Notes under the pieces: model-generated
What the model was told of the DNA's origin: nothing
Databases searched by the model: none
What the model saw: the letters and a program-made list of their open reading frames with translations, nothing else
Part shown: one piece after another, positions 1 through 64,000 of the stretch
How the letters are laid out: every line of letters starts with the position of its first letter
How positions within the stretch are numbered: the stretch's first letter is position 1
From: Acidobacteriota bacterium
GTDB taxonomy: Bacteria > Acidobacteriota > Vicinamibacteria > Vicinamibacterales > SCN-69-37
Direction: 5' to 3'
Length of the DNA stretch: 64,000 nucleotides
Assembly: GCA_020853395.1 (NCBI GenBank)
Contig: JADYYY010000005.1
Coordinates: 62,001-126,000 of the forward strand
Position numbers and translations under genes: made by a program

Positions 1-350
1 GCGCGCAGGCTGTCGTCGCCCCACGCGCGCGCCACCAGGTTGATGGCTTCCGTGGCGTTCCGCGTGAAGACGATCTCGCGCTCCGACCTGGCGTTGAGGA
101 AGACCCGCACGGCCTCGCGCGCCGCCTCGTAGGCCACCGTTGCGCGTTCGCTGAGCGTGTGCACGCCGCGGTGGACGTTCGCGTTGTCCTGCCGGTAGTA
201 CTGCTGCAGGGCGTCGAGCACCACCTGCGGCTTCTGCGTCGTCGCGGCGTTGTCGAGGTACACGAGCGGCTTGCCGTGCACCTGCTGGTGCAGCGCCGGG
301 AAGTCGGCCCTGAGGGCCGCGACGTCCAGGGCCGTGGCGGAGGGCGTCAT
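1..350 (-). CDS. sufS: Cysteine desulfurase SufS (N-terminal part, cut by window edge)
   Basis: PLP enzyme that takes sulfur from L-cysteine and passes it as persulfide to the SufBCD scaffold. About 116 N-terminal residues are inside the window; the start is the ATG at 350. The N-terminal motif [11 protein letters not shown] and the following segment [17 protein letters not shown] are typical of class II (SufS/CsdA) desulfurases. The PLP lysine and catalytic cysteine lie outside. The ATG overlaps the sufD stop by 4 nt (ATGA), so translation is probably coupled, and it is the last visible gene of the suf operon. A DndA-type desulfurase is possible by sequence class, but the operon context decides for SufS. 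Confidence 0.93.
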
Positions 351-1675
351 GGCTCCTCGATCGACAGCTTCCGGTCGACCAGGTGCATGGCCAGCTCGCG
401 GACGGCCGGCACGGCGATGCCGTCCAGCACCTCGCCGGCGAACGCGTGGATCAGCATCACGCGCGCCGCCGGCTCGCTGACGCCGCGCGCCCGCAGATAG
501 AACATCGCGTCCTCGTCGAGCTGGCCGATCGCCGCGCCGTGCGTGCACTTCACGTCGTCGGCGAAGATCTCGAGCTGCGGCTTCGTGTTGATCTGCGCCT
601 CGTCGGTCAGGAGCAGCGCGCGGTTCGTCTGCTTGGCGTCCGTCTTCTGCGCGTCGGGCCGGACGAGGATCTTGCCGTTGAAGACCGCCCGGGCCCGGCC
701 GCCGAGAATGCCCTTGTACACCTCGTGGCTCGGACAGTGCGGCTTCGCGTGATCGATGGTCGTATGGGTGTCGACCAGGCTGTCGCCGGTCGCGAGGTAC
801 AGGCCGTTGAGCGTGCACTCCGCGCCTTCGCCGCCGAGCACCGCGCTGATGTCGTTGCGCGCGATGCGGCCGCCGAACGTCAGCGCCTGCGACGTGAACG
901 TGCTCGCCCGGTCGAGCCAGACGGCCAGGTTGCCGAGGTGAAACGCCTCATCGCCCTCTCGCTGGAGCCGCACGTGACGGACGATCGCGCCCGCGTCCAG
1001 GTGCACCTGCGTCACCGCGCTCGTCAGCGTCGTCCCCTGGCCGATCCCGGCGTACGTCTCGACGATGCTGACCTCCGCCGCTTCGCCGACGTGGATCAGG
1101 ATCCGCGGCAGCACGTAGGCCGGACGCGCACCGCCGGCGGAGACGGCGATCACGTGGATGGGCCGGCCGACAACGGCGCCGGGCGCCACGCGCAGGGCGA
1201 TCGCGTCCTCGAACAGGGCATCGTTCAGGTCGACGAAGGCGTTGGACGACGGTTCGGCCGTCACGTGCCCGTGATCGCCGCGGGCCAGCGCGCCGGTGTC
1301 TTCCACGATCTCGCCGCCATCCGCCAGGGTGCGCACGGACACGGCCGGCTCCAGCGCCTGCAGCGAGCACAGCGACCTGATCACGCGGCCGTTGACGACG
1401 ACGATCTCCGCGCCGGCTCCCTCGAAGAGATGGGGCGCGAGGTCGGCGCGCGTGAGGGCCGGCTCGGGCGCGCGGACGAACGACTCGGCGGCGATCGGCG
1501 CCACGTTGGTGAAGCGCCATTCCTCGTCGCGGGTCGTCGGCATGCCGCGTTCGAGGAAGCGATCGAATGCGCGCTCGCGCCGGCGCTGCAGCCACTCCGG
1601 GCCGAACGCGGGCGCGCGGCGGAACGCCTCGAACTCGGCGGCGAACGCGCCGACGCGGTCTGCGACCTGCGGCAT
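347..1675 (-). CDS. sufD: Fe-S cluster assembly protein SufD
   Basis: 442-residue scaffold subunit that forms the SufBC2D complex assembling Fe-S clusters in the cytosol. The right-handed beta-helix core and the C-terminal block with [19 protein letters not shown] are those of the SufB/SufD family; the Cys-x-His in that block corresponds to the conserved region needed for cluster formation. It is shorter than SufB and lacks the SufB N-terminal domain, which separates the two paralogues. It starts 2 nt after the sufC stop and ends in a 4-nt overlap with sufS. Confidence 0.95.
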
Positions 1676-1677
1676 GG

Positions 1678-2439
<762 letters not shown>

Positions 2440-2586
2440 GGTTCCTGCGCCTCGTGACTCAGTGCCCGGCGGCACTTCCCGCGCCGCCCGCACGAACTTC
2501 CCCACCTTCGCCCGACAGGAAAAGCAGACGAGCGTCAGCTCGTTCCTTGAACCTGTCGTACCGGTCGTACATGTTGTACCCGTGGT

Positions 2587-4029
<1,443 letters not shown>

Positions 4030-4128
4030 AGTTTCCTGGCGTGGGCCCACCCCACGCATCGACCGCGCCGGCCTGGCTGCGGTCGTCGTTGATTGCTGAC
4101 GCCCCGGCTCCGGGGCCCTCGCGGCGTC

Positions 4129-4455
4129 CTAGACCGAGAAGGACGTGCCGCACCCGCAGGTGCTCTTCGCGTGCGGGTTCTGAAAGACGAAGCCGCGGCT
4201 GAGCAGACCCGTGTCGTAATCGAGCGTCGTGCCGTCGAGCAGCCGATGGCTCCGCGGATCGATCCACACGCGGACGCCGCCAGGCCCGTCGAACACGAGG
4301 TCGCCGTCGCGAGGCTCCGGCTCCCAGGCGAAGACGTACTCGAACCCCGAACAGCCGCCGGCCTTCACGCCGACGCGCAGGCCCGTGGCCTCGGTGTACT
4401 GCTTCTCCAGCAGCCGCCGGATCTGGGCTGCCGCGTTGTCGGTCACGCTGATCAT
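4129..4455 (-). CDS. sufA: A-type Fe-S carrier (HesB/IscA/SufA family)
   Basis: 108-residue A-type carrier that accepts an Fe-S cluster and delivers it to target proteins. The three cluster-ligand cysteines are at C35 (GGCSG), C100 and C102 (CGCG), the canonical spacing. The ATG at 4455 overlaps the stop of the rrf2 gene by 4 nt (ATGA), so it is translated with the regulator. By sequence it could equally be called ErpA; its position in the suf operon favours SufA. Confidence 0.93.
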   Translation of the reverse strand: MISVTDNAAAQIRRLLEKQYTEATGLRVGVKAGGCSGFEYVFAWEPEPRDGDLVFDGPGGVRVWIDPRSHRLLDGTTLDYDTGLLSRGFVFQNPHAKSTCGCGTSFSV

Positions 4456-4907
4456 CGCTTCGGATTCCGCATCATCACCGGCACCAGGTCCGGTTCGCTG
4501 TTCATGTCCCGCGCCAGCTCGGCGACCGACGTCGCCGCCAACGCGGAGACGATCCGATCCTTGATGCGCCACAACGGATCGCGGATGTTGCACTTCGCGT
4601 ACTGGTCGCAGCTCTGGTCGCTCGTGGAGCAGGCCGTCACCGTGAGCGGCCCGTCCACGGCCTGAATCACGTCGGCCACCGACATCAGCTCCGCCGGCCG
4701 GCTCAAGCCGTAGCCGCCGCGCGTGCCCTGATGGGAAGCCAGGAGCTTGGCACGCACGAGCTTCTGCAGCACCTTCGCCAGCAGCTCCGAGGGAATGTCG
4801 TACGTCTCGGCGAGCTCTCGAGCCGGCACCGATCCGCGATCGATGTTCGCGGCCAGATGCCGCATCGCGAGCAGGGCGTAATCCGCTTTCTTCGACAGGC
4901 GCAGCAT
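4452..4907 (-). CDS. Rrf2-family Fe-S-sensing regulator (IscR/SufR-like)
   Basis: 151-residue winged-helix regulator. An N-terminal helix-turn-helix (about residues 1-60, including GTRGGYGLSRP) is followed by three cysteines C93, C100 and C106 (C-x6-C-x5-C), close to the IscR pattern that binds a [2Fe-2S] cluster. It is the first gene of the suf operon and lies directly behind an operator that overlaps its own promoter, so autoregulation and repression of suf when clusters are sufficient is the likely role (inference). No Shine-Dalgarno is obvious; the leader is about 40 nt. Confidence 0.9.
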   Translation of the reverse strand: MLRLSKKADYALLAMRHLAANIDRGSVPARELAETYDIPSELLAKVLQKLVRAKLLASHQGTRGGYGLSRPAELMSVADVIQAVDGPLTVTACSTSDQSCDQYAKCNIRDPLWRIKDRIVSALAATSVAELARDMNSEPDLVPVMMRNPKR

Positions 4908-4926
4908 GGGGAACTGCCGGCCGGTA

Positions 4927-4951
4927 ATATCCGACCGAACGAGTCCATCTT
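4927..4951 (-). promoter_or_regulatory. IscR-type operator of the suf operon
   Basis: Read on the minus strand, this site is an inverted repeat built as GACT-N5-GGTC followed by GGATAT. It closely follows the IscR type 1 layout (GACT-N5-AGTC with flanking TAT). It overlaps the -10 box, as expected for a repressor. The match is by eye; binding is not shown. Confidence 0.7.
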
Positions 4952-4975
4952 AACGGGCTCTGCGAGGATCGGCAA
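4947..4975 (-). promoter_or_regulatory. Sigma-70 promoter of the suf operon
   Basis: The minus strand has TTGCCG (-35, 4970-4975), a 17-nt spacer and TAAGAT (-10, 4947-4952). The first gene starts about 40 nt downstream. The -10 box sits inside the IscR-like operator. Confidence 0.7.
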
Positions 4976-5045
4976 GCGGCCGATGGACGCCAACTCGTTG
5001 ATGAGACAGTTCTTATTAGCGACGCCATCTTTCCGCTCCCGCGCC

Positions 5046-5074
5046 GGTCACTCTGTGTGACCATACCTGTCACA
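5046..5074. promoter_or_regulatory. GTGAC inverted-repeat cluster before rmuC
   Basis: Three half-sites lie in a row: GGTCAC (5046-5051), GTGACC (5057-5062) and GTCACA (5069-5074). The first two form an inverted repeat with a 5-nt gap. TGTGAC (5056-5061) and GTCACA form a second one with a 7-nt gap. The cluster lies just upstream of the rmuC -10 box, where no good -35 box is seen, so an activator or repressor site is plausible. The cognate protein is unknown. Confidence 0.45.
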
Positions 5075-5084
5075 CCGTGCCGCC

Positions 5085-5090
5085 TATACT
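5085..5090 (+). promoter_or_regulatory. -10 box of rmuC (leaderless arrangement)
   Basis: TATACT ends 6 nt before the rmuC ATG at 5097, so transcription should begin at or within a base or two of the start codon. No Shine-Dalgarno is present and no convincing -35 box was found. Confidence 0.5.
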
Positions 5091-5096
5091 CGGCCC

Positions 5097-6338
5097 ATGC
5101 TCGTGACGGTCCTGTCGGCCGCCCTCGGCGCGCTCGCGGGCGCGGCCGTGGTCCTGGTCCTCTGGCTGCGCGATCGCGCCGCGCTCGCCGCCGACAGCGC
5201 GCGGCTGGCCGCGGAACGCGAGGCCGCCATTCGCGCCGTCGAGCACCAGCGCGTCGAGCTCGCCGAGCGGCAGGCCCAGCTTCGCGACGCGTTCGCGGCG
5301 CTCTCACGCGCCGCGCTCCGCGAGAACCGGCAGGACTTCCTGGAGAACGCCCAAGCGATCATCACGCCCGTCAGAGAGACGCTCGATCGCGTGGAGCGCC
5401 ATCTCTCCGACGTCGATCGCGCGCGCGAAGGCTCGTTCCAGGCCGTCGCCTCGCAGCTCGGGTTGCTGCAGCTCGCGCAGGAGCAGCTTCGGAGCACGGC
5501 GGAGGGCTTGTCGCGCTCGCTCGGCTCGCCGAACGTTCGCGGCGCGTGGGGCGAGATCCAACTGCGCCGGATCGTGGAGCTGGCCGGCATGCTGCCCTTC
5601 TGCGATTTCGTGGAGAAGCAGAGCCTGACGTCGGACGCGGGCGCGCGCCAGACACCCGACCTCATCGTCAGGCTTCCCGGAGACGCCACGATCGTCGTCG
5701 ATTCGAAGGTGCCAATCCAGGCGTACCGCGACGCGGTGAACGCGTCGGACCCGGCGATCCGTGAACAGGGGTTCGCGGCGCACATCCGTCAGGTTCGGGA
5801 TCACATCCGCGCGCTCGGTGCGAAGGAATACTGGCGGCAGTTCCAGCCCGCGCCCGACTTCGTCGTGATGTTCCTGCCGCTCGAGCCGCTGCTGTCGGCG
5901 GCGTTCGAACGCGACGAAGCGCTGTTCGACGTGGCCGCAGCGCAGCGCGTGATCCCGGCCACGCCGATGACGCTGCTCGCGCTGCTGAAAGCCGTCGCGT
6001 CGGGCTGGCGCCAGCAACAGCTCGCGCGAAACGCCGAGGAGATCCAGCAGCTCGGCCGTGACCTCTACGAACGGCTGGCGACGATGATCGGCCACCTCGA
6101 GGACGTGGGACGGAACATCCGGCAGGCCGGCGAGAGCTACGACCGGTTCGTCGGCTCGCTCGAGCACAAGGTGCTGCCGAGCGCGAGACGCTTCAAGGAT
6201 CTCGGCGTGACGTCCACGAAGTCGCTGCAAGAGATCGAGCCGCTGCACGTCGCCGTCCGGGCCGTGGTCAAGCCCGAGCTGGCCGGGCGCGACGACGTGG
6301 ATCTGCTCGAAGCGGCTCTCGGCCGCGACGACGGATAG
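5097..6338 (+). CDS. rmuC: DNA recombination protein RmuC
   Basis: 413 residues, the usual RmuC size. An N-terminal membrane helix (about residues 5-23) is followed by a long coiled coil (about 25-120). The conserved RmuC nuclease-like domain then begins (GSPNVRGAWGEIQLRRIVELAGM), with the PD-(D/E)xK-like stretch DLIVRLPGDATIVVDSKVP. RmuC limits DNA inversions and rearrangements in E. coli; the molecular activity is not settled. The gene stands alone on the plus strand, divergent from the suf operon and convergent with the SIMPL gene, whose stop is the next base. Confidence 0.93.
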   Translation: MLVTVLSAALGALAGAAVVLVLWLRDRAALAADSARLAAEREAAIRAVEHQRVELAERQAQLRDAFAALSRAALRENRQDFLENAQAIITPVRETLDRVERHLSDVDRAREGSFQAVASQLGLLQLAQEQLRSTAEGLSRSLGSPNVRGAWGEIQLRRIVELAGMLPFCDFVEKQSLTSDAGARQTPDLIVRLPGDATIVVDSKVPIQAYRDAVNASDPAIREQGFAAHIRQVRDHIRALGAKEYWRQFQPAPDFVVMFLPLEPLLSAAFERDEALFDVAAAQRVIPATPMTLLALLKAVASGWRQQQLARNAEEIQQLGRDLYERLATMIGHLEDVGRNIRQAGESYDRFVGSLEHKVLPSARRFKDLGVTSTKSLQEIEPLHVAVRAVVKPELAGRDDVDLLEAALGRDDG

Positions 6339-7043
6339 CTACTTCAGCTCGACGGTCAGCACGACCCTGGCCTGGATTTCGATCTCGCCGGGGGCGATCG
6401 GCGTCTGCACGTCGGCGGGCGCGGCCGCCGCACGCATCGAGAACATCGGCTGCGGCGCGCCGCCGCCGCTCGACGGCTCCTCGATGCGCAGGATCTGGCC
6501 GAGCTGACGTCCGGCGCCGGCGGCCATCGCCCTGGCGCGGCTCATCGCCGCCTCGACCGCCAGCTTCAGCGCTTCCTGTTGCACCGCAGGTTCGTCCTTC
6601 AAATCGAATCGCGGGCCGTGCACCGACAGCACGACGCCTCGCGGGCTGTTGAGCGCGTCGAGCAGCTCCGGCAGGCGATCGAGGTCGTCCACCCGCACGT
6701 CGATCTGGTTGCGGACGACATAGCCGCGCAGCGTACCCTTTCCGTCGCGCCAGTCCATCTCGGGCGCAATGGAGAACGCGGTCGTTCGAATCGCGCTCGC
6801 CGGCACGCCCGCGCCTTTGACGATGCCCTGCACGGCCGTCATCGTCTCGGCGTTCCGGCGGCGCGCTTCGGCGGGACGGGCATCGCGCGTCTCGATCGCG
6901 ATCGAGATCGAGGCGCGATCGGGCGGCCGCTTGACGGTCGCCTCGCCCGCCGCGATCACGATCGGAAGAGCGGGCGCGGCAGTCTGAGCCGAAGCGGCCG
7001 AGGCGATGCAACCGATCAGGACGGCGAGGAGAACGGCGCGCAT
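6339..7043 (-). CDS. SIMPL-domain (DUF541) secreted protein
   Basis: 234 residues with a cleavable-looking signal peptide (MRAVLLAVLIGCIASAASAQ) and a single SIMPL/DUF541 domain, the BP26/OMP28 family of periplasmic or outer-membrane proteins. The biochemical role is unknown; relatives are linked to oxidative-stress tolerance. The ATG at 7043 is preferred because GGGAGA lies just upstream; a GTG at 7058 overlapping the upstream stop (GTGA) is the alternative. It is the last gene of a three-gene minus-strand run. Confidence 0.88.
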   Translation of the reverse strand: MRAVLLAVLIGCIASAASAQTAAPALPIVIAAGEATVKRPPDRASISIAIETRDARPAEARRRNAETMTAVQGIVKGAGVPASAIRTTAFSIAPEMDWRDGKGTLRGYVVRNQIDVRVDDLDRLPELLDALNSPRGVVLSVHGPRFDLKDEPAVQQEALKLAVEAAMSRARAMAAGAGRQLGQILRIEEPSSGGGAPQPMFSMRAAAAPADVQTPIAPGEIEIQARVVLTVELK

Positions 7044-7054
7044 AGAGTCTCCCT

Positions 7055-7486
7055 TCACGATCGAACGATGAGTTTCGGGATCTCGGCGAGCAGGAACGTC
7101 GCCACGTCTTCTTCGCTGAGCTCGGCCACCGGTTTGCCCGGCGCGATCGGACGCTCGACGAGGTGGCCGTCGCGCCCGCGCGTGACGCTCGTCCGGCCCA
7201 GCACCTCGACCGGCGCTTTCGTTGCGTCCAGGACGAGCTCGACGAACGTCTGCGGCGATTGGTCGGCGTGCAGCCGGACGCTGCCCGCCGGCGTGTGCAC
7301 GCTGAAGGACGGGCCGGTGGAATTCAGGATCTGCGCGGCCTGCCGCATCAACGGCACGGCGATGTGCTCGAGAAAGCCCGCGTAGGCGGCCGTCGCATCG
7401 TCCACGGCCTGCCGCCTGGCGGCTGCGTCCTTTCGCGCCTCGTCGAGCGCCCGCAGGATGCGTTTACGAAGCTCCGACACTTCCAC
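7055..7486 (-). CDS. Conserved hypothetical protein
   Basis: 143 residues with no family I recognise. The N-terminal third is a charged, probably coiled helix (SELRKRILRALDEARKDAAARRQAVDDA). The centre contains HTPAGSVRLHADQSPQTFVELVLDATKAPVEVLGRT-like beta-rich sequence, and the end is helical. There is no signal peptide or membrane segment, so it is probably cytosolic. Its start overlaps the end of the methyltransferase gene by 23 nt, so the two are probably co-transcribed. Confidence 0.7.
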   Translation of the reverse strand: MEVSELRKRILRALDEARKDAAARRQAVDDATAAYAGFLEHIAVPLMRQAAQILNSTGPSFSVHTPAGSVRLHADQSPQTFVELVLDATKAPVEVLGRTSVTRGRDGHLVERPIAPGKPVAELSEEDVATFLLAEIPKLIVRS

Positions 7487-8270
7487 GATGGTCGTTCCCC
7501 CTTCCGCATTCTACGGGATGCGGAGGCGGCGGCTCCGAGCGCTTTCGCGCGAAGTGCGCGGCCATCAGGCCGCCGAAGATCGGGACGTGCTCGACGGCGG
7601 TCAGCCCGGCGTCGCGCATCATGACCGCGACAGGCCGCGCGCCCGGATACCGCGCGACCGTCGCCGGGATGTACCGGTACGTGCCGGGGTCGCCATGGAG
7701 CGCCGCGCCGAGCGCCGATCCGACGACCGTGAGGTACCCGAGGTAGATCGCGCGGATGGAGGCGGACTCCGGCCGCTCGAAGTCCAGCGCCGCCAGAACG
7801 CCGCCGGGCCGAAGCGTCGCGGCGATCTCGTCGAGCGCACGCGGCAGGTCGACGACGTTTCGGAGACCGTAGCCGATCGTGACCACGTCGAACGCCTCGG
7901 CAGGCAGCGGCAGATGCGTCATGTCGCCGACCACCCAGCTCGCGTGATCGATCCCCTTGCGGCGCGCCCGCGCGATCATCGGCGCCGTGAAATCGAGGCC
8001 GATGACCGTGGCGCCTCGCCGGCTCATCAGCTCGGCGAGATCTCCCGTGCCGCAGGCGAGGTCGAGGACGCGCATGCCCGGCGCGACGCCAGCCCGCCGC
8101 ACCAGCATCCGCTTCCAGCGCTGATCGCAGCCGAACGAGAGCAGCCGCGTGATGAGGTCGTAGCGATCGGCGATCGTCGCGAACAACCGGCGCGCGTATC
8201 GATACTTGCCCTGCGGCGTCTCGAGCGCGCGCTCGAGCGATCGCTCAGCTCGGCCGGTCATGCCGCCCAA
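7464..8270 (-). CDS. UbiE/MenG-type quinone methyltransferase
   Basis: SAM-dependent class I methyltransferase (268 residues) that C-methylates demethylmenaquinone or a ubiquinone precursor. SAM motif I is VLDLACGTGDLAE, followed by VIGLDFTAPMIARAR. The later blocks DVVTIGYGLRNVVDLPRALDEIAATLRPGG and GTYRYIP match UbiE/MenG. Menaquinone is likely given the probable phylum, but the sequence alone does not decide. The TTG at 8270 has AAGG at a good distance; an ATG nine bases later (8261) is the alternative start. Motif text quoted here is shortened at family blocks of interest only. Confidence 0.88.
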   Translation of the reverse strand: MGGMTGRAERSLERALETPQGKYRYARRLFATIADRYDLITRLLSFGCDQRWKRMLVRRAGVAPGMRVLDLACGTGDLAELMSRRGATVIGLDFTAPMIARARRKGIDHASWVVGDMTHLPLPAEAFDVVTIGYGLRNVVDLPRALDEIAATLRPGGVLAALDFERPESASIRAIYLGYLTVVGSALGAALHGDPGTYRYIPATVARYPGARPVAVMMRDAGLTAVEHVPIFGGLMAAHFARKRSEPPPPHPVECGRGNDHRGSVGAS

Positions 8271-8328
8271 CGATCGCCTTGGTCAAGGTGCCGCACGCGA
8301 CCGGCTTCCGCGCCGAAGGGCCTGGGCT

Positions 8329-8357
8329 CGGACATCACAGGTGGGAGCCATGATAAT
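8329..8357 (+). promoter_or_regulatory. Promoter of mntR (leaderless arrangement)
   Basis: CGGACA (-35, 8329-8334), a 17-nt spacer and GATAAT (-10, 8352-8357). The ATG of mntR follows only 5 nt after the -10 box and there is no Shine-Dalgarno, so the transcript probably starts at the start codon. Confidence 0.55.
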
Positions 8358-8362
8358 GACGC

Positions 8363-9037
8363 ATGCTTCCGTCTCAGACCGTCGAGAACTACCTGAAGGC
8401 GATCTTCCTCGCGCAGGCGAACCTGAGCGAGCCTGAGTCGCTCGTGCCGATGGGGCAGGTCGCGTCGGCGCTGGGCGTCGTGCCCGGCACCGCGACGACG
8501 ATGGTGAAGACGTTGGCGGAGTCAGGTCTGGCGCGCTACGAGCCGTACATGGGCGTGCGGCTCACGGAGGCCGGCGAGCGGCTCGCGAGCCGCGTGCTGC
8601 GCCGGCATCGGCTCGTCGAGCTGTTCCTGGTGCGAGTCCTCGGCATGAGCTGGGCGGACGTGCACGACGAAGCCGAGCAGCTCGAACACGCCGTGTCCGA
8701 TCGTCTCATCGAGCGCATGGACCAGATGCTGGGCCGGCCCGCCGCCGACCCGCACGGCGACCCCATCCCGTCCGCCGAGGGCGTGATGGCGACCCCAGAC
8801 TACGTCGCGCTCGCCGCTGCCCCGCTCGGCGTGCCGCTCATCGTCGAGCGTGTCCTCGACCAGGACCCGGGATTCCTCAGGTTCGTGGAAGGGCGGGCGC
8901 TCGTGCCCGGCGCGATCGTCACGCTGGAAGCGCGCGACGAGGCTGCGGACTCCGTCGAGCTCCGGTCGCCGGCCGGCGAGTCGACGATCATCGGCTTGCG
9001 CGCGGCCTCTAAACTGCTGGTCAGCCCGACGCGATAA
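8363..9037 (+). CDS. mntR: DtxR/MntR-family metal-dependent repressor
   Basis: 224 residues. An N-terminal winged helix (about 1-65, with VASALGVVPGTATTMVKTLAESGLARYEP) is followed by the metal-binding dimerisation domain (about 66-140, rich in His/Glu) and a C-terminal FeoA/SH3-like domain (about 150-222). Such proteins bind DNA when loaded with Mn(II) or Fe(II). The next gene is an Nramp transporter with a palindrome over its promoter, so it is most likely the Mn-responsive repressor of mntH (inference). Gene symbol assigned by context. Confidence 0.88.
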   Translation: MLPSQTVENYLKAIFLAQANLSEPESLVPMGQVASALGVVPGTATTMVKTLAESGLARYEPYMGVRLTEAGERLASRVLRRHRLVELFLVRVLGMSWADVHDEAEQLEHAVSDRLIERMDQMLGRPAADPHGDPIPSAEGVMATPDYVALAAAPLGVPLIVERVLDQDPGFLRFVEGRALVPGAIVTLEARDEAADSVELRSPAGESTIIGLRAASKLLVSPTR

Positions 9038-9071
9038 GACGAAACGCGTGCCCATTCCGCAGGCCTTGCTG

Positions 9072-9104
9072 AAAGTTTGACTCTTCAAACTTTATTTCTA
9101 TAAT
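9072..9104 (+). promoter_or_regulatory. mntH promoter with MntR-type operator
   Basis: Strong promoter: TTGACT (-35, 9077-9082), 16-nt spacer, TATAAT (-10, 9099-9104). The palindrome AAAGTTTGA-CTCT-TCAAACTTT (9072-9093, two perfect 9-nt arms) covers the -35 box and most of the spacer, the expected place for a metal-dependent repressor. The mntH ATG is 6 nt after the -10 box, so the mRNA would be leaderless. Confidence 0.8.
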
Positions 9105-9110
9105 ACCCAA

Positions 9111-10535
9111 ATGATGCCCGAGGGACAGGCGCAGCCGGCACGACCGGGTCACCCCCCGGCTGGCGCGGCCGTCGAACCGCCTCAGCCTGCCGGCACGGAC
9201 GGCGCGTGGCGGCACGCGCGCACCGACGTGAGCCTGCCCGAAGTCCACCGCAGCATCCAGGTGCCGCACGGTCTCGGCTTCTGGCGCAAGCTGCTCGCCT
9301 TCTCCGGTCCCGGCTACCTCGTGGCGGTCGGCTACATGGATCCGGGCAACTGGGCCACCGACCTGGCCGGCGGCTCGATGTTCGGCTACACGCTGCTCAG
9401 CGTGATCCTGCTCTCCAACCTGATGGCGATCCTGCTGCAGTCGCTCTGCGCCAAGCTGGGCATCGTCACGGGCCGGGACCTCGCGCAGGCGTGCCGCGAC
9501 CACTACTCGCGGCCGGTGTCGTTCGGGCTCTGGGTGCTGTGCGAGATCGCGATCTGCGCCTGCGACCTGGCGGAGGTGATCGGATCGGCGATCGCGCTGA
9601 ACCTGCTGTTCGGGCTGCCGCTCGTCTGGGGCGTCTGCCTGACGGCGCTGGACGTGCTCGCGGTGATGTACCTGCAGAACAAGGGGTTCCGGTACCTCGA
9701 GGCGCTCGTCATCACGCTGATCCTCACGATCGGCGGCTGCTTCTTCGCCGAGATCGTCTTCTCGCGGCCGGACGTGGCGGCGGTGCTGGGCGGCTTCGTG
9801 CCGCGGTTCGAGATCATCGAGCGGCCCGAGATGCTGTACGTCGCCATCGGCATCCTCGGCGCGACGGTGATGCCGCACAACCTCTACCTGCACTCGTCGA
9901 TCGTCCAGACGCGCAAGTACGAGCACACCGACGCGGGAAAGGCCGAAGCGATCAAGTTCGCGACCATCGACTCCAGCGTGGCGCTGATGTTCGCGCTCTT
10001 CATCAACGGCGCGATTCTCGTCGTCTCGGCCGCGACGTTCTTCGGCAAGAGCGAGGTCGCGGAGATCCAGGACGCGTACCGCCTGCTCACGCCGATGCTC
10101 GGCGCGCCGCTCGCGAGCACGCTGTTCGCGCTCGCGCTGCTGGCGTCCGGGCAGAACTCCACGCTCACGGGCACGCTCGCCGGCCAGATCGTGATGGAGG
10201 GCTTTCTGCAGATCCGGCTGCGGCCGTGGCTGCGGCGGCTGATCACGCGGCTGATCGCCATCGTGCCGGCGGTCATCACGACGGCGCTGTACGGCGAGAG
10301 CGGCACCGCGAGCCTGCTGGTCTTCAGCCAGGTCGTGCTCAGCCTTCAGTTGTCGTTCGCCGTCGTGCCGCTGGTCGCGTTCACGAGCAGCCGGCGTAAG
10401 ATGGGGCGGTTCGTCAACTCGTCGGCGGTGCAGGTGCTCGCGTGGTCGACGGCCGCGCTGATCGTCGCCCTCAACGTCAAGTACCTGTCGGACTACTTCG
10501 GCCTCAGCGAACGGGTGGGCCACCTGTTCGGGTGA
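9111..10535 (+). CDS. mntH: Nramp-family divalent metal transporter MntH
   Basis: 474-residue proton-coupled Mn(II)/Fe(II) importer with about eleven membrane helices. The two metal-site motifs are present: DPGNWATD in helix 1 and MPHNLYLHS in helix 6. A proline- and alanine-rich N-terminal tail of roughly 40 residues precedes [12 protein letters not shown]; such tails vary in the family. The ATG at 9111 (or 9114) fits a leaderless mRNA; a GTG about 40 codons later is a less likely start. It is followed by a coupled universal stress gene. Confidence 0.95.
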
Positions 10536-10537
10536 TC

Positions 10538-10966
10538 ATGTATCGACGCATCCTGGTCGCCCTCGAGCACGGCCGCGCCGACGAGAGCCTGCTGCCCCAC
10601 GTCGCGCAGCTCGCGACGCTGCTCGGGTCGACGCTCCTGCTCGTGCACGTCGCCGACGGCTTCGCCGCCCGCCACTTCGACGAGCTGAAGCTGGCCGAAT
10701 CGGAGGAGATCAAAAGCGATCGCGACTACCTCGAGCGCCGCGCCGCGGCGCTCCGATCACAGGGGCTGACGGTGGACGTACGGCTGGCGATGGGCGATCC
10801 GCCAACCGAGATCCTCAAGGTGGCCGAAGCCGACGGCTGCGACCTCATCGCCATGACGACGCACGGCCACCGGTTCCTTGGCGATCTCGTGCGCGGCAGC
10901 ACGATTTCGGCCGTGCGTCACAAGAGCCAGATCCCGCTGCTGCTCGTGAGAGCCGCGGCCGACTGA
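10538..10966 (+). CDS. Universal stress protein (UspA family)
   Basis: 142-residue single-domain USP. It begins MYRRILVALEHGRADESLL and ends with DLIAMTTHGH...GSTISAVRHKSQIPLLLV, the family's ATP-binding region in a somewhat altered G-x2-G-x9-G-S form. The start is 2 nt after the mntH stop (a GTG at 10532 overlapping that stop is possible), so it is co-transcribed with the manganese importer. A role in metal or oxidative stress is an inference from position. Confidence 0.9.
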   Translation: MYRRILVALEHGRADESLLPHVAQLATLLGSTLLLVHVADGFAARHFDELKLAESEEIKSDRDYLERRAAALRSQGLTVDVRLAMGDPPTEILKVAEADGCDLIAMTTHGHRFLGDLVRGSTISAVRHKSQIPLLLVRAAAD

Positions 10967-11009
10967 TCGCACGGGCTGCTCGATCGCGACCGTCCGATCC
11001 GCGATCCGG

Positions 11010-11417
11010 TCACGCGCCGTCCCGGTACTCCGCGAACGAGCTGGGCGTCTCCCACACGCGGACGGCGAACACGTCCAGGCCGTGGTGACGCGCCATGTCG
11101 AAGATGAGCTTCGCGATGTGCTCGACGGTCGGGTTGCTGTCGGTCGTGAACACCGGCTCGTGCAGCGCCTGAAGCGGCTCCACGAGCGGATCGTCGTGGC
11201 GCAGGATCATCTTGTGATCGAGCTCGGCGTCGATCCAGCCTTTGACGATGCGCTTGATGTCGGAGAAGTCGGCGACCATGTTGCGGCTGTCGAGCTCGGC
11301 CGTCCGCACGTCGACTTCGACGACCGCGTTGTGCCCGTGCGGATGCTTGCAGATCCCGTCGTAGTCCAGCAGCCGATGGCCATAACAGAAGTCGATGCGC
11401 TTGGTCACCAGGTACAT
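11010..11417 (-). CDS. queD: 6-carboxytetrahydropterin synthase QueD
   Basis: 135-residue T-fold enzyme converting dihydroneopterin triphosphate to 6-carboxy-tetrahydropterin in queuosine precursor synthesis. Zinc histidines are in CYGHRLL and KHPHGHN, with the catalytic cysteine in DGICKHPHGH; WETPSSFAEY near the end carries the pterin-anchoring glutamate. The ATG at 11417 is preferred (family start MYLVTKRI); TACAGT lies 6 nt upstream of it, a possible leaderless -10 box. It is divergent from queC, which supports the pathway assignment. Confidence 0.92.
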   Translation of the reverse strand: MYLVTKRIDFCYGHRLLDYDGICKHPHGHNAVVEVDVRTAELDSRNMVADFSDIKRIVKGWIDAELDHKMILRHDDPLVEPLQALHEPVFTTDSNPTVEHIAKLIFDMARHHGLDVFAVRVWETPSSFAEYRDGA

Positions 11418-11445
11418 GTCCACACTGTAACCTAGCGCAAGGCCC

Positions 11446-12141
11446 ATGACGTCCGCCGTCCTCTTCTCGGGTGGTCTCGACAGCGCCGTGCTGCTCGCCG
11501 ACGAAGCTGCGCGCTCGGACGTCGTCTGGCCGATTCACGTGCGGACCGGCATGGCGTGGGAGCCGGCGGAAGCACGCGCCATCGAGCGTCTGCTGTCGAG
11601 CGCGCCGTTCGCCGCGCGCACGCGGCCGCTGGCGGCGCTCACGGTCGACATGCGCGAGGTCTATCCGGCAACGCACTGGGCGATCGAAGGACGCGCGCCG
11701 GCGTACGACACGCCGGACGAAGACGTCTACCTCGAGGGCCGCAACATCGTGCTGATCGCGAAGGCCGCGGTGCTCTGCGCGCGGCTGGGCGCCGGCCGCC
11801 TGGTGCTCGGTCCGCTGGCGGGGAACCCGTTTCCCGATGCGACGCCCGAGTTCTTCCGAACGATGGCGGCGGCGATGTCGCTCGGCCTCGGCCGGCCGCT
11901 CGAGATCGCGGCGCCGTTCTCGCGCCTGCACAAGGAAGACGTCGTCCGGCTCGGCGTCGAGCTGCGCGTGCCGCTCGAGCTCACGCTGTCGTGCATGCAG
12001 CCGGCCGGCGAACGTCATTGCGGCCGGTGCAGCAAGTGCCGCGAGCGGCAGGATGCGTTCCGCGTTGCCGGTGTGGCGGACCCGACCGACTACGCCGCCG
12101 TCTGGACCGGCGCGAGCCACACAGACGATCGCTCGACGTGA
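11446..12141 (+). CDS. queC: 7-cyano-7-deazaguanine synthase QueC
   Basis: 231-residue PP-loop ATPase that makes preQ0 from 7-carboxy-7-deazaguanine. The PP-loop SGGLDSAVLL is at residues 8-17; the C-terminal CMQPAGERHCGRCSKC provides the zinc cysteines. The pair queC/queD is divergently arranged with only about 28 nt between starts; queE and queF are not in the window. Queuosine for tRNA modification is the likely end product; no sign of DNA deazapurine (Dpd) genes is seen. Confidence 0.94.
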   Translation: MTSAVLFSGGLDSAVLLADEAARSDVVWPIHVRTGMAWEPAEARAIERLLSSAPFAARTRPLAALTVDMREVYPATHWAIEGRAPAYDTPDEDVYLEGRNIVLIAKAAVLCARLGAGRLVLGPLAGNPFPDATPEFFRTMAAAMSLGLGRPLEIAAPFSRLHKEDVVRLGVELRVPLELTLSCMQPAGERHCGRCSKCRERQDAFRVAGVADPTDYAAVWTGASHTDDRST

Positions 12142-12208
12142 CGTCGGGAGGAACGGACGCGGCACGAGCCGAGCGAGCGCGCGCGCCCGCGCGGACAGCG
12201 ACCCAAGG

Positions 12209-12643
12209 TCACGCGCCTTTCGGAATCTGGATCACGACGTCCGGCGTGAGCTCCAGCTTCCGGCCGCGCAACGGCTGGACCACGCTCGGTGCCGCGCGAA
12301 ACACCTCGCGATCGACGTACCGGAGGATCCGGCCGATCCCGCGCTCGTCCGGCGCGGAGCACACGATCAGCCCGGGGCTCAGCGACGGCGGAAACCGCAG
12401 GTCGTCGACGAAATCGCGATCCAGCGTGATGAGCGTACGGGCCAGCTCGTAGGCGCGTACGAAGTGGTCACGATCGGATGCCCGGCGCAGGCGGGCGTCC
12501 TCGAGCACGAAGAGCACGTCCCACCCGAGCTCCTGCCGCATCAGCGTCACGCTGCCGAGCGGCACGTTGGCGTCGACGTACACGCGCGGCGCGGACCGCC
12601 ACGCGGCTGCGAACGGCTGCAGCTCCGATGCGAGGGTGCCCAT
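12209..12643 (-). CDS. DUF5615 PIN-like protein
   Basis: 144 residues of the DUF5615 (PIN-like, Mut7-C-related) fold. The N-terminal VYVDANVPLGS has the acidic residue of the PIN active site, and the middle has LARTLITLDRDFVDDLRFP, the family's second acidic cluster. The start is the ATG at 12643 because AGGAG sits 7 nt upstream; an ATG at 12658 is in frame. It follows the deoxyhypusine-synthase-like gene by 42 nt and is probably co-transcribed. Members are often toxin-like, but no antitoxin partner is seen here. Function unknown. Confidence 0.75.
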   Translation of the reverse strand: MGTLASELQPFAAAWRSAPRVYVDANVPLGSVTLMRQELGWDVLFVLEDARLRRASDRDHFVRAYELARTLITLDRDFVDDLRFPPSLSPGLIVCSAPDERGIGRILRYVDREVFRAAPSVVQPLRGRKLELTPDVVIQIPKGA

Positions 12644-12685
12644 GGGCCGGCTCCTCATCCAGCCGCGCGTCGCCGGGCGCGCGGC

Positions 12686-13894
12686 TCACGAACGACGGGG
12701 CTCGGTCGGCTTCCGCGCCGCCGAGCGGCGCCTCTCCCGCGTCTTCTTGCGATCCTGCGGCGCGGCCGACGGCGACGGCCGTACCGGCCTGGCCGCCGCG
12801 CCCTGACGCCGCAGCTCGGCCACGAGCGCCTGGCGCTTCGCGTACAGGTTCTTGCGCTTGCGCGTGCCGTGCCGGCTGCCGAGCGCGTACTCACAGAACA
12901 ACGGAAACGCGATCGTCGAATCGCAGTACGCCACGACCGTGTCGGGCAGCACGCCGGGATTCACCTTGCCCCAGCTCACGGCTTCGGACGGCGTCGCGCC
13001 GGACAGCCCGCCCCAGACCACCTGATCCGTCGTCAACTGGATGAAGAAGTCGTTGCCGCCTTTCGGGATGCCGTACACCTCCCAGAGCGTCGGCTGTCCC
13101 TGCAGGTAGAAGTTCTTCGGCGACCCTCCGCCGAGGATCACGCAGCCGTTCTTCTTGCCGTTCAGGATGATCGCGCAGACCTCGTTGACGTCGAGGTTCG
13201 GATCCATCATCAGCGTGCCGCCGGTCATCAGCTCGTGCCACGCGACGTTCATCCCGATCGAGCTGTCGCCGGGCGACGAGGTGTAGATGGGCACGCCGAG
13301 CTTCGCGGCGCGCGCCACGACCGAGTGCTCTTCACAGCCGGGCCGGCGCGCCAGCAGATCCTGCCCGAGCCGGTAGTGGAACTCGGACGTCGACATCGGG
13401 CCGGTCATCCCCGAGCGCACGAGGAAGTCGCGAATGTAGGCGTCCGTCTCGAGCAGCACGGTGGCCGGGAACAGCACGTCGTAGATGCGGATCACCCCGG
13501 CGCGGTACAGCTCGCGATCGTCGAGGAACGGCGAGCCGCGTCGCAGCGTGAAGTTCAGCGCGTAGTGCAGATCGTGGTAGAGGTTCGCCCCCGTGCTGAT
13601 GATGAAGTCGATGAGCCCGTGCTCGATCATCTCGATCACGCAGCCGCCCAACCCGGCCGGCGTGAGCGCGCCGGCCATCGTCAAGCCGATGGTCGTGTCG
13701 TTCTTCGGCGCGAGCATCTTGTCCGCGAAGATGCGGCACGCCTCCGAGAGACGGCCGGCGTTGAATGCCTGGAACCCCTGATCGATCAGCCGGGTGATGG
13801 CCGGGTCACCGCCTGGCCGGTAGTAGGTGATGGGTTGACCAGTGAGGTACTGACGCGGGCCGCGCGCTGGCGACCCCGGGGCTCGATGCGGCAC
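12686..13894 (-). CDS. Deoxyhypusine synthase family protein
   Basis: 402 residues of the NAD-dependent deoxyhypusine synthase family. Family blocks seen include IISTGANLYHDLHYALN, TSSPGDSSIGMNVAW and the active-site segment SEAVSWGKV, with the lysine that forms the enzyme-substrate imine in eukaryotic DHS. Bacteria lack eIF5A, and bacterial relatives mainly act on free polyamines (homospermidine synthase-like), so polyamine chemistry is the likely role (inference). The C-terminal ~45 residues are Arg/Pro/Ala-rich and not part of the fold. The GTG at 13894 has TAAGCT 5 nt upstream and no Shine-Dalgarno. Confidence 0.85.
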   Translation of the reverse strand: MPHRAPGSPARGPRQYLTGQPITYYRPGGDPAITRLIDQGFQAFNAGRLSEACRIFADKMLAPKNDTTIGLTMAGALTPAGLGGCVIEMIEHGLIDFIISTGANLYHDLHYALNFTLRRGSPFLDDRELYRAGVIRIYDVLFPATVLLETDAYIRDFLVRSGMTGPMSTSEFHYRLGQDLLARRPGCEEHSVVARAAKLGVPIYTSSPGDSSIGMNVAWHELMTGGTLMMDPNLDVNEVCAIILNGKKNGCVILGGGSPKNFYLQGQPTLWEVYGIPKGGNDFFIQLTTDQVVWGGLSGATPSEAVSWGKVNPGVLPDTVVAYCDSTIAFPLFCEYALGSRHGTRKRKNLYAKRQALVAELRRQGAAARPVRPSPSAAPQDRKKTRERRRSAARKPTEPRRS

Positions 13895-13899
13895 GGTTC

Positions 13900-13909
13900 A
13901 GCTTACCAT
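13900..13909. promoter_or_regulatory. Overlapping divergent -10 boxes
   Basis: On the minus strand TAAGCT (13900-13905) lies 5 nt before the GTG at 13894. On the plus strand TACCAT (13904-13909) lies 7 nt before the ATG at 13917. The two hexamers share two bases, so the two promoters could not be occupied together. Confidence 0.45.
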
Positions 13910-13916
13910 CTGCTGC

Positions 13917-14324
13917 ATGGACCCTTCGGTCACGATCGCCGTCGCCCTCCTCGTCCCGATCGCGCTGGCGATCGCCATCGCGTACCGCAAGGGACGACGG
14001 CTCCCGGGGGCGCACGTGTTCCGCGCGAGCCGGCTGAGCAAAGGCAACCGCGTGTTTCCCGCGCAGGTGCTCGTGACCCCCGACAGCATCACGCTGTACC
14101 AGCCGCAATGGGTCGGCAGGATCGAGGAGTCCATCCACATCGCGCACGTCTCGTCGATCCGGATCGACACGAACCTCGTGTTCTCGGATGTGTTCATCGA
14201 GACGACCGGCGGCCACAGCCCGATCGTCTGCCACGGACACACGAAGGGCGATGCGGTGAAGATGAAAGCGCTGATCGAGAAGTTCCAGACGGAGCGCTAC
14301 GGGCGTCAGACGCCCATGGCGTGA
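13917..14324 (+). CDS. Membrane-anchored PH-like domain protein
   Basis: 135 residues. One N-terminal membrane helix (about residues 5-23, VTIAVALLVPIALAIAIAY) is followed by a short basic linker and a beta-rich domain. The domain (VFPAQVLVTPDSITLYQPQ ... HIAHVSSIRIDTN ... KGDAVKMKALIEKFQ) resembles bacterial PH-like domains. Function is unknown. The gene is divergent from the deoxyhypusine-synthase-like gene with 22 nt between start codons, and its 3' end overlaps the fabI 3' end by 19 nt on the other strand. Confidence 0.72.
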   Translation: MDPSVTIAVALLVPIALAIAIAYRKGRRLPGAHVFRASRLSKGNRVFPAQVLVTPDSITLYQPQWVGRIEESIHIAHVSSIRIDTNLVFSDVFIETTGGHSPIVCHGHTKGDAVKMKALIEKFQTERYGRQTPMA

Positions 14325-15094
14325 TAGCCGCCGTCCACGATCAGGACCTCGCCCGTGACGGCACGGCCGGCCGGACTCAGCAGGAACACCGCGGCGTCGG
14401 CGACTTCCTCGGCCTCGACCGTGCGCCTGAGCGGCGCGCGATCCCGGTACGTCTGCAGGATCGACGAGAACCCGGCGATGCCGGATGCGGCGAGCGTCTT
14501 GATCGGCCCGGCCGAGATCGCGTTGACGCGGATGTTGCGGGCGCCGAGATCCGCGGCGAGGTAACGGACCGACGATTCGAGCGCGGCTTTCGCGACGCCC
14601 ATGACGTTGTAGTTGGGGAACACGCGCTCAGCGCCCAGATAGCTGAGCGTCAGGATGCTGCCGCTCTGCTGCCGCTCCATGAGCGGGGCCGCGCGCCGCG
14701 CCAGGGCGACGAGCGAGTACGCGCTGACGTCGAGCGCCTTGCGGAAGCCTTCCCGCGACGTCTCGACGAACGGCCTGGCGAGATCCTCGCGATCGGCGAA
14801 CGCCGCCCCGTGCACGAGGAAGTCGAGACGTCCGTAGCGGCGATCGACGGCCTCGAACAGCGCGTCGAGCTCGGCGTCGTTCGTGACGTCGCATGGAAGA
14901 AGGAGCGGATCCGCGAGCGTGCCCGCGAGCTCGCGGACGTTCTCTTCCAGACGTGCGTTCTGGAACGTGAGCGCCACGCGCGCGCCCGCGGCCGCCGCGG
15001 CGCTGGCAATCGCCCACGAAATCGATCGCCTGTTGGCGACCCCCACGACCACGCCGACGTGGTCGGCCAGCGAAAACGACGTCACCGTCGTCAA
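14306..15094 (-). CDS. fabI: Enoyl-[acyl-carrier-protein] reductase FabI
   Basis: 262-residue NADH-dependent reductase of the last step of each fatty-acid elongation round. The short-chain dehydrogenase fold carries FabI-specific features: nucleotide-binding VGVANRRSISWAIA, Y152, and the Y-x6-K pair Y162/K169. The ending TGEVLIVDGGYHAMGV is typical. It is the sensitive target class of triclosan. Its ATG overlaps the stop of the upstream zinc-ribbon gene (ATGA), so the two form an operon. Confidence 0.95.
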   Translation of the reverse strand: MTTVTSFSLADHVGVVVGVANRRSISWAIASAAAAAGARVALTFQNARLEENVRELAGTLADPLLLPCDVTNDAELDALFEAVDRRYGRLDFLVHGAAFADREDLARPFVETSREGFRKALDVSAYSLVALARRAAPLMERQQSGSILTLSYLGAERVFPNYNVMGVAKAALESSVRYLAADLGARNIRVNAISAGPIKTLAASGIAGFSSILQTYRDRAPLRRTVEAEEVADAAVFLLSPAGRAVTGEVLIVDGGYHAMGV

Positions 15095-15708
15095 CGAGGC
15101 CGCTTCTTGTGGCGGTGCCGCCCGGGCCGCGACGGCCGGCCCTGACCGAATCCACCGGATCCACCGGCCACGTTTCCGTTCGCGTGGCCATTCGGCTGGC
15201 CGCGAAAGCGGAATCCGCGCGCCGATCGCGGCTGCGGACGCTGGTGCATGGTGAACTCGGGAATCGGACGCGGCGGCGGCGGTTCGCTGTCCGAGCGCGG
15301 CAGCGTGGCGCGAATGAGCCGCCGATGCCCTGGCCAGACCTCATGGGAGGACCCGTCGGCAGGCGGGGCTTCGTCGACCTCCTCAGCCTCCGCGTGATCC
15401 GGCTCGGACCCGGGCGCGGCGCTCGCTGACATCGGCTCAGGCTCCTCGACGGGAGGGGCGGGCGATGCCGACGGCCGATTGCCGTTCACGCCGGCAAGCA
15501 CCTGATCGTACAGCTCCGAGGTCGCGGGCTTCTTCCGAAGCCGCGGTTCCCTCGCTCCTTTGTAGGGATGCTCCGTATCGCAGGTCGTACAACGGGTTTG
15601 ACGTATCGCGTCTCCGACGAGGGCGACGACCGCATGGTTGGTGATGCGTCGCTCACGCGTACAGTAATCGTCCACAATGTCGCCAAGACGCAGCGGGCGC
15701 TGCTCCAT
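15091..15708 (-). CDS. Zinc-ribbon-like basic protein with RG-rich tail
   Basis: 205 residues. The N-terminal ~55 residues form a conserved-looking module (LRLGDIVDDYCTRERRITNHAV ... RCTTCDTEHPYK). One CxxC pair is intact, but the first knuckle reads CTRE, so a four-cysteine zinc ribbon appears degenerate. An acidic Pro/Ala/Glu linker follows, then a strongly basic tail rich in Arg, Gly and Asn (RGFRFRGQPN ... RHRHKKRPR) that suggests nucleic-acid binding. The ATG at 15708 has GGGAGA upstream. It is translationally coupled to fabI. Function unknown. Confidence 0.75.
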   Translation of the reverse strand: MEQRPLRLGDIVDDYCTRERRITNHAVVALVGDAIRQTRCTTCDTEHPYKGAREPRLRKKPATSELYDQVLAGVNGNRPSASPAPPVEEPEPMSASAAPGSEPDHAEAEEVDEAPPADGSSHEVWPGHRRLIRATLPRSDSEPPPPRPIPEFTMHQRPQPRSARGFRFRGQPNGHANGNVAGGSGGFGQGRPSRPGRHRHKKRPR

Positions 15709-15847
15709 TCAATTCTCCCGACAGGCCTTCGTTTCCGGTTCCTCAGGCGCCCCCGCTCTTCGATGCCGAAGAACGGACTCGAGCGCGCGATCTCCAGGGT
15801 CAGACGGACCCCGATACGGAAGGCAGCTCAATCTTGCAGGTCGTCAA

Positions 15848-15877
15848 AGTCTACCAACAAATCCCGGCAGAGGTCAA
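15848..15877 (-). promoter_or_regulatory. Promoter of the zinc-ribbon gene-fabI operon
   Basis: TTGACC (-35, 15872-15877), 18-nt spacer, TAGACT (-10, 15848-15853) on the minus strand. It predicts a 5' leader of about 130 nt before the ATG at 15708, the longest in the window. I see no known riboswitch in the leader. Confidence 0.5.
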
Positions 15878-15905
15878 AGGTTCATCGACATTGGACGGCC
15901 GAGCG

Positions 15906-17213
15906 TCACCGGCCGTTCGCCGCCGAATCCAGCCACGCCAGCGCCGCCGCCAGCGCGGGATCGCGGCCGCCGGCCAGGCCCTCCGGCGTGAGGGGGATCT
16001 CCTCGTCGGGTACCACGCCGACGCCCTCGAGCCGCGCGCCGGTGGACGTCACGAAATCGCCAACCGCGTACATCAGCACGTCGCCATTCGGCAACTGACG
16101 CGTCGACGCCGGCAGCGCCTGCCCGGCGGTTCGCGTCCCGAACACCCGCACGCGGCCGAGGCTCTGCATCCCGCCCGCGAAACACTCGGACGCGCTCGCC
16201 GTCATGTCGTCCACGAGCAGCGCCACGGGCCCGCCGTAAGGCTCGACGCGGCGGCCGTCGCTCGTCGATCGCCTCGGGTTCGCCCGAAGCTCCAGCTCCA
16301 CGCCGCGCATCTGCACGCGGCCGAGCAGCACCGGCGTCGCGACGAAGTGCCCGGCTATCCCCCGGATCATGTCGGCCAGCCCACCGGGATTGCCCCTGAG
16401 ATCCAGCACGATGCCGTCGGCCTGCCGGAACCGATCGACGGCATCCGCGAACGGCTGGGCGATGGCCGCCATCCATGCCGTGAACCCGATCACGCCGGCC
16501 CGGCGTCCTGCCGGCGTTCGCGCCTCGGTCACGTCGATCCTGACCGGCAGCGCCGGCAGATTGCCGAGCGATACGACCTCGCCGCGATCCAGCTCGCGCT
16601 GAACCGCAATCGTCTCGACGTCGCCATGCGGCGTCCGGCGGGTCATCTCGACGACGGAGGCTGGCGCGCCGTGAAGCCGCCGATACACGTCCTGCCAGAG
16701 GATCAGCCGCTCTCGCCGACCGGCCGGCAACGGCGCGGACGCGCCCGGCACGGGCTGGCCATCGATCGACAGCAGCACGTCGCCCGCCTGCAGCCCGGCA
16801 CGGAAGGCCGACGACGACGGATCGACGCGCGTGACGAGCGTCCCGCCATCGCTCATCCGGAAGTCGATCGACACCACCGCGGCACCCGGCCAGGATCTGC
16901 CCGCCGATCCACCGGTGATGAGCGTGAAGTGCGACCGGCCGAGCCGCTCGATCATCGCGCGAATGACGTCCCGCGCCGCCTCGGGCGTATCGGCCGCTTC
17001 GAGCTTCGGGTCGAGCTCCGCGCGCACGGCCGGCCAGTCCAGGCCGCCGAACGACGGGTCGTAGAACGTCTCGTTCACCGTCGTCCAGACGAGCTCGAAC
17101 GATGCCCGGAGAGACTGTTTCCAGTCCTGGCCAGCGGCGCCGCGCATCGGCGCCGCCATCGCCGCGGCGACGATCAGAAGAGGCGCGACGCGGCGGACGC
17201 GGGCGCGCCTCAC
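15906..17213 (-). CDS. S41-family (C-terminal processing-type) peptidase
   Basis: 435 residues with a signal peptide (about 1-29), an N-terminal helical region, a PDZ-like domain (about 100-190, with FRAGLQAGDVLLSIDGQPVPG) and an S41 catalytic domain. The substrate loop is GIVLDLRGNPGGLADMIRG and the serine nucleophile region is DDMTASASECFAGG. It acts outside the cytoplasm. Its start overlaps the upstream gene's stop by 4 nt. Size and order fit the tail-specific/CtpA-like group; the substrate is unknown. Confidence 0.9.
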   Translation of the reverse strand: MRRARVRRVAPLLIVAAAMAAPMRGAAGQDWKQSLRASFELVWTTVNETFYDPSFGGLDWPAVRAELDPKLEAADTPEAARDVIRAMIERLGRSHFTLITGGSAGRSWPGAAVVSIDFRMSDGGTLVTRVDPSSSAFRAGLQAGDVLLSIDGQPVPGASAPLPAGRRERLILWQDVYRRLHGAPASVVEMTRRTPHGDVETIAVQRELDRGEVVSLGNLPALPVRIDVTEARTPAGRRAGVIGFTAWMAAIAQPFADAVDRFRQADGIVLDLRGNPGGLADMIRGIAGHFVATPVLLGRVQMRGVELELRANPRRSTSDGRRVEPYGGPVALLVDDMTASASECFAGGMQSLGRVRVFGTRTAGQALPASTRQLPNGDVLMYAVGDFVTSTGARLEGVGVVPDEEIPLTPEGLAGGRDPALAAALAWLDSAANGR

Positions 17214-17986
17214 CGGCCGATCAACGCCTTCACCTCGGCGGGCGGATCGAACGCGCCGGGAGGGACCACGTCGTACTCGAAGCTGGCGATGGTCAACCGC
17301 TGCTCGAATCCGAGCGCCCGCTGCACGAACACCGTGGGCTGCACGAGCGCGCCGAACCTTCGATACTCGCGAAGCACGTTCACCATCGAGACGACGCCCT
17401 GAGCCGTCGCACGCGACGCCTCGGATCCGATCTGAAACCCGGCCTCGGCATCGAAGTACTCGATCTGCTCGCTGCCGGAGGCCAGCACGACGCGCACTCG
17501 ATACGCTGGCCGTCCATCGAAGTCGATCCGGCCGGTGGTGGTCATCTCGCGCACGCGAGACGCGTCGTGCAGTTGACTGTCGAACGTGGCGTCGTCAGCC
17601 AGCTCCGAAAGCTGGCGGCCGGTCAGCAGCTCGGGGCCGGAGACGGGGCTGACGGACCATCCGACGGTGCCGTTGTAGCCGTTCTCGATGCGCCCGAGGG
17701 CCGGCACCGTGACGCGCGACAGCAGCTTTGCCGGCCGGGCGGAGAGGATCTCCAGATCGCCGGAGATCCCCTGCGCCTGGATCTCGAACTTCCCTCGCGC
17801 ACGAATGGACGAGATGGCGGCGAGCGCCTTCTCACCGCCGATCGCCTGGACATGGCGGGCGACGAGATCACGCCCGGACGGGAGCGCGTCCTGGAGCTCG
17901 AGCCGTCCGGCCGCGAAAGGCGCGGCAGCCAGCAGCCCGATCAGAGCGACGATGATGGCGGCGGTGGCACGGGCGGGTGGGATCAT
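17210..17986 (-). CDS. Secreted outer-membrane lipoprotein-sorting-like protein
   Basis: 258 residues with a signal peptide (IIVALIGLLAAAPFAAG). The mature part has AIGGEKALAAISSIRARGKFEI, then repeating beta-strand segments such as GWSVSPVSGPELLTG and YRVRVVLASGSEQIEYFDAEAG. This layout resembles LolA/LppX-like proteins common in Acidobacteria, but I cannot assign a function. The ATG at 17986 has TACAAT 9 nt upstream. It is the first gene of an operon with the S41 peptidase (4-nt overlap). Confidence 0.72.
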   Translation of the reverse strand: MIPPARATAAIIVALIGLLAAAPFAAGRLELQDALPSGRDLVARHVQAIGGEKALAAISSIRARGKFEIQAQGISGDLEILSARPAKLLSRVTVPALGRIENGYNGTVGWSVSPVSGPELLTGRQLSELADDATFDSQLHDASRVREMTTTGRIDFDGRPAYRVRVVLASGSEQIEYFDAEAGFQIGSEASRATAQGVVSMVNVLREYRRFGALVQPTVFVQRALGFEQRLTIASFEYDVVPPGAFDPPAEVKALIGR

Positions 17987-17995
17987 CAGCTTTCG

Positions 17996-18001
17996 ATTGT
18001 A
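17996..18001 (-). promoter_or_regulatory. -10 box before the S41 operon
   Basis: TACAAT on the minus strand, ending 9 nt before the ATG at 17986, so the leader would be only about 2-3 nt. No convincing -35 at the ideal distance. Confidence 0.4.
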
Positions 18002-18047
18002 CGCCGGGCACCCGCGGAGTAACCTAGACGGAACGTCAGCAGGCGGC

Positions 18048-18266
18048 ATGCTCAAAGGCTCGCGACCGGCCATCATCCATCGTATCCAGCCCGTCTCCAT
18101 TCACGGTCAGATCTCGCTCGACGTGTTCTGGATCGATCCGGAAGACCCCGAAGGGGAAATTCGGCACGCGAGGGTGGGAGCCGAAGCGGCTCCCCGCAAC
18201 ATGGAAGCCGGAGATCGCGTCACCCTCCACTACCTCATGGGCGTCGTCACGGAAATCCGGAAGTAG
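18048..18266 (+). CDS. Small beta-rich hypothetical protein
   Basis: 72 residues, no signal or membrane helix. The sequence alternates hydrophobic and polar residues (IIHRIQPVSIHGQISLDVFW ... GDRVTLHYLMGVVTEIRK), suggesting a small beta-barrel. No family recognised. It is divergent from the S41 operon with 61 nt between starts and is followed within 25 nt by a strong intrinsic terminator, which argues for a real, monocistronic gene. An AGG lies 4 nt before the ATG. Confidence 0.65.
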   Translation: MLKGSRPAIIHRIQPVSIHGQISLDVFWIDPEDPEGEIRHARVGAEAAPRNMEAGDRVTLHYLMGVVTEIRK

Positions 18267-18287
18267 AGAACGGCCGCGGCCGTACAA

Positions 18288-18315
18288 AAAAAGGCCCGCG
18301 TGAGCGGGCCTTTTT
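18288..18315. terminator. Bidirectional rho-independent terminator
   Basis: Perfect stem AAAAAGGCCCGC / GCGGGCCTTTTT with loop GTGA (18300-18303). A-tract on one side and T-tract on the other, so it can end transcription from both the small gene at 18048-18266 and the minus-strand DGQHR unit. It is the best intrinsic terminator in the window. Confidence 0.92.
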
Positions 18316-18361
18316 CGCGAACCACCTGGCTCCCCAGCTCTTCACGGCGAATGCCGCAAAT

Positions 18362-18493
18362 TCAGGTCGTCCGCTGACAACTTCTGAGAGCAATGCGCGT
18401 GCCGTGTTCGAAGCCATGGTTCTCGAAGAGCCAGCGCGACAGCGGAGACCGATGAGCATCCCGCATGCTCACAAAGAGCACGCCGGTGCTCAT
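18362..18493 (-). CDS. Micro-ORF, SymE/AbrB-like fragment
   Basis: 43 codons starting at the ATG at 18493, 7 nt after the stop of the DGQHR gene, with GAGG placed 5 nt before the start. The centre reads SPLSRWLFENHGFEHGTRIAL. It resembles the RWL-x4-GF-x2-G core of SymE-type (AbrB-fold) proteins, but the product is much shorter than usual SymE. It may be a coupled small gene or a truncated remnant. The terminator at 18288-18315 lies directly behind it. The assignment is by motif only. Confidence 0.45.
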   Translation of the reverse strand: MSTGVLFVSMRDAHRSPLSRWLFENHGFEHGTRIALRSCQRTT

Positions 18494-18500
18494 CTCGGCC

Positions 18501-19622
18501 TCAGATCGCGCCTTCGGGGTACTGCAGGGCGAGCCTGAGCTCCTTGGCGAGCTGGTCCACGGTCGTCCGTTTCCAGGCGCCGTCGGTTTCGAATCGCAGG
18601 TCGCCGATGCGCCGGCCCCACGGCGCGATGACGCGACCGATCGCGCGAAAATCGGCGCGGTCCGCGCGCTGCTGGTCGAGGTGGCGCACGATGTCCGGCG
18701 CGACGCGGATGAAGGCCTTCAACGCGGGCGCGCTCTTGATGCTGTACTTGCGGCCGTGCCAGGCGGCATTGAAGACGACCGAGACCTGCTTGAAGTAGTT
18801 GACGAAGAACCGGCGGGCCTCCTCGCGGAACTCGTCCCCTTTCCGGCCGCCGCCGAACGCGCCGCCGACGAACAGCTTCTTCAGCTCCTGCGCCAGGGGC
18901 GCCTGGCCCACGCGGCCGCGCCCCACGCCGAGCAGCTTGATGTCGTGGTAGAGCGGCGACTCCTCGCGCTCGTTCAGCGCGCGCACCACGTCGTGCGCCG
19001 CCGCGAGGTTCTCGTCGCGATAGAGCTGGCGGCCCGAGAGCGACACGAGGTGCGAGGCATTGAGCCGCGTGTGCTTGGCGTTGATCGTCACGAACATCTG
19101 GACGAGGTGGTCTTCAGGGAGCCGATCGAAGATCACGGCAGGCACGGTGAAGGTCTCGCCGTCGAAGCGTTCCAGCCCGGCGTGGAGCGCCAACAACCGG
19201 TGCTGCCCATCGATCGCGCGCAAGATGCCCTCGCGCTCGGGGACCTTGAGCGTGCCGAGCGCGTCCTGCCCCGGCAGCGGCTCGAACTTCAGCACCTCGT
19301 CGCAGGAGATGATGACGGCTCCCGGAATCGACGGCAGGTCCTGCGCCTGCCGGCACTGCTCGTAGTACTCGATGAGCTCGTCGATCTTGCGGCGGATGAT
19401 CTGACGCTGGTACGCCTTCTCGCTCGAGGCAATCCGTCGTTCCAGCAGATCCCAGTGGACCTTCGACGACCGGCGGCTGCCGCGGATGGCCACCCCGCTC
19501 CCCTGATCGCCGTAGCTCAGCACTTCGAACCTGACCAGCTTGTCGATGTCCTTGGCCGTCAACGAGGCCTGGTAGAACTGCACGCCAAACTGCTGCATCC
19601 GGAGCGCGGCGACGCTGATCAT
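18501..19622 (-). CDS. DGQHR-domain protein (DndB-like)
   Basis: 373 residues of the DGQHR/DndB family. The signature is AIDGQHRLLALHAG, with the downstream MFVTINAKHTRLNASHLVSL typical of the fold, which is related to ParB/DNA sulfur modification regulator DndB. DndB controls phosphorothioation genes in Dnd systems, and solitary DGQHR proteins occur in mobile or defence settings. No dndA/C/D/E, pbe or restriction gene is visible here. The ATG at 19622 has AAGGA about 13 nt upstream and a promoter at 19679-19708. The role is unknown. Confidence 0.82.
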   Translation of the reverse strand: MISVAALRMQQFGVQFYQASLTAKDIDKLVRFEVLSYGDQGSGVAIRGSRRSSKVHWDLLERRIASSEKAYQRQIIRRKIDELIEYYEQCRQAQDLPSIPGAVIISCDEVLKFEPLPGQDALGTLKVPEREGILRAIDGQHRLLALHAGLERFDGETFTVPAVIFDRLPEDHLVQMFVTINAKHTRLNASHLVSLSGRQLYRDENLAAAHDVVRALNEREESPLYHDIKLLGVGRGRVGQAPLAQELKKLFVGGAFGGGRKGDEFREEARRFFVNYFKQVSVVFNAAWHGRKYSIKSAPALKAFIRVAPDIVRHLDQQRADRADFRAIGRVIAPWGRRIGDLRFETDGAWKRTTVDQLAKELRLALQYPEGAI

Positions 19623-19678
19623 AAGCAGCCGGAATCCTTTCGTGGTCTGGAAGAACGGCCGAGGGGCGGCGTTCGGGG

Positions 19679-19708
19679 ATTGTAAGGGCCGGACGCGCGC
19701 AATCTCAA
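19679..19708 (-). promoter_or_regulatory. Promoter of the DGQHR gene
   Basis: TTGAGA (-35, 19703-19708), 18-nt spacer, TACAAT (-10, 19679-19684) on the minus strand. It predicts a leader of about 50 nt. This gene therefore has its own transcription unit. Confidence 0.55.
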
Positions 19709-19778
19709 GCGAGCGGACCGTCGCTCCGCGCCACGACGGGCCGGAAACGAAAGTCCAGCGAATTCGCGTGACCGCCGC

Positions 19779-20822
19779 TCAGACGGGCGCCGCCATGTGG
19801 GCGGGAATCCACCGCGCGCCGGCCGGTCGCCGAGCCCAAACGCCCGCCAGCCCGGCCATCGACCACACCACCGCGGCATAGCCGATGAGCGCCGCGCCCA
19901 GCCCGAGCGTGTGGTGAAGCGGGTAGCTGAAAATCCCATAGGCCAGCTCGACGTGCACCCAGTACACGAAGAGCGAGGTCTGCCCGAAGAGAACCAGCAG
20001 ACCGTGGCCTTGCCCCGGGGCCCACGCGACCACCGCGCGGGCCACCACGAGCATCAGCGCCATCGCGCCCGTGCGCCACAGAAAGGCGATGGCGTCGAAG
20101 AACCAGCGGTCGGGCGCAGGCCTCAGCCACAGCGTCAGGCCGACGCCCCCGGCGAGCATCAGGGCCGCGGCGACACCGATCGGGCGCAGGACGGCTTCGC
20201 CCGCCAGCGACAGCCACTCGCCGATCGCCGCGCCGGCCAGCACGTAGGCGAGCGGCGGAAACAGGCTGAACACGCCGTAGTTCCCCACGGGCCGGACGTA
20301 CGCCTCCAGCCGCGGGTGGAGCAGCGACGGCCACCACCACGTCTCTGCCCACGGGGCCATCAGCCCGACGATGGCGACGGCCGGAACGATCATCCAGATC
20401 ACGATGCCGCGAGCACCGAGGCTCTGGCGCCAGACGATCGCGGTCAGCACGAGGCCCAGCCCGAGGATGTTCAGGATGTCGGGCTTCAGGATCGCGTTCC
20501 AACTGCCGTTGGCGTTGAGGAGGAACGACTGCACGCGGAACAGGTGCGCGAGGCCGAAGATCTGCCACCCGCGGCGCTGCAGCATCCGCGAGGCGCCGCT
20601 GCGGTCGAGCCCGCGCGCCATCCTCGCTCGCGCCGCGAGCGGCACCGACAGCCCGGCGAGAAACAGGAAGAGCGGCGCGGCCCAGCCGGCGAGAAACGCG
20701 ACGGCCGCGAACGCGACGCCGTCCCGTCCGTCGCGCACGGTCCAGGCATCGGCGACGTGCCACAGGATCATGCACAGCACGGCGACGCCGCGGAGCCAGT
20801 CGATGTAGAGCCGTCGTCTCAC
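19779..20822 (-). CDS. Membrane acyltransferase (HGSNAT/DUF1624-like)
   Basis: 347 residues with about ten membrane helices. It begins RLYIDWLRGVAVLCMILWHVADAW, the signature of the heparan-alpha-glucosaminide N-acetyltransferase/DUF1624 group: a conserved Asp and the membrane-embedded His of MILWH. These proteins transfer acetyl groups to sugars across the membrane; the substrate here is unknown. The start lies 24 nt after the small membrane gene of the feo cluster, so it is probably the last gene of that transcription unit. Confidence 0.82.
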   Translation of the reverse strand: MRRRLYIDWLRGVAVLCMILWHVADAWTVRDGRDGVAFAAVAFLAGWAAPLFLFLAGLSVPLAARARMARGLDRSGASRMLQRRGWQIFGLAHLFRVQSFLLNANGSWNAILKPDILNILGLGLVLTAIVWRQSLGARGIVIWMIVPAVAIVGLMAPWAETWWWPSLLHPRLEAYVRPVGNYGVFSLFPPLAYVLAGAAIGEWLSLAGEAVLRPIGVAAALMLAGGVGLTLWLRPAPDRWFFDAIAFLWRTGAMALMLVVARAVVAWAPGQGHGLLVLFGQTSLFVYWVHVELAYGIFSYPLHHTLGLGAALIGYAAVVWSMAGLAGVWARRPAGARWIPAHMAAPV

Positions 20823-20846
20823 GAGGCGGGGACGCCGGAGCGCGAG

Positions 20847-21044
20847 CTAGCGGGGCTTGAAGGGCGTGATGAACGTGACCGGCTGAACAGCGTCGCGCTG
20901 GCGGCGACGAGCCGCCGCGGCGGCGCCGCAGTTCGGGCACGGCGGTGTGTCGGCCCGGCGCTTCCGGACGTACGGCCGCAGCAGCACGAGCAGCGCGAAG
21001 CCCGCCACGATGGTCACGACCACGACCTCCAGCAGATCGCTCAT
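20847..21044 (-). CDS. Small membrane protein of the feo cluster
   Basis: 65 residues: one N-terminal membrane helix (LLEVVVVTIVAGFALLVLL), a basic stretch, a single CPNC pair and a charged tail. It sits 10 nt downstream of feoB, where many bacteria have a short cysteine-containing membrane protein (FeoC or FeoB-associated Cys-rich protein). The single CxxC is unlike the Cys-rich tails of that family, so a relation is only suggested by place. Confidence 0.6.
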   Translation of the reverse strand: MSDLLEVVVVTIVAGFALLVLLRPYVRKRRADTPPCPNCGAAAAARRRQRDAVQPVTFITPFKPR

Positions 21045-21054
21045 GCGCGTGCTC

Positions 21055-23070
21055 CTATGATACGCCCGCGAACCTCAAGCCTTGATACGCGACGAACGCC
21101 ACGCCGTAGGCCAGCACCGTCATGTAGCCGAGCTGGAGCGCAGCCCACTTGATGTCGCCGGTCTCGCGCCGCGTGACCGCCAGCGTCGGCAGGCATTGCA
21201 TGGCGAGCACGAAGAACACGAGCAGGCTCGTGGCCGTCGCGGCCGTGAAGACGGGCGTGCCGTCGGCGCGCTCGGCCGATCGAATGCGTGCGATCACTCC
21301 CTGGTCGTTCACGTCGTCGTTGGCGTCGCCGAGCAGCACGGACATGGTGGAGACGAAGACCTCGCGCGCGAGAAAGCTCGTGAGCACGCCGACGGTGAGC
21401 TGCCAGTCGTATCCGAGCGGCGCGAACACCGGCTGGATGGTCCGGCCGATCCGTCCGGCGAAGCTGCCAGTCTGCGTGGCGCGCGCCATCAGCACGTCGG
21501 CCTCGGCGTTCAGGCTCGCTGCTTCGTCGGCGGTCGCCGCGGCGGCGGCTTGCGTGCGCAGCGCCTCGACGTCCGCCGTCGGCGCGGTGCGCGGGAACGT
21601 GTTGAGCCACCACATCACGATGCAGATCGCCATGATGGCCGTGCCGGCCGTCTTCAAGAACGCCAACCCCTGATCGCGAGCGGCGATCAGCGCGTTCAGC
21701 AGCGAGGGCGCCTTGTAGGACGGCAGCTCGAGGATCATCGGTCGCGCGCGGCCGCGCAGCACGGTGCGCCGGAAGAGGAGCGCGCTCAGCAGCGCCGCGC
21801 CGGCGCCAAGCGCGTAGCAGCCGGCGAACGCGAGGCCCGCCCGCAACGGATCGCCGGCGAAGAGCAGCGACGTGAGCAGCACGTACACCGGGAGCCGCGC
21901 CGAGCAGCTCATGAACGGCGCGACCAGGATCGTCGCGAGCCGATCGCGCCGATCGGGAATGAGCCGGGTGGCCATGATCCCGGGCAGCGCGCAGGCATGC
22001 GCCGTCAAGAGCGGCACGAACGCGTGTCCGGGCAAGCCGAACCGGCAGAGCACGCGATCCATGACGAACGCGGCGCGCGCGAGATACCCGGTGTCCTCGA
22101 GCAGGCTGATCAGGAAGAACAGCAGGCAGATCTGCGGCAGGAACACGACCGTACCGGCGATGCCGCCGATGATGCCCTCGGCGACCAGGTCGTGGACCAG
22201 CCCGGGCGGAAACGTCCGGCCGGCAAGATCGCCAAGCTCGGCGAACGTGGCCTCGATGAGATCCATCGGCACGGTGGCGAGCGCGAACAGCGTCCAGAAC
22301 AGCCCGATCATCACGCCGCCGAACACGAGCAGGCCCAGCACCGGGTGCGTGAACGCCTTGTCGAGCCGCTCGGTCAGGGTGTCACTGGCCGAGCCGACGG
22401 CACCCGCGCCGCCGACACTCTCCTCGACGACCTCTTCCGCCCATCTCGTGAGATCCGCACTGGTAGCCGCCGGCGAGACGGCCGCGGCCTTCATGCCTTC
22501 GCCGCGCAACACGCGCGCGATCTCTTTCTGGATCGCATCGATCCCCGTCCCGCGCCGCGCCACCACGGGCACGACCGGACAGCCGAGCCGGGCCGACAGC
22601 CGCGCCGTATCGAGGCTCAGGCCGCGCCGCTGCGCGAGGTCCACCATGTTCAACGCGACGATCACCGGCAGCCCGTATCCGAGCAGCTCGCCGGCGAGCA
22701 CGAGGTTGCGCGTCAGGTTGCACGCGTCGACGACGACGAGCACGGCGTCGGGCTGCTGCGCGCCGACGCCCCGAAGGACGTCGCGCACGATCCTCGCCTC
22801 CGGGACGTCGAGGCTCAGCTCGTACAGCCCCGGCAGGTCGACGATGTCCGCGGCATCGCCGCCGATGGCGGCGCGCCCGACACGCACGGCCGTCGTCGTG
22901 CCTGGGTAGTTCGACGTCTTGGCCCGCACGCCGCAGAGCCGATTGAAGAGCGTCGTCTTGCCGGTGTTGGGATTGCCGATGAGGGCAATGCGAGGCTGCC
23001 GCGCGCGAAGCTCATCAGCGCCCGCGGCCTGACCGACGTCAGGCTCGCAGTGCGCGGCGGTGGAAGGCAT
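21055..23070 (-). CDS. feoB: Ferrous iron transporter FeoB
   Basis: 671-residue Fe(II) importer. An N-terminal G domain (about 27-190) has G1 GNPNTGKTT, G3 DLPGLYEL and G4 NMVD. A helical GDI-like spacer and a membrane domain with two Gate motifs follow. It is shorter than E. coli FeoB (773) but normal for many phyla. Its start overlaps the feoA stop, so the two are translated together. Iron uptake here and manganese uptake at 9111 are separately controlled. Confidence 0.95.
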   Translation of the reverse strand: MPSTAAHCEPDVGQAAGADELRARQPRIALIGNPNTGKTTLFNRLCGVRAKTSNYPGTTTAVRVGRAAIGGDAADIVDLPGLYELSLDVPEARIVRDVLRGVGAQQPDAVLVVVDACNLTRNLVLAGELLGYGLPVIVALNMVDLAQRRGLSLDTARLSARLGCPVVPVVARRGTGIDAIQKEIARVLRGEGMKAAAVSPAATSADLTRWAEEVVEESVGGAGAVGSASDTLTERLDKAFTHPVLGLLVFGGVMIGLFWTLFALATVPMDLIEATFAELGDLAGRTFPPGLVHDLVAEGIIGGIAGTVVFLPQICLLFFLISLLEDTGYLARAAFVMDRVLCRFGLPGHAFVPLLTAHACALPGIMATRLIPDRRDRLATILVAPFMSCSARLPVYVLLTSLLFAGDPLRAGLAFAGCYALGAGAALLSALLFRRTVLRGRARPMILELPSYKAPSLLNALIAARDQGLAFLKTAGTAIMAICIVMWWLNTFPRTAPTADVEALRTQAAAAATADEAASLNAEADVLMARATQTGSFAGRIGRTIQPVFAPLGYDWQLTVGVLTSFLAREVFVSTMSVLLGDANDDVNDQGVIARIRSAERADGTPVFTAATATSLLVFFVLAMQCLPTLAVTRRETGDIKWAALQLGYMTVLAYGVAFVAYQGLRFAGVS

Positions 23071-23357
23071 CAGCTCGGCTCTTGCGGCACGACCATGATC
23101 CCGTCTGCGACGGCTCTCGACAGCCCGATGCGGGTGGCCCGCACCTGGACGATACAGGGCTCACCGACCTTGCAGATGCGCATGACACAGTGATCGGTGA
23201 GGCCAATCGCGCGCAGCAGGGCGCAATCCTGCGGGCTCAGCGCCGCGCAGTGCAGGCGCGCGGTCTGTCCCGCCATGAGGTCCGACAGCCGCACCGCTGG
23301 ACTCGGTCCGGCAACGACGCGATCGACTGGGATAGGCTGGCCGGGGAGTTCGAGCAC
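23070..23357 (-). CDS. feoA: Ferrous iron transport protein FeoA
   Basis: 95-residue SH3-like accessory protein of Feo transport. The fold is seen in VRLSDLMAGQTARLHC ... ALLRAIGLTDHCVMRICKVGEPCIVQVRATRIGLSR. The GTG at 23357 is chosen because AGAGGA lies 5 nt upstream. A TTG further upstream (23378) and a GTG near 23293 that would give a classical 74-residue FeoA are alternatives. It lies between gph and feoB with a 75-nt gap to gph. Confidence 0.88.
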   Translation of the reverse strand: MLELPGQPIPVDRVVAGPSPAVRLSDLMAGQTARLHCAALSPQDCALLRAIGLTDHCVMRICKVGEPCIVQVRATRIGLSRAVADGIMVVPQEPS

Positions 23358-23432
23358 GAGGTCCTCTGAAGCCCGCAAAGGAGACAGTTCTCGTTAGGCG
23401 CTGTTCGAGCATATGCCACCAAATGCGACCGG

Positions 23433-24104
23433 TCAAGTCGGGTTTTGGCGAAGCGCCCTATCGATCGCCGGCGCGAGATCCTGCGGCGACCACGCTTCCA
23501 GCTCACCGGCGCGCAGCGCGAGAGGCTCCCGCAGATGCCCGAAGCCGTATCGGGCCGCGACCACGGCCGCACCCGCCGCCCTGGCGGTTTCGACGTCGAT
23601 CATGGAGTCGCCGACACAGACCGTCCGTGCCGCCGCCGTGCCGTGCTGCGCGATTAGATGACGAAGGCCGGCCGGATCGGGCTTGCGCGCGAAGCCGGAG
23701 TCGCCGCCGACCACCTGTGGAAACATCGAGGCGAGGTCGAACGCGGCCAGGATCCGGCGTGACAGCCCTTCCGGCTTGTTCGTCAGCAGCGCCAGCGAGC
23801 TCCGCGCGGCGAGCGCACGCAGGACCTCGACGATGCCGTCGTACGGCCGCGTGTGCACGATCAGCCGATCGCCGTAGATCGCCAGGAACCGTTGCAGCGC
23901 CGGCTCGAGGTCGGTCTCCACGCCGGCGGCCGCGAGCACGCGGCCGACGAGTTGCCGCGCGCCGTCGCCGACCATGCCCGCAACCGCGTCGACGGCGAGC
24001 GGTGGCGCACCGTAGGTGGCGAGCAGCCGATTGGCGCTATCTGCCAGGTCCCGGCGCGAGTCGATGATCGTGCCGTCCAGATCGAACACGACCAGCGGAG
24101 CCAT
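23433..24104 (-). CDS. gph: Phosphoglycolate phosphatase-like HAD hydrolase
   Basis: 223-residue HAD hydrolase. Motif I FDLDGTIID (nucleophile and general acid D8/D10), motif II TNKPE, motif III lysine in ARKPDP and motif IV VCVGDSMIDV are all in place, and the cap is of the Gph type. Expected reaction: removal of phosphate from 2-phosphoglycolate; other small phosphoesters cannot be excluded. The start ATG at 24104 has TACGCT 6 nt upstream and no Shine-Dalgarno. Upstream and same-strand of feoA. Confidence 0.85.
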   Translation of the reverse strand: MAPLVVFDLDGTIIDSRRDLADSANRLLATYGAPPLAVDAVAGMVGDGARQLVGRVLAAAGVETDLEPALQRFLAIYGDRLIVHTRPYDGIVEVLRALAARSSLALLTNKPEGLSRRILAAFDLASMFPQVVGGDSGFARKPDPAGLRHLIAQHGTAAARTVCVGDSMIDVETARAAGAAVVAARYGFGHLREPLALRAGELEAWSPQDLAPAIDRALRQNPT

Positions 24105-24110
24105 CGATCC

Positions 24111-24116
24111 AGCGTA
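24111..24116 (-). promoter_or_regulatory. -10 box of gph (leaderless arrangement)
   Basis: TACGCT on the minus strand ends 6 nt before the ATG at 24104. No good -35 at 16-18 nt, so the call rests on the repeated spacing seen at other start codons. Confidence 0.4.
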
Positions 24117-24246
24117 TCAGCCGGCCGCGGCCGCCACTTGCATCGTCGAAGTGCCAGAATGGTCTGGATCTTTTTCCGGCGCCGGCACCACCGGCGGCGA
24201 TAGGCTACACGCCGCCGGACGCCGTGCTCCCAGGTCTCTCAGTGCC

Positions 24247-25173
24247 ATGAACCGTCTGCTGCCGCTGCTCTCCGCGCTTCTGCTGCTCGTGGCCACACGG
24301 CCGTCCGCCCAGAATCAGGGCGTCTTTCGCAGCTCGGCCCGCACGGTCGCCGTCTACGCGACCGTCGTGGACGGCTCCGGGCGCCTCGTGCCCGACCTCG
24401 AGGAGAAGCACTTCGAGGTCTACGACAACGGCCGGCTCCGCGCGCTCAACGTGTTCAAGAGCGACGTGCAGCCGGTCACGGTCGTCATCATGCTCGACAC
24501 GAGCGGCAGCATGACGCTCAATCTCGACCTGCTGAAAGCCGCGGCCGAGCGCTTCGTGCTGCGGCTGCTGCCGGCCGACCGCGCCAAGGTGGGCAGCTTC
24601 TCCGACAAGATCATCATCAGCCCGGCCTTCAGCAGCAACCGCGACGCGCTCGTCCGCGTGATCTACAACGACATCCAGTACGGCAACCCGACGTTCCTCT
24701 GGGATGCCATCGACGCCAGCATGGACGCGCTCTCGGGCGAGACCGGCCGGCGCGTCGTGCTCGTCTTCACCGACGGCGAAGACGAGCGGAGCGAGCGCAC
24801 GAACTTCGACGGCGTGATCTCGCGCGCGCAGGCCGAGGACTTCATGATCTACGCCATCGGCCTGCAGAGCGAGATCCCGGCGCTGCGGCGGACGACGCGA
24901 CCGGACCGGAATCTGCGGCGCCTCGCGGACGTCACCGGCGGAGGGTACTTCGAGCTCACGCGCGCCGCCGATCTCAACAGCACCTTCACGCGGGTCGCCG
25001 ACGAGCTGCATCGCCAGTACGTCCTCGGGTTCGAGGCCGATCAGCTCGACGGCGTGATGCACAAGCTCGAGGTGCGGGTGAAGGTGCCGGGCATGACCGC
25101 GCGCGCCCGCAAGAGCTACCTGGCGCAGCCGACCGACGCGGCCGAAGCGCCGGCCGCCGGCCGCACGCGCTGA
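24247..25173 (+). CDS. Secreted VWFA-domain protein (Acidobacteria-type)
   Basis: 308 residues. A signal peptide (LLPLLSALLLLVATRPSAQ) precedes an N-terminal beta-domain (TVAVYATVVDGSGRLVPDLEEKHFEVYDNG) and a von Willebrand A domain with the metal-site motif DTSGS and TDGEDE. The layout, including the conserved HFEVYDNG block and the C-terminal RQYVLGFEAD, is that of the VWFA-related family common in Acidobacteria. It is an exported adhesion or interaction protein of unknown partner. The ATG at 24247 begins the signal peptide; the open frame upstream is not coding. Confidence 0.88.
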   Translation: MNRLLPLLSALLLLVATRPSAQNQGVFRSSARTVAVYATVVDGSGRLVPDLEEKHFEVYDNGRLRALNVFKSDVQPVTVVIMLDTSGSMTLNLDLLKAAAERFVLRLLPADRAKVGSFSDKIIISPAFSSNRDALVRVIYNDIQYGNPTFLWDAIDASMDALSGETGRRVVLVFTDGEDERSERTNFDGVISRAQAEDFMIYAIGLQSEIPALRRTTRPDRNLRRLADVTGGGYFELTRAADLNSTFTRVADELHRQYVLGFEADQLDGVMHKLEVRVKVPGMTARARKSYLAQPTDAAEAPAAGRTR

Positions 25174-25203
25174 GCTGCGCGGACGCCAGCGCCCCGCGCG
25201 CGT

Positions 25204-25232
25204 TTGGCGAAATCCCGGCCTTCCGATAGTGT
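25204..25232 (+). promoter_or_regulatory. Promoter of the TRAP transporter operon
   Basis: TTGGCG (-35, 25204-25209), 17-nt spacer, TAGTGT (-10, 25227-25232). The ATG at 25241 is 8 nt after the -10 box, so the leader is at most a few bases. Confidence 0.55.
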
Positions 25233-25240
25233 CTTGAACG

Positions 25241-26158
25241 ATGCCGGCCGGGACGTCTCGCTTCCGCTTCGCGGCCATTGCCGCCACGGCCGCGTTGCTC
25301 GCCGCCTGCTCACCGAAGACCTGGGCCGTCAAGACCGTGGCGAGCACGCTCTCGAAGAGCGGCGACGTCTTCTCGCGCGACAACGACCCCGATCTCATCC
25401 GCGACGCGATCCCGTTCGCCCTCAAGCTGTACGAGTCGCTGCTCGAGTCGGTGCCGCGCCACGCGCCGCTGCTCGTCTCGACGTGCACGGGGTTCACGCA
25501 GTACGCGTACGCGTTCGTCGAGACCGACGCCGAAGTGCTCGGCCAGGCGCACCACGACGAGAGCAAGGCGCTGCGCGACCGGGCGCTGAACCTCTACCTG
25601 CGCGGCCGTGACTATTGCCTGCGCGCGCTCGAGGTGCGTTTTCCCGGCATCGGCCAGCAACTGCTCGCCGACCCGGTGCCGGCGCTCGCCAAGGCCGAGC
25701 CGCGCGACGTCGAGATGCTCTACTGGTCGGCGGCCTCCTGGGGCGCGGCCATCTCGCTGGGTCTCGATCGGCCGGAGCTGGCGATCGATTTCCCTGCCGT
25801 GCGGGCGCTCGCCGAGCGGGCGCTCGCGCTCGACGAGGGCTGGCAGCACGGGGCCGTGCACGAGCTGATGATCTCGCTCGACAGCCTGCCTGAGGCGCTC
25901 GGCGGCAATCCCGCGCGCGCCCGCGAGCACTTCGCCCGGGCCATCGCGCTGCAGCAGGGCCGCTCGCCGGGTCCGTACGTCGCGCTGGCGAACGGCGTCG
26001 CCGTGCCGGCGCAGGACCGCGCGGAGTTCGAATCGCTGCTCAAACAGGCGCTCGCGGTCGATCCCGACCAGGAACCGTCCGCGCGCCTCGCCACGTTGAT
26101 CACGAAACGCCGTGCCCAGGCGCTGCTCGATCAAATCGACACGAAGTTCGCCCGCTAG
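25241..26158 (+). CDS. TRAP-associated TPR lipoprotein (TatT family)
   Basis: 305 residues. The lipobox LLAAC near residue 23 marks a lipoprotein, and the rest is helical TPR-like repeats (SWGAAISLGLDRPELAIDFPAV, AREHFARAIALQQGRSPGPYVALA). It matches the TatT family, of which Treponema Tp0956 is the studied case. There it forms a trimer with the substrate-binding protein encoded next door. The substrate-binding protein gene follows 37 nt downstream, which confirms the call. Confidence 0.87.
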   Translation: MPAGTSRFRFAAIAATAALLAACSPKTWAVKTVASTLSKSGDVFSRDNDPDLIRDAIPFALKLYESLLESVPRHAPLLVSTCTGFTQYAYAFVETDAEVLGQAHHDESKALRDRALNLYLRGRDYCLRALEVRFPGIGQQLLADPVPALAKAEPRDVEMLYWSAASWGAAISLGLDRPELAIDFPAVRALAERALALDEGWQHGAVHELMISLDSLPEALGGNPARAREHFARAIALQQGRSPGPYVALANGVAVPAQDRAEFESLLKQALAVDPDQEPSARLATLITKRRAQALLDQIDTKFAR

Positions 26159-26195
26159 CGGCGGCTCCGTCGTGCTGAATGGAGGACGTTGCCCG

Positions 26196-27221
26196 ATGTC
26201 TGCCCTGAAGTGTTCCCTCGTCATGCTCGCCGCCGTCGCCGTGCTGGCCGCGCCGGTCGCCGCGCGGGCTCCGATCACGATCAAGCTCGCCACGCAGGCG
26301 CCGGTCAATTCGGCCTGGCACAAGGCGCTGCTCGACATGGGCGCCGCCTGGGACGCGAAGACGAGCGGACGCGTCAAGCTGACGGTCTACGCCGGCGGCA
26401 CGCAGGGCGACGAGCTGTCCACGATCCGGATGATGCGCCCGGGCGTCGACCAGTTGCAGGCCAACCTGCTCATGGTCACGGGCCTGAGCCAGATCGACAA
26501 CAGCTTCGACGTCTTCGGGATGCCGTTCTTCTTCGAAAGCGACGCGGAGGCGACGCAGGTCCAGCAGAAGCTCTCGCCCGTGCTCGAGCAGCGGCTGGAC
26601 GCGAAGGGCTTCCGGCTGCTCGCCTGGGGCAGCGGCGGCTGGGTACAGCTCTTCTCGAAGAAGCCGCTCCGCTCGCTCGACGACGTCAAGGCCGCCAAGC
26701 TCTTCACCAGCCAGGGCGACGACAAGTCCGTCCAGTGGTACAAGGCGAACGGCTTCCATCCGGTGGCGCTCTCGGCCAACGACATCCCGACGCAGTTGAA
26801 GCTGACGACCGGCATGATCGACGCGGCGCCCACGCCACCGTACCCGGCGCTCGTGCTGCAGATCTTCCGTGACGCCAAGTACATGCTCGACGTGCGCGTC
26901 GCGCCGCTCTTCGGCGCGCTCGTCATCAGCAAGTCCGCCTTGGCCAAGATCGACGCGGCCGACCAGCAGGCCGTCGCGGCCGCCGCGAAGGCGTTCGAGC
27001 AGCGCGTGATGGCAGACGCGCCGAAGCTCGACGCCGATTCGGTGGCGACCATGAAGACGCGCGGCCTGACGGTGACGACGCTGGACGCGAAGGGCACGGC
27101 GGAGTTCCGGACGGCCGCCGACAAGCTCGTCGCGACCATGCGCGGCGACATGGTGCCGGCCGACGTCTACGATCTCGCCGTGCGCGAGCGGGAGGCTTTC
27201 CGCAAGACCAAAGGCAAGTGA
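26196..27221 (+). CDS. TRAP transporter substrate-binding protein (DctP/TatP-like)
   Basis: 341 residues with a signal peptide (LVMLAAVAVLAAPVAARA) and a DctP-type periplasmic binding fold (ITIKLATQAPVNSAWHKALLDMG ... GGTQGDELSTIRMMRPGVDQLQ). The usual arginine that contacts carboxylate ligands in DctP proteins is not evident to me, in line with TatP-type proteins that may bind hydrophobic ligands. The ATG at 26196 has GGAGG 10 nt upstream. The stop overlaps the permease start. Confidence 0.9.
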   Translation: MSALKCSLVMLAAVAVLAAPVAARAPITIKLATQAPVNSAWHKALLDMGAAWDAKTSGRVKLTVYAGGTQGDELSTIRMMRPGVDQLQANLLMVTGLSQIDNSFDVFGMPFFFESDAEATQVQQKLSPVLEQRLDAKGFRLLAWGSGGWVQLFSKKPLRSLDDVKAAKLFTSQGDDKSVQWYKANGFHPVALSANDIPTQLKLTTGMIDAAPTPPYPALVLQIFRDAKYMLDVRVAPLFGALVISKSALAKIDAADQQAVAAAAKAFEQRVMADAPKLDADSVATMKTRGLTVTTLDAKGTAEFRTAADKLVATMRGDMVPADVYDLAVREREAFRKTKGK

Positions 27222-29029
27222 TGCGCGCGCACGCCGTCCGGGCCGAGAACCTCGTGGCGACGCTCGCGCTCGGCGGCATCATGCTGCTGCCGCTCGGCGA
27301 GATCGCGCTCCGATCGCTCTTTCACACCGGCATCCCGGGCGCCGCGCCGTTCGCGCAGCACCTGACGCTCTGGGTCGGCCTCGTGGGCGGTGCGATCGCC
27401 GCCCGCGAAGGCAAGCTCCTCACGCTCGCGACCGGCGAGTTCCTGCCGGACGCCATCGCGCCGCTCGCCCGCGTGCTCGGCGCCTTCGCAGGCGCCGCCG
27501 TCGCCGCCATGTTCGCCGCGGGCGGCTGGGCGCTCGTCTCGATCGAGCGTGAGGCCGGCGACGTCATCGCGGCGAACGTGCCGGTCTGGCTCGCACAGGT
27601 GGTCTTCCCGATCGGCTTCGGGCTGATCGCCGCCCGCCTCGCCTGGCGCGCCTCCGCGGACTGGCTGGGCCGGCTCGCCGCCGCGCTCGGCATTGCGCTC
27701 GGCCTCGTCGTCGCGCAACATCCCGAGTGGCTCGAAGGGCGCGCGCTCTGGCCGTGGATCGCACTGCTCGTGGCTGGTGGCATCGTCGGCGCGCCGATCT
27801 TCGCGCTGCTCGGCGGGATCGCGATGGTCGGGTTCTTCACGGACGGCAGCCGTCCCGTCGTGCCGTTGATCAAGGCGTACGAAGAGCTGACGTCGCCGTC
27901 GGCGAACCTCGCGGCCATCCCCCTCTTCACGCTCACCGGCTTCCTGCTCGCCGAAGGCCGCGCCTCCGAGCGGCTGCTCCGCGCGCTGCGCGCCCTCGTC
28001 GGCTGGATGCCGGGCGGCACCGCGGTGGCCGCGGCGACGCTCTGCGCCTTCTTCACGCTCTTCACCGGCGGGTCGGGCGTGACGATCCTCGCGCTCGGCG
28101 GTCTGCTGCTGCCGGCGCTGCTCCGCGAGGGCTACCCGGAGCGATTCTCGATCGGCCTGCTCACCGCCTCCGGCTCGCTCGGCCTGCTGTTCCCGCTCTC
28201 GGTCCCGCTCATCCTGTACGGCATCGTCGCGCAGAACGTCGCGATCGAAGATCTCTTCCTGGGCGGCCTGCTGCCTGGCCTGTTGATGCTGGGCCTGATC
28301 GGCGCGTGGGGCGTGCGGCAAGCGATTCGATCGGGCGCGCGGCGGTCGCCGTTCCGTGTCGCAGAGATGGCCGGAGCCTTGTGGGAGGCGAAGTGGGAGC
28401 TGCTGCTGCCGATCGTCGTGCTGACGGCGCTCCTCGGTGGATACGCGACGCCGTCGGAGTCGGCCGCGCTCGCGGCGCTCTACGCGCTCGTCGTCCAGCG
28501 CTTCGTCCATCGCGATCTGCCGACGGGCGGCGACGTGCTGCGTGTCGCCAGCGACTCGATCGCGCTCGTCGGCAGCGTGCTGCTCATCCTCGCGGTGGCG
28601 GTCGGCCTGACGAACTACCTCGTCAACGCGCAGATTCCGACGCTGCTGATCGACTGGACGCAGGCGCACGTCCAGTCGCGCGGCTGGTTCCTGCTCGGCC
28701 TCAACGTCTTCCTCCTGCTCGTCGGCACCGTGATGGACATCTTCTCGGCCATCGTCGTGGTCGTGCCGCTCATCATCCCGCTCGCGCAGATCTACGACAT
28801 CGATCTCGTGCACCTCGGCGTGATCTTCATCGCCAATCTCGAGCTGGGCTACCTGCACCCGCCGCTCGGCCTGAACCTGCTGCTCGCCTCGGTCCGCTTT
28901 CGCAAGCCCGTGCTCGAGGTGATGTGGGCGACGATGCCGATGCTCGGCATCCTGGCGCTGGGCGTCCTGCTGATCACCTACGTCCCGTGGATCACGCTCG
29001 GGCTGCTGCATTGGCTGGGCCGAGGCTAA
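27218..29029 (+). CDS. TRAP transporter fused permease (DctQ-DctM)
   Basis: 603 residues. The first ~150 residues with four helices correspond to the small DctQ subunit (FAQHLTLWVGLVGGAIAAREGKLL). The remaining ~430 residues are the large DctM subunit (GGSGVTILALGGLLLPALLREGYP, FLLLVGTVMDIFSAIVVVVPLIIPLA), so the two are fused. TRAP permeases use ion gradients, commonly sodium. The ATG overlaps the binding-protein stop (ATGA), completing the operon tatT-tatP-permease. The substrate is unknown. Confidence 0.9.
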   Translation: MMRAHAVRAENLVATLALGGIMLLPLGEIALRSLFHTGIPGAAPFAQHLTLWVGLVGGAIAAREGKLLTLATGEFLPDAIAPLARVLGAFAGAAVAAMFAAGGWALVSIEREAGDVIAANVPVWLAQVVFPIGFGLIAARLAWRASADWLGRLAAALGIALGLVVAQHPEWLEGRALWPWIALLVAGGIVGAPIFALLGGIAMVGFFTDGSRPVVPLIKAYEELTSPSANLAAIPLFTLTGFLLAEGRASERLLRALRALVGWMPGGTAVAAATLCAFFTLFTGGSGVTILALGGLLLPALLREGYPERFSIGLLTASGSLGLLFPLSVPLILYGIVAQNVAIEDLFLGGLLPGLLMLGLIGAWGVRQAIRSGARRSPFRVAEMAGALWEAKWELLLPIVVLTALLGGYATPSESAALAALYALVVQRFVHRDLPTGGDVLRVASDSIALVGSVLLILAVAVGLTNYLVNAQIPTLLIDWTQAHVQSRGWFLLGLNVFLLLVGTVMDIFSAIVVVVPLIIPLAQIYDIDLVHLGVIFIANLELGYLHPPLGLNLLLASVRFRKPVLEVMWATMPMLGILALGVLLITYVPWITLGLLHWLGRG

Positions 29030-29038
29030 ACTAGCTCC

Positions 29039-29647
29039 ATGTCCCGAGTTGGCCTTGGCGCCGTCCTGGCGCTGGCCGCCGTCGCCTGCGGCGGCCGCAC
29101 GGCGTCTGCCCCTCCCACCGAGACGGCGGTGCCGGACAGCGCGCAGGCCGTCGCTGCGCCACCGCCGGCCATCGTCCCCCAGGTGCTGCCCATCGCCGAC
29201 GCGCCTGCCGTTCGACCCGTGGAGTTCCAGCGGCTCGTCGCGCTGCTGCCCGTCGTGGAGGGGTGGTCGCGCACCGACGATCACGCTGAGCAGATCGCCG
29301 GCCCCGTGCCCGCAGCGCGCGCCGAAGCGAAGTACGAACGTGCCGGCGTGCACGTCGAGCTGGCGCTGGCCGACTCGGCAAGAGACCCGCTGAGGCTGAG
29401 CCCGCTCGCGGTGTTCCTGGCGCCCGGCTACTCGGAGCGATTCGGCGACGAATTCAGGCGCGCGGTGCAGATCGACGGCCAGCCCGGCTTCGAGGAGTGG
29501 CAGGAACCGGCGCGGCGGGCCACCGTGACGCTCGTCGTCGCCGGCCGATTCATCGTCCGCGCCGCCGGCTACGGCGTCCGCGGCCTCGCCCCGGTGACAC
29601 GGCTCGTCCGCGCGGTCGACGTGAGAGCGCTCGCGGCGTTGAGGTGA
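29039..29647 (+). CDS. Putative lipoprotein, paralogue of the one at 46521
   Basis: 202 residues with a lipobox (LAAVACGG), a Pro/Ala-rich linker and a C-terminal domain. The domain aligns along its whole length with the protein encoded at 46521-47174: LLP-x3-GW-R, GFEEWQE versus GFESWEK, VTLVVAGRFIVRA versus VHLLVGDRFMVNV, and the same end (ALAALR versus KLAGLK). Family function unknown. TAAACT lies 6 nt before the ATG and includes the stop codon of the permease gene. Confidence 0.72.
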   Translation: MSRVGLGAVLALAAVACGGRTASAPPTETAVPDSAQAVAAPPPAIVPQVLPIADAPAVRPVEFQRLVALLPVVEGWSRTDDHAEQIAGPVPAARAEAKYERAGVHVELALADSARDPLRLSPLAVFLAPGYSERFGDEFRRAVQIDGQPGFEEWQEPARRATVTLVVAGRFIVRAAGYGVRGLAPVTRLVRAVDVRALAALR

Positions 29648-29669
29648 CGATTCGGCTGGCCTTTCCCCA

Positions 29670-30881
29670 ATGAAGCAGGCGCTGCTCGCCGGCGTGATCG
29701 TGCTGCTGATCGCCGCGCCTTCGGTCCGTGGCGGGACCAATCCGTCGAGCGTCCTCGACGGCCGCATCGCGGCGTGCTTTCGCGACGCGTTCAATCTCGA
29801 TCGGGCCGAAGCGCTCGCCGAGGCGCACGCGATCGTCGCGGCCTTCCCCGACGAGCCGCGCGCCCATCGCGCGCTCGCCGCCGTCGTCTGGCTCGACGTG
29901 ATCTTCCAGCGCGGCGCCGTCACGGTCGATCACTACATGGGCGGCGTGACGAAGTCGCAGCTCTCGCTGCCCAAACCGTCTCCGGCCCTCGACGCGGAGT
30001 TCAGACAGGCAATCGATCGGGCGGTGGCGCTGGCGAACGCCAGGCTGCGCGCCGCACCGCGCGACGTGCAGGCGCGCTACGACCTCGGCTCGGCCTACGG
30101 GCTGCTCGCGTCGTACCAGGCGTCGGTGGAAGGCAGCATGGCCTCCGCCTTCCTCACGGCACGCCGGGCGTTCGACGCGCAGGAGGACGTGCTCGAGCGC
30201 GATCCGGCCATGAAAGCGGCGGGCGTCGTCGTCGGCACCTACCGGTACGTCGTGGCCGGCCTGGGCCTGCCGTCGCGCATGTTCGCCTACATGCTCGGGT
30301 TCGGCGGCGACAAGCAGCGTGGGATCGCGCTCATCGAGTCGGCGGCACAGGACGCCACGGCGCACGTCGAGGCCACGCTCGCCCTCGTGCTGATCTACAG
30401 CCGCGAGGGCCGGCATGCCGACGCCGTCCGGCTGCTCCACGGGCTGGCAGCCGAGTACCCGCGCAACCGCATCCTGGTGCTCGAGGAAGGGTCGGCGCTG
30501 CTGCGCGCGGGCCGTCAGGCCGAGGGCGAGGCCCAGCTCACCCGCGGCCTCGAGATGTTCGAGCGCGATCCTCGGCCGAAGATCCCGGGCGAGCGCGCGC
30601 TGTGGCTCTACAAACGCGGCCTCGCCCGCACGAATCTTCGCCATCTCGCCGACGCCGCCGCGGATCTGCACGCGGCGCTCGACAGCGGGCCGGAGAACTG
30701 GGTCCGAGGTCGAATCCGGCTGGCGCTCGGCAGGGTGTCCGAGATGCGCGGGCAGCGCCCGCAAGCGATCGCCAGCTACGAGACCGCGCGCACCATCTGC
30801 GGCGCGGCGAACGACCCGCTGTGCGTGGCCGACGCCAACCGCGCGCTCGAGGCGAAGCCTGCCCAGGCTGCGCGCCCCTGA
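29670..30881 (+). CDS. Secreted TPR-repeat protein
   Basis: 403 residues with a signal peptide (LLAGVIVLLIAAPSVRG) and at least six TPR-like helical pairs. Examples are AEAHAIVAAFPDEPRAHRAL, ARYDLGSAYGLLASYQASVEG, ALVLIYSREGRHADAVRLL and RLALGRVSEMRGQRPQAIASY. The conserved positions of TPRs (small residues at 8 and 20) are recognisable in the C-terminal half. It probably acts as a periplasmic scaffold. No partner is evident. It is separated by 22 nt from the preceding lipoprotein. Confidence 0.78.
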   Translation: MKQALLAGVIVLLIAAPSVRGGTNPSSVLDGRIAACFRDAFNLDRAEALAEAHAIVAAFPDEPRAHRALAAVVWLDVIFQRGAVTVDHYMGGVTKSQLSLPKPSPALDAEFRQAIDRAVALANARLRAAPRDVQARYDLGSAYGLLASYQASVEGSMASAFLTARRAFDAQEDVLERDPAMKAAGVVVGTYRYVVAGLGLPSRMFAYMLGFGGDKQRGIALIESAAQDATAHVEATLALVLIYSREGRHADAVRLLHGLAAEYPRNRILVLEEGSALLRAGRQAEGEAQLTRGLEMFERDPRPKIPGERALWLYKRGLARTNLRHLADAAADLHAALDSGPENWVRGRIRLALGRVSEMRGQRPQAIASYETARTICGAANDPLCVADANRALEAKPAQAARP

Positions 30882-30932
30882 TTTCGACCTGGATGGACCC
30901 TATCGGCGGCTGTTCCGTATAGCAGGGGAGAG

Positions 30933-31433
30933 ATGGCATCGCGCAAGACCTGGATCTGGGCCATCGTCGCGGTGCTCGGCGCGCTGCTCGTCGTGCTCAT
31001 CGCCGCGGCCGGCACGGGTCTCTACTTCGTGTCACGCCACATCGCGACCGAGCACACGACGAGCGCCGACGCGCTTCGATCGTTCGACGCGGTCACGGCC
31101 TCGCTGCCCAACCCGCAGCCGATCTTCGAGCTGGGCGACGACGAGCGCCCGCGCGCGGTGCGCCCGCTGTCCGAGTTGCCGACGTCGCCGACGCGGCCCG
31201 AGACGCTGCGCCTGCTCGCGTGGGATCCCGATGGCGAACGGTTGATCCGCGCGTCGCTGCCGTTGTGGATGATCCGCTTCGGCAGGGGCCGCATGCGCGT
31301 CGGCAAGGATCGCCGTCCGCTCGATCTCGATCGTCTCGAGCTCGACAGCGAGGAGCTCCAACGTATCGGCCCCGCGCTCCTGTTCGATGTCCGCGACCAC
31401 GACGGCAGCCGTCTCCTGCTCTGGACGGACTAG
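30933..31433 (+). CDS. Single-pass membrane hypothetical protein
   Basis: 166 residues. One membrane helix (about 7-30, TWIWAIVAVLGALLVVLIAAAG) anchors an extracytoplasmic domain with no recognised family. The domain has strand-rich segments (ETLRLLAWDPDGERLIRASLPL, MRVGKDRRPLDLDRLELDSEEL). GGGGAGAG lies just before the ATG, a strong ribosome site. No function can be given. Confidence 0.7.
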   Translation: MASRKTWIWAIVAVLGALLVVLIAAAGTGLYFVSRHIATEHTTSADALRSFDAVTASLPNPQPIFELGDDERPRAVRPLSELPTSPTRPETLRLLAWDPDGERLIRASLPLWMIRFGRGRMRVGKDRRPLDLDRLELDSEELQRIGPALLFDVRDHDGSRLLLWTD

Positions 31434-31514
31434 CGCCGCGAGCTCGATCGAAACTCAGCGATTCCCGCCGCTCGCGTGGCGCACCTCTTGCACTCTGACC
31501 GCGCGGAGGTCGTC

Positions 31515-32120
31515 ATGCGTCTGCTCTCATCGCTCGTCATCGCTGGCGCGCTGTCCGTCATGTTCCCGGCCCTGTCGCACGCGCAGGCCCCGTGGACCAC
31601 GGGCCGTTCGGTGCCGTACGACCAGGGATTCGAACGAGGCCAACGGGCAGGCGCCGACGATGCGCGTCGCGGCGATCGATATGACTACACCGACGAGTCC
31701 GATTACCGGCGGGCCGATGCGGGCTATCGCAGCCAGTACGGCGACCGGCAGCGGTATCGAGAGAGCTTTCGCAGCGGCTTCGAGGCCGGGTATCGCAGCG
31801 CCTACGGCCCTGGCTACGGCGGCCGCTCCGGCGGCGGATATGGCGGCGGCCACGGCGATCCGGCGTTCGATCGCGGCTACAACGACGGCTATGAGGCCGG
31901 CCTCGACGACGGCCGTGACCGCCGCCGGCCGGATCCGATTTCGGAGGGCCGCTACCGCAGCGCCGATCGCGGCTACAGCCGGATCTACGGCTCGCGCGAT
32001 GCGTACAAGAACCGGTACCGCGTGGCGTTCCGTCAGGGCTACGAGCGCGGGTACGCCGACGCGCGGCGGTACGACCGGCGCGATCGCGGTTGGGGCTTCC
32101 TGTTCGGTTTCGGGCGGTGA
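31515..32120 (+). CDS. Secreted Tyr/Gly/Arg repeat protein
   Basis: 201 residues: a signal peptide (residues 1-24, ending SHAQ) and a mature part very rich in Tyr, Gly, Arg and Asp. At least four copies of a motif of about 16 residues occur, of the form aromatic-x2-G-aromatic-x2-G-x3-G-x2-D/A-x-R. Examples are YDQGFERGQRAGADDAR, FRSGFEAGYRSAY, FDRGYNDGYEAGLDDGR and FRQGYERGYADAR. The ATG at 31515 has GGAGGT upstream. Cell-surface or stress protein by composition only. Confidence 0.75.
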   Translation: MRLLSSLVIAGALSVMFPALSHAQAPWTTGRSVPYDQGFERGQRAGADDARRGDRYDYTDESDYRRADAGYRSQYGDRQRYRESFRSGFEAGYRSAYGPGYGGRSGGGYGGGHGDPAFDRGYNDGYEAGLDDGRDRRRPDPISEGRYRSADRGYSRIYGSRDAYKNRYRVAFRQGYERGYADARRYDRRDRGWGFLFGFGR

Positions 32121-32121
32121 T

Positions 32122-32145
32122 CGCGCGTCCACGTTCGGACGCGCG
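32122..32145. other. Hairpin between convergent genes
   Basis: Perfect 9-bp stem CGCGCGTCC / GGACGCGCG with loop ACGTTC, starting at the stop of the repeat protein gene. There is no T-tract, so it is not a classical terminator, but it lies where transcripts from both strands should end. Confidence 0.45.
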
Positions 32146-32203
32146 CGCTGGGCCGGAGCGACGGCGGTGGAACTCGCGCGGTCGAGCGTCGAGCGCCGGC
32201 GGG

Positions 32204-33658
32204 CTACACGAGCCCGAAGAACTTCCGCATGCGGTCTCTGAGGGAGTGCTTCGAGGTCGTCACGATGGCGGCGACCGCGGCGCGTGACTGATCGAGCTCA
32301 CGACGCCGTTCGGCGGCCGGGCTGGCGAGCAGGTCGATCACCTCGGGATGCGCCGTCACGTAGTCTCTGAACACGGCGCCGCTGATCTCGAGCACGCTGC
32401 AGTCGCCGGCGGCCGACACGGTCGCGGTGCGCGGCTCACCGGTGAGCAGCGACATCTCGCCGAAGTAACCCCCCTCGGCAATCCGCGCGACCTCGTGTCC
32501 TTTCTCGATCGTGACCGACACGCGCCCCTTGCACACGACGAACATCGACGAGCCGGGCGCGCCTTCGGCGACGATCACCTCGCCGGCACCGAACAGCCGC
32601 TCGATCGATCCCGCAGCCAGCGCGCGGCATCCCTCGATCGGCAGCGACGAGAACACGGGCACTCGAGCGATCAGCCCGACGAAGCGCTCGATACGGCTCG
32701 CGGCGGCTTCGGTCGTCTCCTGCCGCGAGTACTCGATCTGGATGGGGAACGGGATCTCGATGCCGCGGCGGGCGAACTCGTAGTAGATCGCGCGCCTGAC
32801 GCCATCCTTCGAGACCTCGTCGAGCGAGTAGTCGTCGATCCAGAAGCGCACGCGATAGGTGATCGCGGAGGCGGCGAAGTCGTACGTCAGCACGTCGGGC
32901 TTCGGCGCGGCCAGCACGTGAGGCGCCCGCGCGATGGCCGCGAAGAGCGCTTCCCGCACCTCGTTCGGCGGCGTCGCGTAGGCCGCGCCGACTTCGACGA
33001 ACAGCCGCGTGGGAGCGGCCGGCTCCGTGTAGTTGTTGATCGCTTCGCGCGCCACGACGTTGTTCGGCAGGATCACGAGGTTGCCGGCCTTCGTCCAGAT
33101 CTTGGTCGCGCGCCACGTGACCTCGGCGACGCGCCCCTCGAATCCCGCGACCGACACCCAGTGGCCGACCCTGAACGGCTTCTCGGTCTGAATCGCCAAG
33201 CCCGCGAACGCGTTGCCCAGCGTCTCCTGCAGCGCGAACCCGAGCACTGCCGCCGCGATCGCCGACGCCGTGAAGGCCTTCGCATCCTCCTGGTAGAAGA
33301 CCATCCCGGCGAACAGGAAGAGCCCGATCACGAGCGCGTCCTGGACGATGGCGGGCGCGCGATCGCGGACGCGATCCGCGAACCAGGGATTGAAGGCGAG
33401 CGTGACGGCACCGTTGATGACGGCCAGCGCCAGCAGCAGCTTCTCGGCCGTCAGCAGGCGCGCGGCCGTCTGAGCCGACATCCGGAAGAGCCGATACTCG
33501 GTGGCGACGTGCACGGCCGTGACGGCGACGAGCACGAGCACCGTGAACAGCATCCGCTTCCGGATGACCCGGTTGCGGATGAGCAGGATCGAGAGCACCG
33601 CCACCACGCCCAGCGCGAGGACGCTGAGCAGGTGCTCGGCCCCGTGGACGTCGGTCAT
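32204..33658 (-). CDS. MscS-type channel with cyclic-nucleotide-binding domain
   Basis: 484 residues. About four or five membrane helices are followed by the MscS core (TLGNAFAGLAIQTEKPFRVGHWVSVAGFEGRV, LVILPNNVVAREAINNY). A C-terminal cyclic-nucleotide-binding domain (about 335-450) follows. Its phosphate-binding cassette GGYFGEMSLLTGEPRTATVSA keeps the Glu and Arg that contact the cyclic phosphate, so ligand binding is likely. Relatives respond to cyclic nucleotides rather than strongly to tension. It is the third gene after an adenylate cyclase, 19 nt behind the M48 gene. cAMP gating is therefore an inference from both domain and context. Confidence 0.88.
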   Translation of the reverse strand: MTDVHGAEHLLSVLALGVVAVLSILLIRNRVIRKRMLFTVLVLVAVTAVHVATEYRLFRMSAQTAARLLTAEKLLLALAVINGAVTLAFNPWFADRVRDRAPAIVQDALVIGLFLFAGMVFYQEDAKAFTASAIAAAVLGFALQETLGNAFAGLAIQTEKPFRVGHWVSVAGFEGRVAEVTWRATKIWTKAGNLVILPNNVVAREAINNYTEPAAPTRLFVEVGAAYATPPNEVREALFAAIARAPHVLAAPKPDVLTYDFAASAITYRVRFWIDDYSLDEVSKDGVRRAIYYEFARRGIEIPFPIQIEYSRQETTEAAASRIERFVGLIARVPVFSSLPIEGCRALAAGSIERLFGAGEVIVAEGAPGSSMFVVCKGRVSVTIEKGHEVARIAEGGYFGEMSLLTGEPRTATVSAAGDCSVLEISGAVFRDYVTAHPEVIDLLASPAAERRRELDQSRAAVAAIVTTSKHSLRDRMRKFFGLV

Positions 33659-33677
33659 ACCCGGACCACCGGCGTCG

Positions 33678-34739
33678 TCACCCGGTGATGCCTTTCCTGA
33701 ACTGCTCGATCTCGGCGGACGTCACGCTCACGGTCACGAGCGTCTTCACGGGCCCGCCCTTCGCGTCGCGATCGGGGTTGACGCCTCGCGACCCGGCCGA
33801 CGATACCGTCTGGCCGCCGGACTTCTCGCGGCCGAGACCCGCGAGCCCCGTGAGGCCGAGCGTGCCGCCCGTGCCTTCCGCGGTCTTGGCTCCGTCACCG
33901 GCGTCCCCTGAAACCGCCGCGACAGGAGTGGGCTTGTAGCTGATCGACTGGCCGTACCGGCCCTGGACGGTCGCGGCCGCCGTCAACTTGCCGGCGCCGA
34001 TCACCTTGCCGAGCGCGTCGATGCGGGCCTTGGTGTCGGGATGCGACGCGAACAGGCCGCTGCGGTCCTTCAGGTTCTTGTTGCGCTCGGCCAGCCGCGT
34101 GAGGAACGCGCCGAGGCCGGCCGGCGCGTAGCCCGCGCCGTTGGCGAGCGTCACGCCGGTCTTGTCGGCGTCCATCTCGTCGCCGCGATCGAAGTTGTTC
34201 TCGAGCAGCATCTCGTAGCCGCGGTCGGCCGCCTGGCTGAGCACGTCTTTGCGCGTGGCCTTGGCGCCGAGCCCGACGAGCTTCGACTTCTGGATCGCCT
34301 TGATCGTGTGCTTCGCCGTGACGTGCCCGATCTCATGTGCGAGCACGTCGGCCAGCTCGGCCTCGTTCTGGATCAGCCCGAGCGCGCCGCGCGTGATGTG
34401 CACGTAGCCGCCCGGCGCGGCGAACGCGTTGATGCCGTCCGTGTCGAGCACGACGAACGTCCACTTGAGCCCCGGCCGGCTGCTCTCCGAGGCGAGCAGC
34501 GTGCCGACGAGCGTCACGTACTTGTGCACCGCCTTGTCCTGGACGACGCCGTACTTCTCGCGGAGCTTCGCGCTGATCTCGCTGCCGAGGACCGCTTCTT
34601 CCTCGTCGCTGAACGAGAGATCCTGTTGCATGTCGGCGGCCTTGCCCAGCGCCTTGCCCAAACGGCCGAACTGCGCGGCCGCTGGCGTCGTCACCGCCAC
34701 CGCCAGGCACCCGGTGAGAAACGCGACCGTGAACTTCAT
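33678..34739 (-). CDS. M48-family metalloprotease
   Basis: 353 residues with a signal peptide (about 1-23) and an M48 catalytic domain. HEIGHVTAKH holds the zinc HExxH motif, and EMDADKTG supplies the downstream acidic ligand. Blocks FVVLDTDGINAFAAPGGYVHI and SHPDTKARI are typical of periplasmic BepA/LoiP-like enzymes. The C-terminal ~90 residues are low-complexity. The ATG at 34739 overlaps the cyclase stop (ATGA). Probably acts on envelope proteins; substrate unknown. Confidence 0.88.
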   Translation of the reverse strand: MKFTVAFLTGCLAVAVTTPAAAQFGRLGKALGKAADMQQDLSFSDEEEAVLGSEISAKLREKYGVVQDKAVHKYVTLVGTLLASESSRPGLKWTFVVLDTDGINAFAAPGGYVHITRGALGLIQNEAELADVLAHEIGHVTAKHTIKAIQKSKLVGLGAKATRKDVLSQAADRGYEMLLENNFDRGDEMDADKTGVTLANGAGYAPAGLGAFLTRLAERNKNLKDRSGLFASHPDTKARIDALGKVIGAGKLTAAATVQGRYGQSISYKPTPVAAVSGDAGDGAKTAEGTGGTLGLTGLAGLGREKSGGQTVSSAGSRGVNPDRDAKGGPVKTLVTVSVTSAEIEQFRKGITG

Positions 34740-36790
34740 CGTGACTGCTCCATGGATGGAGGCGCGGCCTCGCGCACCTCGTAGATCTGCACGGGCTGCG
34801 ACCGCCCCTTCACCGTGACGGCGCCGAGCGGGCGCGTCGCGACCGGCACGGTCAGCGACGCGCGCGTGGATTCGCTGATGAGGATACGCGTGCCGTAATC
34901 CTTGTTGAGCGATTCGAGCCGGGACCCGAGATTGACGGCATCGCCGATCACCGTGTAGCTCATGATGGCTTCCGATCCGATGTTGCCGGCGATCATCTCG
35001 CCCGAGTTGATGCCGATCCCGATGTTCAGCACCGGTCGGCCTTCGTGCTGCCACTTCACGTTCAGGCGCTCGAGCGTTCTTATCATGTCCAGCGCCGCTT
35101 CGACGGCGTGATCCGCATGGCGGGGGTCGTCGATCGGCGCTCCGAACAGCCCCATGACCATGTCGCCCACGAACTTATCGAGCGTCCCCCCGTGGCGGAA
35201 CAGCACGTCGACCATGGCGCCGAAATACTCGTTGAGCTGGGCGACCACCGCCTCCGGTGTCGCGCGTTCGGATGCCGAGGTAAAACCGCGAATATCCGAG
35301 AAGAGCACGGTCATCTCGCGCCGCTGGCCGCCGAGGCGCACGAGCGACGGATCCGCCATCAATTGCTCGGCCACGTCCTTCGACACGTACTGCCCGAACA
35401 GCCGGCGAATCCGCCGTTTCTCGCGGTCCTCGACCACGTAGCGCCATGCGACGCCGCCGAAGAGCGCCAGGGCCACGGCGGCCGCCGGCACGACGGCCGA
35501 GATCCATAGCCCCCGCCCTACCCCCAGCGTGAGCCCATATCCGGTCGCGCCTGCGACGACGCCGGTGATCACCACCGCGAGAGAGACGGGCAGCAGCGCC
35601 GCCGCGACGGCCACCGCGAGCGCGGCCGCCCCGGCAACCAGCAGGTCGGTGCCCGGCGACGCCCGCCGCATGAACGTGCCGGTCAACAGGTTCTCGGCAA
35701 ACGTCGCGTGCAGCTCGACGCCAGCCGCGCCGGTCGGGAACGGCGTCGCGTACCGATCGAACAGCCCGGAGGCGGTCGTGCCGACGAACACGATCTTGCC
35801 GTCGAACGCGGAGAGCGGCACCACCGGCGGTTTGCCGCTCAACATGTTGTCTTCCGAGAGCACGACGTCGAAGAAGGAGTACGTCGGGAACGTGGCGACG
35901 GCGCCGTCGGCGTCCGTCACCGGCCGGCGGTACGTGAGGAGCGCCTCGTACGACGGCATCCCTGGGTCATGCGGCGCATCGTCCTCGCCGAGCGGGACCG
36001 CCAGCCCGCCGACGTCGAGCACGCCGTCACGCAGCGCGACGTCCTCGGGGCGGCGCGTGAGATACATGAGCGCCGCGGCGGTTCCGAGCGATGGGATGGC
36101 GCGGCCGCCGGCTTCGACGAAGGGCGCCACGCGGCGCGCGAGGTCGGAGTTGAAGTCCTTGGCCAGGTAGTTGTGCCCGATCGCTGCCGCCGCGAATGCC
36201 AGGTCCCGGAACGGCGGCGTGACGGAGGGGCGCACGACGAACCCCGATCCGGGCCGGTACACCGGACCGGGCAGCGGGACGTCCTCGCCGGCCGCCGGCA
36301 TCGCGCCAGCGAGCCCCTCGTACACGGCTTCGGCGAGGAGGATGACGTTGCCGGCGCGCCGCACCGAGTCGACGAGCGCGCGATCCGATTCCTCGCCCGT
36401 GATCGCGCGGCCGTTGATGATCGACGACGACCGGCCCTCGCGCTCGTTGAACAGCACGTCGTACGCGACCACCCGCGCACCGGCGCGCGTCAGGTAGTCG
36501 ATGGCGCTCGCGTGGACGAGCCTCGGCCACGGCCATCGGCCGACGACCGGCTCCATGGCGCGCACCGAGGACTCGTTGATTTCGACGATGGCGATCGGCG
36601 AGGCCGCGGATACGGCAGCCGCCGTCGCTCTCACCCGGGCGTCGTAGCTCCGGCTCTCCACCGCGCGGGCGAACCCGGTGCGGCCGAGGCCGGCGGCGAA
36701 TGCCGTGGCGGCCATCGCGATGCCGACGCCCACGAGCATGGCGCGGCCGGCGTGCCGCGGCAGGCGACCTGGGCGGGGAGCCGGGGACAT
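34736..36790 (-). CDS. CHASE2-domain class III adenylate cyclase
   Basis: 684 residues. One N-terminal helix, a CHASE2 sensor domain (about 35-385, extracytoplasmic, ending near FDGKIVFVGTTASGLFDRYATPF), three helices (about 395-465) and a cytosolic class III cyclase domain (about 480-670). Metal-binding Asp residues are in FSDIRGFT and KFVGD. The lysine three residues before the Gly of DKFVGD is the base-selecting residue of adenylate rather than guanylate cyclases. The transition-state Asn/Arg are in GDAVNLGSRLE. The ATG at 36790 was chosen; the frame is open further upstream. First gene of the operon with M48 and the channel. Confidence 0.88.
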   Translation of the reverse strand: MSPAPRPGRLPRHAGRAMLVGVGIAMAATAFAAGLGRTGFARAVESRSYDARVRATAAAVSAASPIAIVEINESSVRAMEPVVGRWPWPRLVHASAIDYLTRAGARVVAYDVLFNEREGRSSSIINGRAITGEESDRALVDSVRRAGNVILLAEAVYEGLAGAMPAAGEDVPLPGPVYRPGSGFVVRPSVTPPFRDLAFAAAAIGHNYLAKDFNSDLARRVAPFVEAGGRAIPSLGTAAALMYLTRRPEDVALRDGVLDVGGLAVPLGEDDAPHDPGMPSYEALLTYRRPVTDADGAVATFPTYSFFDVVLSEDNMLSGKPPVVPLSAFDGKIVFVGTTASGLFDRYATPFPTGAAGVELHATFAENLLTGTFMRRASPGTDLLVAGAAALAVAVAAALLPVSLAVVITGVVAGATGYGLTLGVGRGLWISAVVPAAAVALALFGGVAWRYVVEDREKRRIRRLFGQYVSKDVAEQLMADPSLVRLGGQRREMTVLFSDIRGFTSASERATPEAVVAQLNEYFGAMVDVLFRHGGTLDKFVGDMVMGLFGAPIDDPRHADHAVEAALDMIRTLERLNVKWQHEGRPVLNIGIGINSGEMIAGNIGSEAIMSYTVIGDAVNLGSRLESLNKDYGTRILISESTRASLTVPVATRPLGAVTVKGRSQPVQIYEVREAAPPSMEQSR

Positions 36791-36955
36791 CTGAGGAGAT
36801 TCTCCGCGATATTCGCGCGGAAGGACATCGGCAGGTGTGCCGGAAGGCTCGAATCGCCGGCCGCGATCGCCCTGGCTCGCCACGCCTTGCCCGCGGGCAG
36901 CCGCCGGCCGCGGCCCGTGCCGGCGCTCGCCGAGCTATGCTGATGGATCGCCGCC

Positions 36956-38008
36956 GTGACCGCCTCTTCACATCCGGAGACTTCGGTGCCTGCGGGGCAT
37001 CCGCACTGGGCCGATCTCCCCGACGAACAGCTCCTCGATCTCCGCCTCTGCGATCTCGGCTTGCGGATCGAAGGCAGTTGGCTCGAGGCGAGGCTTGCCG
37101 ACCTGTCGGCCGAGCTCGTGGCGCGAGGCCTGCGGTTCACACCGCACGCGTGGCTGTCCTCCGAATGGTTTTCTCCCGACGGCGTGCCCGGCATCGCGAT
37201 CCCCTTCTACCTCGCGCACCCGCGGCTCATGCGGCTCGAGGAATCGCAGATGCTCGAAGTCGAGGGCGGCACGCCGGGCTGGTGCATGCAGATCCTCCGG
37301 CACGAGGCGGGGCACGCGTTCGACAACGCGTACGCGCTCAGGCGGCGGCGGCGCCGGCAGCGGCTCTTCGGCAGCTCCTCGGTGCCGTACCCGGACTTCT
37401 ACTCGCCGCGGCCCTACTCGAAGAGCTTCGTGCTGCACCTGGATTCCTGGTACGCACAAAGCCATCCCGACGAGGACTTCGCCGAGACGTTCGCGGTGTG
37501 GCTCACGCCCGACAGCGACTGGCGCGAGCGCTACGCCGAGTGGCCGGCCGTCAAGAAGCTCGAGTACATGGACGCGCTCATGGCCGAGATCGCCGGCACG
37601 CCGCCCGTCGTGACCACGCGGCGCGTCGTCGATCCGGTCCATCGGCTCCGGACCACGCTGCGGCGGCACTACGCGAAGCGGCGCGAGCACTACAGGCTCG
37701 AACACCCGCACTTCTACGATCGGGACCTCACGCGGCTCTTCTCGGCGTCGCCCGACTACCGGCGCAATCGCAAGGCGTCGCGCTTCATCCAGTCCATCCG
37801 CCGCGACGTGCGGCGCCTCGTGACGGAGTGGACCGGCGCCTACCAGTACACGATCGATCGTGTCATCGAGGACATGATCGCGCGCGCGAGCGAGCTGCAC
37901 CTGCGCCTCATCCACCCGGAAGAGCGCACCAAGCTCGACTTCACCATGCTCGTGACCGTGCAGACGATGAACTACCTCCACTCGGGACGGCATCGCGTCG
38001 CGCTGTAG
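36956..38008 (+). CDS. Putative zinc-binding metallopeptidase
   Basis: 350 residues, no signal peptide. ILRHEAGHAFDNAYAL has the HExxH zinc motif and DFAETFAVWL carries a likely third ligand; the rest is helical and Arg/Tyr-rich. It resembles the group of uncharacterised zinc metallopeptidases (Peptidase_Mx-like) often found next to ATP-grasp ligases. Such a ligase is encoded convergently, 50 nt away. The start used is the GTG at 36956; a later GTG is possible. Substrate unknown. Confidence 0.75.
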   Translation: MTASSHPETSVPAGHPHWADLPDEQLLDLRLCDLGLRIEGSWLEARLADLSAELVARGLRFTPHAWLSSEWFSPDGVPGIAIPFYLAHPRLMRLEESQMLEVEGGTPGWCMQILRHEAGHAFDNAYALRRRRRRQRLFGSSSVPYPDFYSPRPYSKSFVLHLDSWYAQSHPDEDFAETFAVWLTPDSDWRERYAEWPAVKKLEYMDALMAEIAGTPPVVTTRRVVDPVHRLRTTLRRHYAKRREHYRLEHPHFYDRDLTRLFSASPDYRRNRKASRFIQSIRRDVRRLVTEWTGAYQYTIDRVIEDMIARASELHLRLIHPEERTKLDFTMLVTVQTMNYLHSGRHRVAL

Positions 38009-38058
38009 CCGAACCGACCGGCGGCCGGGCCTGCCGGGCAGCCGGACGGCGGCGCGCG

Positions 38059-39084
38059 TCATCCGGCGCGGCCGGGCTCCCACCGCAACCCGATCTGGAG
38101 AATGCGCTGTAGCAGGTCCGGGTACGACAGGCCGGCTTTCTTCGCCGACTCGGCGAAATCCTCCGTTCTCGCGATCTGCGGGTTCGGATTGGCTTCGAGC
38201 ACGTGCACGCGCCCGGCCGGATCGAGCCGCAGATCGATGCGGGCGTAGCCGCTGAGCTCGAGCACCTTGAACACGCGCCGCGAGATGTGCTGGATGCGGT
38301 CGGCTGCGCCGGCCGGGAGGTCCTTCGCCTCCGCGGTCTCGATGCCGGTCTTGACCTGATACTTGCGGCTCCACTTCACGCGCTCGGTCGCGATCCGATG
38401 CTGGTCTTCCGGCATCTTCGCGAACGTCATCTCCCAGACCGGCAGCGCCTGGACGCGATGGTCGCCGATGAGACCGCAGTACAGCTCCCGGCCTTCGATG
38501 TACTGCTCGACGATCGCGTCGGTGCCAATCGAGTCGTGCACGAACTGCACGCGCTGCCGCAGCTTGTCGGCGTCCTCGACGACCGATGCCTGCGAGATGC
38601 CGATCGATGCTTCCTGTGTGAGCGGCTTGACGATCAGCGGAAACGTCAGCCGCTTCGGCAGCCGCGGTTTGCGCCCGCGCGGCACGGTCGCGAAGTCGGG
38701 CACGGGCACGCGGTGGTACTGGAGCAGCTTCTTCGAGAGCGCCTTGTCGCGCGCGAGCAGCATCCCGCGCGGATTGCAGCCCGAGTACGGCAGGCGCAGC
38801 AGCTCCAGGTAGCTGACGACGTTCTGGTCGAACGTGCCGACCTCGTGGAAGGCTTCCAGCAGGTTGAAGGCGATGTGCGGCTGGAACTCGTCCTTCGCCT
38901 GGCGGATGCCGGCGAGATCGTCCTTGACGCCGAGCACGTGCACGTCGTGGCGCAGCTCGTCGCGCAGCGTCGTGAGCACGTCGTACTCCGTGCGCCATTC
39001 CGCCGTCGCCACGTCGCGGCCGGTCACGTCGTCCGGCGGCACGAGGTAGTCGTGCATGAGGACGAGGACACGCAGCTTCTTCAT
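38059..39084 (-). CDS. ATP-grasp ligase (D-Ala-D-Ala ligase-like)
   Basis: 341 residues. The central and C-terminal ATP-grasp domains are clear: LARDKALSKKLL, FPLIVKPLTQEASIGISQ (nucleotide-binding lysine and glycine loop), AIVEQYIEGRELYCGL and VLEANPNPQIA (metal ligands Glu/Asn). The N-terminal half differs from true Ddl, so it is probably a peptide or amino-acid ligase of the wider family rather than the cell-wall enzyme. The ATG at 39084 gives a standard start (MKKLRVLVLMHDY). Convergent with the metallopeptidase gene. Confidence 0.8.
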   Translation of the reverse strand: MKKLRVLVLMHDYLVPPDDVTGRDVATAEWRTEYDVLTTLRDELRHDVHVLGVKDDLAGIRQAKDEFQPHIAFNLLEAFHEVGTFDQNVVSYLELLRLPYSGCNPRGMLLARDKALSKKLLQYHRVPVPDFATVPRGRKPRLPKRLTFPLIVKPLTQEASIGISQASVVEDADKLRQRVQFVHDSIGTDAIVEQYIEGRELYCGLIGDHRVQALPVWEMTFAKMPEDQHRIATERVKWSRKYQVKTGIETAEAKDLPAGAADRIQHISRRVFKVLELSGYARIDLRLDPAGRVHVLEANPNPQIARTEDFAESAKKAGLSYPDLLQRILQIGLRWEPGRAG

Positions 39085-39500
39085 CTCGTTCGGCGAGATG
39101 ATACACGCCGCGCGCGGACGAGGCGCATCGCACGCACGGGCGCGCCCGGGCCGGCGGCGCGAGAGCGGGACGCCCAGAGGCGCGTCCGGCCGTGCGGCTG
39201 CTGGGTCTTCGCCGCAACGAACGCTGCCGCGCGCGGCGAAACGTCGCCGACCTCGACCGACGCCGGCTGAGCTGGCCACCGTCGAACGCGCGGTGGCGGC
39301 GACGCCTCGCGGACATCATCGTGGCAGCGGACAGCCCACGACATACGGCCCACACGCCTCGACTTCGTGCTGGCGGTAGGGCCACCTCTTCCTGCGGAAC
39401 GCGAGCGACCTTGCGCCTCGAGCCCGCCATCGACATCGCGGCTGTCCGGCGCGCCCAATCGTCGTTCGCCCACCGCCGGGGCCGGACGGCTCTGCACCTG
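39085..39500. other. Intergenic region without a recognisable gene
   Basis: About 415 nt between the divergent ATP-grasp and padR genes. Open frames here have no start signal and Arg/Ala/Pro-rich translations typical of GC-rich non-coding frames. TATCAT at about 13 nt before the ATP-grasp ATG may be its -10 box. I see no repeat or RNA gene. Confidence 0.5.
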
Positions 39501-39529
39501 TGGACATCGCAGATGAGAACTGGTAGGTT
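39501..39529 (+). promoter_or_regulatory. Promoter of padR-ADOP operon
   Basis: TGGACA (-35, 39501-39506), 17-nt spacer, TAGGTT (-10, 39524-39529). The padR ATG is 8 nt after the -10 box, and no Shine-Dalgarno is present, so the transcript is nearly or fully leaderless. Confidence 0.55.
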
Positions 39530-39537
39530 CATGTGCG

Positions 39538-39897
39538 ATGGCCAAAGATCAATCGCACACCGGCGCGAGGCTCGAAGTGCTGCAAGGCACGCTCGACCTG
39601 ATGGTGCTGCAGACGCTCGACAGCATGGGTCCGCAGCACGGCTACGGCATCGCCCGCCGTATCGAGCAGGTCAGCGAGGACATCCTGAGGCTGAACGAGG
39701 GCACGGTGTATGCCGCGCTGATGCGACTGCAGCATCGACGATGGATCTCGGCCAGTTGGGGAACCTCGGAAAACAACCGAAGGGCCAAGTTCTATGCGAT
39801 CACGAGCGCCGGCAGGCGTCGGCTGGCGCAAGAGGTCGAGACGTGGGACCGGCTGGCCACATTGATCGCCCGCCTTCGCAGGACGACCCAGGCCTGA
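39538..39897 (+). CDS. PadR-family transcriptional regulator
   Basis: 119 residues: a winged helix (LQGTLDLMVLQTLDSMGPQHGYGIARRIEQ, then LNEGTVYAALMRLQHRRWISASWG, with residues in mixed order of helix and wing) and a short C-terminal helix for dimerisation. PadR proteins respond to small molecules or stress. In Acidobacteria this type is regularly placed directly before a duplicated orphan permease gene, as here (1-nt gap). It is likely to repress its own operon (inference). Confidence 0.9.
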   Translation: MAKDQSHTGARLEVLQGTLDLMVLQTLDSMGPQHGYGIARRIEQVSEDILRLNEGTVYAALMRLQHRRWISASWGTSENNRRAKFYAITSAGRRRLAQEVETWDRLATLIARLRRTTQA

Positions 39898-39898
39898 C

Positions 39899-42556
39899 AT
39901 GCGGACGCGGCTGCGAGCGGCCGTCTCGCGGCTCGGCTTCGCCCTCGCGCGACGCCGGGTCGACGACGACACGCGACGCGAAATCGACGCGCACCTGGAC
40001 CTGCTCGTCGAACGCTATAGCCGGCAGGGCATGTCACCCGACGACGCGCACCGCGCGGCGCGACAGCAGTTCGGCAGCGCAGCCCTCGTACGAGAGGACA
40101 TCCACGACATGAACAGCATGGGATGGGTTGAACAGGGCCTTCAGGATCTGCGCTACGCGTTCCGCCAGCTTCGCAGCAATCCCACGTTCGCCGGCGTCGC
40201 CATCGCGACGCTTGGCCTGGGCATTGGTGGCGTGACCGCCGTCTTCAGCGTCGTCCAGGCCGTGCTGCTGGCGCCGCTACCGTACGAAGAGCCGGGGCAA
40301 CTCCTTCGCTTCTACCAGCAGGAGCCGGACAATCCCGGCACGAAGGACGTCCTCGCAGGGACGCACTTCACCTTTCTCCGCGAGCATGCGACGGCTTTCG
40401 AGGAGGTTGCCGCGATCGCGAACTATCGGGAGACCGGCGTGGACCTCTTCATCGACGGGCGCGCCGAGCGTGTGCAAGTCCTTCGTGTGTCGAGCGGCTA
40501 CTTCAGCGTGCTCCGGTCGCCGCCGCGGCTCGGCCGTGCCTTCGATCGCGAAGATGAGACGGGTGCGCCGCGGGTGGTGCTCAGCGATGCGCTCTGGCAA
40601 GTGCACTTCGGAGGCGATCCCGGCATCGTCGGCCGGACGATCCGGATGAATGGCCGGCCGATCGAAGTGGCGGGTATCGCTGCGCCCGGTTTCGACGACC
40701 CCATCGCCCCGGACGTGGCGGCGTGGATCCCGTACGCCCTTGCCAGGGACACCGACGCGGAGAACAACTCGCTCACCGTCATCGGCCGGCTGCGTAACGG
40801 GGTGACGCTGGAGCAGGCGCGGGCGGAATTGACCACGCTGGCCACGCCGATGCGCGAGCGCTGGCCTGCCGCGAGCAAGAGCGCGATTGTCGCGACGCCG
40901 CTCCACGAAGATCTCGTGACGAGCGCTCGAGAGCCGTTACGCCTCGTGTTCGCGGCTGTCGAACTCGTTCTGCTCGCGGCATGCGTGAACGTCGCCAACC
41001 TCGCGCTCGTGCGCGCGACCGGTCGTGTGCACGAGTTCGCCGTGCGCGCCGCGCTCGGTTCCGGCCGGCGCCGACTCGTGCGCCAGCTCCTGGTCGAGAG
41101 TCTCGTGCTGGCGTCGCTCGGAAGCGTGCTCGGGCTGGCACTGGCGGCCGGCGGAATCCGCATGCTGCGGGCCACCGGGCGCCAGGCGCTGCCGCGACTC
41201 GACGACGTCGCGCTCAACGCCGACGTGCTGCTCTTCGCCGTCGCGACGACGCTCGTGACGGCAGTCGCCTTCGGGATCGCTCCGGCTCTCCGTCTGGCCG
41301 CGACCTCACCCGTCCAGGGGCTGCGCCAACAGTCGCGCTCCACCACGGGCGGACGTGGGATCGCGCGGCTGCACAGCGCGCTGGCCGCAACGCAGATTGC
41401 GCTGGCGCTGACGCTGCTCGCGGGTGCCGGTGTGCTCCTGGCGAGCTTCCAGAAACTGCAGCGAGTCGACACCGGGTTTCGCGTGGACGACGTGCTCACG
41501 TTCGAAGTGAACCTGCCGACGGTTCGGTACGACGACGCACGGCGCGCGGCGTTCCAGGAAGAACTGGCCCATCAGCTCGAGACGATTCCGGGCGTCACCG
41601 CGGCCGGTGGCATCTCCCGTCTTCCCGCCACCGGCAGCTATCATCCGTGGAACACGCGCATCCTCACGGGCCCGCGAACAGGGGCGTTGGTCGACGGAAG
41701 CCGCTTTGCGATGCAGCAGCGGGTCGTCAGCGGTGACGTCTTCGCCGCGTTGGGAATTCGCGTGCTGGCGGGACGCACCTTCGACGCGCGCGACGACGCG
41801 GGCGCGCTGGCGACGGCGGTCGTCAGTGCGAACTTCGCGCGCGCGGCGTTCCCCGAACGGCCGTTGGACGCCGTGCCCGGGCAGCGCATCTCCGCCGGCG
41901 GACGTCCGGCTCTCGCGATCATCGGCGTGGTCGCGGACGTCGCCCTCGATCCGTATGGCGCGCCGACGATGGTCGTGTATCACGCGCATCGCCAGTTCGC
42001 GGGCGACAGGAACTGGACGCTCAGCCAGGTGATCGCTGCCGATCGATCCGCCGAACAGATGCTGGGTGCCGTGCGTGAGGTCGTGGCCCGCCTCGATCCA
42101 GAGCTGGTGGTGTACCGGCCTGCAGCAATGGCCGACGTCATCGGCCGCGGCACGAGCCGCGAGCGTTTCGCGCTCGTGCTGATGGGCGCATTCGCCGTCG
42201 TCGCGCTGGCACTCGCGGCGCTTGGCCTCTACGGCGTGCTCGCCTATTCGGTGCGGCAGCGTGCGTCGGAAATCGGTATCCGAGTCGCGCTGGGGGCGAC
42301 GGCCATGCACGTGCGCGCGCTGGTGCTCCGCCAGGCCGCGGTGGTCGTCACGCTCGGCGTCGCCGCCGGACTCGCTGGCGCGCTCGTGCTCGGACGCTGG
42401 CTCGATGCCCTGGCGTTCGGCATCACGGCGTCCGATCCGCGCGTGCTTGCCGCGAGCGCCGGTGTCCTGGCACTCGTGGCGTTGATTGCCGCGGGCGTGC
42501 CGGCGCAGCGCGCAACCCGGGTCGAGCCTCGCGTGGCCATGCAGGATTCCCAGTGA
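39899..42556 (+). CDS. ABC transporter permease, ADOP (MacB/FtsX-duplicated) type
   Basis: 885 residues. A short N-terminal cytosolic region (DDDTRREIDAHLDLLVERYS) common in this family precedes two MacB-type periplasmic domains and two FtsX-type membrane blocks, about eight helices in total. FtsX-like segments are LVFAAVELVLLAACVNVANLALVR and ALAALGLYGVLAYSVRQRASEIGIRVALGA. No ATPase gene is adjacent, which defines the orphan permeases. Role in efflux or envelope mechanotransmission is not known. Confidence 0.92.
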   Translation: MRTRLRAAVSRLGFALARRRVDDDTRREIDAHLDLLVERYSRQGMSPDDAHRAARQQFGSAALVREDIHDMNSMGWVEQGLQDLRYAFRQLRSNPTFAGVAIATLGLGIGGVTAVFSVVQAVLLAPLPYEEPGQLLRFYQQEPDNPGTKDVLAGTHFTFLREHATAFEEVAAIANYRETGVDLFIDGRAERVQVLRVSSGYFSVLRSPPRLGRAFDREDETGAPRVVLSDALWQVHFGGDPGIVGRTIRMNGRPIEVAGIAAPGFDDPIAPDVAAWIPYALARDTDAENNSLTVIGRLRNGVTLEQARAELTTLATPMRERWPAASKSAIVATPLHEDLVTSAREPLRLVFAAVELVLLAACVNVANLALVRATGRVHEFAVRAALGSGRRRLVRQLLVESLVLASLGSVLGLALAAGGIRMLRATGRQALPRLDDVALNADVLLFAVATTLVTAVAFGIAPALRLAATSPVQGLRQQSRSTTGGRGIARLHSALAATQIALALTLLAGAGVLLASFQKLQRVDTGFRVDDVLTFEVNLPTVRYDDARRAAFQEELAHQLETIPGVTAAGGISRLPATGSYHPWNTRILTGPRTGALVDGSRFAMQQRVVSGDVFAALGIRVLAGRTFDARDDAGALATAVVSANFARAAFPERPLDAVPGQRISAGGRPALAIIGVVADVALDPYGAPTMVVYHAHRQFAGDRNWTLSQVIAADRSAEQMLGAVREVVARLDPELVVYRPAAMADVIGRGTSRERFALVLMGAFAVVALALAALGLYGVLAYSVRQRASEIGIRVALGATAMHVRALVLRQAAVVVTLGVAAGLAGALVLGRWLDALAFGITASDPRVLAASAGVLALVALIAAGVPAQRATRVEPRVAMQDSQ

Positions 42557-42640
42557 GGTCGCAGGCGCCGATCGCGACCCGCACCGCCGCCGCGTGCCGC
42601 TAGCTGCGCCTCAGTTCTGCCACGCCCCACGATCCCTCAC

Positions 42641-42775
42641 GTGCCGGACGAGCCATCGCTGGCCATCCCGCGGGCATGGGCACAAGAATCAGCGTTCTTC
42701 AACGACTATGTGGCAGATGGCGTACTCGTCGAACGCGGCGAACCGCTGCGGGGGCAGAGCATTCGCCCGAACTGA
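42641..42775 (+). pseudogene. Possible gene remnant or small ORF
   Basis: A 44-codon frame (GTG at 42641 to TGA at 42773-42775) with protein-like composition: VPDEPSLAIPRAWAQESAFF then NDYVADGVLVERGEPLRGQ. The frame stays open upstream towards 42600. It has no ribosome site and no family that I recognise. It lies in the otherwise empty 280 nt between the permease gene and the toxin gene. Either a decayed gene end or chance. Confidence 0.3.
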
Positions 42776-42833
42776 CTGGGTCGACGAGATGTAGGGATGG
42801 CACCGACCAGATCGAATTCGCAACCGGCGTGGC

Positions 42834-43250
42834 TCAGGTGAACGGGTTCAGGACGGCTACTCCGGTAGGCTCGTAGTGAAACACGTTGCGGGTGACCACC
42901 GTGAGGCCGTAGATCAATGCAGTCGCCGCTATCTGCTTGTCGAGCGGGTTCTCCGCATGCGGAACCCGCAGTCGTCCCCATATCTGGGCGATCTCTTCAT
43001 CGAAGGGAAGGATCGCGTCAGCGTAGTCCCTCGTGACGGTACCGAGCCAACGGGACAGGCGCGTCGCCTGCGCGACGTCGCCACGATGGCGCACGGCCTC
43101 GACGCCCTGGCGCAATTCGCCAATCGTGACCGCCGACAGGAACAGCGGGATGCCCTGCGTCGCAGCACTCCGAAAGAATCGACGGACACCAGGGTTGGCG
43201 CGTGCGCGCCTTCGCGCGTCGCTGATGACGTCAGTGTCGACGAGGTACAT
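42834..43250 (-). CDS. PIN-domain toxin (VapC/FitB-like)
   Basis: 138-residue PIN ribonuclease. Catalytic acidic residues are in YLVDTDVISD, FLSAVTIGELRQG and NPLDKQIAATALIYGLTVVTRN; the last block is characteristic of FitB/VapC. VapC toxins cleave tRNA or rRNA; the target here is not predictable. The gene is downstream of its antitoxin gene with a 9-nt gap. Translation to an active nuclease seems intact. Confidence 0.9.
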   Translation of the reverse strand: MYLVDTDVISDARRRARANPGVRRFFRSAATQGIPLFLSAVTIGELRQGVEAVRHRGDVAQATRLSRWLGTVTRDYADAILPFDEEIAQIWGRLRVPHAENPLDKQIAATALIYGLTVVTRNVFHYEPTGVAVLNPFT

Positions 43251-43259
43251 AGGCCGCTG

Positions 43260-43481
43260 TCACACCCGCCGGTCGATCTGATGGCGCTCGAAGTCGGCGT
43301 CCTCGCCGACGTCGGGCATCGCCGCGAGCACTTCGGCCAGCGAACGGCGCCTGGGGTGCAACAATGCTTGTTCGAGGATTTGCCGGTGCTCTTGCTCGGC
43401 GCTGTGATTGCGCCGGGCGGCGCGCCTCTTGAGCTCCCGCACGACGGCGTCTTCCACGTTCCGGACCATGAGTTGAGCCAC
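43260..43481 (-). CDS. Ribbon-helix-helix antitoxin (FitA/VapB-like)
   Basis: 73 residues. The N-terminal VAQLMVRNVEDAVVRELKRR is the FitA-type ribbon-helix-helix, followed by AARRNHSAEQEHRQILEQAL and a Pro/Asp-containing toxin-binding tail. The GTG at 43481 is chosen since GGAGGT lies 9 nt upstream and the product then matches FitA-like proteins; the frame upstream is open but unlikely. It represses its operon via the palindrome at 43499-43515 (inference). Confidence 0.88.
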   Translation of the reverse strand: MAQLMVRNVEDAVVRELKRRAARRNHSAEQEHRQILEQALLHPRRRSLAEVLAAMPDVGEDADFERHQIDRRV

Positions 43482-43498
43482 GCGCCGTTCACCTCCGA

Positions 43499-43535
43499 TG
43501 CTAGCAATGCTAGCACCGGCTCGAAGCAGCAGCAA
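43499..43535 (-). promoter_or_regulatory. Promoter and operator of the toxin-antitoxin operon
   Basis: TTGCTG (-35, 43530-43535), 17-nt spacer, TAGCAT (-10, 43507-43512) on the minus strand. Over the -10 lies TGCTAGCAATGCTAGCA (43499-43515), two self-complementary 8-mers, TGCTAGCA, that form an inverted repeat. The half-site resembles the TGCTATCA arms of FitA operators. This is the expected autoregulatory site. Confidence 0.7.
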
Positions 43536-43616
43536 CCGCCCGATGCGCAGCCTGCGAGCCAGATAGCCAGCCCCTTGGAAGCGGCGTCCCCTCGTCACGC
43601 TCCGCGCGTCCTTCAC

Positions 43617-44077
43617 AGTCGGTCGACATCGCCGTATCCGACGATCGCCGAATGACGGTCGCGCAGAAACTCATGCGGGCCTGCGGCATCGACCGTTCGC
43701 GGCTATGGTGACCTGGCGGAAGGGTCAGTGGGGCACGACCTCAGCTACTGGCCACGAGACAGTCCCTGCCGGACCTGCGCCCTCTCCTTGCCATGCACGT
43801 CGCTCGTCGAAAGGACGGAACACCCCAACTCGTCGATCTGTATCTGGGACGAAGCTGCCGCTGCCTGCGACTCCCTCGAGTGCCCCGCCGCGTGTGGCGT
43901 GCAAGTGAGAAACACTGCAACAGGCAACAAGACCAGTGGCATCGGTAATCACGTCACGTGTCGACGCTCCGTGACGGCGCGCGATGAACTGCTGACCTGC
44001 TACCCACCTTCGCGGACGCTGGCCGTGACGTAACCTGTCATCCGGAGCCGCTCGCGTGGCGAGCGCCTGGCGAAGGG
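43617..44077. other. Intergenic region without a clear gene
   Basis: About 460 nt between the antitoxin promoter side and tRNA-Glu. Short frames on both strands (for example 43745-43942 minus, with a hydrophobic N-terminus) have no ribosome site or family. The segment has less codon-like structure than its surroundings. It may be decayed sequence that arrived with the toxin-antitoxin genes. Confidence 0.4.
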
Positions 44078-44152
44078 TGGTACCGGTACGGGGATTCGAA
44101 CCCCGGTCCCGTGGCTGAGAACCACGTGTCCTGACCCCTAGACGATACCGGC
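44078..44152 (-). tRNA. tRNA-Glu (CTC anticodon)
   Basis: 75 nt including an encoded CCA. The 5' acceptor arm is GCCGGTA and the 3' acceptor arm is TACCGGT, then A and CCA. D arm GTC/GAC, anticodon stem CGTGG/CCACG with loop TTCTCAG (anticodon CTC), T arm CGGGG-TTCGAAT-CCCCG. The first pair is G1-U72, a wobble. Reads codon GAG, the main Glu codon in GC-rich genomes. Confidence 0.95.
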
Positions 44153-44169
44153 GTCAGCAGGAACTTTGA

Positions 44170-44198
44170 AACGTAGCATCCGGGCGCGACGCGGTCAA
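44170..44198 (-). promoter_or_regulatory. Promoter of tRNA-Glu
   Basis: TTGACC (-35, 44193-44198), 17-nt spacer, TACGTT (-10, 44170-44175) on the minus strand. Start site about 11 nt before the tRNA 5' end. Confidence 0.65.
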
Positions 44199-44252
44199 GC
44201 CGCGCATCGGTCGTGCATCGGTCGTCGGTGGCCGCCACGAACGCTCTCGGAC

Positions 44253-44258
44253 GATAAT
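44253..44258 (+). promoter_or_regulatory. -10 box of the cupredoxin-ctaB operon (leaderless arrangement)
   Basis: GATAAT ends 6 nt before the ATG at 44265. No convincing -35. Fits the spacing seen at other first genes in this window. Confidence 0.4.
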
Positions 44259-44264
44259 AACGTG

Positions 44265-45041
44265 ATGCGAATCACGTTGCGGGCGCCGCGTCGTCTCGCC
44301 GCGGCGCTCGTCGCCGCCGGCCTCGCCGCGTGCGGCACCGCCGCGCCCGACACGTCCGCTCCGGCGGCTGTCCCCGGCCGGACCGTTGACGCGGCCACCG
44401 CGGGCTCGATCGCCGGAACCATTCGCTTCGAAGGTGCGCCGCCGCCGCGCGAACCGATCCGCATGGGCAGCGATCCGGCCTGCGCCGAGCAGGCAGGCCC
44501 GAGTCCACAGAGCGATGCCGTGCTGGTGTCCGCCGACGGCGGCCTGCAGAACGTGTTCGTCTACATCAAGGACGGCCTCGATCCCGGTTACCGCTTCGAG
44601 ACGCCGGCCACGCCCGTCGTGCTCGATCAGCAGGGGTGCCGCTATCGGCCGCGCGTGCTCGGCATCCGCGTGCACCAGCCGCTCGAGCTCGCCAACGGCG
44701 ACCTGACGTTCCACAACGTCCACGCGCTGCCGAAGACGAATGCCGAGTTCAACCACGGGCTCAACACGCGGGGCGATCGCATGACGCACACGTTCGACGC
44801 GCCTGAAGTGATGGTGCGGTTCAAGTGCGACGTGCACGGCTGGATGGCGGCCTACATGGGCGTGATGGCCCACCCCTTCTTCGCGGTCACCGGCGCGGAC
44901 GGCTCGTTCTCGCTGCAGGGCGTACCGCCCGGCACTTACACGGTCGAAGCCTGGCACGAGCGGTTCGGCACGAGGACGGCCACCGTCACGGTCGCCGAGC
45001 GCCAGGCCCAGACGATCGCGCTGGCTTTCGCCGCGCGCTGA
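44265..45041 (+). CDS. Cupredoxin-like lipoprotein with CarboxypepD-reg domain
   Basis: 258 residues. Lipobox (AAGLAACG), a middle cupredoxin-like domain with the potential copper ligands His in LTFHNVHAL and Cys/His/Met in FKCDVHGWMAAYM, and a C-terminal carboxypeptidase-regulatory-like beta-sandwich (FFAVTGADGSFSLQGVPPGTYTVEAW). It lies directly before ctaB and DUF420, genes for haem-copper oxidase maturation, so copper delivery or electron transfer to the oxidase is the likely role (inference). Confidence 0.8.
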   Translation: MRITLRAPRRLAAALVAAGLAACGTAAPDTSAPAAVPGRTVDAATAGSIAGTIRFEGAPPPREPIRMGSDPACAEQAGPSPQSDAVLVSADGGLQNVFVYIKDGLDPGYRFETPATPVVLDQQGCRYRPRVLGIRVHQPLELANGDLTFHNVHALPKTNAEFNHGLNTRGDRMTHTFDAPEVMVRFKCDVHGWMAAYMGVMAHPFFAVTGADGSFSLQGVPPGTYTVEAWHERFGTRTATVTVAERQAQTIALAFAAR

Positions 45042-45044
45042 CGC

Positions 45045-45953
45045 GTGACGATCGTGAAGACCGACGCCACGACGCTCGACAAGCCCGCCGCCCTGGCCGC
45101 GCCGTCGAAGCTCAGCGACATCCTCGTTCTCGCCAAGGTCCGGCTGAACGCGCTCGTCGTGCTGACGAGCGCGGGCGGGTTCTACATGGCCGGCGGCGAG
45201 GGCGCCGGCGCATTGAGCATCGCCACGATCGGCACGGCGCTCGTCGCCTGCGGGGCGGCCGCCATGAACCAGGTGGCCGAGCGCGACACCGACCGGCTGA
45301 TGGCGCGCACGCGAAACCGCCCTCTCGCCGCCGGGCGCATGACCGCGCGCGAGGGTCAGGCAATCGGCGCGGCGCTCGCGGGCACCGGCGCGCTCATGCT
45401 CTGGTTCGGCGCCAACCCGTTGGCCGCGGCGGTCGCGGTCGCGACGCTCCTGATCTACGTCGCCATCTACACGCCGATGAAACGCTGGACGTCGCTCTCC
45501 ACCGTCGTCGGCGCCGTGCCGGGCGCGCTGCCGCCCATCATCGGGTGGGCCGCCGCGCGCGACTCGATCGCGGGTGTGGCGCCGTGGTCGCTGTTCCTGA
45601 TCATGTTCTGCTGGCAGATGCCGCACTTTCTGGCGATCGCCTGGATGTTCCGCGACGACTACGCGCGAGCCGGCATGCCGATGCTGGCCGTCATCGACCG
45701 GGATGGCGGGCTGACGGGGCGGCAGGCCGCGCTCTGGGCCGGCACGCTGGTCCCCGTGAGCCTGCTGCCCTTCCTCTTCGGCGCGGCGCGCATGCCGTAC
45801 GCCCTCGCCGCCCTCGCGCTCGGCGCGGCGCACCTCGCGCCCGCGGTCGGCTTCGCCATCCGCCGCTCGCCCGCCCGCGCGCGGCGCTTGTTCTACGCGT
45901 CGATCGTGTACCTGCCGCTGCTCTGGGCCACGCTCGCGATCGCCCGCCCATGA
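45045..45953 (+). CDS. ctaB: Protoheme IX farnesyltransferase (haem O synthase)
   Basis: 302-residue membrane prenyltransferase (UbiA superfamily, about eight or nine helices) that attaches farnesyl to haem b for haem-copper oxidases. The first Asp-rich motif is NQVAERDTDRLMARTRNRPL, and the conserved YTPMKRWTSLSTVVGAVPGALPP and MFCWQMPHFLAIAWMFRDDY blocks follow. The start is 3 nt after the cupredoxin gene and the stop overlaps the next gene (ATGA). Also called cyoE/ctaB. Confidence 0.95.
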   Translation: MTIVKTDATTLDKPAALAAPSKLSDILVLAKVRLNALVVLTSAGGFYMAGGEGAGALSIATIGTALVACGAAAMNQVAERDTDRLMARTRNRPLAAGRMTAREGQAIGAALAGTGALMLWFGANPLAAAVAVATLLIYVAIYTPMKRWTSLSTVVGAVPGALPPIIGWAAARDSIAGVAPWSLFLIMFCWQMPHFLAIAWMFRDDYARAGMPMLAVIDRDGGLTGRQAALWAGTLVPVSLLPFLFGAARMPYALAALALGAAHLAPAVGFAIRRSPARARRLFYASIVYLPLLWATLAIARP

Positions 45954-46366
45954 GCGCGTCGGACCTGCCCACGCTCAACGCGCTGCTGAACGGCGCGTCG
46001 GCCGTGCTGCTCGCCTGCGGGTACTACTGCATCCGCACCGGCCGGGTCGATCTCCATCGCCGGCTGATGCTCGCGGCGTTCACGACGTCGATCCTCTTCC
46101 TCACCTCGTACGTCGCCTACCACGCGCAGATCGGATCGAGGCCGTTTCCCGGCACCGGGATCGCCAGGACGATCTATCTCGCGATCCTCGTGCCGCACGT
46201 CGTGCTGGCAGCCGTGGTGCTGCCGATGTCCTTGATCACGCTGCGGCGAGGCCTCACGAGACGGGATGACGCTCACCGCCGGATCGCCAGAGTCACGCTG
46301 CCGATCTGGCTCTTCGTCTCCGTCAGCGGCGTGGCCGTGTATTGGATGCTCTACCGGTGGTACTGA
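45950..46366 (+). CDS. DUF420 membrane protein
   Basis: 138 residues with four membrane helices. The family blocks are LPTLNALLNGASAVLLACGYYCIR, DLHRRLMLAAFTTSILFLTSYV, ARTIYLAILVPHVVLAAVVLP and HRRIARVTLPIWLFVSVSGVAVYWML. The conserved histidines (DLHRR, YHAQ, PHV, AHRR) may bind haem or metal. DUF420 (CtaM-related) proteins are encoded with cytochrome oxidase genes and help oxidase assembly. Starts in overlap with the ctaB stop. No oxidase subunit gene is in the window. Confidence 0.85.
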   Translation: MSASDLPTLNALLNGASAVLLACGYYCIRTGRVDLHRRLMLAAFTTSILFLTSYVAYHAQIGSRPFPGTGIARTIYLAILVPHVVLAAVVLPMSLITLRRGLTRRDDAHRRIARVTLPIWLFVSVSGVAVYWMLYRWY

Positions 46367-46410
46367 CGATCGTGCCGTGTGCGGCGAGGCGCACGGTCGA
46401 GGACTCTGGC

Positions 46411-46554
46411 TCGGCACTGGCGAGCTTCGAGCTCTGCTCGAGGCTCGCGCGCCTTGAAAGCCCTATTCGAGACCCGCGAGTTTCGAAAGTTCGACTCGAG
46501 GCTCGCCAGTCTCGAAAGCTCTACTTGAGGCCCGCGAGCTTCGAGAGATTGACG
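46411..46554 (-). repeat. Tandem 29-bp array at a gene 3' end
   Basis: Four head-to-tail 29-nt units at 46439-46467, 46468-46496, 46497-46525 and 46526-46554, plus a shorter degenerate one before them (about 46411-46438). Units begin CGAG or TGAG and share the core TCGAAAG. The unit at 46526-46554 is the end of the lipoprotein coding region (minus strand, ends NLSKLAGLK); the others lie beyond its stop. Units are 60-80 percent alike by eye. Confidence 0.8.
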
Positions 46555-47174
46555 GCCTGCGCGAGCGCCCGCGCGGGCTCGGCGTTGTCGACGCCGTTCG
46601 CCTCGACGTTCACCATGAACCTGTCGCCGACGAGCAGGTGGACTTCGGCGTCGCGATTGCCCTTCTCCCAGCTCTCGAAGCCCGGGTAGCCTCCGAGCGT
46701 CATCCCCTTCTTGTAGCCGTCGTCGGACTTCTCCTCGTAGCCGGCGCGCGCGAACATCATGAACGGCGCGAGCACCATCTGGCTGAAGTTCGTGTCGATG
46801 ATCTCCAGCTTCATCGAGGCGTCGCCCTTCGCGTAGTGCGCCTCGGCGCTCGACAGCGAGATGCCCATCGACACCTGCTGGCCCTTGGCGCCGCTGCGCT
46901 CCCAGCCCGAAAGGTCGGGCAGCAGGCCCTTCAGGACCTCGTAGTCGACGAGCTTGGTCTGCCCGCCGCGGCCTTGCGCGTCGGCCATCTGCTGGACGCC
47001 CTGCATCATCTGCTCGAAGCCCTTCTCGACCGACGGGGACCCTTGGGCCTGACCCGAGGAGGGTTGGGCCGAGCTGGCGCCAGACTCCGGGCGGGCGCTG
47101 TCCGAGGATGAGGAGCCGCCGCAGGCGCTCAGGCATCCGGCGAACAGCGTGACGAGGAAGAGCGAGCGTCTCAT
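46521..47174 (-). CDS. Putative lipoprotein, paralogue of the one at 29039
   Basis: 217 residues. Signal and lipobox (LFAGCLSACGG), a Ser/Gln-rich linker, a helical segment (EKGFEQMMQGVQQMADA) and a C-terminal domain homologous to that of the protein at 29039-29647. Shared signposts are GLLPDLSGWERS, PGFESWEK, LLVGDRFMVNVEANGVD and the terminal LSKLAGLK. The ATG at 47174 has GGAGG 5 nt upstream. The 3' end is part of the tandem array at 46411-46554. Function unknown. Confidence 0.75.
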   Translation of the reverse strand: MRRSLFLVTLFAGCLSACGGSSSSDSARPESGASSAQPSSGQAQGSPSVEKGFEQMMQGVQQMADAQGRGGQTKLVDYEVLKGLLPDLSGWERSGAKGQQVSMGISLSSAEAHYAKGDASMKLEIIDTNFSQMVLAPFMMFARAGYEEKSDDGYKKGMTLGGYPGFESWEKGNRDAEVHLLVGDRFMVNVEANGVDNAEPARALAQAVNLSKLAGLK

Positions 47175-47231
47175 GCGGGCCTCCGAATCAGGGGCGCATC
47201 TTAGCACCGAACCCGAGACGGACGCCGCGCG

Positions 47232-47534
47232 CTACTTGGCGAAACGATCGAAGATGTCGACGAGCTCGTTCATCTGCTTGCGGCGCTCCGGCTCGCCCTT
47301 CTCGAGCGCGTCCGCGATGCAGTGATCGACGTGGTGCCTGAAGATCGCCAGGCTGATGCGATTCAAGGCCGCCTCGGCGGCGGCCAGTTGCTGGAGTACT
47401 TCCACGCACGGACGCGGCTCTTGCAGCATCCGGCGAATGCCCCTGATTTGCCCTTCCACCCGGTTGAGACGCGTGAGCAGGGCCTGTTGATTGAGGCCGC
47501 TCTCGTCCGGCTGGGGTGCTTCCCTGAGTTCCAC
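47232..47534 (-). CDS. CsoR/FrmR-family metal- or formaldehyde-sensing repressor
   Basis: 100-residue all-helical repressor. LLTRLNRVEGQIRGIRRMLQE is the family core; PRPCVEVL and FRHHVDHCI carry the Cys, His and Cys that bind Cu(I) in CsoR. The C-H-C set favours copper sensing over RcnR or FrmR. The GTG at 47534 has AAAGGAG 5 nt upstream. It is divergent from an alpha/beta hydrolase gene; no copper ATPase gene is adjacent, so the target is unclear. Confidence 0.87.
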   Translation of the reverse strand: MELREAPQPDESGLNQQALLTRLNRVEGQIRGIRRMLQEPRPCVEVLQQLAAAEAALNRISLAIFRHHVDHCIADALEKGEPERRKQMNELVDIFDRFAK

Positions 47535-47648
47535 GTCGCTCCTTTCGGGCTGCCGCGTCGCGCGCGGGCTTGCGACACCAGCCGCCCCGGTACAGCGTAG
47601 GAGAAGTCGCGCCGCCTTGCACTTCCATTCCGCCGCACTCACACTTTA

Positions 47649-48461
47649 GTGGGGGTGAGCGTGCGGGTCTTCGGCAGCGGATCGCCGATCGTCCTGGTGC
47701 CTGGCATCCAGGGCCGGTGGGAATGGATGGCGCCGGCGGTCCGCGCGCTGGCCGAGCAGCATCGCGTGCACACCTTCTCGCTCGGCGACGTGCAGGGCGC
47801 CGGCCTGTTCGATCGTTGGGCCGCGCTCATCGACCGCGCCGTGGGCACTGACGCCACTCCCGTGAGCATCGCAGGCGTCTCCTTCGGCGGTCTCGTCGCG
47901 CTCTACTACGCAGCCACGCGGCCCGATCGCGTGCGCCGGCTGGTCCTGGCCTCCACGCCGTCGCCACGGTGGCAGATCGATCGGCGATCGCTCGGCTACG
48001 TCCGGCGGCCGCGTCTGTCGATGCCGCTCTTCGCCGCCCGCGGCGCCGCGCGGCTGCACCATGAAGTTCGACGCGCGCTGCCATCGCCCGGCCGGCGCGC
48101 GCGCTTCGCCGCGACGCACCTGGGCCGGGCGCTTCGCTACCCGGTCTCGCCGGCGCACATGGCCGACTGCGTGCGTGCCTGGACGTCGACGGACCTTGCC
48201 GCCTGCTGCGGCCGGATCACCGCGCCCACCCTCGTCATCACCGGGGAGCCGGCGCTCGACCTCGTGGTCCCGGTTTCCAGCTCGCTGGACTATCTCGAGT
48301 TGCTGCCGGAGGTGCGGCACGTCACGCTCGAACGGACGGGCCACCTCGGCCTCGTCCTGCGGCCGCGCGACTTCGCCGCGCTCGTGACAGACTTCGTAGA
48401 CGACGGGACGCGTCAGGCGCGTCAGGATTCGACCGGGAGGCCCAGAGAACGGTGCACGTGA
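47649..48461 (+). CDS. Alpha/beta hydrolase
   Basis: 270 residues with the alpha/beta-hydrolase fold. The oxyanion region is VLVPGIQGRWEW, the nucleophile elbow GVSFGG (Ser) and the C-terminal catalytic His in LERTGHLGLVLRP. Close to the esterase/homoserine acetyltransferase-like group, substrate unknown. The start is a GTG; 47649, 47655 and 47661 are all possible. An imperfect inverted repeat covers this start (see findings). Its 3' end overlaps the next gene by 10 nt. Confidence 0.8.
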   Translation: MGVSVRVFGSGSPIVLVPGIQGRWEWMAPAVRALAEQHRVHTFSLGDVQGAGLFDRWAALIDRAVGTDATPVSIAGVSFGGLVALYYAATRPDRVRRLVLASTPSPRWQIDRRSLGYVRRPRLSMPLFAARGAARLHHEVRRALPSPGRRARFAATHLGRALRYPVSPAHMADCVRAWTSTDLAACCGRITAPTLVITGEPALDLVVPVSSSLDYLELLPEVRHVTLERTGHLGLVLRPRDFAALVTDFVDDGTRQARQDSTGRPRERCT

Positions 48462-49102
48462 ACCTCGCAGGACCGGCCGGCCCGCTCGAGGCGCTGCTCG
48501 ACGGTCCGGGCCGCCACGACGCCGCGGACGACGACCGCCCCGCGCCTCGAGCCGCGGCGGTGCTCGCCCATCCGCACCCGCTCCAGGGCGGCACGATGCA
48601 CACCAAGGCGGTCTTCCAGGCGGCCAAGGGGCTCCGCCGCATCGGGTGCGCCGTGCTGCGGTTCAACTTCCGCGGCGTCGGGCAGAGCGGCGGTGCCTTC
48701 GACGAAGGACGCGGCGAGCGCGAGGACTTCTCCGCCGCGCTCACGTTCATGGCCGATCGATATCCCGGAACGCCGCTCTGGGCCGGCGGGTTCTCGTTCG
48801 GATCGTGGGTGGCGATGGAGACCGGCGCGCGCGACCCACGCGTGTCGGCGCTCATCGGCATCGCACCGCCCGTGACGAAGCCTGGCTACTCGTTCGACGC
48901 GACGCTCGAGACGACGAAGCCGAAGTTCCTCGTGCAGGGCAGCCTCGACGCCGTCTGCCCGGTCAAAGACCTGTGGGCGTTCTACGCGCGGCTGCACGAG
49001 CCGAAGGAACTGGTGATCATCGACGGCGCGAGCCATCTCTTCGAAGGGAAGACGGTCGAGGTCGGCGAGGCGCTGGAAGACCTGTTGGGAGACTTCGACT
49101 GA
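48452..49102 (+). CDS. Alpha/beta hydrolase (dienelactone hydrolase/YjfP-like)
   Basis: 216 residues. The blocks AAVLAHPHPLQGGTMHTKAVF, LRFNFRGVGQSGG, WAGGFSFGSWVAM (nucleophile Ser) and GASHLFEGK (catalytic His) are those of small alpha/beta hydrolases with an HPHP motif. Substrate unknown. The GTG start at 48452 lies in the end of the upstream hydrolase gene, so the two are translated together; the stop touches the DUF1684 start. Confidence 0.85.
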   Translation: MHVNLAGPAGPLEALLDGPGRHDAADDDRPAPRAAAVLAHPHPLQGGTMHTKAVFQAAKGLRRIGCAVLRFNFRGVGQSGGAFDEGRGEREDFSAALTFMADRYPGTPLWAGGFSFGSWVAMETGARDPRVSALIGIAPPVTKPGYSFDATLETTKPKFLVQGSLDAVCPVKDLWAFYARLHEPKELVIIDGASHLFEGKTVEVGEALEDLLGDFD

Positions 49103-49761
49103 TGTCGCGCGCCCTCGCCGCCCGCCTGCTCTTCGCCGCGCTCGCCGCCGGCGCCGCCGTGCGCTGCACCTCCGGTCCGCCGCCGCCGTCCGAAGGCCAG
49201 CCGTACGAACAGCGCGTCCTGGAAGCGCGCCGGCACAAGGACGATGAGTTCAAGGCGGCCGCGAACCCGAACTCGCCGATTCCGAAGGACCGGCGCGCGT
49301 CCTTCGCCGGCCTGAGCTACTACCCGGTCTCGCCGGAGTACCGCGTGCCCGCGGCGCTCACCGAGACGGTCTCGAACCCGCCGGTCGTCATCGCGCTGCC
49401 GAACTCGGCACACGAGCTGGAACAGAAGGTCAAGGTGGGCACGCTCGCGTTCGCGCTGGGCGGCACGACGTATCGGCTCTCGGCGTTCGGCGAACGCGTC
49501 GGCCGCGTGGAACGGCTGTGGGTGCCGTTCCGTGATTTGACGAGCGGCATCGAAACGTACGGCGGCGGCCGATATCTCGACCTCGAGCGCACGGCGACGG
49601 GTCTCTACGATCTGGACTTCAACCGCGCGTACCACCCGTACTGCGTGTACGACACGAGCTGGGTCTGTCCCTATCCGCCCAGTGAGAACCGGCTGCCGGT
49701 GGCGATTCGCGCCGGCGAGCGCCTGCCGGAGTCGACCGGGCCGGGCGGGACGGGGAATTGA
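49102..49761 (+). CDS. DUF1684 lipoprotein-like protein
   Basis: 219 residues. N-terminal signal/lipobox-like segment (LLFAALAAGAAVRCTSG). The DUF1684 blocks are clear: ASFAGLSYYPVSPEYRV, WVPFRDLTSGIETYGGGRYL, DLDFNRAYHPYCVYDTSWVC and PPSENRLPVAIRAGE. Family function is not known. The ATG shares its first base with the upstream stop, so it is the third gene of the hydrolase operon. Confidence 0.85.
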   Translation: MSRALAARLLFAALAAGAAVRCTSGPPPPSEGQPYEQRVLEARRHKDDEFKAAANPNSPIPKDRRASFAGLSYYPVSPEYRVPAALTETVSNPPVVIALPNSAHELEQKVKVGTLAFALGGTTYRLSAFGERVGRVERLWVPFRDLTSGIETYGGGRYLDLERTATGLYDLDFNRAYHPYCVYDTSWVCPYPPSENRLPVAIRAGERLPESTGPGGTGN

Positions 49762-49778
49762 GGAAGTCGTGAGCTCGG

Positions 49779-49819
49779 TGCCGAGTCGTGAGTGACGTCT
49801 CGTCACCCACAACTCGGCG
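49779..49819. other. Long imperfect hairpin between convergent genes
   Basis: Two 18-nt arms (49779-49796 and 49802-49819) with 5-nt loop GTCTC; 15 of 18 positions pair as Watson-Crick and others are G-U in RNA. No T-tract. The 9-mer AGTCGTGAG also occurs twice (49765 and 49784). It is located between the DUF1684 and glutamine synthetase 3' ends, so a transcription end signal or relic of a small element is possible. Confidence 0.6.
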
Positions 49820-49854
49820 TTCCCGACTGGCGGCTCGCGGCGTACGATCGCGAT

Positions 49855-52032
49855 CTACTTGATGAAGAGCATCTCGCGATAGGTGGGCAGCGGCCACATG
49901 CCGTGCGGCATGATGGCCTCGATCTGATCGCCCGTCTCGCGCAGCTCGCCCATCGCCGGCACGACGGCGTCGCGCATGTGCTTGGCGTGCTTCTCGGCCG
50001 TCGCGGCGTGCCCCTCGAGAGCCTTCTCGAGCCGATCGGTCCGCTCGCGGAGATCGTCGATGAGGGCGCCCAGCCGGTCGAGCAGCTTCTTGGCCTCGCG
50101 AGCCGAGCCGCCGGCCTCGCGCACGGCCGCGACCGAGTCGGCGACCTCCTTCTGGTAACGGAGGGCCGCCGGCACGATGTAGCGGTTGGCGATCAGCACC
50201 ATCAACTGCCCTTCGACGTTCAGGGTCTTGACGTAGATCTCGTAGTTGATTTCGGCGCGGGCTCGCACTTCGCGCGCGTTGAGGACCTTGTACTTCTCGA
50301 ACAGGCGGACCGTGTCGGTCTTCGACAGCTCCGGCAGCGCGTCGACGCTGTTGGTCAGGTTCAGCAGCCCGCGCTTCGCGGCCTCCAGCCGCCACTCCTC
50401 CGAGTAGCCGTTGCCGTTGAAGATGATCCGCTTGTGCTCCTTGATGACGGCCGGCAGCAGGTCCTTCACGGCGGCTTCGAGCGACTTCTTGCCCTTGGTC
50501 GTCGCGTTCTCGAGCTCGGTGGCCATGTAATCGAGCGATTCGGCGACCGCCACGTTGAGCGCGATGTTCGGGAAGGCGATGCTCTGGCCGGACGACACCG
50601 CGCGGAACTCGAACTTGTTGCCGGTGAACGCGAACGGGCTCGTGCGGTTGCGGTCGCCCGCGTCGCGCGGGAGCTTCGGCAGCACGGCGACGCCCGTGTC
50701 GAGCAGGCCGCCCGAGCGGGTCCGCTTGGCGCTGCCCTTCTCGATCTGGTCGAACAGATCGGTGAGCATCTCGCCGAGGAACACGGAGATGATCGCCGGC
50801 GGCGCCTCGTTCGCACCGAGCCGGTGGTCGTTGCCGGCGCTGGCGATCGACATGCGGAGCAGCCCCTGCCAGCGGTTCACGGCGCGCAGCACCGCGGCGC
50901 AGAAGACGAGGAACTGGATGTTGTCGTGCGGGTTGTCTCCCGGGTTGAGCAGGTTGTTGCCGAGGTCGTCGCTCATGCTCCAGTTCAGGTGCTTGCCGCT
51001 GCCGTTCACGCCGGCGAACGGCTTCTCGTGGAGCAGGCAGGTCAGGCCGTACTTCGGCGCCAGCCGCCGCAGCGTCTCCATCGTCATCATCTGGTGATCG
51101 GTGGCGACGTTGGCGTCCTCGAAGATCGGCGCGATCTCGTACTGGCTCGGCGCGACCTCGTTGTGGCGCGTCTTGACCGGCACGCCGACCTTGTAGAGCT
51201 CGTTCTCGACGTCGTGCATGAACGCCAGCACGCGCGAGGGGATCGAGCCGAAGTACTGATCCTCGAGCTCCTGCCCCTTGGGCGGCCGCGCGCCGAAGAG
51301 CGTCCGGCCGGCGTTGATGAGGTCCGGGCGCGAGAAGTAGAAGTTGCGATCGATCAGGAAGTACTCCTGCTCGGGGCCGCACGTCGTGATGACGCGCTGC
51401 GCGTCCGATCCGAAGAGCTTCAGGATGCGGAGCGCCTGCTTCGAGAGCGCCTCCATCGAGCGGAGCAGCGGCGTCTTCTTGTCGAGCGAGTCGCCGGTCC
51501 AGCTCACGAAGGCGGTCGGGATGACGAGCGTCGTGCCGTTCTGCGTCTTCAGCAGCCAGGGCGAGCTCGTCGGATCCCAGGCCGTGTAACCGCGCGCTTC
51601 GAAGGTGGAGCGCATGCCGCCGGACGGAAAGCTCGACGCGTCGGGCTCGCCCTTGATGAGCTCCTTGCCGCTGAACTCGGCGACGGCGCGGCCGTCGTTG
51701 GTCGGCGACAGAAACGAATCGTGCTTCTCGGCCGTGATGCCGGTGAGCGGCTGGAACCAGTGCGTGTAGTGCGTCGCGCCGTGCTCGATCGCCCAGTCCT
51801 TCATCGCCGCCGCGATGACGTTGGCGGCCGAGCCGTCGAGCGGCACGCCCTGCGCCACCGTGCGGCGCAACGCCTTGAACACATCGCGCGGCAGGCGCTG
51901 ACGCTGCACCTGCTCGTTGAAGGTGAGCGAGCCGAAGATCTCCGTGGCCTGCGGCCACGTCGGCGACTTGCCTACCGTCTTCTCCCACTCGATGATGTTC
52001 TTGCTGGCGTCCTGGAGCGCTGACGAACCCAT
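49855..52032 (-). CDS. glnN: Type III glutamine synthetase (GlnN)
   Basis: 725 residues, the size of GSIII (larger than GSI). Blocks include [74 protein letters not shown] and [17 protein letters not shown]. Metal and substrate residues in ...EQEYF and ...NGSGKH are kept. Makes glutamine from glutamate, ammonia and ATP. The ATG at 52032 has AAGGA 8 nt upstream. GSIII genes are common in Bacteroidetes, Acidobacteria and cyanobacteria. Confidence 0.95.
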
Positions 52033-52116
52033 TGGCGATGTCCTTCCTTCGGTCTTGGGTGGACGGAAAATGGCGACGTGAAAAATCCCGGCCGGCACGG
52101 CGGGCAGCGGTCTTAA

Positions 52117-52128
52117 TTCTGTACAGAA
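52117..52128 (-). promoter_or_regulatory. Palindrome upstream of glnN
   Basis: Perfect 12-bp palindrome TTCTGTACAGAA, about 85 nt before the glnN start. It lies among AT-rich sequence that may hold the promoter (TTTACT and TTGATC upstream, TTAAGA downstream). A regulator site is possible; none is known to me with this sequence. Confidence 0.4.
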
Positions 52129-52269
52129 GCGATCAAAAGTAAAGGGGCGAAGCGTGCGATCGGAGCCGATTTTTCCAGCCGAGATGCGCCTCGGGCGCCG
52201 AGTTCGACAATCTTGCAGAATCGATCCGCGGCGCGGCGACATATTTGTGGAACCGCGCCGGCTCGCCCC

Positions 52270-52950
52270 ATGACCGTCGCGTTGTCGGCGCTCGAAACGA
52301 CGCTCCGCCGGCGGCTGGCGATGCCGCTGCCGGGCGCCGCGGCGCAGCGCCGCTTCGCGCCGCGCCCCGAACGCGCCGATTGGTCGCCCGACCAGCGGCC
52401 CGACACCGCGCGCCATGCGGCGGCTCTCGTGCTGCTGTACGCGCGGCGCGAGGGCGTCATGCTGCCGCTGACCGTGCGCCATCACACGCTGCCGCAGCAT
52501 GCCGGCCAAGTGAGCCTCCCCGGCGGCGCGATCGATCGCGGCGAGTCGCCGCAGGCCGCGGCACTGCGCGAGGCCGACGAGGAGATCGGCGTCGCCGCGG
52601 CGGACGTCCGCGTGCTCGGCGCGTTGTCGACGCTCTGGGTGCCGGTGAGCAACTTCGTGATCCATCCGGTCGTCGGCATCGCCGATCGCGAGCCGGCGTT
52701 CCGCCTGCACGCACGCGAAGTGTCAGCGCTGCTCGAAGTCGGAATCGCCGAGCTGGGCGACCCGGCCTGCGTGCGCCGGATCGAGCACACGCGCGACGGT
52801 CTGACGATCGCGTGTCCGGCCTTTCACGTGCACGGCCACGACGTGTGGGGCGCGACGGCGATGATTCTCGCGGAGCTCCTTTCGCTCGCCGGCGACGTCC
52901 AGGCGAGCGGCACGAGCGGGCCGGCGGCGATCTCGACACCTCGCACGTGA
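52270..52950 (+). CDS. NUDIX hydrolase (CoA pyrophosphatase-like)
   Basis: 226 residues. The NUDIX box [24 protein letters not shown]-like sequence follows the G-x5-E-x7-REUxEExGU rule exactly. The preceding [22 protein letters not shown] and the UPF0035 signature features ([13 protein letters not shown]) mark the CoA pyrophosphatase group (NudL-like), which splits CoA into 3',5'-ADP and phosphopantetheine. Monocistronic. Confidence 0.87.
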
Positions 52951-53059
52951 GATCGGATCGCGCATCCCGAGTAGATCAATCGATCACCGGCCCGATGCGC
53001 CTCCCAGCCGCCGAATTCCAGAATCAATACCGAAACAGCGACGTATCCGGATGCGATCG

Positions 53060-53758
53060 TCAGAACAGATCGCGTCCGTGCGCGCGCAGCCAACGTTCCG
53101 CGGCGCGCCACGCGGGGCAGAGACGCTCGACCGCGCGCCAGAAACGGCGCGAGTGGTTCGGGTGGAGGCGATGGGCGAGCTCGTGGAGGATCACGTAGTC
53201 GGCCACGTCGGGCGGCATCTGGACGAGCCGCCAGTTGAGCGCGATCGCGCCCCGCGGCGAGCACGAGCCCCAGCGCGACCGCTGATTGCGCACCGACACG
53301 GACGCGATGGCGATCTCGTGCGCGCGCGCGAGCGAGTGCGTGCGCGTCGGCAGCTCGCGGAGCGCCATCGCGCGCAGGTGCCGTTCGACGGCCGGCCGCA
53401 GGTCGCGCTCGGACGCGGCCACGCGCTCGCCGGCGAAGTGCGCGGCGCCGTCGCCGAGCCGAAGGACGACGCGCTCGCCGCGAAACCAGAGGCCGGCGCC
53501 GTCGCGCCAGGCCGCGGCGCGCAGCTCCAGCCGCGCCCACTCGCGGTCGATCCACGCCTGCTCGCGCGCGGCGAACGACAGCGCGCCGGCGATCGAGGCG
53601 CCGCGCGGCACGGTGAGGCGCAGCCGCCCGTCGGGCGAGACGCGCAGCACGTAGCGCCGGGCGCGCGGGTGGCGGGCGAGATCCACGGGAAACACGCGCT
53701 GGCCGACGGTCACGGCGTGCGCCGCGGCGCGCCGGCGGGCAACGGGAGCCTCGGGCAC
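53060..53758 (-). CDS. YgjP-like (DUF45) metallopeptidase
   Basis: 232 residues of the YgjP-like family. NQRSRWGSCSPRGAIALNWRLV and the zinc motif HELAHRLHPNHSRRFW (HExxH plus third His) are clear. Family members are linked to M48-type proteases and often associate with restriction enzymes or stand alone. The start is the GTG at 53758, with TAGGGT 6 nt upstream and no Shine-Dalgarno. Divergent from tetR. Confidence 0.85.
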   Translation of the reverse strand: MPEAPVARRRAAAHAVTVGQRVFPVDLARHPRARRYVLRVSPDGRLRLTVPRGASIAGALSFAAREQAWIDREWARLELRAAAWRDGAGLWFRGERVVLRLGDGAAHFAGERVAASERDLRPAVERHLRAMALRELPTRTHSLARAHEIAIASVSVRNQRSRWGSCSPRGAIALNWRLVQMPPDVADYVILHELAHRLHPNHSRRFWRAVERLCPAWRAAERWLRAHGRDLF

Positions 53759-53764
53759 GGCACC

Positions 53765-53770
53765 ACCCTA
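53765..53770 (-). promoter_or_regulatory. -10 box of the ygjP-like gene (leaderless arrangement)
   Basis: TAGGGT on the minus strand ends 6 nt before the GTG start. No clear -35 box. Counted on the spacing regularity with other genes. Confidence 0.35.
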
Positions 53771-53822
53771 CCCGAAGTCGGCGTCGCCGTGCAGCGGCGC
53801 CGCGCCGGCCGGCGCGGTCGGC

Positions 53823-53865
53823 GTGCAAGTAATTACTTGCACACTCGGCGATCTCCCGGTAAGGT
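53823..53865 (+). promoter_or_regulatory. Operator and promoter of the tetR-efflux operon
   Basis: Perfect 20-bp palindrome GTGCAAGTAATTACTTGCAC (53823-53842). Its end is also the -35 TTGCAC (53837-53842), followed by a 17-nt spacer and TAAGGT (-10, 53860-53865). The tetR ATG follows 6 nt later. A TetR dimer bound here would block polymerase. Confidence 0.8.
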
Positions 53866-53871
53866 GGACGG

Positions 53872-54642
53872 ATGACCGTCCGGCAGGCGCTGCTCGAGGC
53901 CGCCATCAAGGTGTTCGCGGAGACCGGCTGGCGGGGCGCCACCACGCGGCGCATCGCCGGGGAGGCGAACGTCAACGAGGTCACGCTGTTCCGGCACTTC
54001 AAGAGCAAGGACGACCTGCTCCGCACGGCGCTCGAGGGCTTCGCGACCCAGGCGATCCGCCGCACGCTGCCGGACGACCCGGTCGATCCGCGCGTGGAGC
54101 TGATCGCCTGGGGCCGCGAGCACCATCGCGAGCTGTACCGCTTGCGGACCCTCATCCGCCGCTCGCTCGGCGAGTACTGCGAGCACCCCCAGAACTGCGC
54201 GCACGGCATGCAGGCCTCGATCCGGATCGCGAACGATCTGGCCGGCTATCTCGGGCGCCTGAAAGCGAACGGCCTGGCGTCGCCGGCCTTCGACGAGCGC
54301 ACGGCGACCAACATGCTGATGGGCGCGCTCTTCACCGACGCGCTCGGCCGCGACACGATGCCGGAGCGTTATCCGCACGCGATGCGCGACGCCGTCGATC
54401 GCTACGTCGACCTGCTGCTCCAGGCGATTGGCGCCACGGCGGCCGTCACTTCTCCGACTCCAGGAACGCACCATGACGCTACGACGCTCGTTTCTCCCGC
54501 TCGCGACCGCCGGGCTGCTGCTCGCCACGCCGCAGCTCCTGCTCGCGCAGACGCCGCGGCTCACGCTGCAGCAGGCGCTCGACCTCGCGCGGTCGCACAG
54601 CACGGCCATCCGCGCGGCGCGCGCCGGCGAGCAGCGCGCTGA
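53872..54642 (+). CDS. TetR-family repressor of the efflux operon (extended C-terminus)
   Basis: 256 residues in the open frame. The first ~185 residues are a normal TetR: helix-turn-helix GATTRRIAGEANVNEVTLFRHFKSKDDLL and a helical ligand domain. The last ~70 residues are Ala/Arg-rich and read through the start of tolC in another frame (170-nt overlap). In the frame two bases on, a TGA sits exactly in the tolC ATG (ATGA), the usual operon junction, so a 3' frameshift is likely. Represses its own operon (inference from the palindrome). Confidence 0.85.
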   Translation: MTVRQALLEAAIKVFAETGWRGATTRRIAGEANVNEVTLFRHFKSKDDLLRTALEGFATQAIRRTLPDDPVDPRVELIAWGREHHRELYRLRTLIRRSLGEYCEHPQNCAHGMQASIRIANDLAGYLGRLKANGLASPAFDERTATNMLMGALFTDALGRDTMPERYPHAMRDAVDRYVDLLLQAIGATAAVTSPTPGTHHDATTLVSPARDRRAAARHAAAPARADAAAHAAAGARPRAVAQHGHPRGARRRAAR

Positions 54643-55936
54643 CGCCGAAGAGCAGCAGGTGCTCAGCCAGCGGCTGCCGCAACTGAGCCTCGCGAGCACC
54701 TACACGCGCACGCTCGCCTCGGAGTTCAGCGGCGCGTTCCAATCCACGGGGCCCGTCTGCGATCCGCTCGCCGTCGACGCGGGCCAGCCGCTCGCCACCC
54801 GCGTCGCCGAGCTCGAACGCGCCGCCACGTGCGGCGCCATCGGCCCGTCGTTCAGCTTCGGCACGCTGCCGTTCGGCCAGAAGAACATCTATCAGGCGGC
54901 CTTCTCGTTCTCGCAGTCGCTCTACACCGGCGGCCGGCTCGGCGCGCAGCGCGCGCAGGCGGGCTTCTCGAAGCGCGCGGCTGCGCTCGCGACGACGACC
55001 GCCGAGGCGCAGGTGCTGCTGGACGTGACGCAGGCCTTCTACGACGCGGCGCTGAGCGATCGGATGGTCGCGATCGCCGAGTCGGGCTTCGATCAGGCGA
55101 GCGCCACCTACGACCAGGTCAAGCTCGCCTACGAGGCCGGCCGGCAGCCCGAGTTCGAGCTGCTGCGCGCGCAGGTCGCGCGCGACAACCAGCGCCCCGA
55201 GGTGATCCGCAGCCGCGCGTCGCGCGACGTCGCCTACCTCCGTCTCCGTCAATTGCTCGATCTGCCCGCGAGCGAGCCTCTGGTTCTCGACGTCGATCTC
55301 GAGGCGCCCGAGATCGCGCCGCCGCCGCCCTTCGCCGGCGCGCTCGCGGCGGCGCGCGCGGCCGGGCCGAGCGACGACCGCACGAGCGTGCGCCAGGCCG
55401 AGACGGTCGTCGGCCTCCGGCAGGCGGCGATCTCGGCGGCCCGCGCCGAACGCCTCCCCTCGGTCGCCCTCAACTCGTCGCTCGCCCGCGTGGGCTATCC
55501 GAGCGAAGGGGTGCTGCCCGGCGTCGGCGATTTCCGCACCAACTGGTCGGCGAGCGCCACGCTGCAGGTTCCGATCCTCACGGGCGGACGCCTGCGCGCC
55601 GGCGAGCGCGCCGCGCGCGCCACGCTCGCCGAAGCGGAAGCGCAGCTCCAGCAGGCGCGCGAGCTGTCGCTGCTCGATTCGGCCACGGCCCTGCAGGATC
55701 TGACGGCCGCAGAAGCGGCGCTCGAGGCGAGCGCCGGCACCGTGGAACAGGCGCGCCGCGCCTACGAGATCGCCGAGCTGCGGAATCGCGAAGGGCTCTC
55801 GACGCAGCTCGAGCTGAACGACTCGCGCCTGCAACTGCAGGTCGCGCAAGCCAATCGGGCGCAGGCCGCCCGCGACGTGCAGGTCGCCCGCGCGCGTGTC
55901 GCGCTGCTGCCCACGCTGCCTCTCGGCGCCCGTTGA
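54473..55936 (+). CDS. TolC-family outer-membrane efflux protein
   Basis: 487 residues with a signal peptide (about 1-23, ending LLLAQ) and two OEP repeats. Segments are LTLQQALDLARSHSTAIRAARAGEQ ... AFSFSQSLYTGGRLGAQRAQ and LQVPILTGGRLRAGERAARA, with the periplasmic coiled-coil helices between. It forms the outer-membrane exit of the tripartite pump. The ATG at 54473 has AGGAA 7 nt upstream and lies inside the 3' end of the tetR frame. Next gene is the adaptor, 20 nt downstream. Confidence 0.93.
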   Translation: MTLRRSFLPLATAGLLLATPQLLLAQTPRLTLQQALDLARSHSTAIRAARAGEQRADAEEQQVLSQRLPQLSLASTYTRTLASEFSGAFQSTGPVCDPLAVDAGQPLATRVAELERAATCGAIGPSFSFGTLPFGQKNIYQAAFSFSQSLYTGGRLGAQRAQAGFSKRAAALATTTAEAQVLLDVTQAFYDAALSDRMVAIAESGFDQASATYDQVKLAYEAGRQPEFELLRAQVARDNQRPEVIRSRASRDVAYLRLRQLLDLPASEPLVLDVDLEAPEIAPPPPFAGALAAARAAGPSDDRTSVRQAETVVGLRQAAISAARAERLPSVALNSSLARVGYPSEGVLPGVGDFRTNWSASATLQVPILTGGRLRAGERAARATLAEAEAQLQQARELSLLDSATALQDLTAAEAALEASAGTVEQARRAYEIAELRNREGLSTQLELNDSRLQLQVAQANRAQAARDVQVARARVALLPTLPLGAR

Positions 55937-55956
55937 GCGCCTCTTCAGGAGTCTCC

Positions 55957-57063
55957 ATGCCGCTGCGTTTTCACTCCGTGCTTTCCGGCCTGACGGTCCT
56001 CGCCCTGGCGGGGGCCGCCTCCGGATGCGACAACTCCGCCGCATCCGCACCGGCCGCCACGTCCGCTCCCCTGACGATCCAGCTCGCGCCCGAGAACGTC
56101 GCGACCGCGACGATGTCCGACATCTCGGCCGGGCCGACGATCTCGGGGCAGCTCACGCCGGCGCGGGAGGCGACGGTCCGCGCCCAGGTCGGCGGCTCGA
56201 TCGTCGCGCTCAACGTCGACCGCGGCCAGCCGGTGCGCACCGGCACCGTGCTCGCCCGCATCTCGTCGCGCGACCTCGACATGGCGCTCGAGTCGTCGAA
56301 CGTCGCGGTCAAGTCGAGCGAGACCGCGCTCGCGGTCGCGACCGCCGAGCTGCAGCGCACCGAGGTGCTCGTGAAAGGCGGCGCGCTCGCCGCCCGCGAT
56401 CTCGAGCAGGCGAGAAACGCCGTGTCGAACGCCGAGGCGCAGGTGGCCGCGGCGCGCGCGCGCCGAACGTCGGTCACCCAGCAGATCGAGGACACGTCCA
56501 TCACGGCCCCGTTCTCCGGGATCGTCAGCTCCCGCCACGCGAACCTCGGCGACGTCGTGGCGCCCGGCGCCGAACTGCTGACGATCATCGATCCGTCGAG
56601 CCTGCGCCTCGAGGCCTCCGTCCGCTCCGATCAGATTCACGAGGTGAGACGCGGCGCCACCGCCCGCTTCTCCATTCGCGGCGTGCCCGGCGAGTTCACG
56701 GGCATCGTCGATCGGATCAGCCCGGCGGCCGATCCGGTCACGCGCCAAGTGTCGCTCTACGTCTCCGTGCCCAACGTGCAAGGCCGCCTGATCGCGGGCC
56801 TGTTCGCGGACGGGCGCATCGAGGCCACGAACCGCCGCGGGATCGTCGTCCCGCTGTCGGCCGTGGACGAGACGGGTCCCACGCCGACCGTGACACGCAT
56901 CCGTCCCGACGGCACCGCCGAACGGGCGACCGTCACGCTCGGCGTGCGGATGCCGGACGCGGAGCGCGTGGAGGTGATCGCCGGTCTCGCCGAGGGCGAC
57001 GTGCTCGTCGTCGGCTCGTCGAAGGCGATCGCGCCGGGCACGCGCGTGAAAGTGATCGGGTGA
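55957..57063 (+). CDS. RND efflux periplasmic adaptor (membrane fusion protein)
   Basis: 368 residues. Lipobox (GAASGC) anchors the protein in a membrane. The core has the biotinyl-lipoyl-like half (VRAQVGGSIVALNVDRGQPVRTG), an alpha-hairpin (about 110-175), the second half (APFSGIVSSRHANLGDVVAPG) and a beta-barrel. It connects the RND pump to TolC. AGGAG lies 5 nt before the ATG. The stop is 3 nt before the RND gene. Confidence 0.93.
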   Translation: MPLRFHSVLSGLTVLALAGAASGCDNSAASAPAATSAPLTIQLAPENVATATMSDISAGPTISGQLTPAREATVRAQVGGSIVALNVDRGQPVRTGTVLARISSRDLDMALESSNVAVKSSETALAVATAELQRTEVLVKGGALAARDLEQARNAVSNAEAQVAAARARRTSVTQQIEDTSITAPFSGIVSSRHANLGDVVAPGAELLTIIDPSSLRLEASVRSDQIHEVRRGATARFSIRGVPGEFTGIVDRISPAADPVTRQVSLYVSVPNVQGRLIAGLFADGRIEATNRRGIVVPLSAVDETGPTPTVTRIRPDGTAERATVTLGVRMPDAERVEVIAGLAEGDVLVVGSSKAIAPGTRVKVIG

Positions 57064-57066
57064 CGC

Positions 57067-60000
57067 ATGTTCATCTCTGATTTCGCCATCCGCCGGCCGG
57101 TCATCACCGTCGTCAGCATGCTGACGCTGGTGGTCTTCGGGCTCGTGTCCCTGGTGCTGCTCCAGACCGACGAGTTTCCCGACGTGGCCGTCCCGCTCGT
57201 CGTCGTCGCCGTGCCCTATCCCGGCGCCTCGCCGGATCAGGTGGAGCGCGAGATCGTGGACCCCATGGAGGAAGCGATCTCCGGCATCAGCGGGGTCACG
57301 AAGGTCACGTCGAACTCGCTCGACGGCTTCGGGACGGTGCTCGTCGAGTTCGACTACGAGAAGGATCTGCAGCTCGCGACGCAGGAGATCCGCGACGAGA
57401 TCAACTCGATCCGCAACGACCTGCCGCCCGAGATGGAGGAGCCCGTCCTGACGCGGGTGAATCCGGTGGACTTCCCGATCGTGTCGCTCGCGATGTCGTC
57501 CGAGCGCCTGTCGGTGGCGCAGCTCACGCTGCTCGCCGATCCGGGCATCTCGCGCCGGCTGCGCGCGCTCGCCGGCGTCGGCGAGGTCGAGATCGCCGGC
57601 GCCAACACGCGCGAGATGACGATCGACGTCCGGCCCGACGCGCTGCAGGCGGCCAGCGTGAGCATGGGCGAGGTCGTGGCCGCCGTGTCGGCGCAGAACC
57701 TCGCCGCGCCGGTCGGCCGGCTGCTCGGCATCCACGACGAGCGCACGATCCGGCTCGGCGGGCGCGTCACCACCGCCGATCAGTTCGCCGCCATCGTCGT
57801 CGCGAACCGCGACGGCCGGCTCGTGCGGCTGGGCGACGTCGCGACCGTGCACGTCGGCGTGGAGGAGCCGCGGACGGCCGCCCTCTTCGGCGGCCGCGAG
57901 GCGGTCGGCATCGACGTCAAGAAGACGAAGGGCTACAGCACGACCGCGGTCTCGGCGTCCGTCCTGCGCGAGATCGGGGAGATCCGCAAGACGCTGCCGG
58001 CGGGCGTGTCGATCAGCATCGTGCGGAATTCCGGCGAGCGCGTGGCGAATTCCGTGGCGAACGTCGGCTGGGCGCTCGTCGAAGGCGCCGTGCTGACCGT
58101 GCTCACGGTGTTCCTCTTCCTCAACTCGTGGCGGTCCACGATCATCACCGGCCTCGCGCTGCCGGTCTCCGTCATCGCCTCGTTCATCGCCGTCCTGGCG
58201 TTCGGGTTCACGCTCAACACGATGTCGCTGCTCGGCCTGTCGCTGGCGATCGGCATCCTGATCGACGATGCGATCGTGGTGCGCGAGAACATCGTGCGGC
58301 ACGTCGAGCTGGGCCGGGATCACCTGCAGGCCGCGCACGAGGGCACGTCCGAGATCGGGCTCGCGGTGGCCGCCACGACCTTCTCGATCGTGGTCGTGTT
58401 CGTGCCGATTGCGTTCATGGGCGGCGTCGCCGAGCAGTGGATGTCGCCGTTCGCGCTCACGATCGCGTGCTCGGTGCTGGTCTCGCTGTTCGTGTCGTTC
58501 TCGCTCGACCCGATGCTCTCGGCCTACTGGCCCGACCCGCACCTGCCCACCGACCAGCGCTGGTTCCTGGCGCGGCAGCTCGCGTACTTCAACATCTGGT
58601 TCAACCGGCAGGCGGATCGCTACAAGCGCGTGATCGGTTGGGCGCTGCGCCACCGGTTCGCGATGGTGGTGCTGGCCATCACCTCGTTCGGCGGCGCCCT
58701 CGCGATGCCGGCGATGGGCCTGCTCGGCGGCGAGTTCTTTCCGGTCTCGGACAACTCGGAGTTCTCGATCAACATCGAGACGCCGGCGGGCTCGAACCTG
58801 GCGTACACGAACAAGAAGGTGGAGGACGTGGTCGCGCTGGCGCGCTCGATCCCCGGCGTGGACCACACCTACGCGACCATCGGCGGCACGTCGGGCGCGG
58901 TCGACGAAGCGCGCGTGTACGTCGGGCTCGCGCCGAAGGCCGAGCGGGCGGATCACCAGGAGACGATCGCGCGCACCCTGCGCCAGCGGCTGCCGGAGAT
59001 CGGCGGCGTCACGGCGTCCGTGCAGACGAGCGGGTTCGACAACCAGAAGCAGATCCAGATCGAACTGCGCGGGCCGGACAGCACCGTGCTGTCGAAGCTG
59101 GCCGACGAGGTGCTGGCCGCCACGCGGCAGGTGACGGGGGCGGTCGACGTCGGCCTGTCGACCCGAGGCCAGAAGCCGGAAGTGGACATCACGATCGACC
59201 GCGCGCTCGCGGGCGATCTGGGCCTGCGCGTGGCCGATATCGCCCAGGCGTTGCGGCCGGCGTTCGCCGGCGTGGACGTCGGCGACTGGGTCGATCCGAC
59301 CGGCAAGACGCGCGACGTCACGGTGCGCCTGGCGCCCGAATCGCGCGCCCGCGCGGCCGATCTCGCGACGTTGCCGCTCGTCGTGCCCGGGCCGGACGGC
59401 CGGCCCGCGACGGTGCCGCTCGGCCAAGTCGCCTCGGTGCGGCCGTCGCTCGGGCCGAACCGGATCGATCACCTCGACCGCGAGCGGGTGATCTCCGTGC
59501 AGGCCAACACCGAGGGTCGGCCTCTCTCGGACGTCGTCGCCGACATCCAGTCGAGGATCGACGGCGTCGCGCTCCCGCCCGGCTACACGATCACGCAGGG
59601 CGGCCAGACGCGCGAACAGATCGAGGTCTTCACGCGCATCCTGACCGCGCTCGGCGTGGCGGTGCTGTTGATGTACCTGGTCCTCGTCGTGCAGTTCAAC
59701 TCGTTCCTTGATCCGCTCGCGATCATGCTCTCGCTGCCGCTCTCGCTCATCGGCGTCGTCGGCGCGCTGATGCTGACCGGCGATACACTGAACATCATGA
59801 GCATGATCGGCGTGATCCTGCTCATGGGCATCGTGGCGAAGAACGCGATCCTGCTCATCGACTTCGCGAAATGGTCTGAGGAGCGCGGGGTGCCGCGCCA
59901 CGAGGCCATCGTCGAAGCGGGACGCGCGCGGCTGCGGCCCATCCTGATGACGACGTTCGCGCTGATCGCCGGCATGGTGCCGGTCGCGCTCGGGCACGGC

Positions 60001-60192
60001 GAGGGCGCCGATTTCCGCGCGCCGCTCGGCCGCGCGATCATCGGCGGCGTCATCACCTCCACGCTGCTGACGCTGCTGGTCATCCCGACGTTCTACGACA
60101 TCCTGTCGGGATGGCGCGATCGGGTCGGCCGGCTCTTCCGCCGCGACCGCGCGAAGCACGAGACGCCGCGCCAGGTTCGCCTGGCCTCTTGA
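57067..60192 (+). CDS. RND efflux pump permease (AcrB/MexB superfamily)
   Basis: 1041 residues. Twelve membrane helices, two large periplasmic loops and the conserved start [20 protein letters not shown]. The proton-relay Asp pair is in [16 protein letters not shown] (helix 4), and the [20 protein letters not shown]-like end is typical. Proton-driven export of hydrophobic compounds to the outside through TolC. Substrate unknown; the operon is probably induced by a ligand of the TetR protein. Confidence 0.95.
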
Positions 60193-60203
60193 AGGAGCGT
60201 GAC

Positions 60204-60674
60204 ATGCCGGTGAGGCTCGGACGTTCGTCGCTCTACGTCGGCGTGGTGGTGGTGGGCGTCCTGGCCGCCGCGCCGGTGGTGGCGCAACGCGGCCGCCCGG
60301 CGCCTGGCCCGTTCGCCGCCGCCAAGGCCCTCACCTGTTCGTTCCCGGTCTACGGCGCGGCGCGGTGGGACGGCGCGGCGCCCCAGGCCATCAGCGGCAC
60401 GCAGGAATTCTCGTTCCGCATCGAAGGCATCGACTACAAGAAGAACCAGGCGCGCATCGTGGCCGCCGGCACCGTGCCGGTGACGGTGCGGCTGGCCGAG
60501 ACCGGGCTGAACGTCATCGAGCAGACGCCGATCGGCAACTTCACGCTGACGACGGTGTTCTCGGCCGGCGGCGACGGCAAGACGTTCCGCGCCGTGCACT
60601 CGCGGCACATCGGCGAAACGTCGGATGTGCCGCGCACGTCGCAAGCCTACGGCACGTGCGATCTGACGAACTGA
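60204..60674 (+). CDS. Secreted hypothetical protein of the efflux operon
   Basis: 156 residues with a signal peptide (VGVVVVGVLAAAPVVAQ). The mature part has two Cys (TCSFPVYG and TCDLTN at the end), likely a disulfide, and beta-strand segments (EFSFRIEGIDYKKNQARIVAAG, GNFTLTTVFSAGGDGKTF). No family recognised. GAAGGAG lies 7 nt before the ATG and only 11 nt separate it from the RND gene, so it belongs to the operon. Confidence 0.7.
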   Translation: MPVRLGRSSLYVGVVVVGVLAAAPVVAQRGRPAPGPFAAAKALTCSFPVYGAARWDGAAPQAISGTQEFSFRIEGIDYKKNQARIVAAGTVPVTVRLAETGLNVIEQTPIGNFTLTTVFSAGGDGKTFRAVHSRHIGETSDVPRTSQAYGTCDLTN

Positions 60675-60711
60675 CCGATCCGCGACGATCCGATCTCGCG
60701 CGCCTGCGCCG

Positions 60712-63072
60712 CTAGCCGATCGTCACGACCATCATCGTCGCGTCGTCGAACGGCTCGCGCGCGCCACGGAAGGCCGTCACCTCGCGTTCGACCCGCGCGA
60801 GCAGGTCCTCGGTGCCGCTCTTGGCCGTCGCGCGCAGCAACTCCTCGAGCCGATCGGACCCGAAGGCCTCACCGCTCGCATTCTCGTTTTCGACGCAGCC
60901 GTCGGTGTAGAAGAACAACAGGTCGCCGGGCGCGAGCCGCACCGTCTGCTCGAAGTAGCCGCGGCCCGACAGCAGTCCGACCGGCAGACCGGAGGACGGC
61001 ATCTGCTCGAGCGTGCCGTCGCGCCGGATGACGTACTGCGGGTTGTGGCCGGCGTTCACGTAGCGGAGCACGTAGCTCTGCAGATCGAGCATCGCGACGA
61101 AGAGCGTCGCGTAGACGCCGCCGGGCGTGCCGGCTTCGATCTCGGCGTCGAGCTCGCGGGCGATGGCGGCGAGATCCTGGCCGAGCGCGAGGCGCGTGCG
61201 CAGCGACGCCTGGATGTTGGCCATGAGGAGCGCGGCGCCCACCCCCTTGCCCGAGACGTCGCCGACGAGGAGCGACAACTGTCCGTTCGGCAACTGGAAG
61301 TAGTTGAAGAAGTCGCCGCCCACCTCGCGCGCCGGCACCGACACGCCCCGCACTTCGGTCAGGCCGAGCCGCAGCGGCACCTGCGGCAGCATGTCGTGCT
61401 GGATCTGCCGGCCGAGCTCGAGCTCGCGCCGGATGCGCTCCTGCTCGATCGCCGCACGCTGGTGCACCTCGACGTCGTGCGCCATCTGGTTGAACGCCGC
61501 GGCGAGCTGCGCGATCTCGTCCTTCGACGACACCTGAACGCGCGCGCGATAGTCGCCCTGCGCGATGCGGCGCACCCCCTCGCTGAGCACCGAGAGATTG
61601 CGCGTGAGGCGCATCGAGAGCGGCACGATGCCGATGAGCGCCAGCCCGAAGAACCCGAGGCCGACGCCGACGTTGCGCGCGGCCGTGCGGCGAAGCTCGG
61701 CGAGCGAGTCGCCGACCGGCCGTGCGATGCCGAACTTCAATCCGGCCCCGGTCGGATCCGCGGTCGTGACGACGATCCAGTCGTTGAGCACGGCAGTCCC
61801 GGGCGGCGTCTCGGGCCGAAGCGCGACACCGCCGATCGACTCGATGATCTTCCGGTCCGCATCGGTCGGCGTGTAGAGCCGGCCGTCCTTCGCGACGGCG
61901 AACGGCACTTCGCCCCGATCGCGGCGAGTGGTCGAGAACACGGTGCCGAGCAGGTTCTGCAGGTTGATCTCGGCGTTCGCGCGCGACACCACCTCGCCGT
62001 TGCGCTCCATGGTGACGTCCAGGCGGCTGCCCGAGAGCGTGCTCCTGCGCTGCAGCGGGGCGGACGCTGCGGATGGTGCCGTCACGACCGAGACGGCGGC
62101 GGCGGCTTCGCGGGCCTTGGCCTCGGCCGCGCGCTGCGCGTCGGCGATGCGGCGCTGCACTTCGGCCGTGCCCATCTGGATGCCCATGCGGATGCCGAGC
62201 ATCCGCTGGTTCACTTCGCCGATGATCCGCTGTTGCTCGGCCTCGGGCAGCGCCGCGAACTCCTCCTGCGACGCGAACTGCTGCATGATCTCGCGCCGGA
62301 TCGGCATCATGTCGATGGCGATCCGCTCGTCAGGGCTGGGCGGCGCGTCGGGCGCGGCCGCGGGCGACGCCGGCGCCGGCGGTCCTTCGGGTGCCGCCGG
62401 CGGCTGGCGGTCCGCGGCGGCTCCGCGGCTGGCCGCCTCGGGCGCGCTCGGCGGAGCGGGCGCGCCCGGACCTGCCGGCGCGAGCGCCGGCGCGGGCGGC
62501 TCGCCGCGCCGGCCGCGCGCACGATCCGCGCGGCGAGCGTCGTCTGGCGTGCCGGCGCCGGCGACCGGCAGCTCGGGGCCGGCGGCGACGCCGGCCGCCG
62601 ACGTGGCGGCCCGGCCGTTGCCGGCCGGCGGCGCGCCGACCGGCGGCATGCCCCGGCCGTCGGGCGGCAAGAATCCGCGCCCGCGGCCGCCACGCCGGCC
62701 GCGGAAGCCGTCTCGCAGCTCGACGTTGTTCAGCAGCATCGCGATGCTGCTGAGCGTCTGGGAGGCGGCCGTGGCACTGGCCAACTCCGTGGCCGGCGCC
62801 ACGGCCGCCGCGGTCTCACGCGTCGACTGCTGCGCGGTGTCGACCGCGGCCGTCGCATTCGCGAGGTTCATCAGGTACTCGACGCGCTCGCTGAGCTGCG
62901 CCGTCACGACCTGCATCCGCTGTGTCAGCTCGCCGGCGAGCAGCTCGGCCTCGTGACGCGCCGCCTCCCGCGCCGCCCTCGCGTTGCTCGTGTAGGCGTA
63001 GAGCGTCAGCGCGCCGAGCGGCACCACCGACAGCAGGAAGAACGCCAAAATCAGCCGCAGACGTAAGCTCAT
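60712..63072 (-). CDS. Membrane HAMP-SpoIIE (PP2C-like) phosphatase
   Basis: 786 residues. Helix 1 (about 8-27), an extracytoplasmic region of about 430 residues, helix 2 (about 470-490), a HAMP domain (RNLSVLSEGVRRIAQGDYRARV), a coiled coil and a C-terminal SpoIIE/PP2C-type phosphatase domain (LLVGDVSGKGVGAALLMAN, DLLFFYTDGCVEN, FDDATMMVV). The outer region holds a low-complexity Gly/Arg and Pro/Ala stretch of about 120 residues. It likely dephosphorylates an anti-sigma antagonist. GGAG precedes the ATG. Partner genes are not in the window. Confidence 0.9.
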   Translation of the reverse strand: MSLRLRLILAFFLLSVVPLGALTLYAYTSNARAAREAARHEAELLAGELTQRMQVVTAQLSERVEYLMNLANATAAVDTAQQSTRETAAAVAPATELASATAASQTLSSIAMLLNNVELRDGFRGRRGGRGRGFLPPDGRGMPPVGAPPAGNGRAATSAAGVAAGPELPVAGAGTPDDARRADRARGRRGEPPAPALAPAGPGAPAPPSAPEAASRGAAADRQPPAAPEGPPAPASPAAAPDAPPSPDERIAIDMMPIRREIMQQFASQEEFAALPEAEQQRIIGEVNQRMLGIRMGIQMGTAEVQRRIADAQRAAEAKAREAAAAVSVVTAPSAASAPLQRRSTLSGSRLDVTMERNGEVVSRANAEINLQNLLGTVFSTTRRDRGEVPFAVAKDGRLYTPTDADRKIIESIGGVALRPETPPGTAVLNDWIVVTTADPTGAGLKFGIARPVGDSLAELRRTAARNVGVGLGFFGLALIGIVPLSMRLTRNLSVLSEGVRRIAQGDYRARVQVSSKDEIAQLAAAFNQMAHDVEVHQRAAIEQERIRRELELGRQIQHDMLPQVPLRLGLTEVRGVSVPAREVGGDFFNYFQLPNGQLSLLVGDVSGKGVGAALLMANIQASLRTRLALGQDLAAIARELDAEIEAGTPGGVYATLFVAMLDLQSYVLRYVNAGHNPQYVIRRDGTLEQMPSSGLPVGLLSGRGYFEQTVRLAPGDLLFFYTDGCVENENASGEAFGSDRLEELLRATAKSGTEDLLARVEREVTAFRGAREPFDDATMMVVTIG

Positions 63073-63084
63073 GGCGGCTCCGCC

Positions 63085-63834
63085 TCATCCCTCGAAGGTC
63101 GCGACGACGGGCGCGTGATCGCTCGAGCCGAATTCGCGCATGGAGATCGCCGAGCGAGCCGTGCCCGCCAGCACCGGCGTGGCCAGCACGTAGTCGATGC
63201 GCCAGCCGATGTTGCGCTGGCGCAGGTTGCGCCACGGGGCCCACCAGGTGAAGAGCGCATCGTTGCCGGGATCGAGCGTGCGCCCGACGTCCACGAGCGG
63301 AGCGGAGAGCAGCCGGCCGAAGAGCGCACGCTCCTCGGGGCGCGTGCCGATCTGGTTGGGCTTGCGTTCCTTCGGGTGCACGTCTCGCTCCTCGCGCGCC
63401 ACGTTCAGATCGCCGCAGATGACGAGCGCTCTGCCGGCCGCCAGCGTCGAACCGGCCCAGTCGCCGAGCGCCTCGAGGAACCGGAGCTTCGCGTCGTAGT
63501 CCTTGCCGCCGTTGGGCACGTAGACGGACGCGAGGGTCAGCGGTCCAAGCTCCGCAATCACGATCCGCTCCTCATGGTCGAAAGACGGATGGGCGAAGGC
63601 GGGGCGTTCCGTGAAAAAACTGTGACGCACGAGGAGCGCCACGCCCGAATAGGCGCTCGCGCCATGCCAGTAGCACCAATATCCTCCGGCGGCGAGCAGC
63701 AGCTCGGGCACCTTGCCCTGCGGCGCCTTGATCTCCTGCAGGCAGATCACGTCGGGCGCCTCGCGGCCGATGAGGTCGGCGACCTCCTGCTGCCGCGCGC
63801 GGATGCCGTTCACGTTCCAGGTCGCGATCTTCAC
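63085..63834 (-). CDS. xthA: Exodeoxyribonuclease III / AP endonuclease
   Basis: 249 residues. The exonuclease III fold is clear from MKIATWNVNGIRAR, CLQEIK, VYVPNGGKDYDAKLRFLEAL, CGDLNVAREERDVHP and GSSDHAPVVATFE, with the catalytic Asn, Glu, Asp and His. It repairs abasic sites and 3' blocked ends. The start is the GTG at 63834, overlapping the upstream aminotransferase stop (GTGA). Confidence 0.95.
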   Translation of the reverse strand: MKIATWNVNGIRARQQEVADLIGREAPDVICLQEIKAPQGKVPELLLAAGGYWCYWHGASAYSGVALLVRHSFFTERPAFAHPSFDHEERIVIAELGPLTLASVYVPNGGKDYDAKLRFLEALGDWAGSTLAAGRALVICGDLNVAREERDVHPKERKPNQIGTRPEERALFGRLLSAPLVDVGRTLDPGNDALFTWWAPWRNLRQRNIGWRIDYVLATPVLAGTARSAISMREFGSSDHAPVVATFEG

Positions 63835-64000
63835 GGTCGGACCATCGCGAGGAGCCCGTCCGCCAGCCGCCGCGCGCCTTCCTCGGCCGTCGCGGCGTCG
63901 GTCACGCCGTAGGACACGCGGATCGCGCAGGACGACTCGCCGAAGACGCGGCCGGGGACGACCGCGACGCCGTGCTCGCGGATCAACCGTTCGGTCAGGA
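63831..64000 (-). CDS. Aminotransferase class I/II, C-terminal fragment (cut by window edge)
   Basis: The last 55 residues of a PLP-dependent aminotransferase: LTERLIREHGVAVVPGRVFG and CAIRVSYGVTDAATAEEGAR, with the conserved PG-x-FGE and R-x-SY blocks of class I/II enzymes; the SY arginine contacts the substrate carboxylate. It ends with a TGA overlapping the xthA start. The active-site lysine is outside the window, so the substrate cannot be judged. Confidence 0.85.
   Translation of the reverse strand, partial: LTERLIREHGVAVVPGRVFGESSCAIRVSYGVTDAATAEEGARRLADGLLAMVRP

Follow-up and report, generated by a model that had tools for sequence, protein, structure and literature searches.

What follows the stop codon of a DGQHR-domain gene in a 64,000-nt stretch of a Vicinamibacterales genome (the window): a small toxin gene, or something else? 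The first-pass annotation had proposed a DGQHR/DndB-like gene coupled to a SymE-like micro-ORF, together perhaps a minimal or relict defence regulator. Our analysis upholds part of this interpretation, namely a DGQHR/DndB-like gene with a small conserved neighbour, but neither the SymE-like peptide nor the relict defence role. The features on which the argument rests are as follows.

18049-18266, plus strand: small convergent gene of 72 aa, kept near the RNA in some relatives and facing the RNA terminator
18286-18316, minus strand: intrinsic terminator of the RNA, a 13-bp stem and U-run seen in the fold, facing the convergent plus-strand gene
18378-18286, minus strand: predicted small structured RNA of about 93 nt (model match, promoter, covariation and fold)
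18317-18374, minus strand: predicted three-way junction (alignments, covariation and fold)
18403-18389, minus strand: sigma-54-type -24/-12 promoter, GGCACGCGCATTGCT (GG-N10-GC)
18362-18493, minus strand: 43-codon ORF, judged not to be a gene (no family match, no conservation, start in a hairpin)
18447-18500, minus strand: 54-nt hairpin directly behind the DGQHR stop (fold -36.1 kcal/mol, z -6.0)
18501-19622, minus strand: DGQHR-domain protein gene, 373 aa, ATG start (ORF translation with TIGR03187 and Pfam DndB matches)
19708-19679, minus strand: sigma-70-like promoter of the DGQHR gene, TTGAGA-18-TACAAT (consensus scan)

The DGQHR gene is as the first-pass annotation described it. Its product matched TIGR03187 with 128.8 bits (E 3e-37; curated cut-off 58.85), which places it in the DGQHR domain family, and matched Pfam DndB (PF14072) with 55.8 bits (E 5e-15; gathering cut-off 29.1) over residues 5-200 only. 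The DGQHR pentapeptide was invariant across 21 aligned proteins. The promoter claimed for the gene is promoter-like, with 10 of 12 consensus positions matched; shuffled sequence gave a mean of 0.1. At the equivalog level no membership was found, the protein scoring 50.2 bits against TIGR04172 (phosphorothioation-associated DGQHR protein 1; cut-off 450) and 52.9 bits against the DpdB profile NF041060 (cut-off 300). DndB is described as controlling the dnd genes by binding promoter DNA (PMC4507180). DndC (TIGR03183) had no match in the source genome, in agreement with the claim that no modification enzyme is present, and PADLOC, applied to ten chosen proteins between 11446 and 27221, found no defence cluster. 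Its matches among those ten were the DpdB/DndB similarity of the DGQHR protein itself, a QueC-like protein and two weak ones; the QueC-like protein, about 6 kb from DGQHR, was the sole 7-deazaguanine-pathway member. The QueC-like gene (PADLOC QueC, E 1e-20) lies within 11010-12141, about 6-7 kb from DGQHR, and is adjoined there by a gene that by eye appears QueD-like. DpdB of 7-deazaguanine DNA modification is likewise a DGQHR protein. A structure predicted from ten sequences was of low quality (mean pLDDT 47), and no conclusion was drawn from it.

The DGQHR gene is widely retained. Among the 162 genomes examined from the order, 109 have a match, representing 67 of 86 genera, mostly as a single copy and at 75-87% identity. 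Only partial matches were present in three genomes (G041, G447 and G437), while G458 has an extra copy at 34% identity and G481 has two copies. The dN/dS of the window gene against 12 members of the order was 0.12-0.23; the value of 0.58 against a 52% relative (L219) is unreliable at that distance. In one relative (L013) the DGQHR protein is 83% identical to that of the window, and the neighbouring genes are less conserved, at 55% and 51%. Outside the order, DGQHR relatives occurred in seven sampled genomes, two at 51-52% and five at 31-38% identity. Purifying selection across the order at this level of identity argues that the gene is no relict, and the proposal of a minimal or relict defence regulator is not borne out. 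By its sequence it is a conserved, core-like gene. Its product is a non-relict member of the DGQHR family and is ParB/Srx-like by the literature, PMC4619093 relating the DGQHR domain to ParB/Srx-fold proteins.

The 43-codon ORF is present where it was claimed to be: it begins 7 nt past the DGQHR stop and spells RWLFENHGFEHG. Frames of this size are common, since a 9-kb section here is overlapped by 78 ORFs of 30 aa or more. The Shine-Dalgarno sequence attributed to it proved to be only GGCCGAG, buried together with the ATG in the 54-nt hairpin, where the A of the start codon sits in a two-base bulge and the U and G are paired. This very stable hairpin lies between the DGQHR gene and the sigma-54 promoter and is possibly the end of the DGQHR transcript. 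Searches of the micro-ORF against Pfam and NCBIfam at E up to 10 returned no SymE/AbrB or other naming family, the single Pfam listing being a Xin repeat at chance level (E 0.16), and PDB sequences gave no naming match at E up to 10. A likeness of the ORF start to low-molecular-weight phosphatases, noticed by eye, was discarded because neither profiles nor PDB sequences supported it. When the translations behind DGQHR were read in 29 relatives, no comparable ORF was seen (one of them, L015, offered 9 nt only), and a tblastn search of 40 DGQHR loci, partly from the same genomes, yielded only chance-level matches, the best of which (E 0.024) was upstream of DGQHR in L002. The ORF is therefore not conserved, an outcome that the first-pass annotation itself had said would speak against its proposal.

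It now seems hardly credible that these 43 codons are translated into a SymE-like toxin coupled to DGQHR. The frame is open, lies close behind DGQHR and shares with SymE, an AbrB-fold toxin, the short motif RWL-x4-GF-x2-G only. The globular domain of SymE comprises about 60 residues (PMC1891008), so that 43 codons are too short to hold one, and the micro-ORF differs further in having no family match and no conservation. Its third-position G+C of 0.72 is somewhat high, but most of the genes predicted here reach 0.8-0.96 (the gene caller being biased towards high values). A similar string, GFEGGTRLAL, occurs at the same place in a relative of the same family (L007), but in an 18-codon frame that has no RWL half, and the portion in common is that relative's own sigma-54 promoter. 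The start codon within a hairpin of -36 kcal/mol and the missing ORF behind DGQHR in relatives also count against a toxin gene. We suggest instead that the ORF is a by-product of the sequence running from the DGQHR stop to the sigma-54 promoter, plus the first bases of an RNA. Thus, of what the first-pass annotation observed, the gene, the ORF, the promoter and the terminator stand, and the Shine-Dalgarno sequence and the SymE-like ORF as a gene do not. What it overlooked is that the ORF contains a sigma-54-type promoter and the start of a predicted structured RNA gene; by sequence, the partner of DGQHR would be this RNA gene.

The -24 GG of GGCACGCGCATTGCT falls in the codon for the last G of the RWL-x4-GF-x2-G motif. 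The RNA start at 18378 was deduced from the -12 spacing, and the core matched by our covariance model R1 spans 18314-18373. The predicted RNA, terminator included, folds with -52.3 kcal/mol (z -6.0). Its three-way junction consists of P1 (18374-18363 with 18328-18317), P2 (18360-18341) and P3 (18338-18329). P3 reads GCU-GGGG-AGC in the window and is joined directly to P1; across the family GCU-G(4-6)-AGC is nearly invariant. The hairpin and U-run at 18316-18286 agree with the terminator claimed to close the unit; they were seen in the fold, and a consensus scanner listed none. The convergent 72-aa gene beyond it has no Pfam family and is matched at 43-51% identity over all or part of its length in L002, L007, L013 and L018 (L116 and L142, which also match, appear to be the same genomes as L007 and L018). 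Placed side by side, the regions downstream of DGQHR have in common a GG-N10-GC element with TTGCT, then a GCGGC..GCCGT hairpin and GCTGGGGAGCC, and then a further hairpin. Of the first 30 DGQHR loci, 16 have this conserved element, some on the strand of DGQHR and some on the opposite one.

The proposed structure was assessed by covariation. R1 was built from 16 elements with the promoter left out, and in this training set 10 of 23 pairs had changes on both sides; that pair count was reached by 36 of 500 shuffles, the covariation score by none of 500. An independent set comprised 25 RNAs (24 distinct) that came from genome searches, were absent from the model and were aligned by MAFFT without it. 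Here 15 of 21 pairs had compensatory changes and 97.8% of cells were paired, and none of 500 shuffles and none of six slid versions came near, although the selection leans towards structure because these RNAs were found with a structure-bearing model. The 25-RNA alignment is a better test than an alternative alignment that includes training rows and an antisense duplicate (L037, minus strand).

For the promoter, a matrix derived from the 16 training elements was applied to 27 RNA matches, one from the training set (L033) and 26 others with loci. An element of at least 8 bits was found 11-17 nt before the RNA in 26 of the 27, compared to 0.9% of 4814 control windows, and in 25 of 26 when L033 was excluded; the one poor score, 4.3 bits, was at L059. 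RpoN was detected in 57 of 60 relatives, a count that includes the source genome (E 2e-134). Two of the three genomes lacking a match, perhaps because they are drafts, bear the RNA (G055 and G058). The 3' end is more variable. A T-run stands behind the 3' hairpin in 13 of the 27 matches, is missing within 70 nt in 11 (families f4, f7 and f14) and precedes the hairpin in L186, L189 and L191; where it is missing behind the hairpin, the RNA may run on. No activator site common to the RNA promoters was found; one dyad, CGCC-N5-GGCG, was present in 11 of 40, and 30 rounds of shuffling gave at most 8. Pairing of P3 with the start region of dgqhr was no better than with its coding sequence (mean z +0.45, 21 loci).

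Comparison with Rfam 15 at gathering cut-offs showed no family that fits the element in the window or in 17 further loci from relatives and second copies (one of these, L034, was also seen as L032). The only matches over cut-off were tRNAs outside the element (window position 44081, and L228). The nearest match in relatives was RsmY in L013, at 25.5 bits against a gathering cut-off of 57 (E 0.024). A match to Burkholderia ncS011 was rejected: at 31 bits it is below the gathering cut-off of 48, and it covers the shared terminator, on the plus strand. Three R1 matches (L035, L036 and L229) were also set aside as likely chance or coding matches; the weak one at L229 resembles coding sequence and has no promoter.

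The RNA appears to belong to one order. With R1 at E 0.01 it was found in 34 of 60 relatives, and at E 1e-4 in 29 of 396 genomes of the phylum, these being 29 of the 42 genomes from the order and none of the 354 others. A second model, R2, applied at E 0.01 to 162 genomes of the order, detected it in 99, which cover 60 of 86 genera; among the 100 better genomes it was found in 67. Both models are free of the promoter, and the 0 of 354 across the phylum rests on a stricter threshold than the 99 of 162. A pattern scan of a genome collection returned at least 120 stretches, 80 of them with printed titles; because the promoter is part of the pattern, these records cannot serve to test it. Among the matches listed, R1 recognised at least 20 of the 80 titled stretches strongly (E 2.5e-7 or lower) and one weakly (L102, E 0.004), and at least 10 of the 40 untitled ones at E 5.6e-5 or lower; the rest were taken as chance. 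Titles of the strong matches listed named Acidobacteria, Vicinamibacteria or Vicinamibacterales in 17 of 20 cases. The exceptions among them were two records of Ca. Sulfopaludibacter (L073 and L145), which NCBI puts in a different order of the phylum, and one of Acidimicrobiia (L097). In each, pxpA is present along with a whole or partial DGQHR match of 77-79% identity, and their taxon labels are therefore probably wrong. Collectively, the covariation, promoter and distribution suggest a sigma-54-driven structured RNA family that is most likely new, is unmatched in Rfam and is confined to the order in these samples.

More than one copy can be present per genome. The source genome has a second, diverged copy (L034; contig C2, 287114-287177) with promoter and terminator, and similar second copies, likewise with promoter and terminator, occur in two relatives (L227 and L228). 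By eye, the L034 copy lies upstream of an apparent sugar isomerase/epimerase-like gene. At L062 (G028, contig C1, 940500-940891) a tandem pair of RNAs, each with a sigma-54-type promoter, is upstream of pxpA.

If the stretch behind DGQHR encodes an RNA, with what does it act? One proposal is that the DGQHR protein and the RNA form a two-part module, for example a ribonucleoprotein or a protein inhibited by the RNA. In 78 of the 81 genomes having both, the RNA lies downstream of DGQHR at no more than 5 kb and may point either way; the distance is under 500 nt on the opposite strand in 41, under 500 nt on the same strand in 22 and 0.5-5 kb on the same strand in a further 15, and in the remaining three genomes the two are on different contigs. 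This linkage holds despite orientations that are mixed within families f1 and f2 (all are opposite in f15 and all the same in f6). The two also tend to occur in the same genomes (odds ratio 5.6, p 1e-6, kinship uncorrected), 81 genomes having both, 18 the RNA only, 28 DGQHR only and 35 neither. At one locus that the standard search scored as having no RNA (L027), a diverged copy occupies the expected position (24 bits, E 0.0035). Each of the two DGQHR genes of G481 has an RNA beside it, the two pairs being on separate contigs, as a duplication or a mixed bin would give. Against the module stand the 18 and 28 genomes with one partner only, as well as two DGQHR genes from outside the order (L219 and L220, 51-52% identity), beside which no RNA was seen (best E 0.21). 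Other neighbours are partly syntenic too, such as an HGSNAT-like gene near DGQHR in 8 of 40 loci, so some of the linkage may reflect gene order that was inherited. That a ParB/Srx-like DGQHR protein and a dedicated sigma-54-driven three-way-junction RNA make up one module, with a housekeeping rather than a defence role, we regard as unlikely. We know of no RNA partner of the DGQHR/DndB family described earlier; if the module were real, this RNA would be the first, and the role would be in housekeeping and not in defence.

About as improbable is that the RNA serves pxpA, the gene of 5-oxoprolinase subunit A, as a cis-acting leader of the riboswitch or attenuator kind; the sigma-54 promoter and 3' hairpin would then control pxpA, and the other copies would be displaced remnants. 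Among 40 RNA-bearing genomes, 19 have pxpA in the sequence retrieved around the RNA, mostly with 1.5 kb flanks, and in 12 of the 19 the gene follows the RNA on the same strand. A three-way junction with a hairpin behind it resembles a riboswitch, 14 of the 27 matches have no U-run behind the 3' hairpin, and sigma-54 often drives nitrogen genes. Yet in the other 7 of the 19 pxpA converges on the RNA, diverges from it or lies upstream. No pxpA was seen in the loci retrieved for families f1 and f15, and none is matched in the source genome, which nonetheless has two RNA copies. An RNA of the RsmY/CsrB type that sequesters CsrA/RsmA is less probable still. P3 contains GGGGA, the P2 loop of some members contains AGGGA, and there is the single weak RsmY match in L013. 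In the 60 relatives the RNA was found in 14 of 17 genomes with CsrA and in 20 of 43 others (odds ratio 5.4, p 0.02, kinship uncorrected); CsrA is patchy in the order and commoner in RNA-bearing genomes, with a match in 14 of 34 carriers and 3 of 26 non-carriers. CsrA does not seem to be needed, because 20 of the 34 carriers have no match to it, and the GGA in the P2 loop is not conserved, being absent from the window copy.

The reading we favour, with a probability of roughly 0.76, is that the stretch behind DGQHR is a separate gene for a predicted sigma-54-dependent small regulatory RNA acting in trans. Occurrence beside DGQHR in either orientation, in genomes with no DGQHR match and in a source genome with no pxpA suggests that the RNA is a unit of its own for which neither gene is required. 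The sequence supports its structure, promoter, distribution and linkage to DGQHR; that it is transcribed, with the ends given here, and acts in trans we infer as most likely. Sigma-54 and an enhancer-binding protein would switch the gene on, the promoter being read from the sequence and its activation presumed. The RNA of about 93 nt would fold into the three-way junction, exposing the nearly invariant, G-rich P3, and would end at its own terminator in this genome. Through P3 it would then probably act in trans on mRNAs or a protein. Because of sigma-54 and pxpA, nitrogen or glutamate status can be guessed at as the signal.

In the open-access literature searched, which was available in part, no sigma-54-dependent small RNA was found for Vicinamibacterales. 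The element described here is a structured RNA family, defined by covariation, promoter and distribution and with no Rfam match, that offers a testable entry to sigma-54 control in this order and to the role of an order-wide DGQHR protein outside DNA modification. It also illustrates that a promoter and a structured RNA can together mimic a conserved-looking micro-ORF.

How does this locus compare with known systems? The window protein resembles the DGQHR/DndB/DpdB proteins (TIGR03187, PF14072) in its DGQHR motif and in a domain above both broad cut-offs. It differs in that its genome lacks DndC, in that it scores far under the TIGR04172 and DpdB cut-offs, and in that a gene of its type is retained over an order. 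The RNA has a GGA-containing hairpin, as RsmY and CsrB do, and a relative gave the weak RsmY match; unlike them, it has one nearly invariant hairpin only, and most carriers have no CsrA match. Qrr and GlmY are sigma-54-dependent bacterial small RNAs. The predicted RNA is like them in its -24/-12 promoter, its short length, its intrinsic terminator (in this genome) and its paralogous copies per genome, and it differs from them in belonging to another phylum and in a three-way junction that corresponds to no Rfam 15 family at cut-off.
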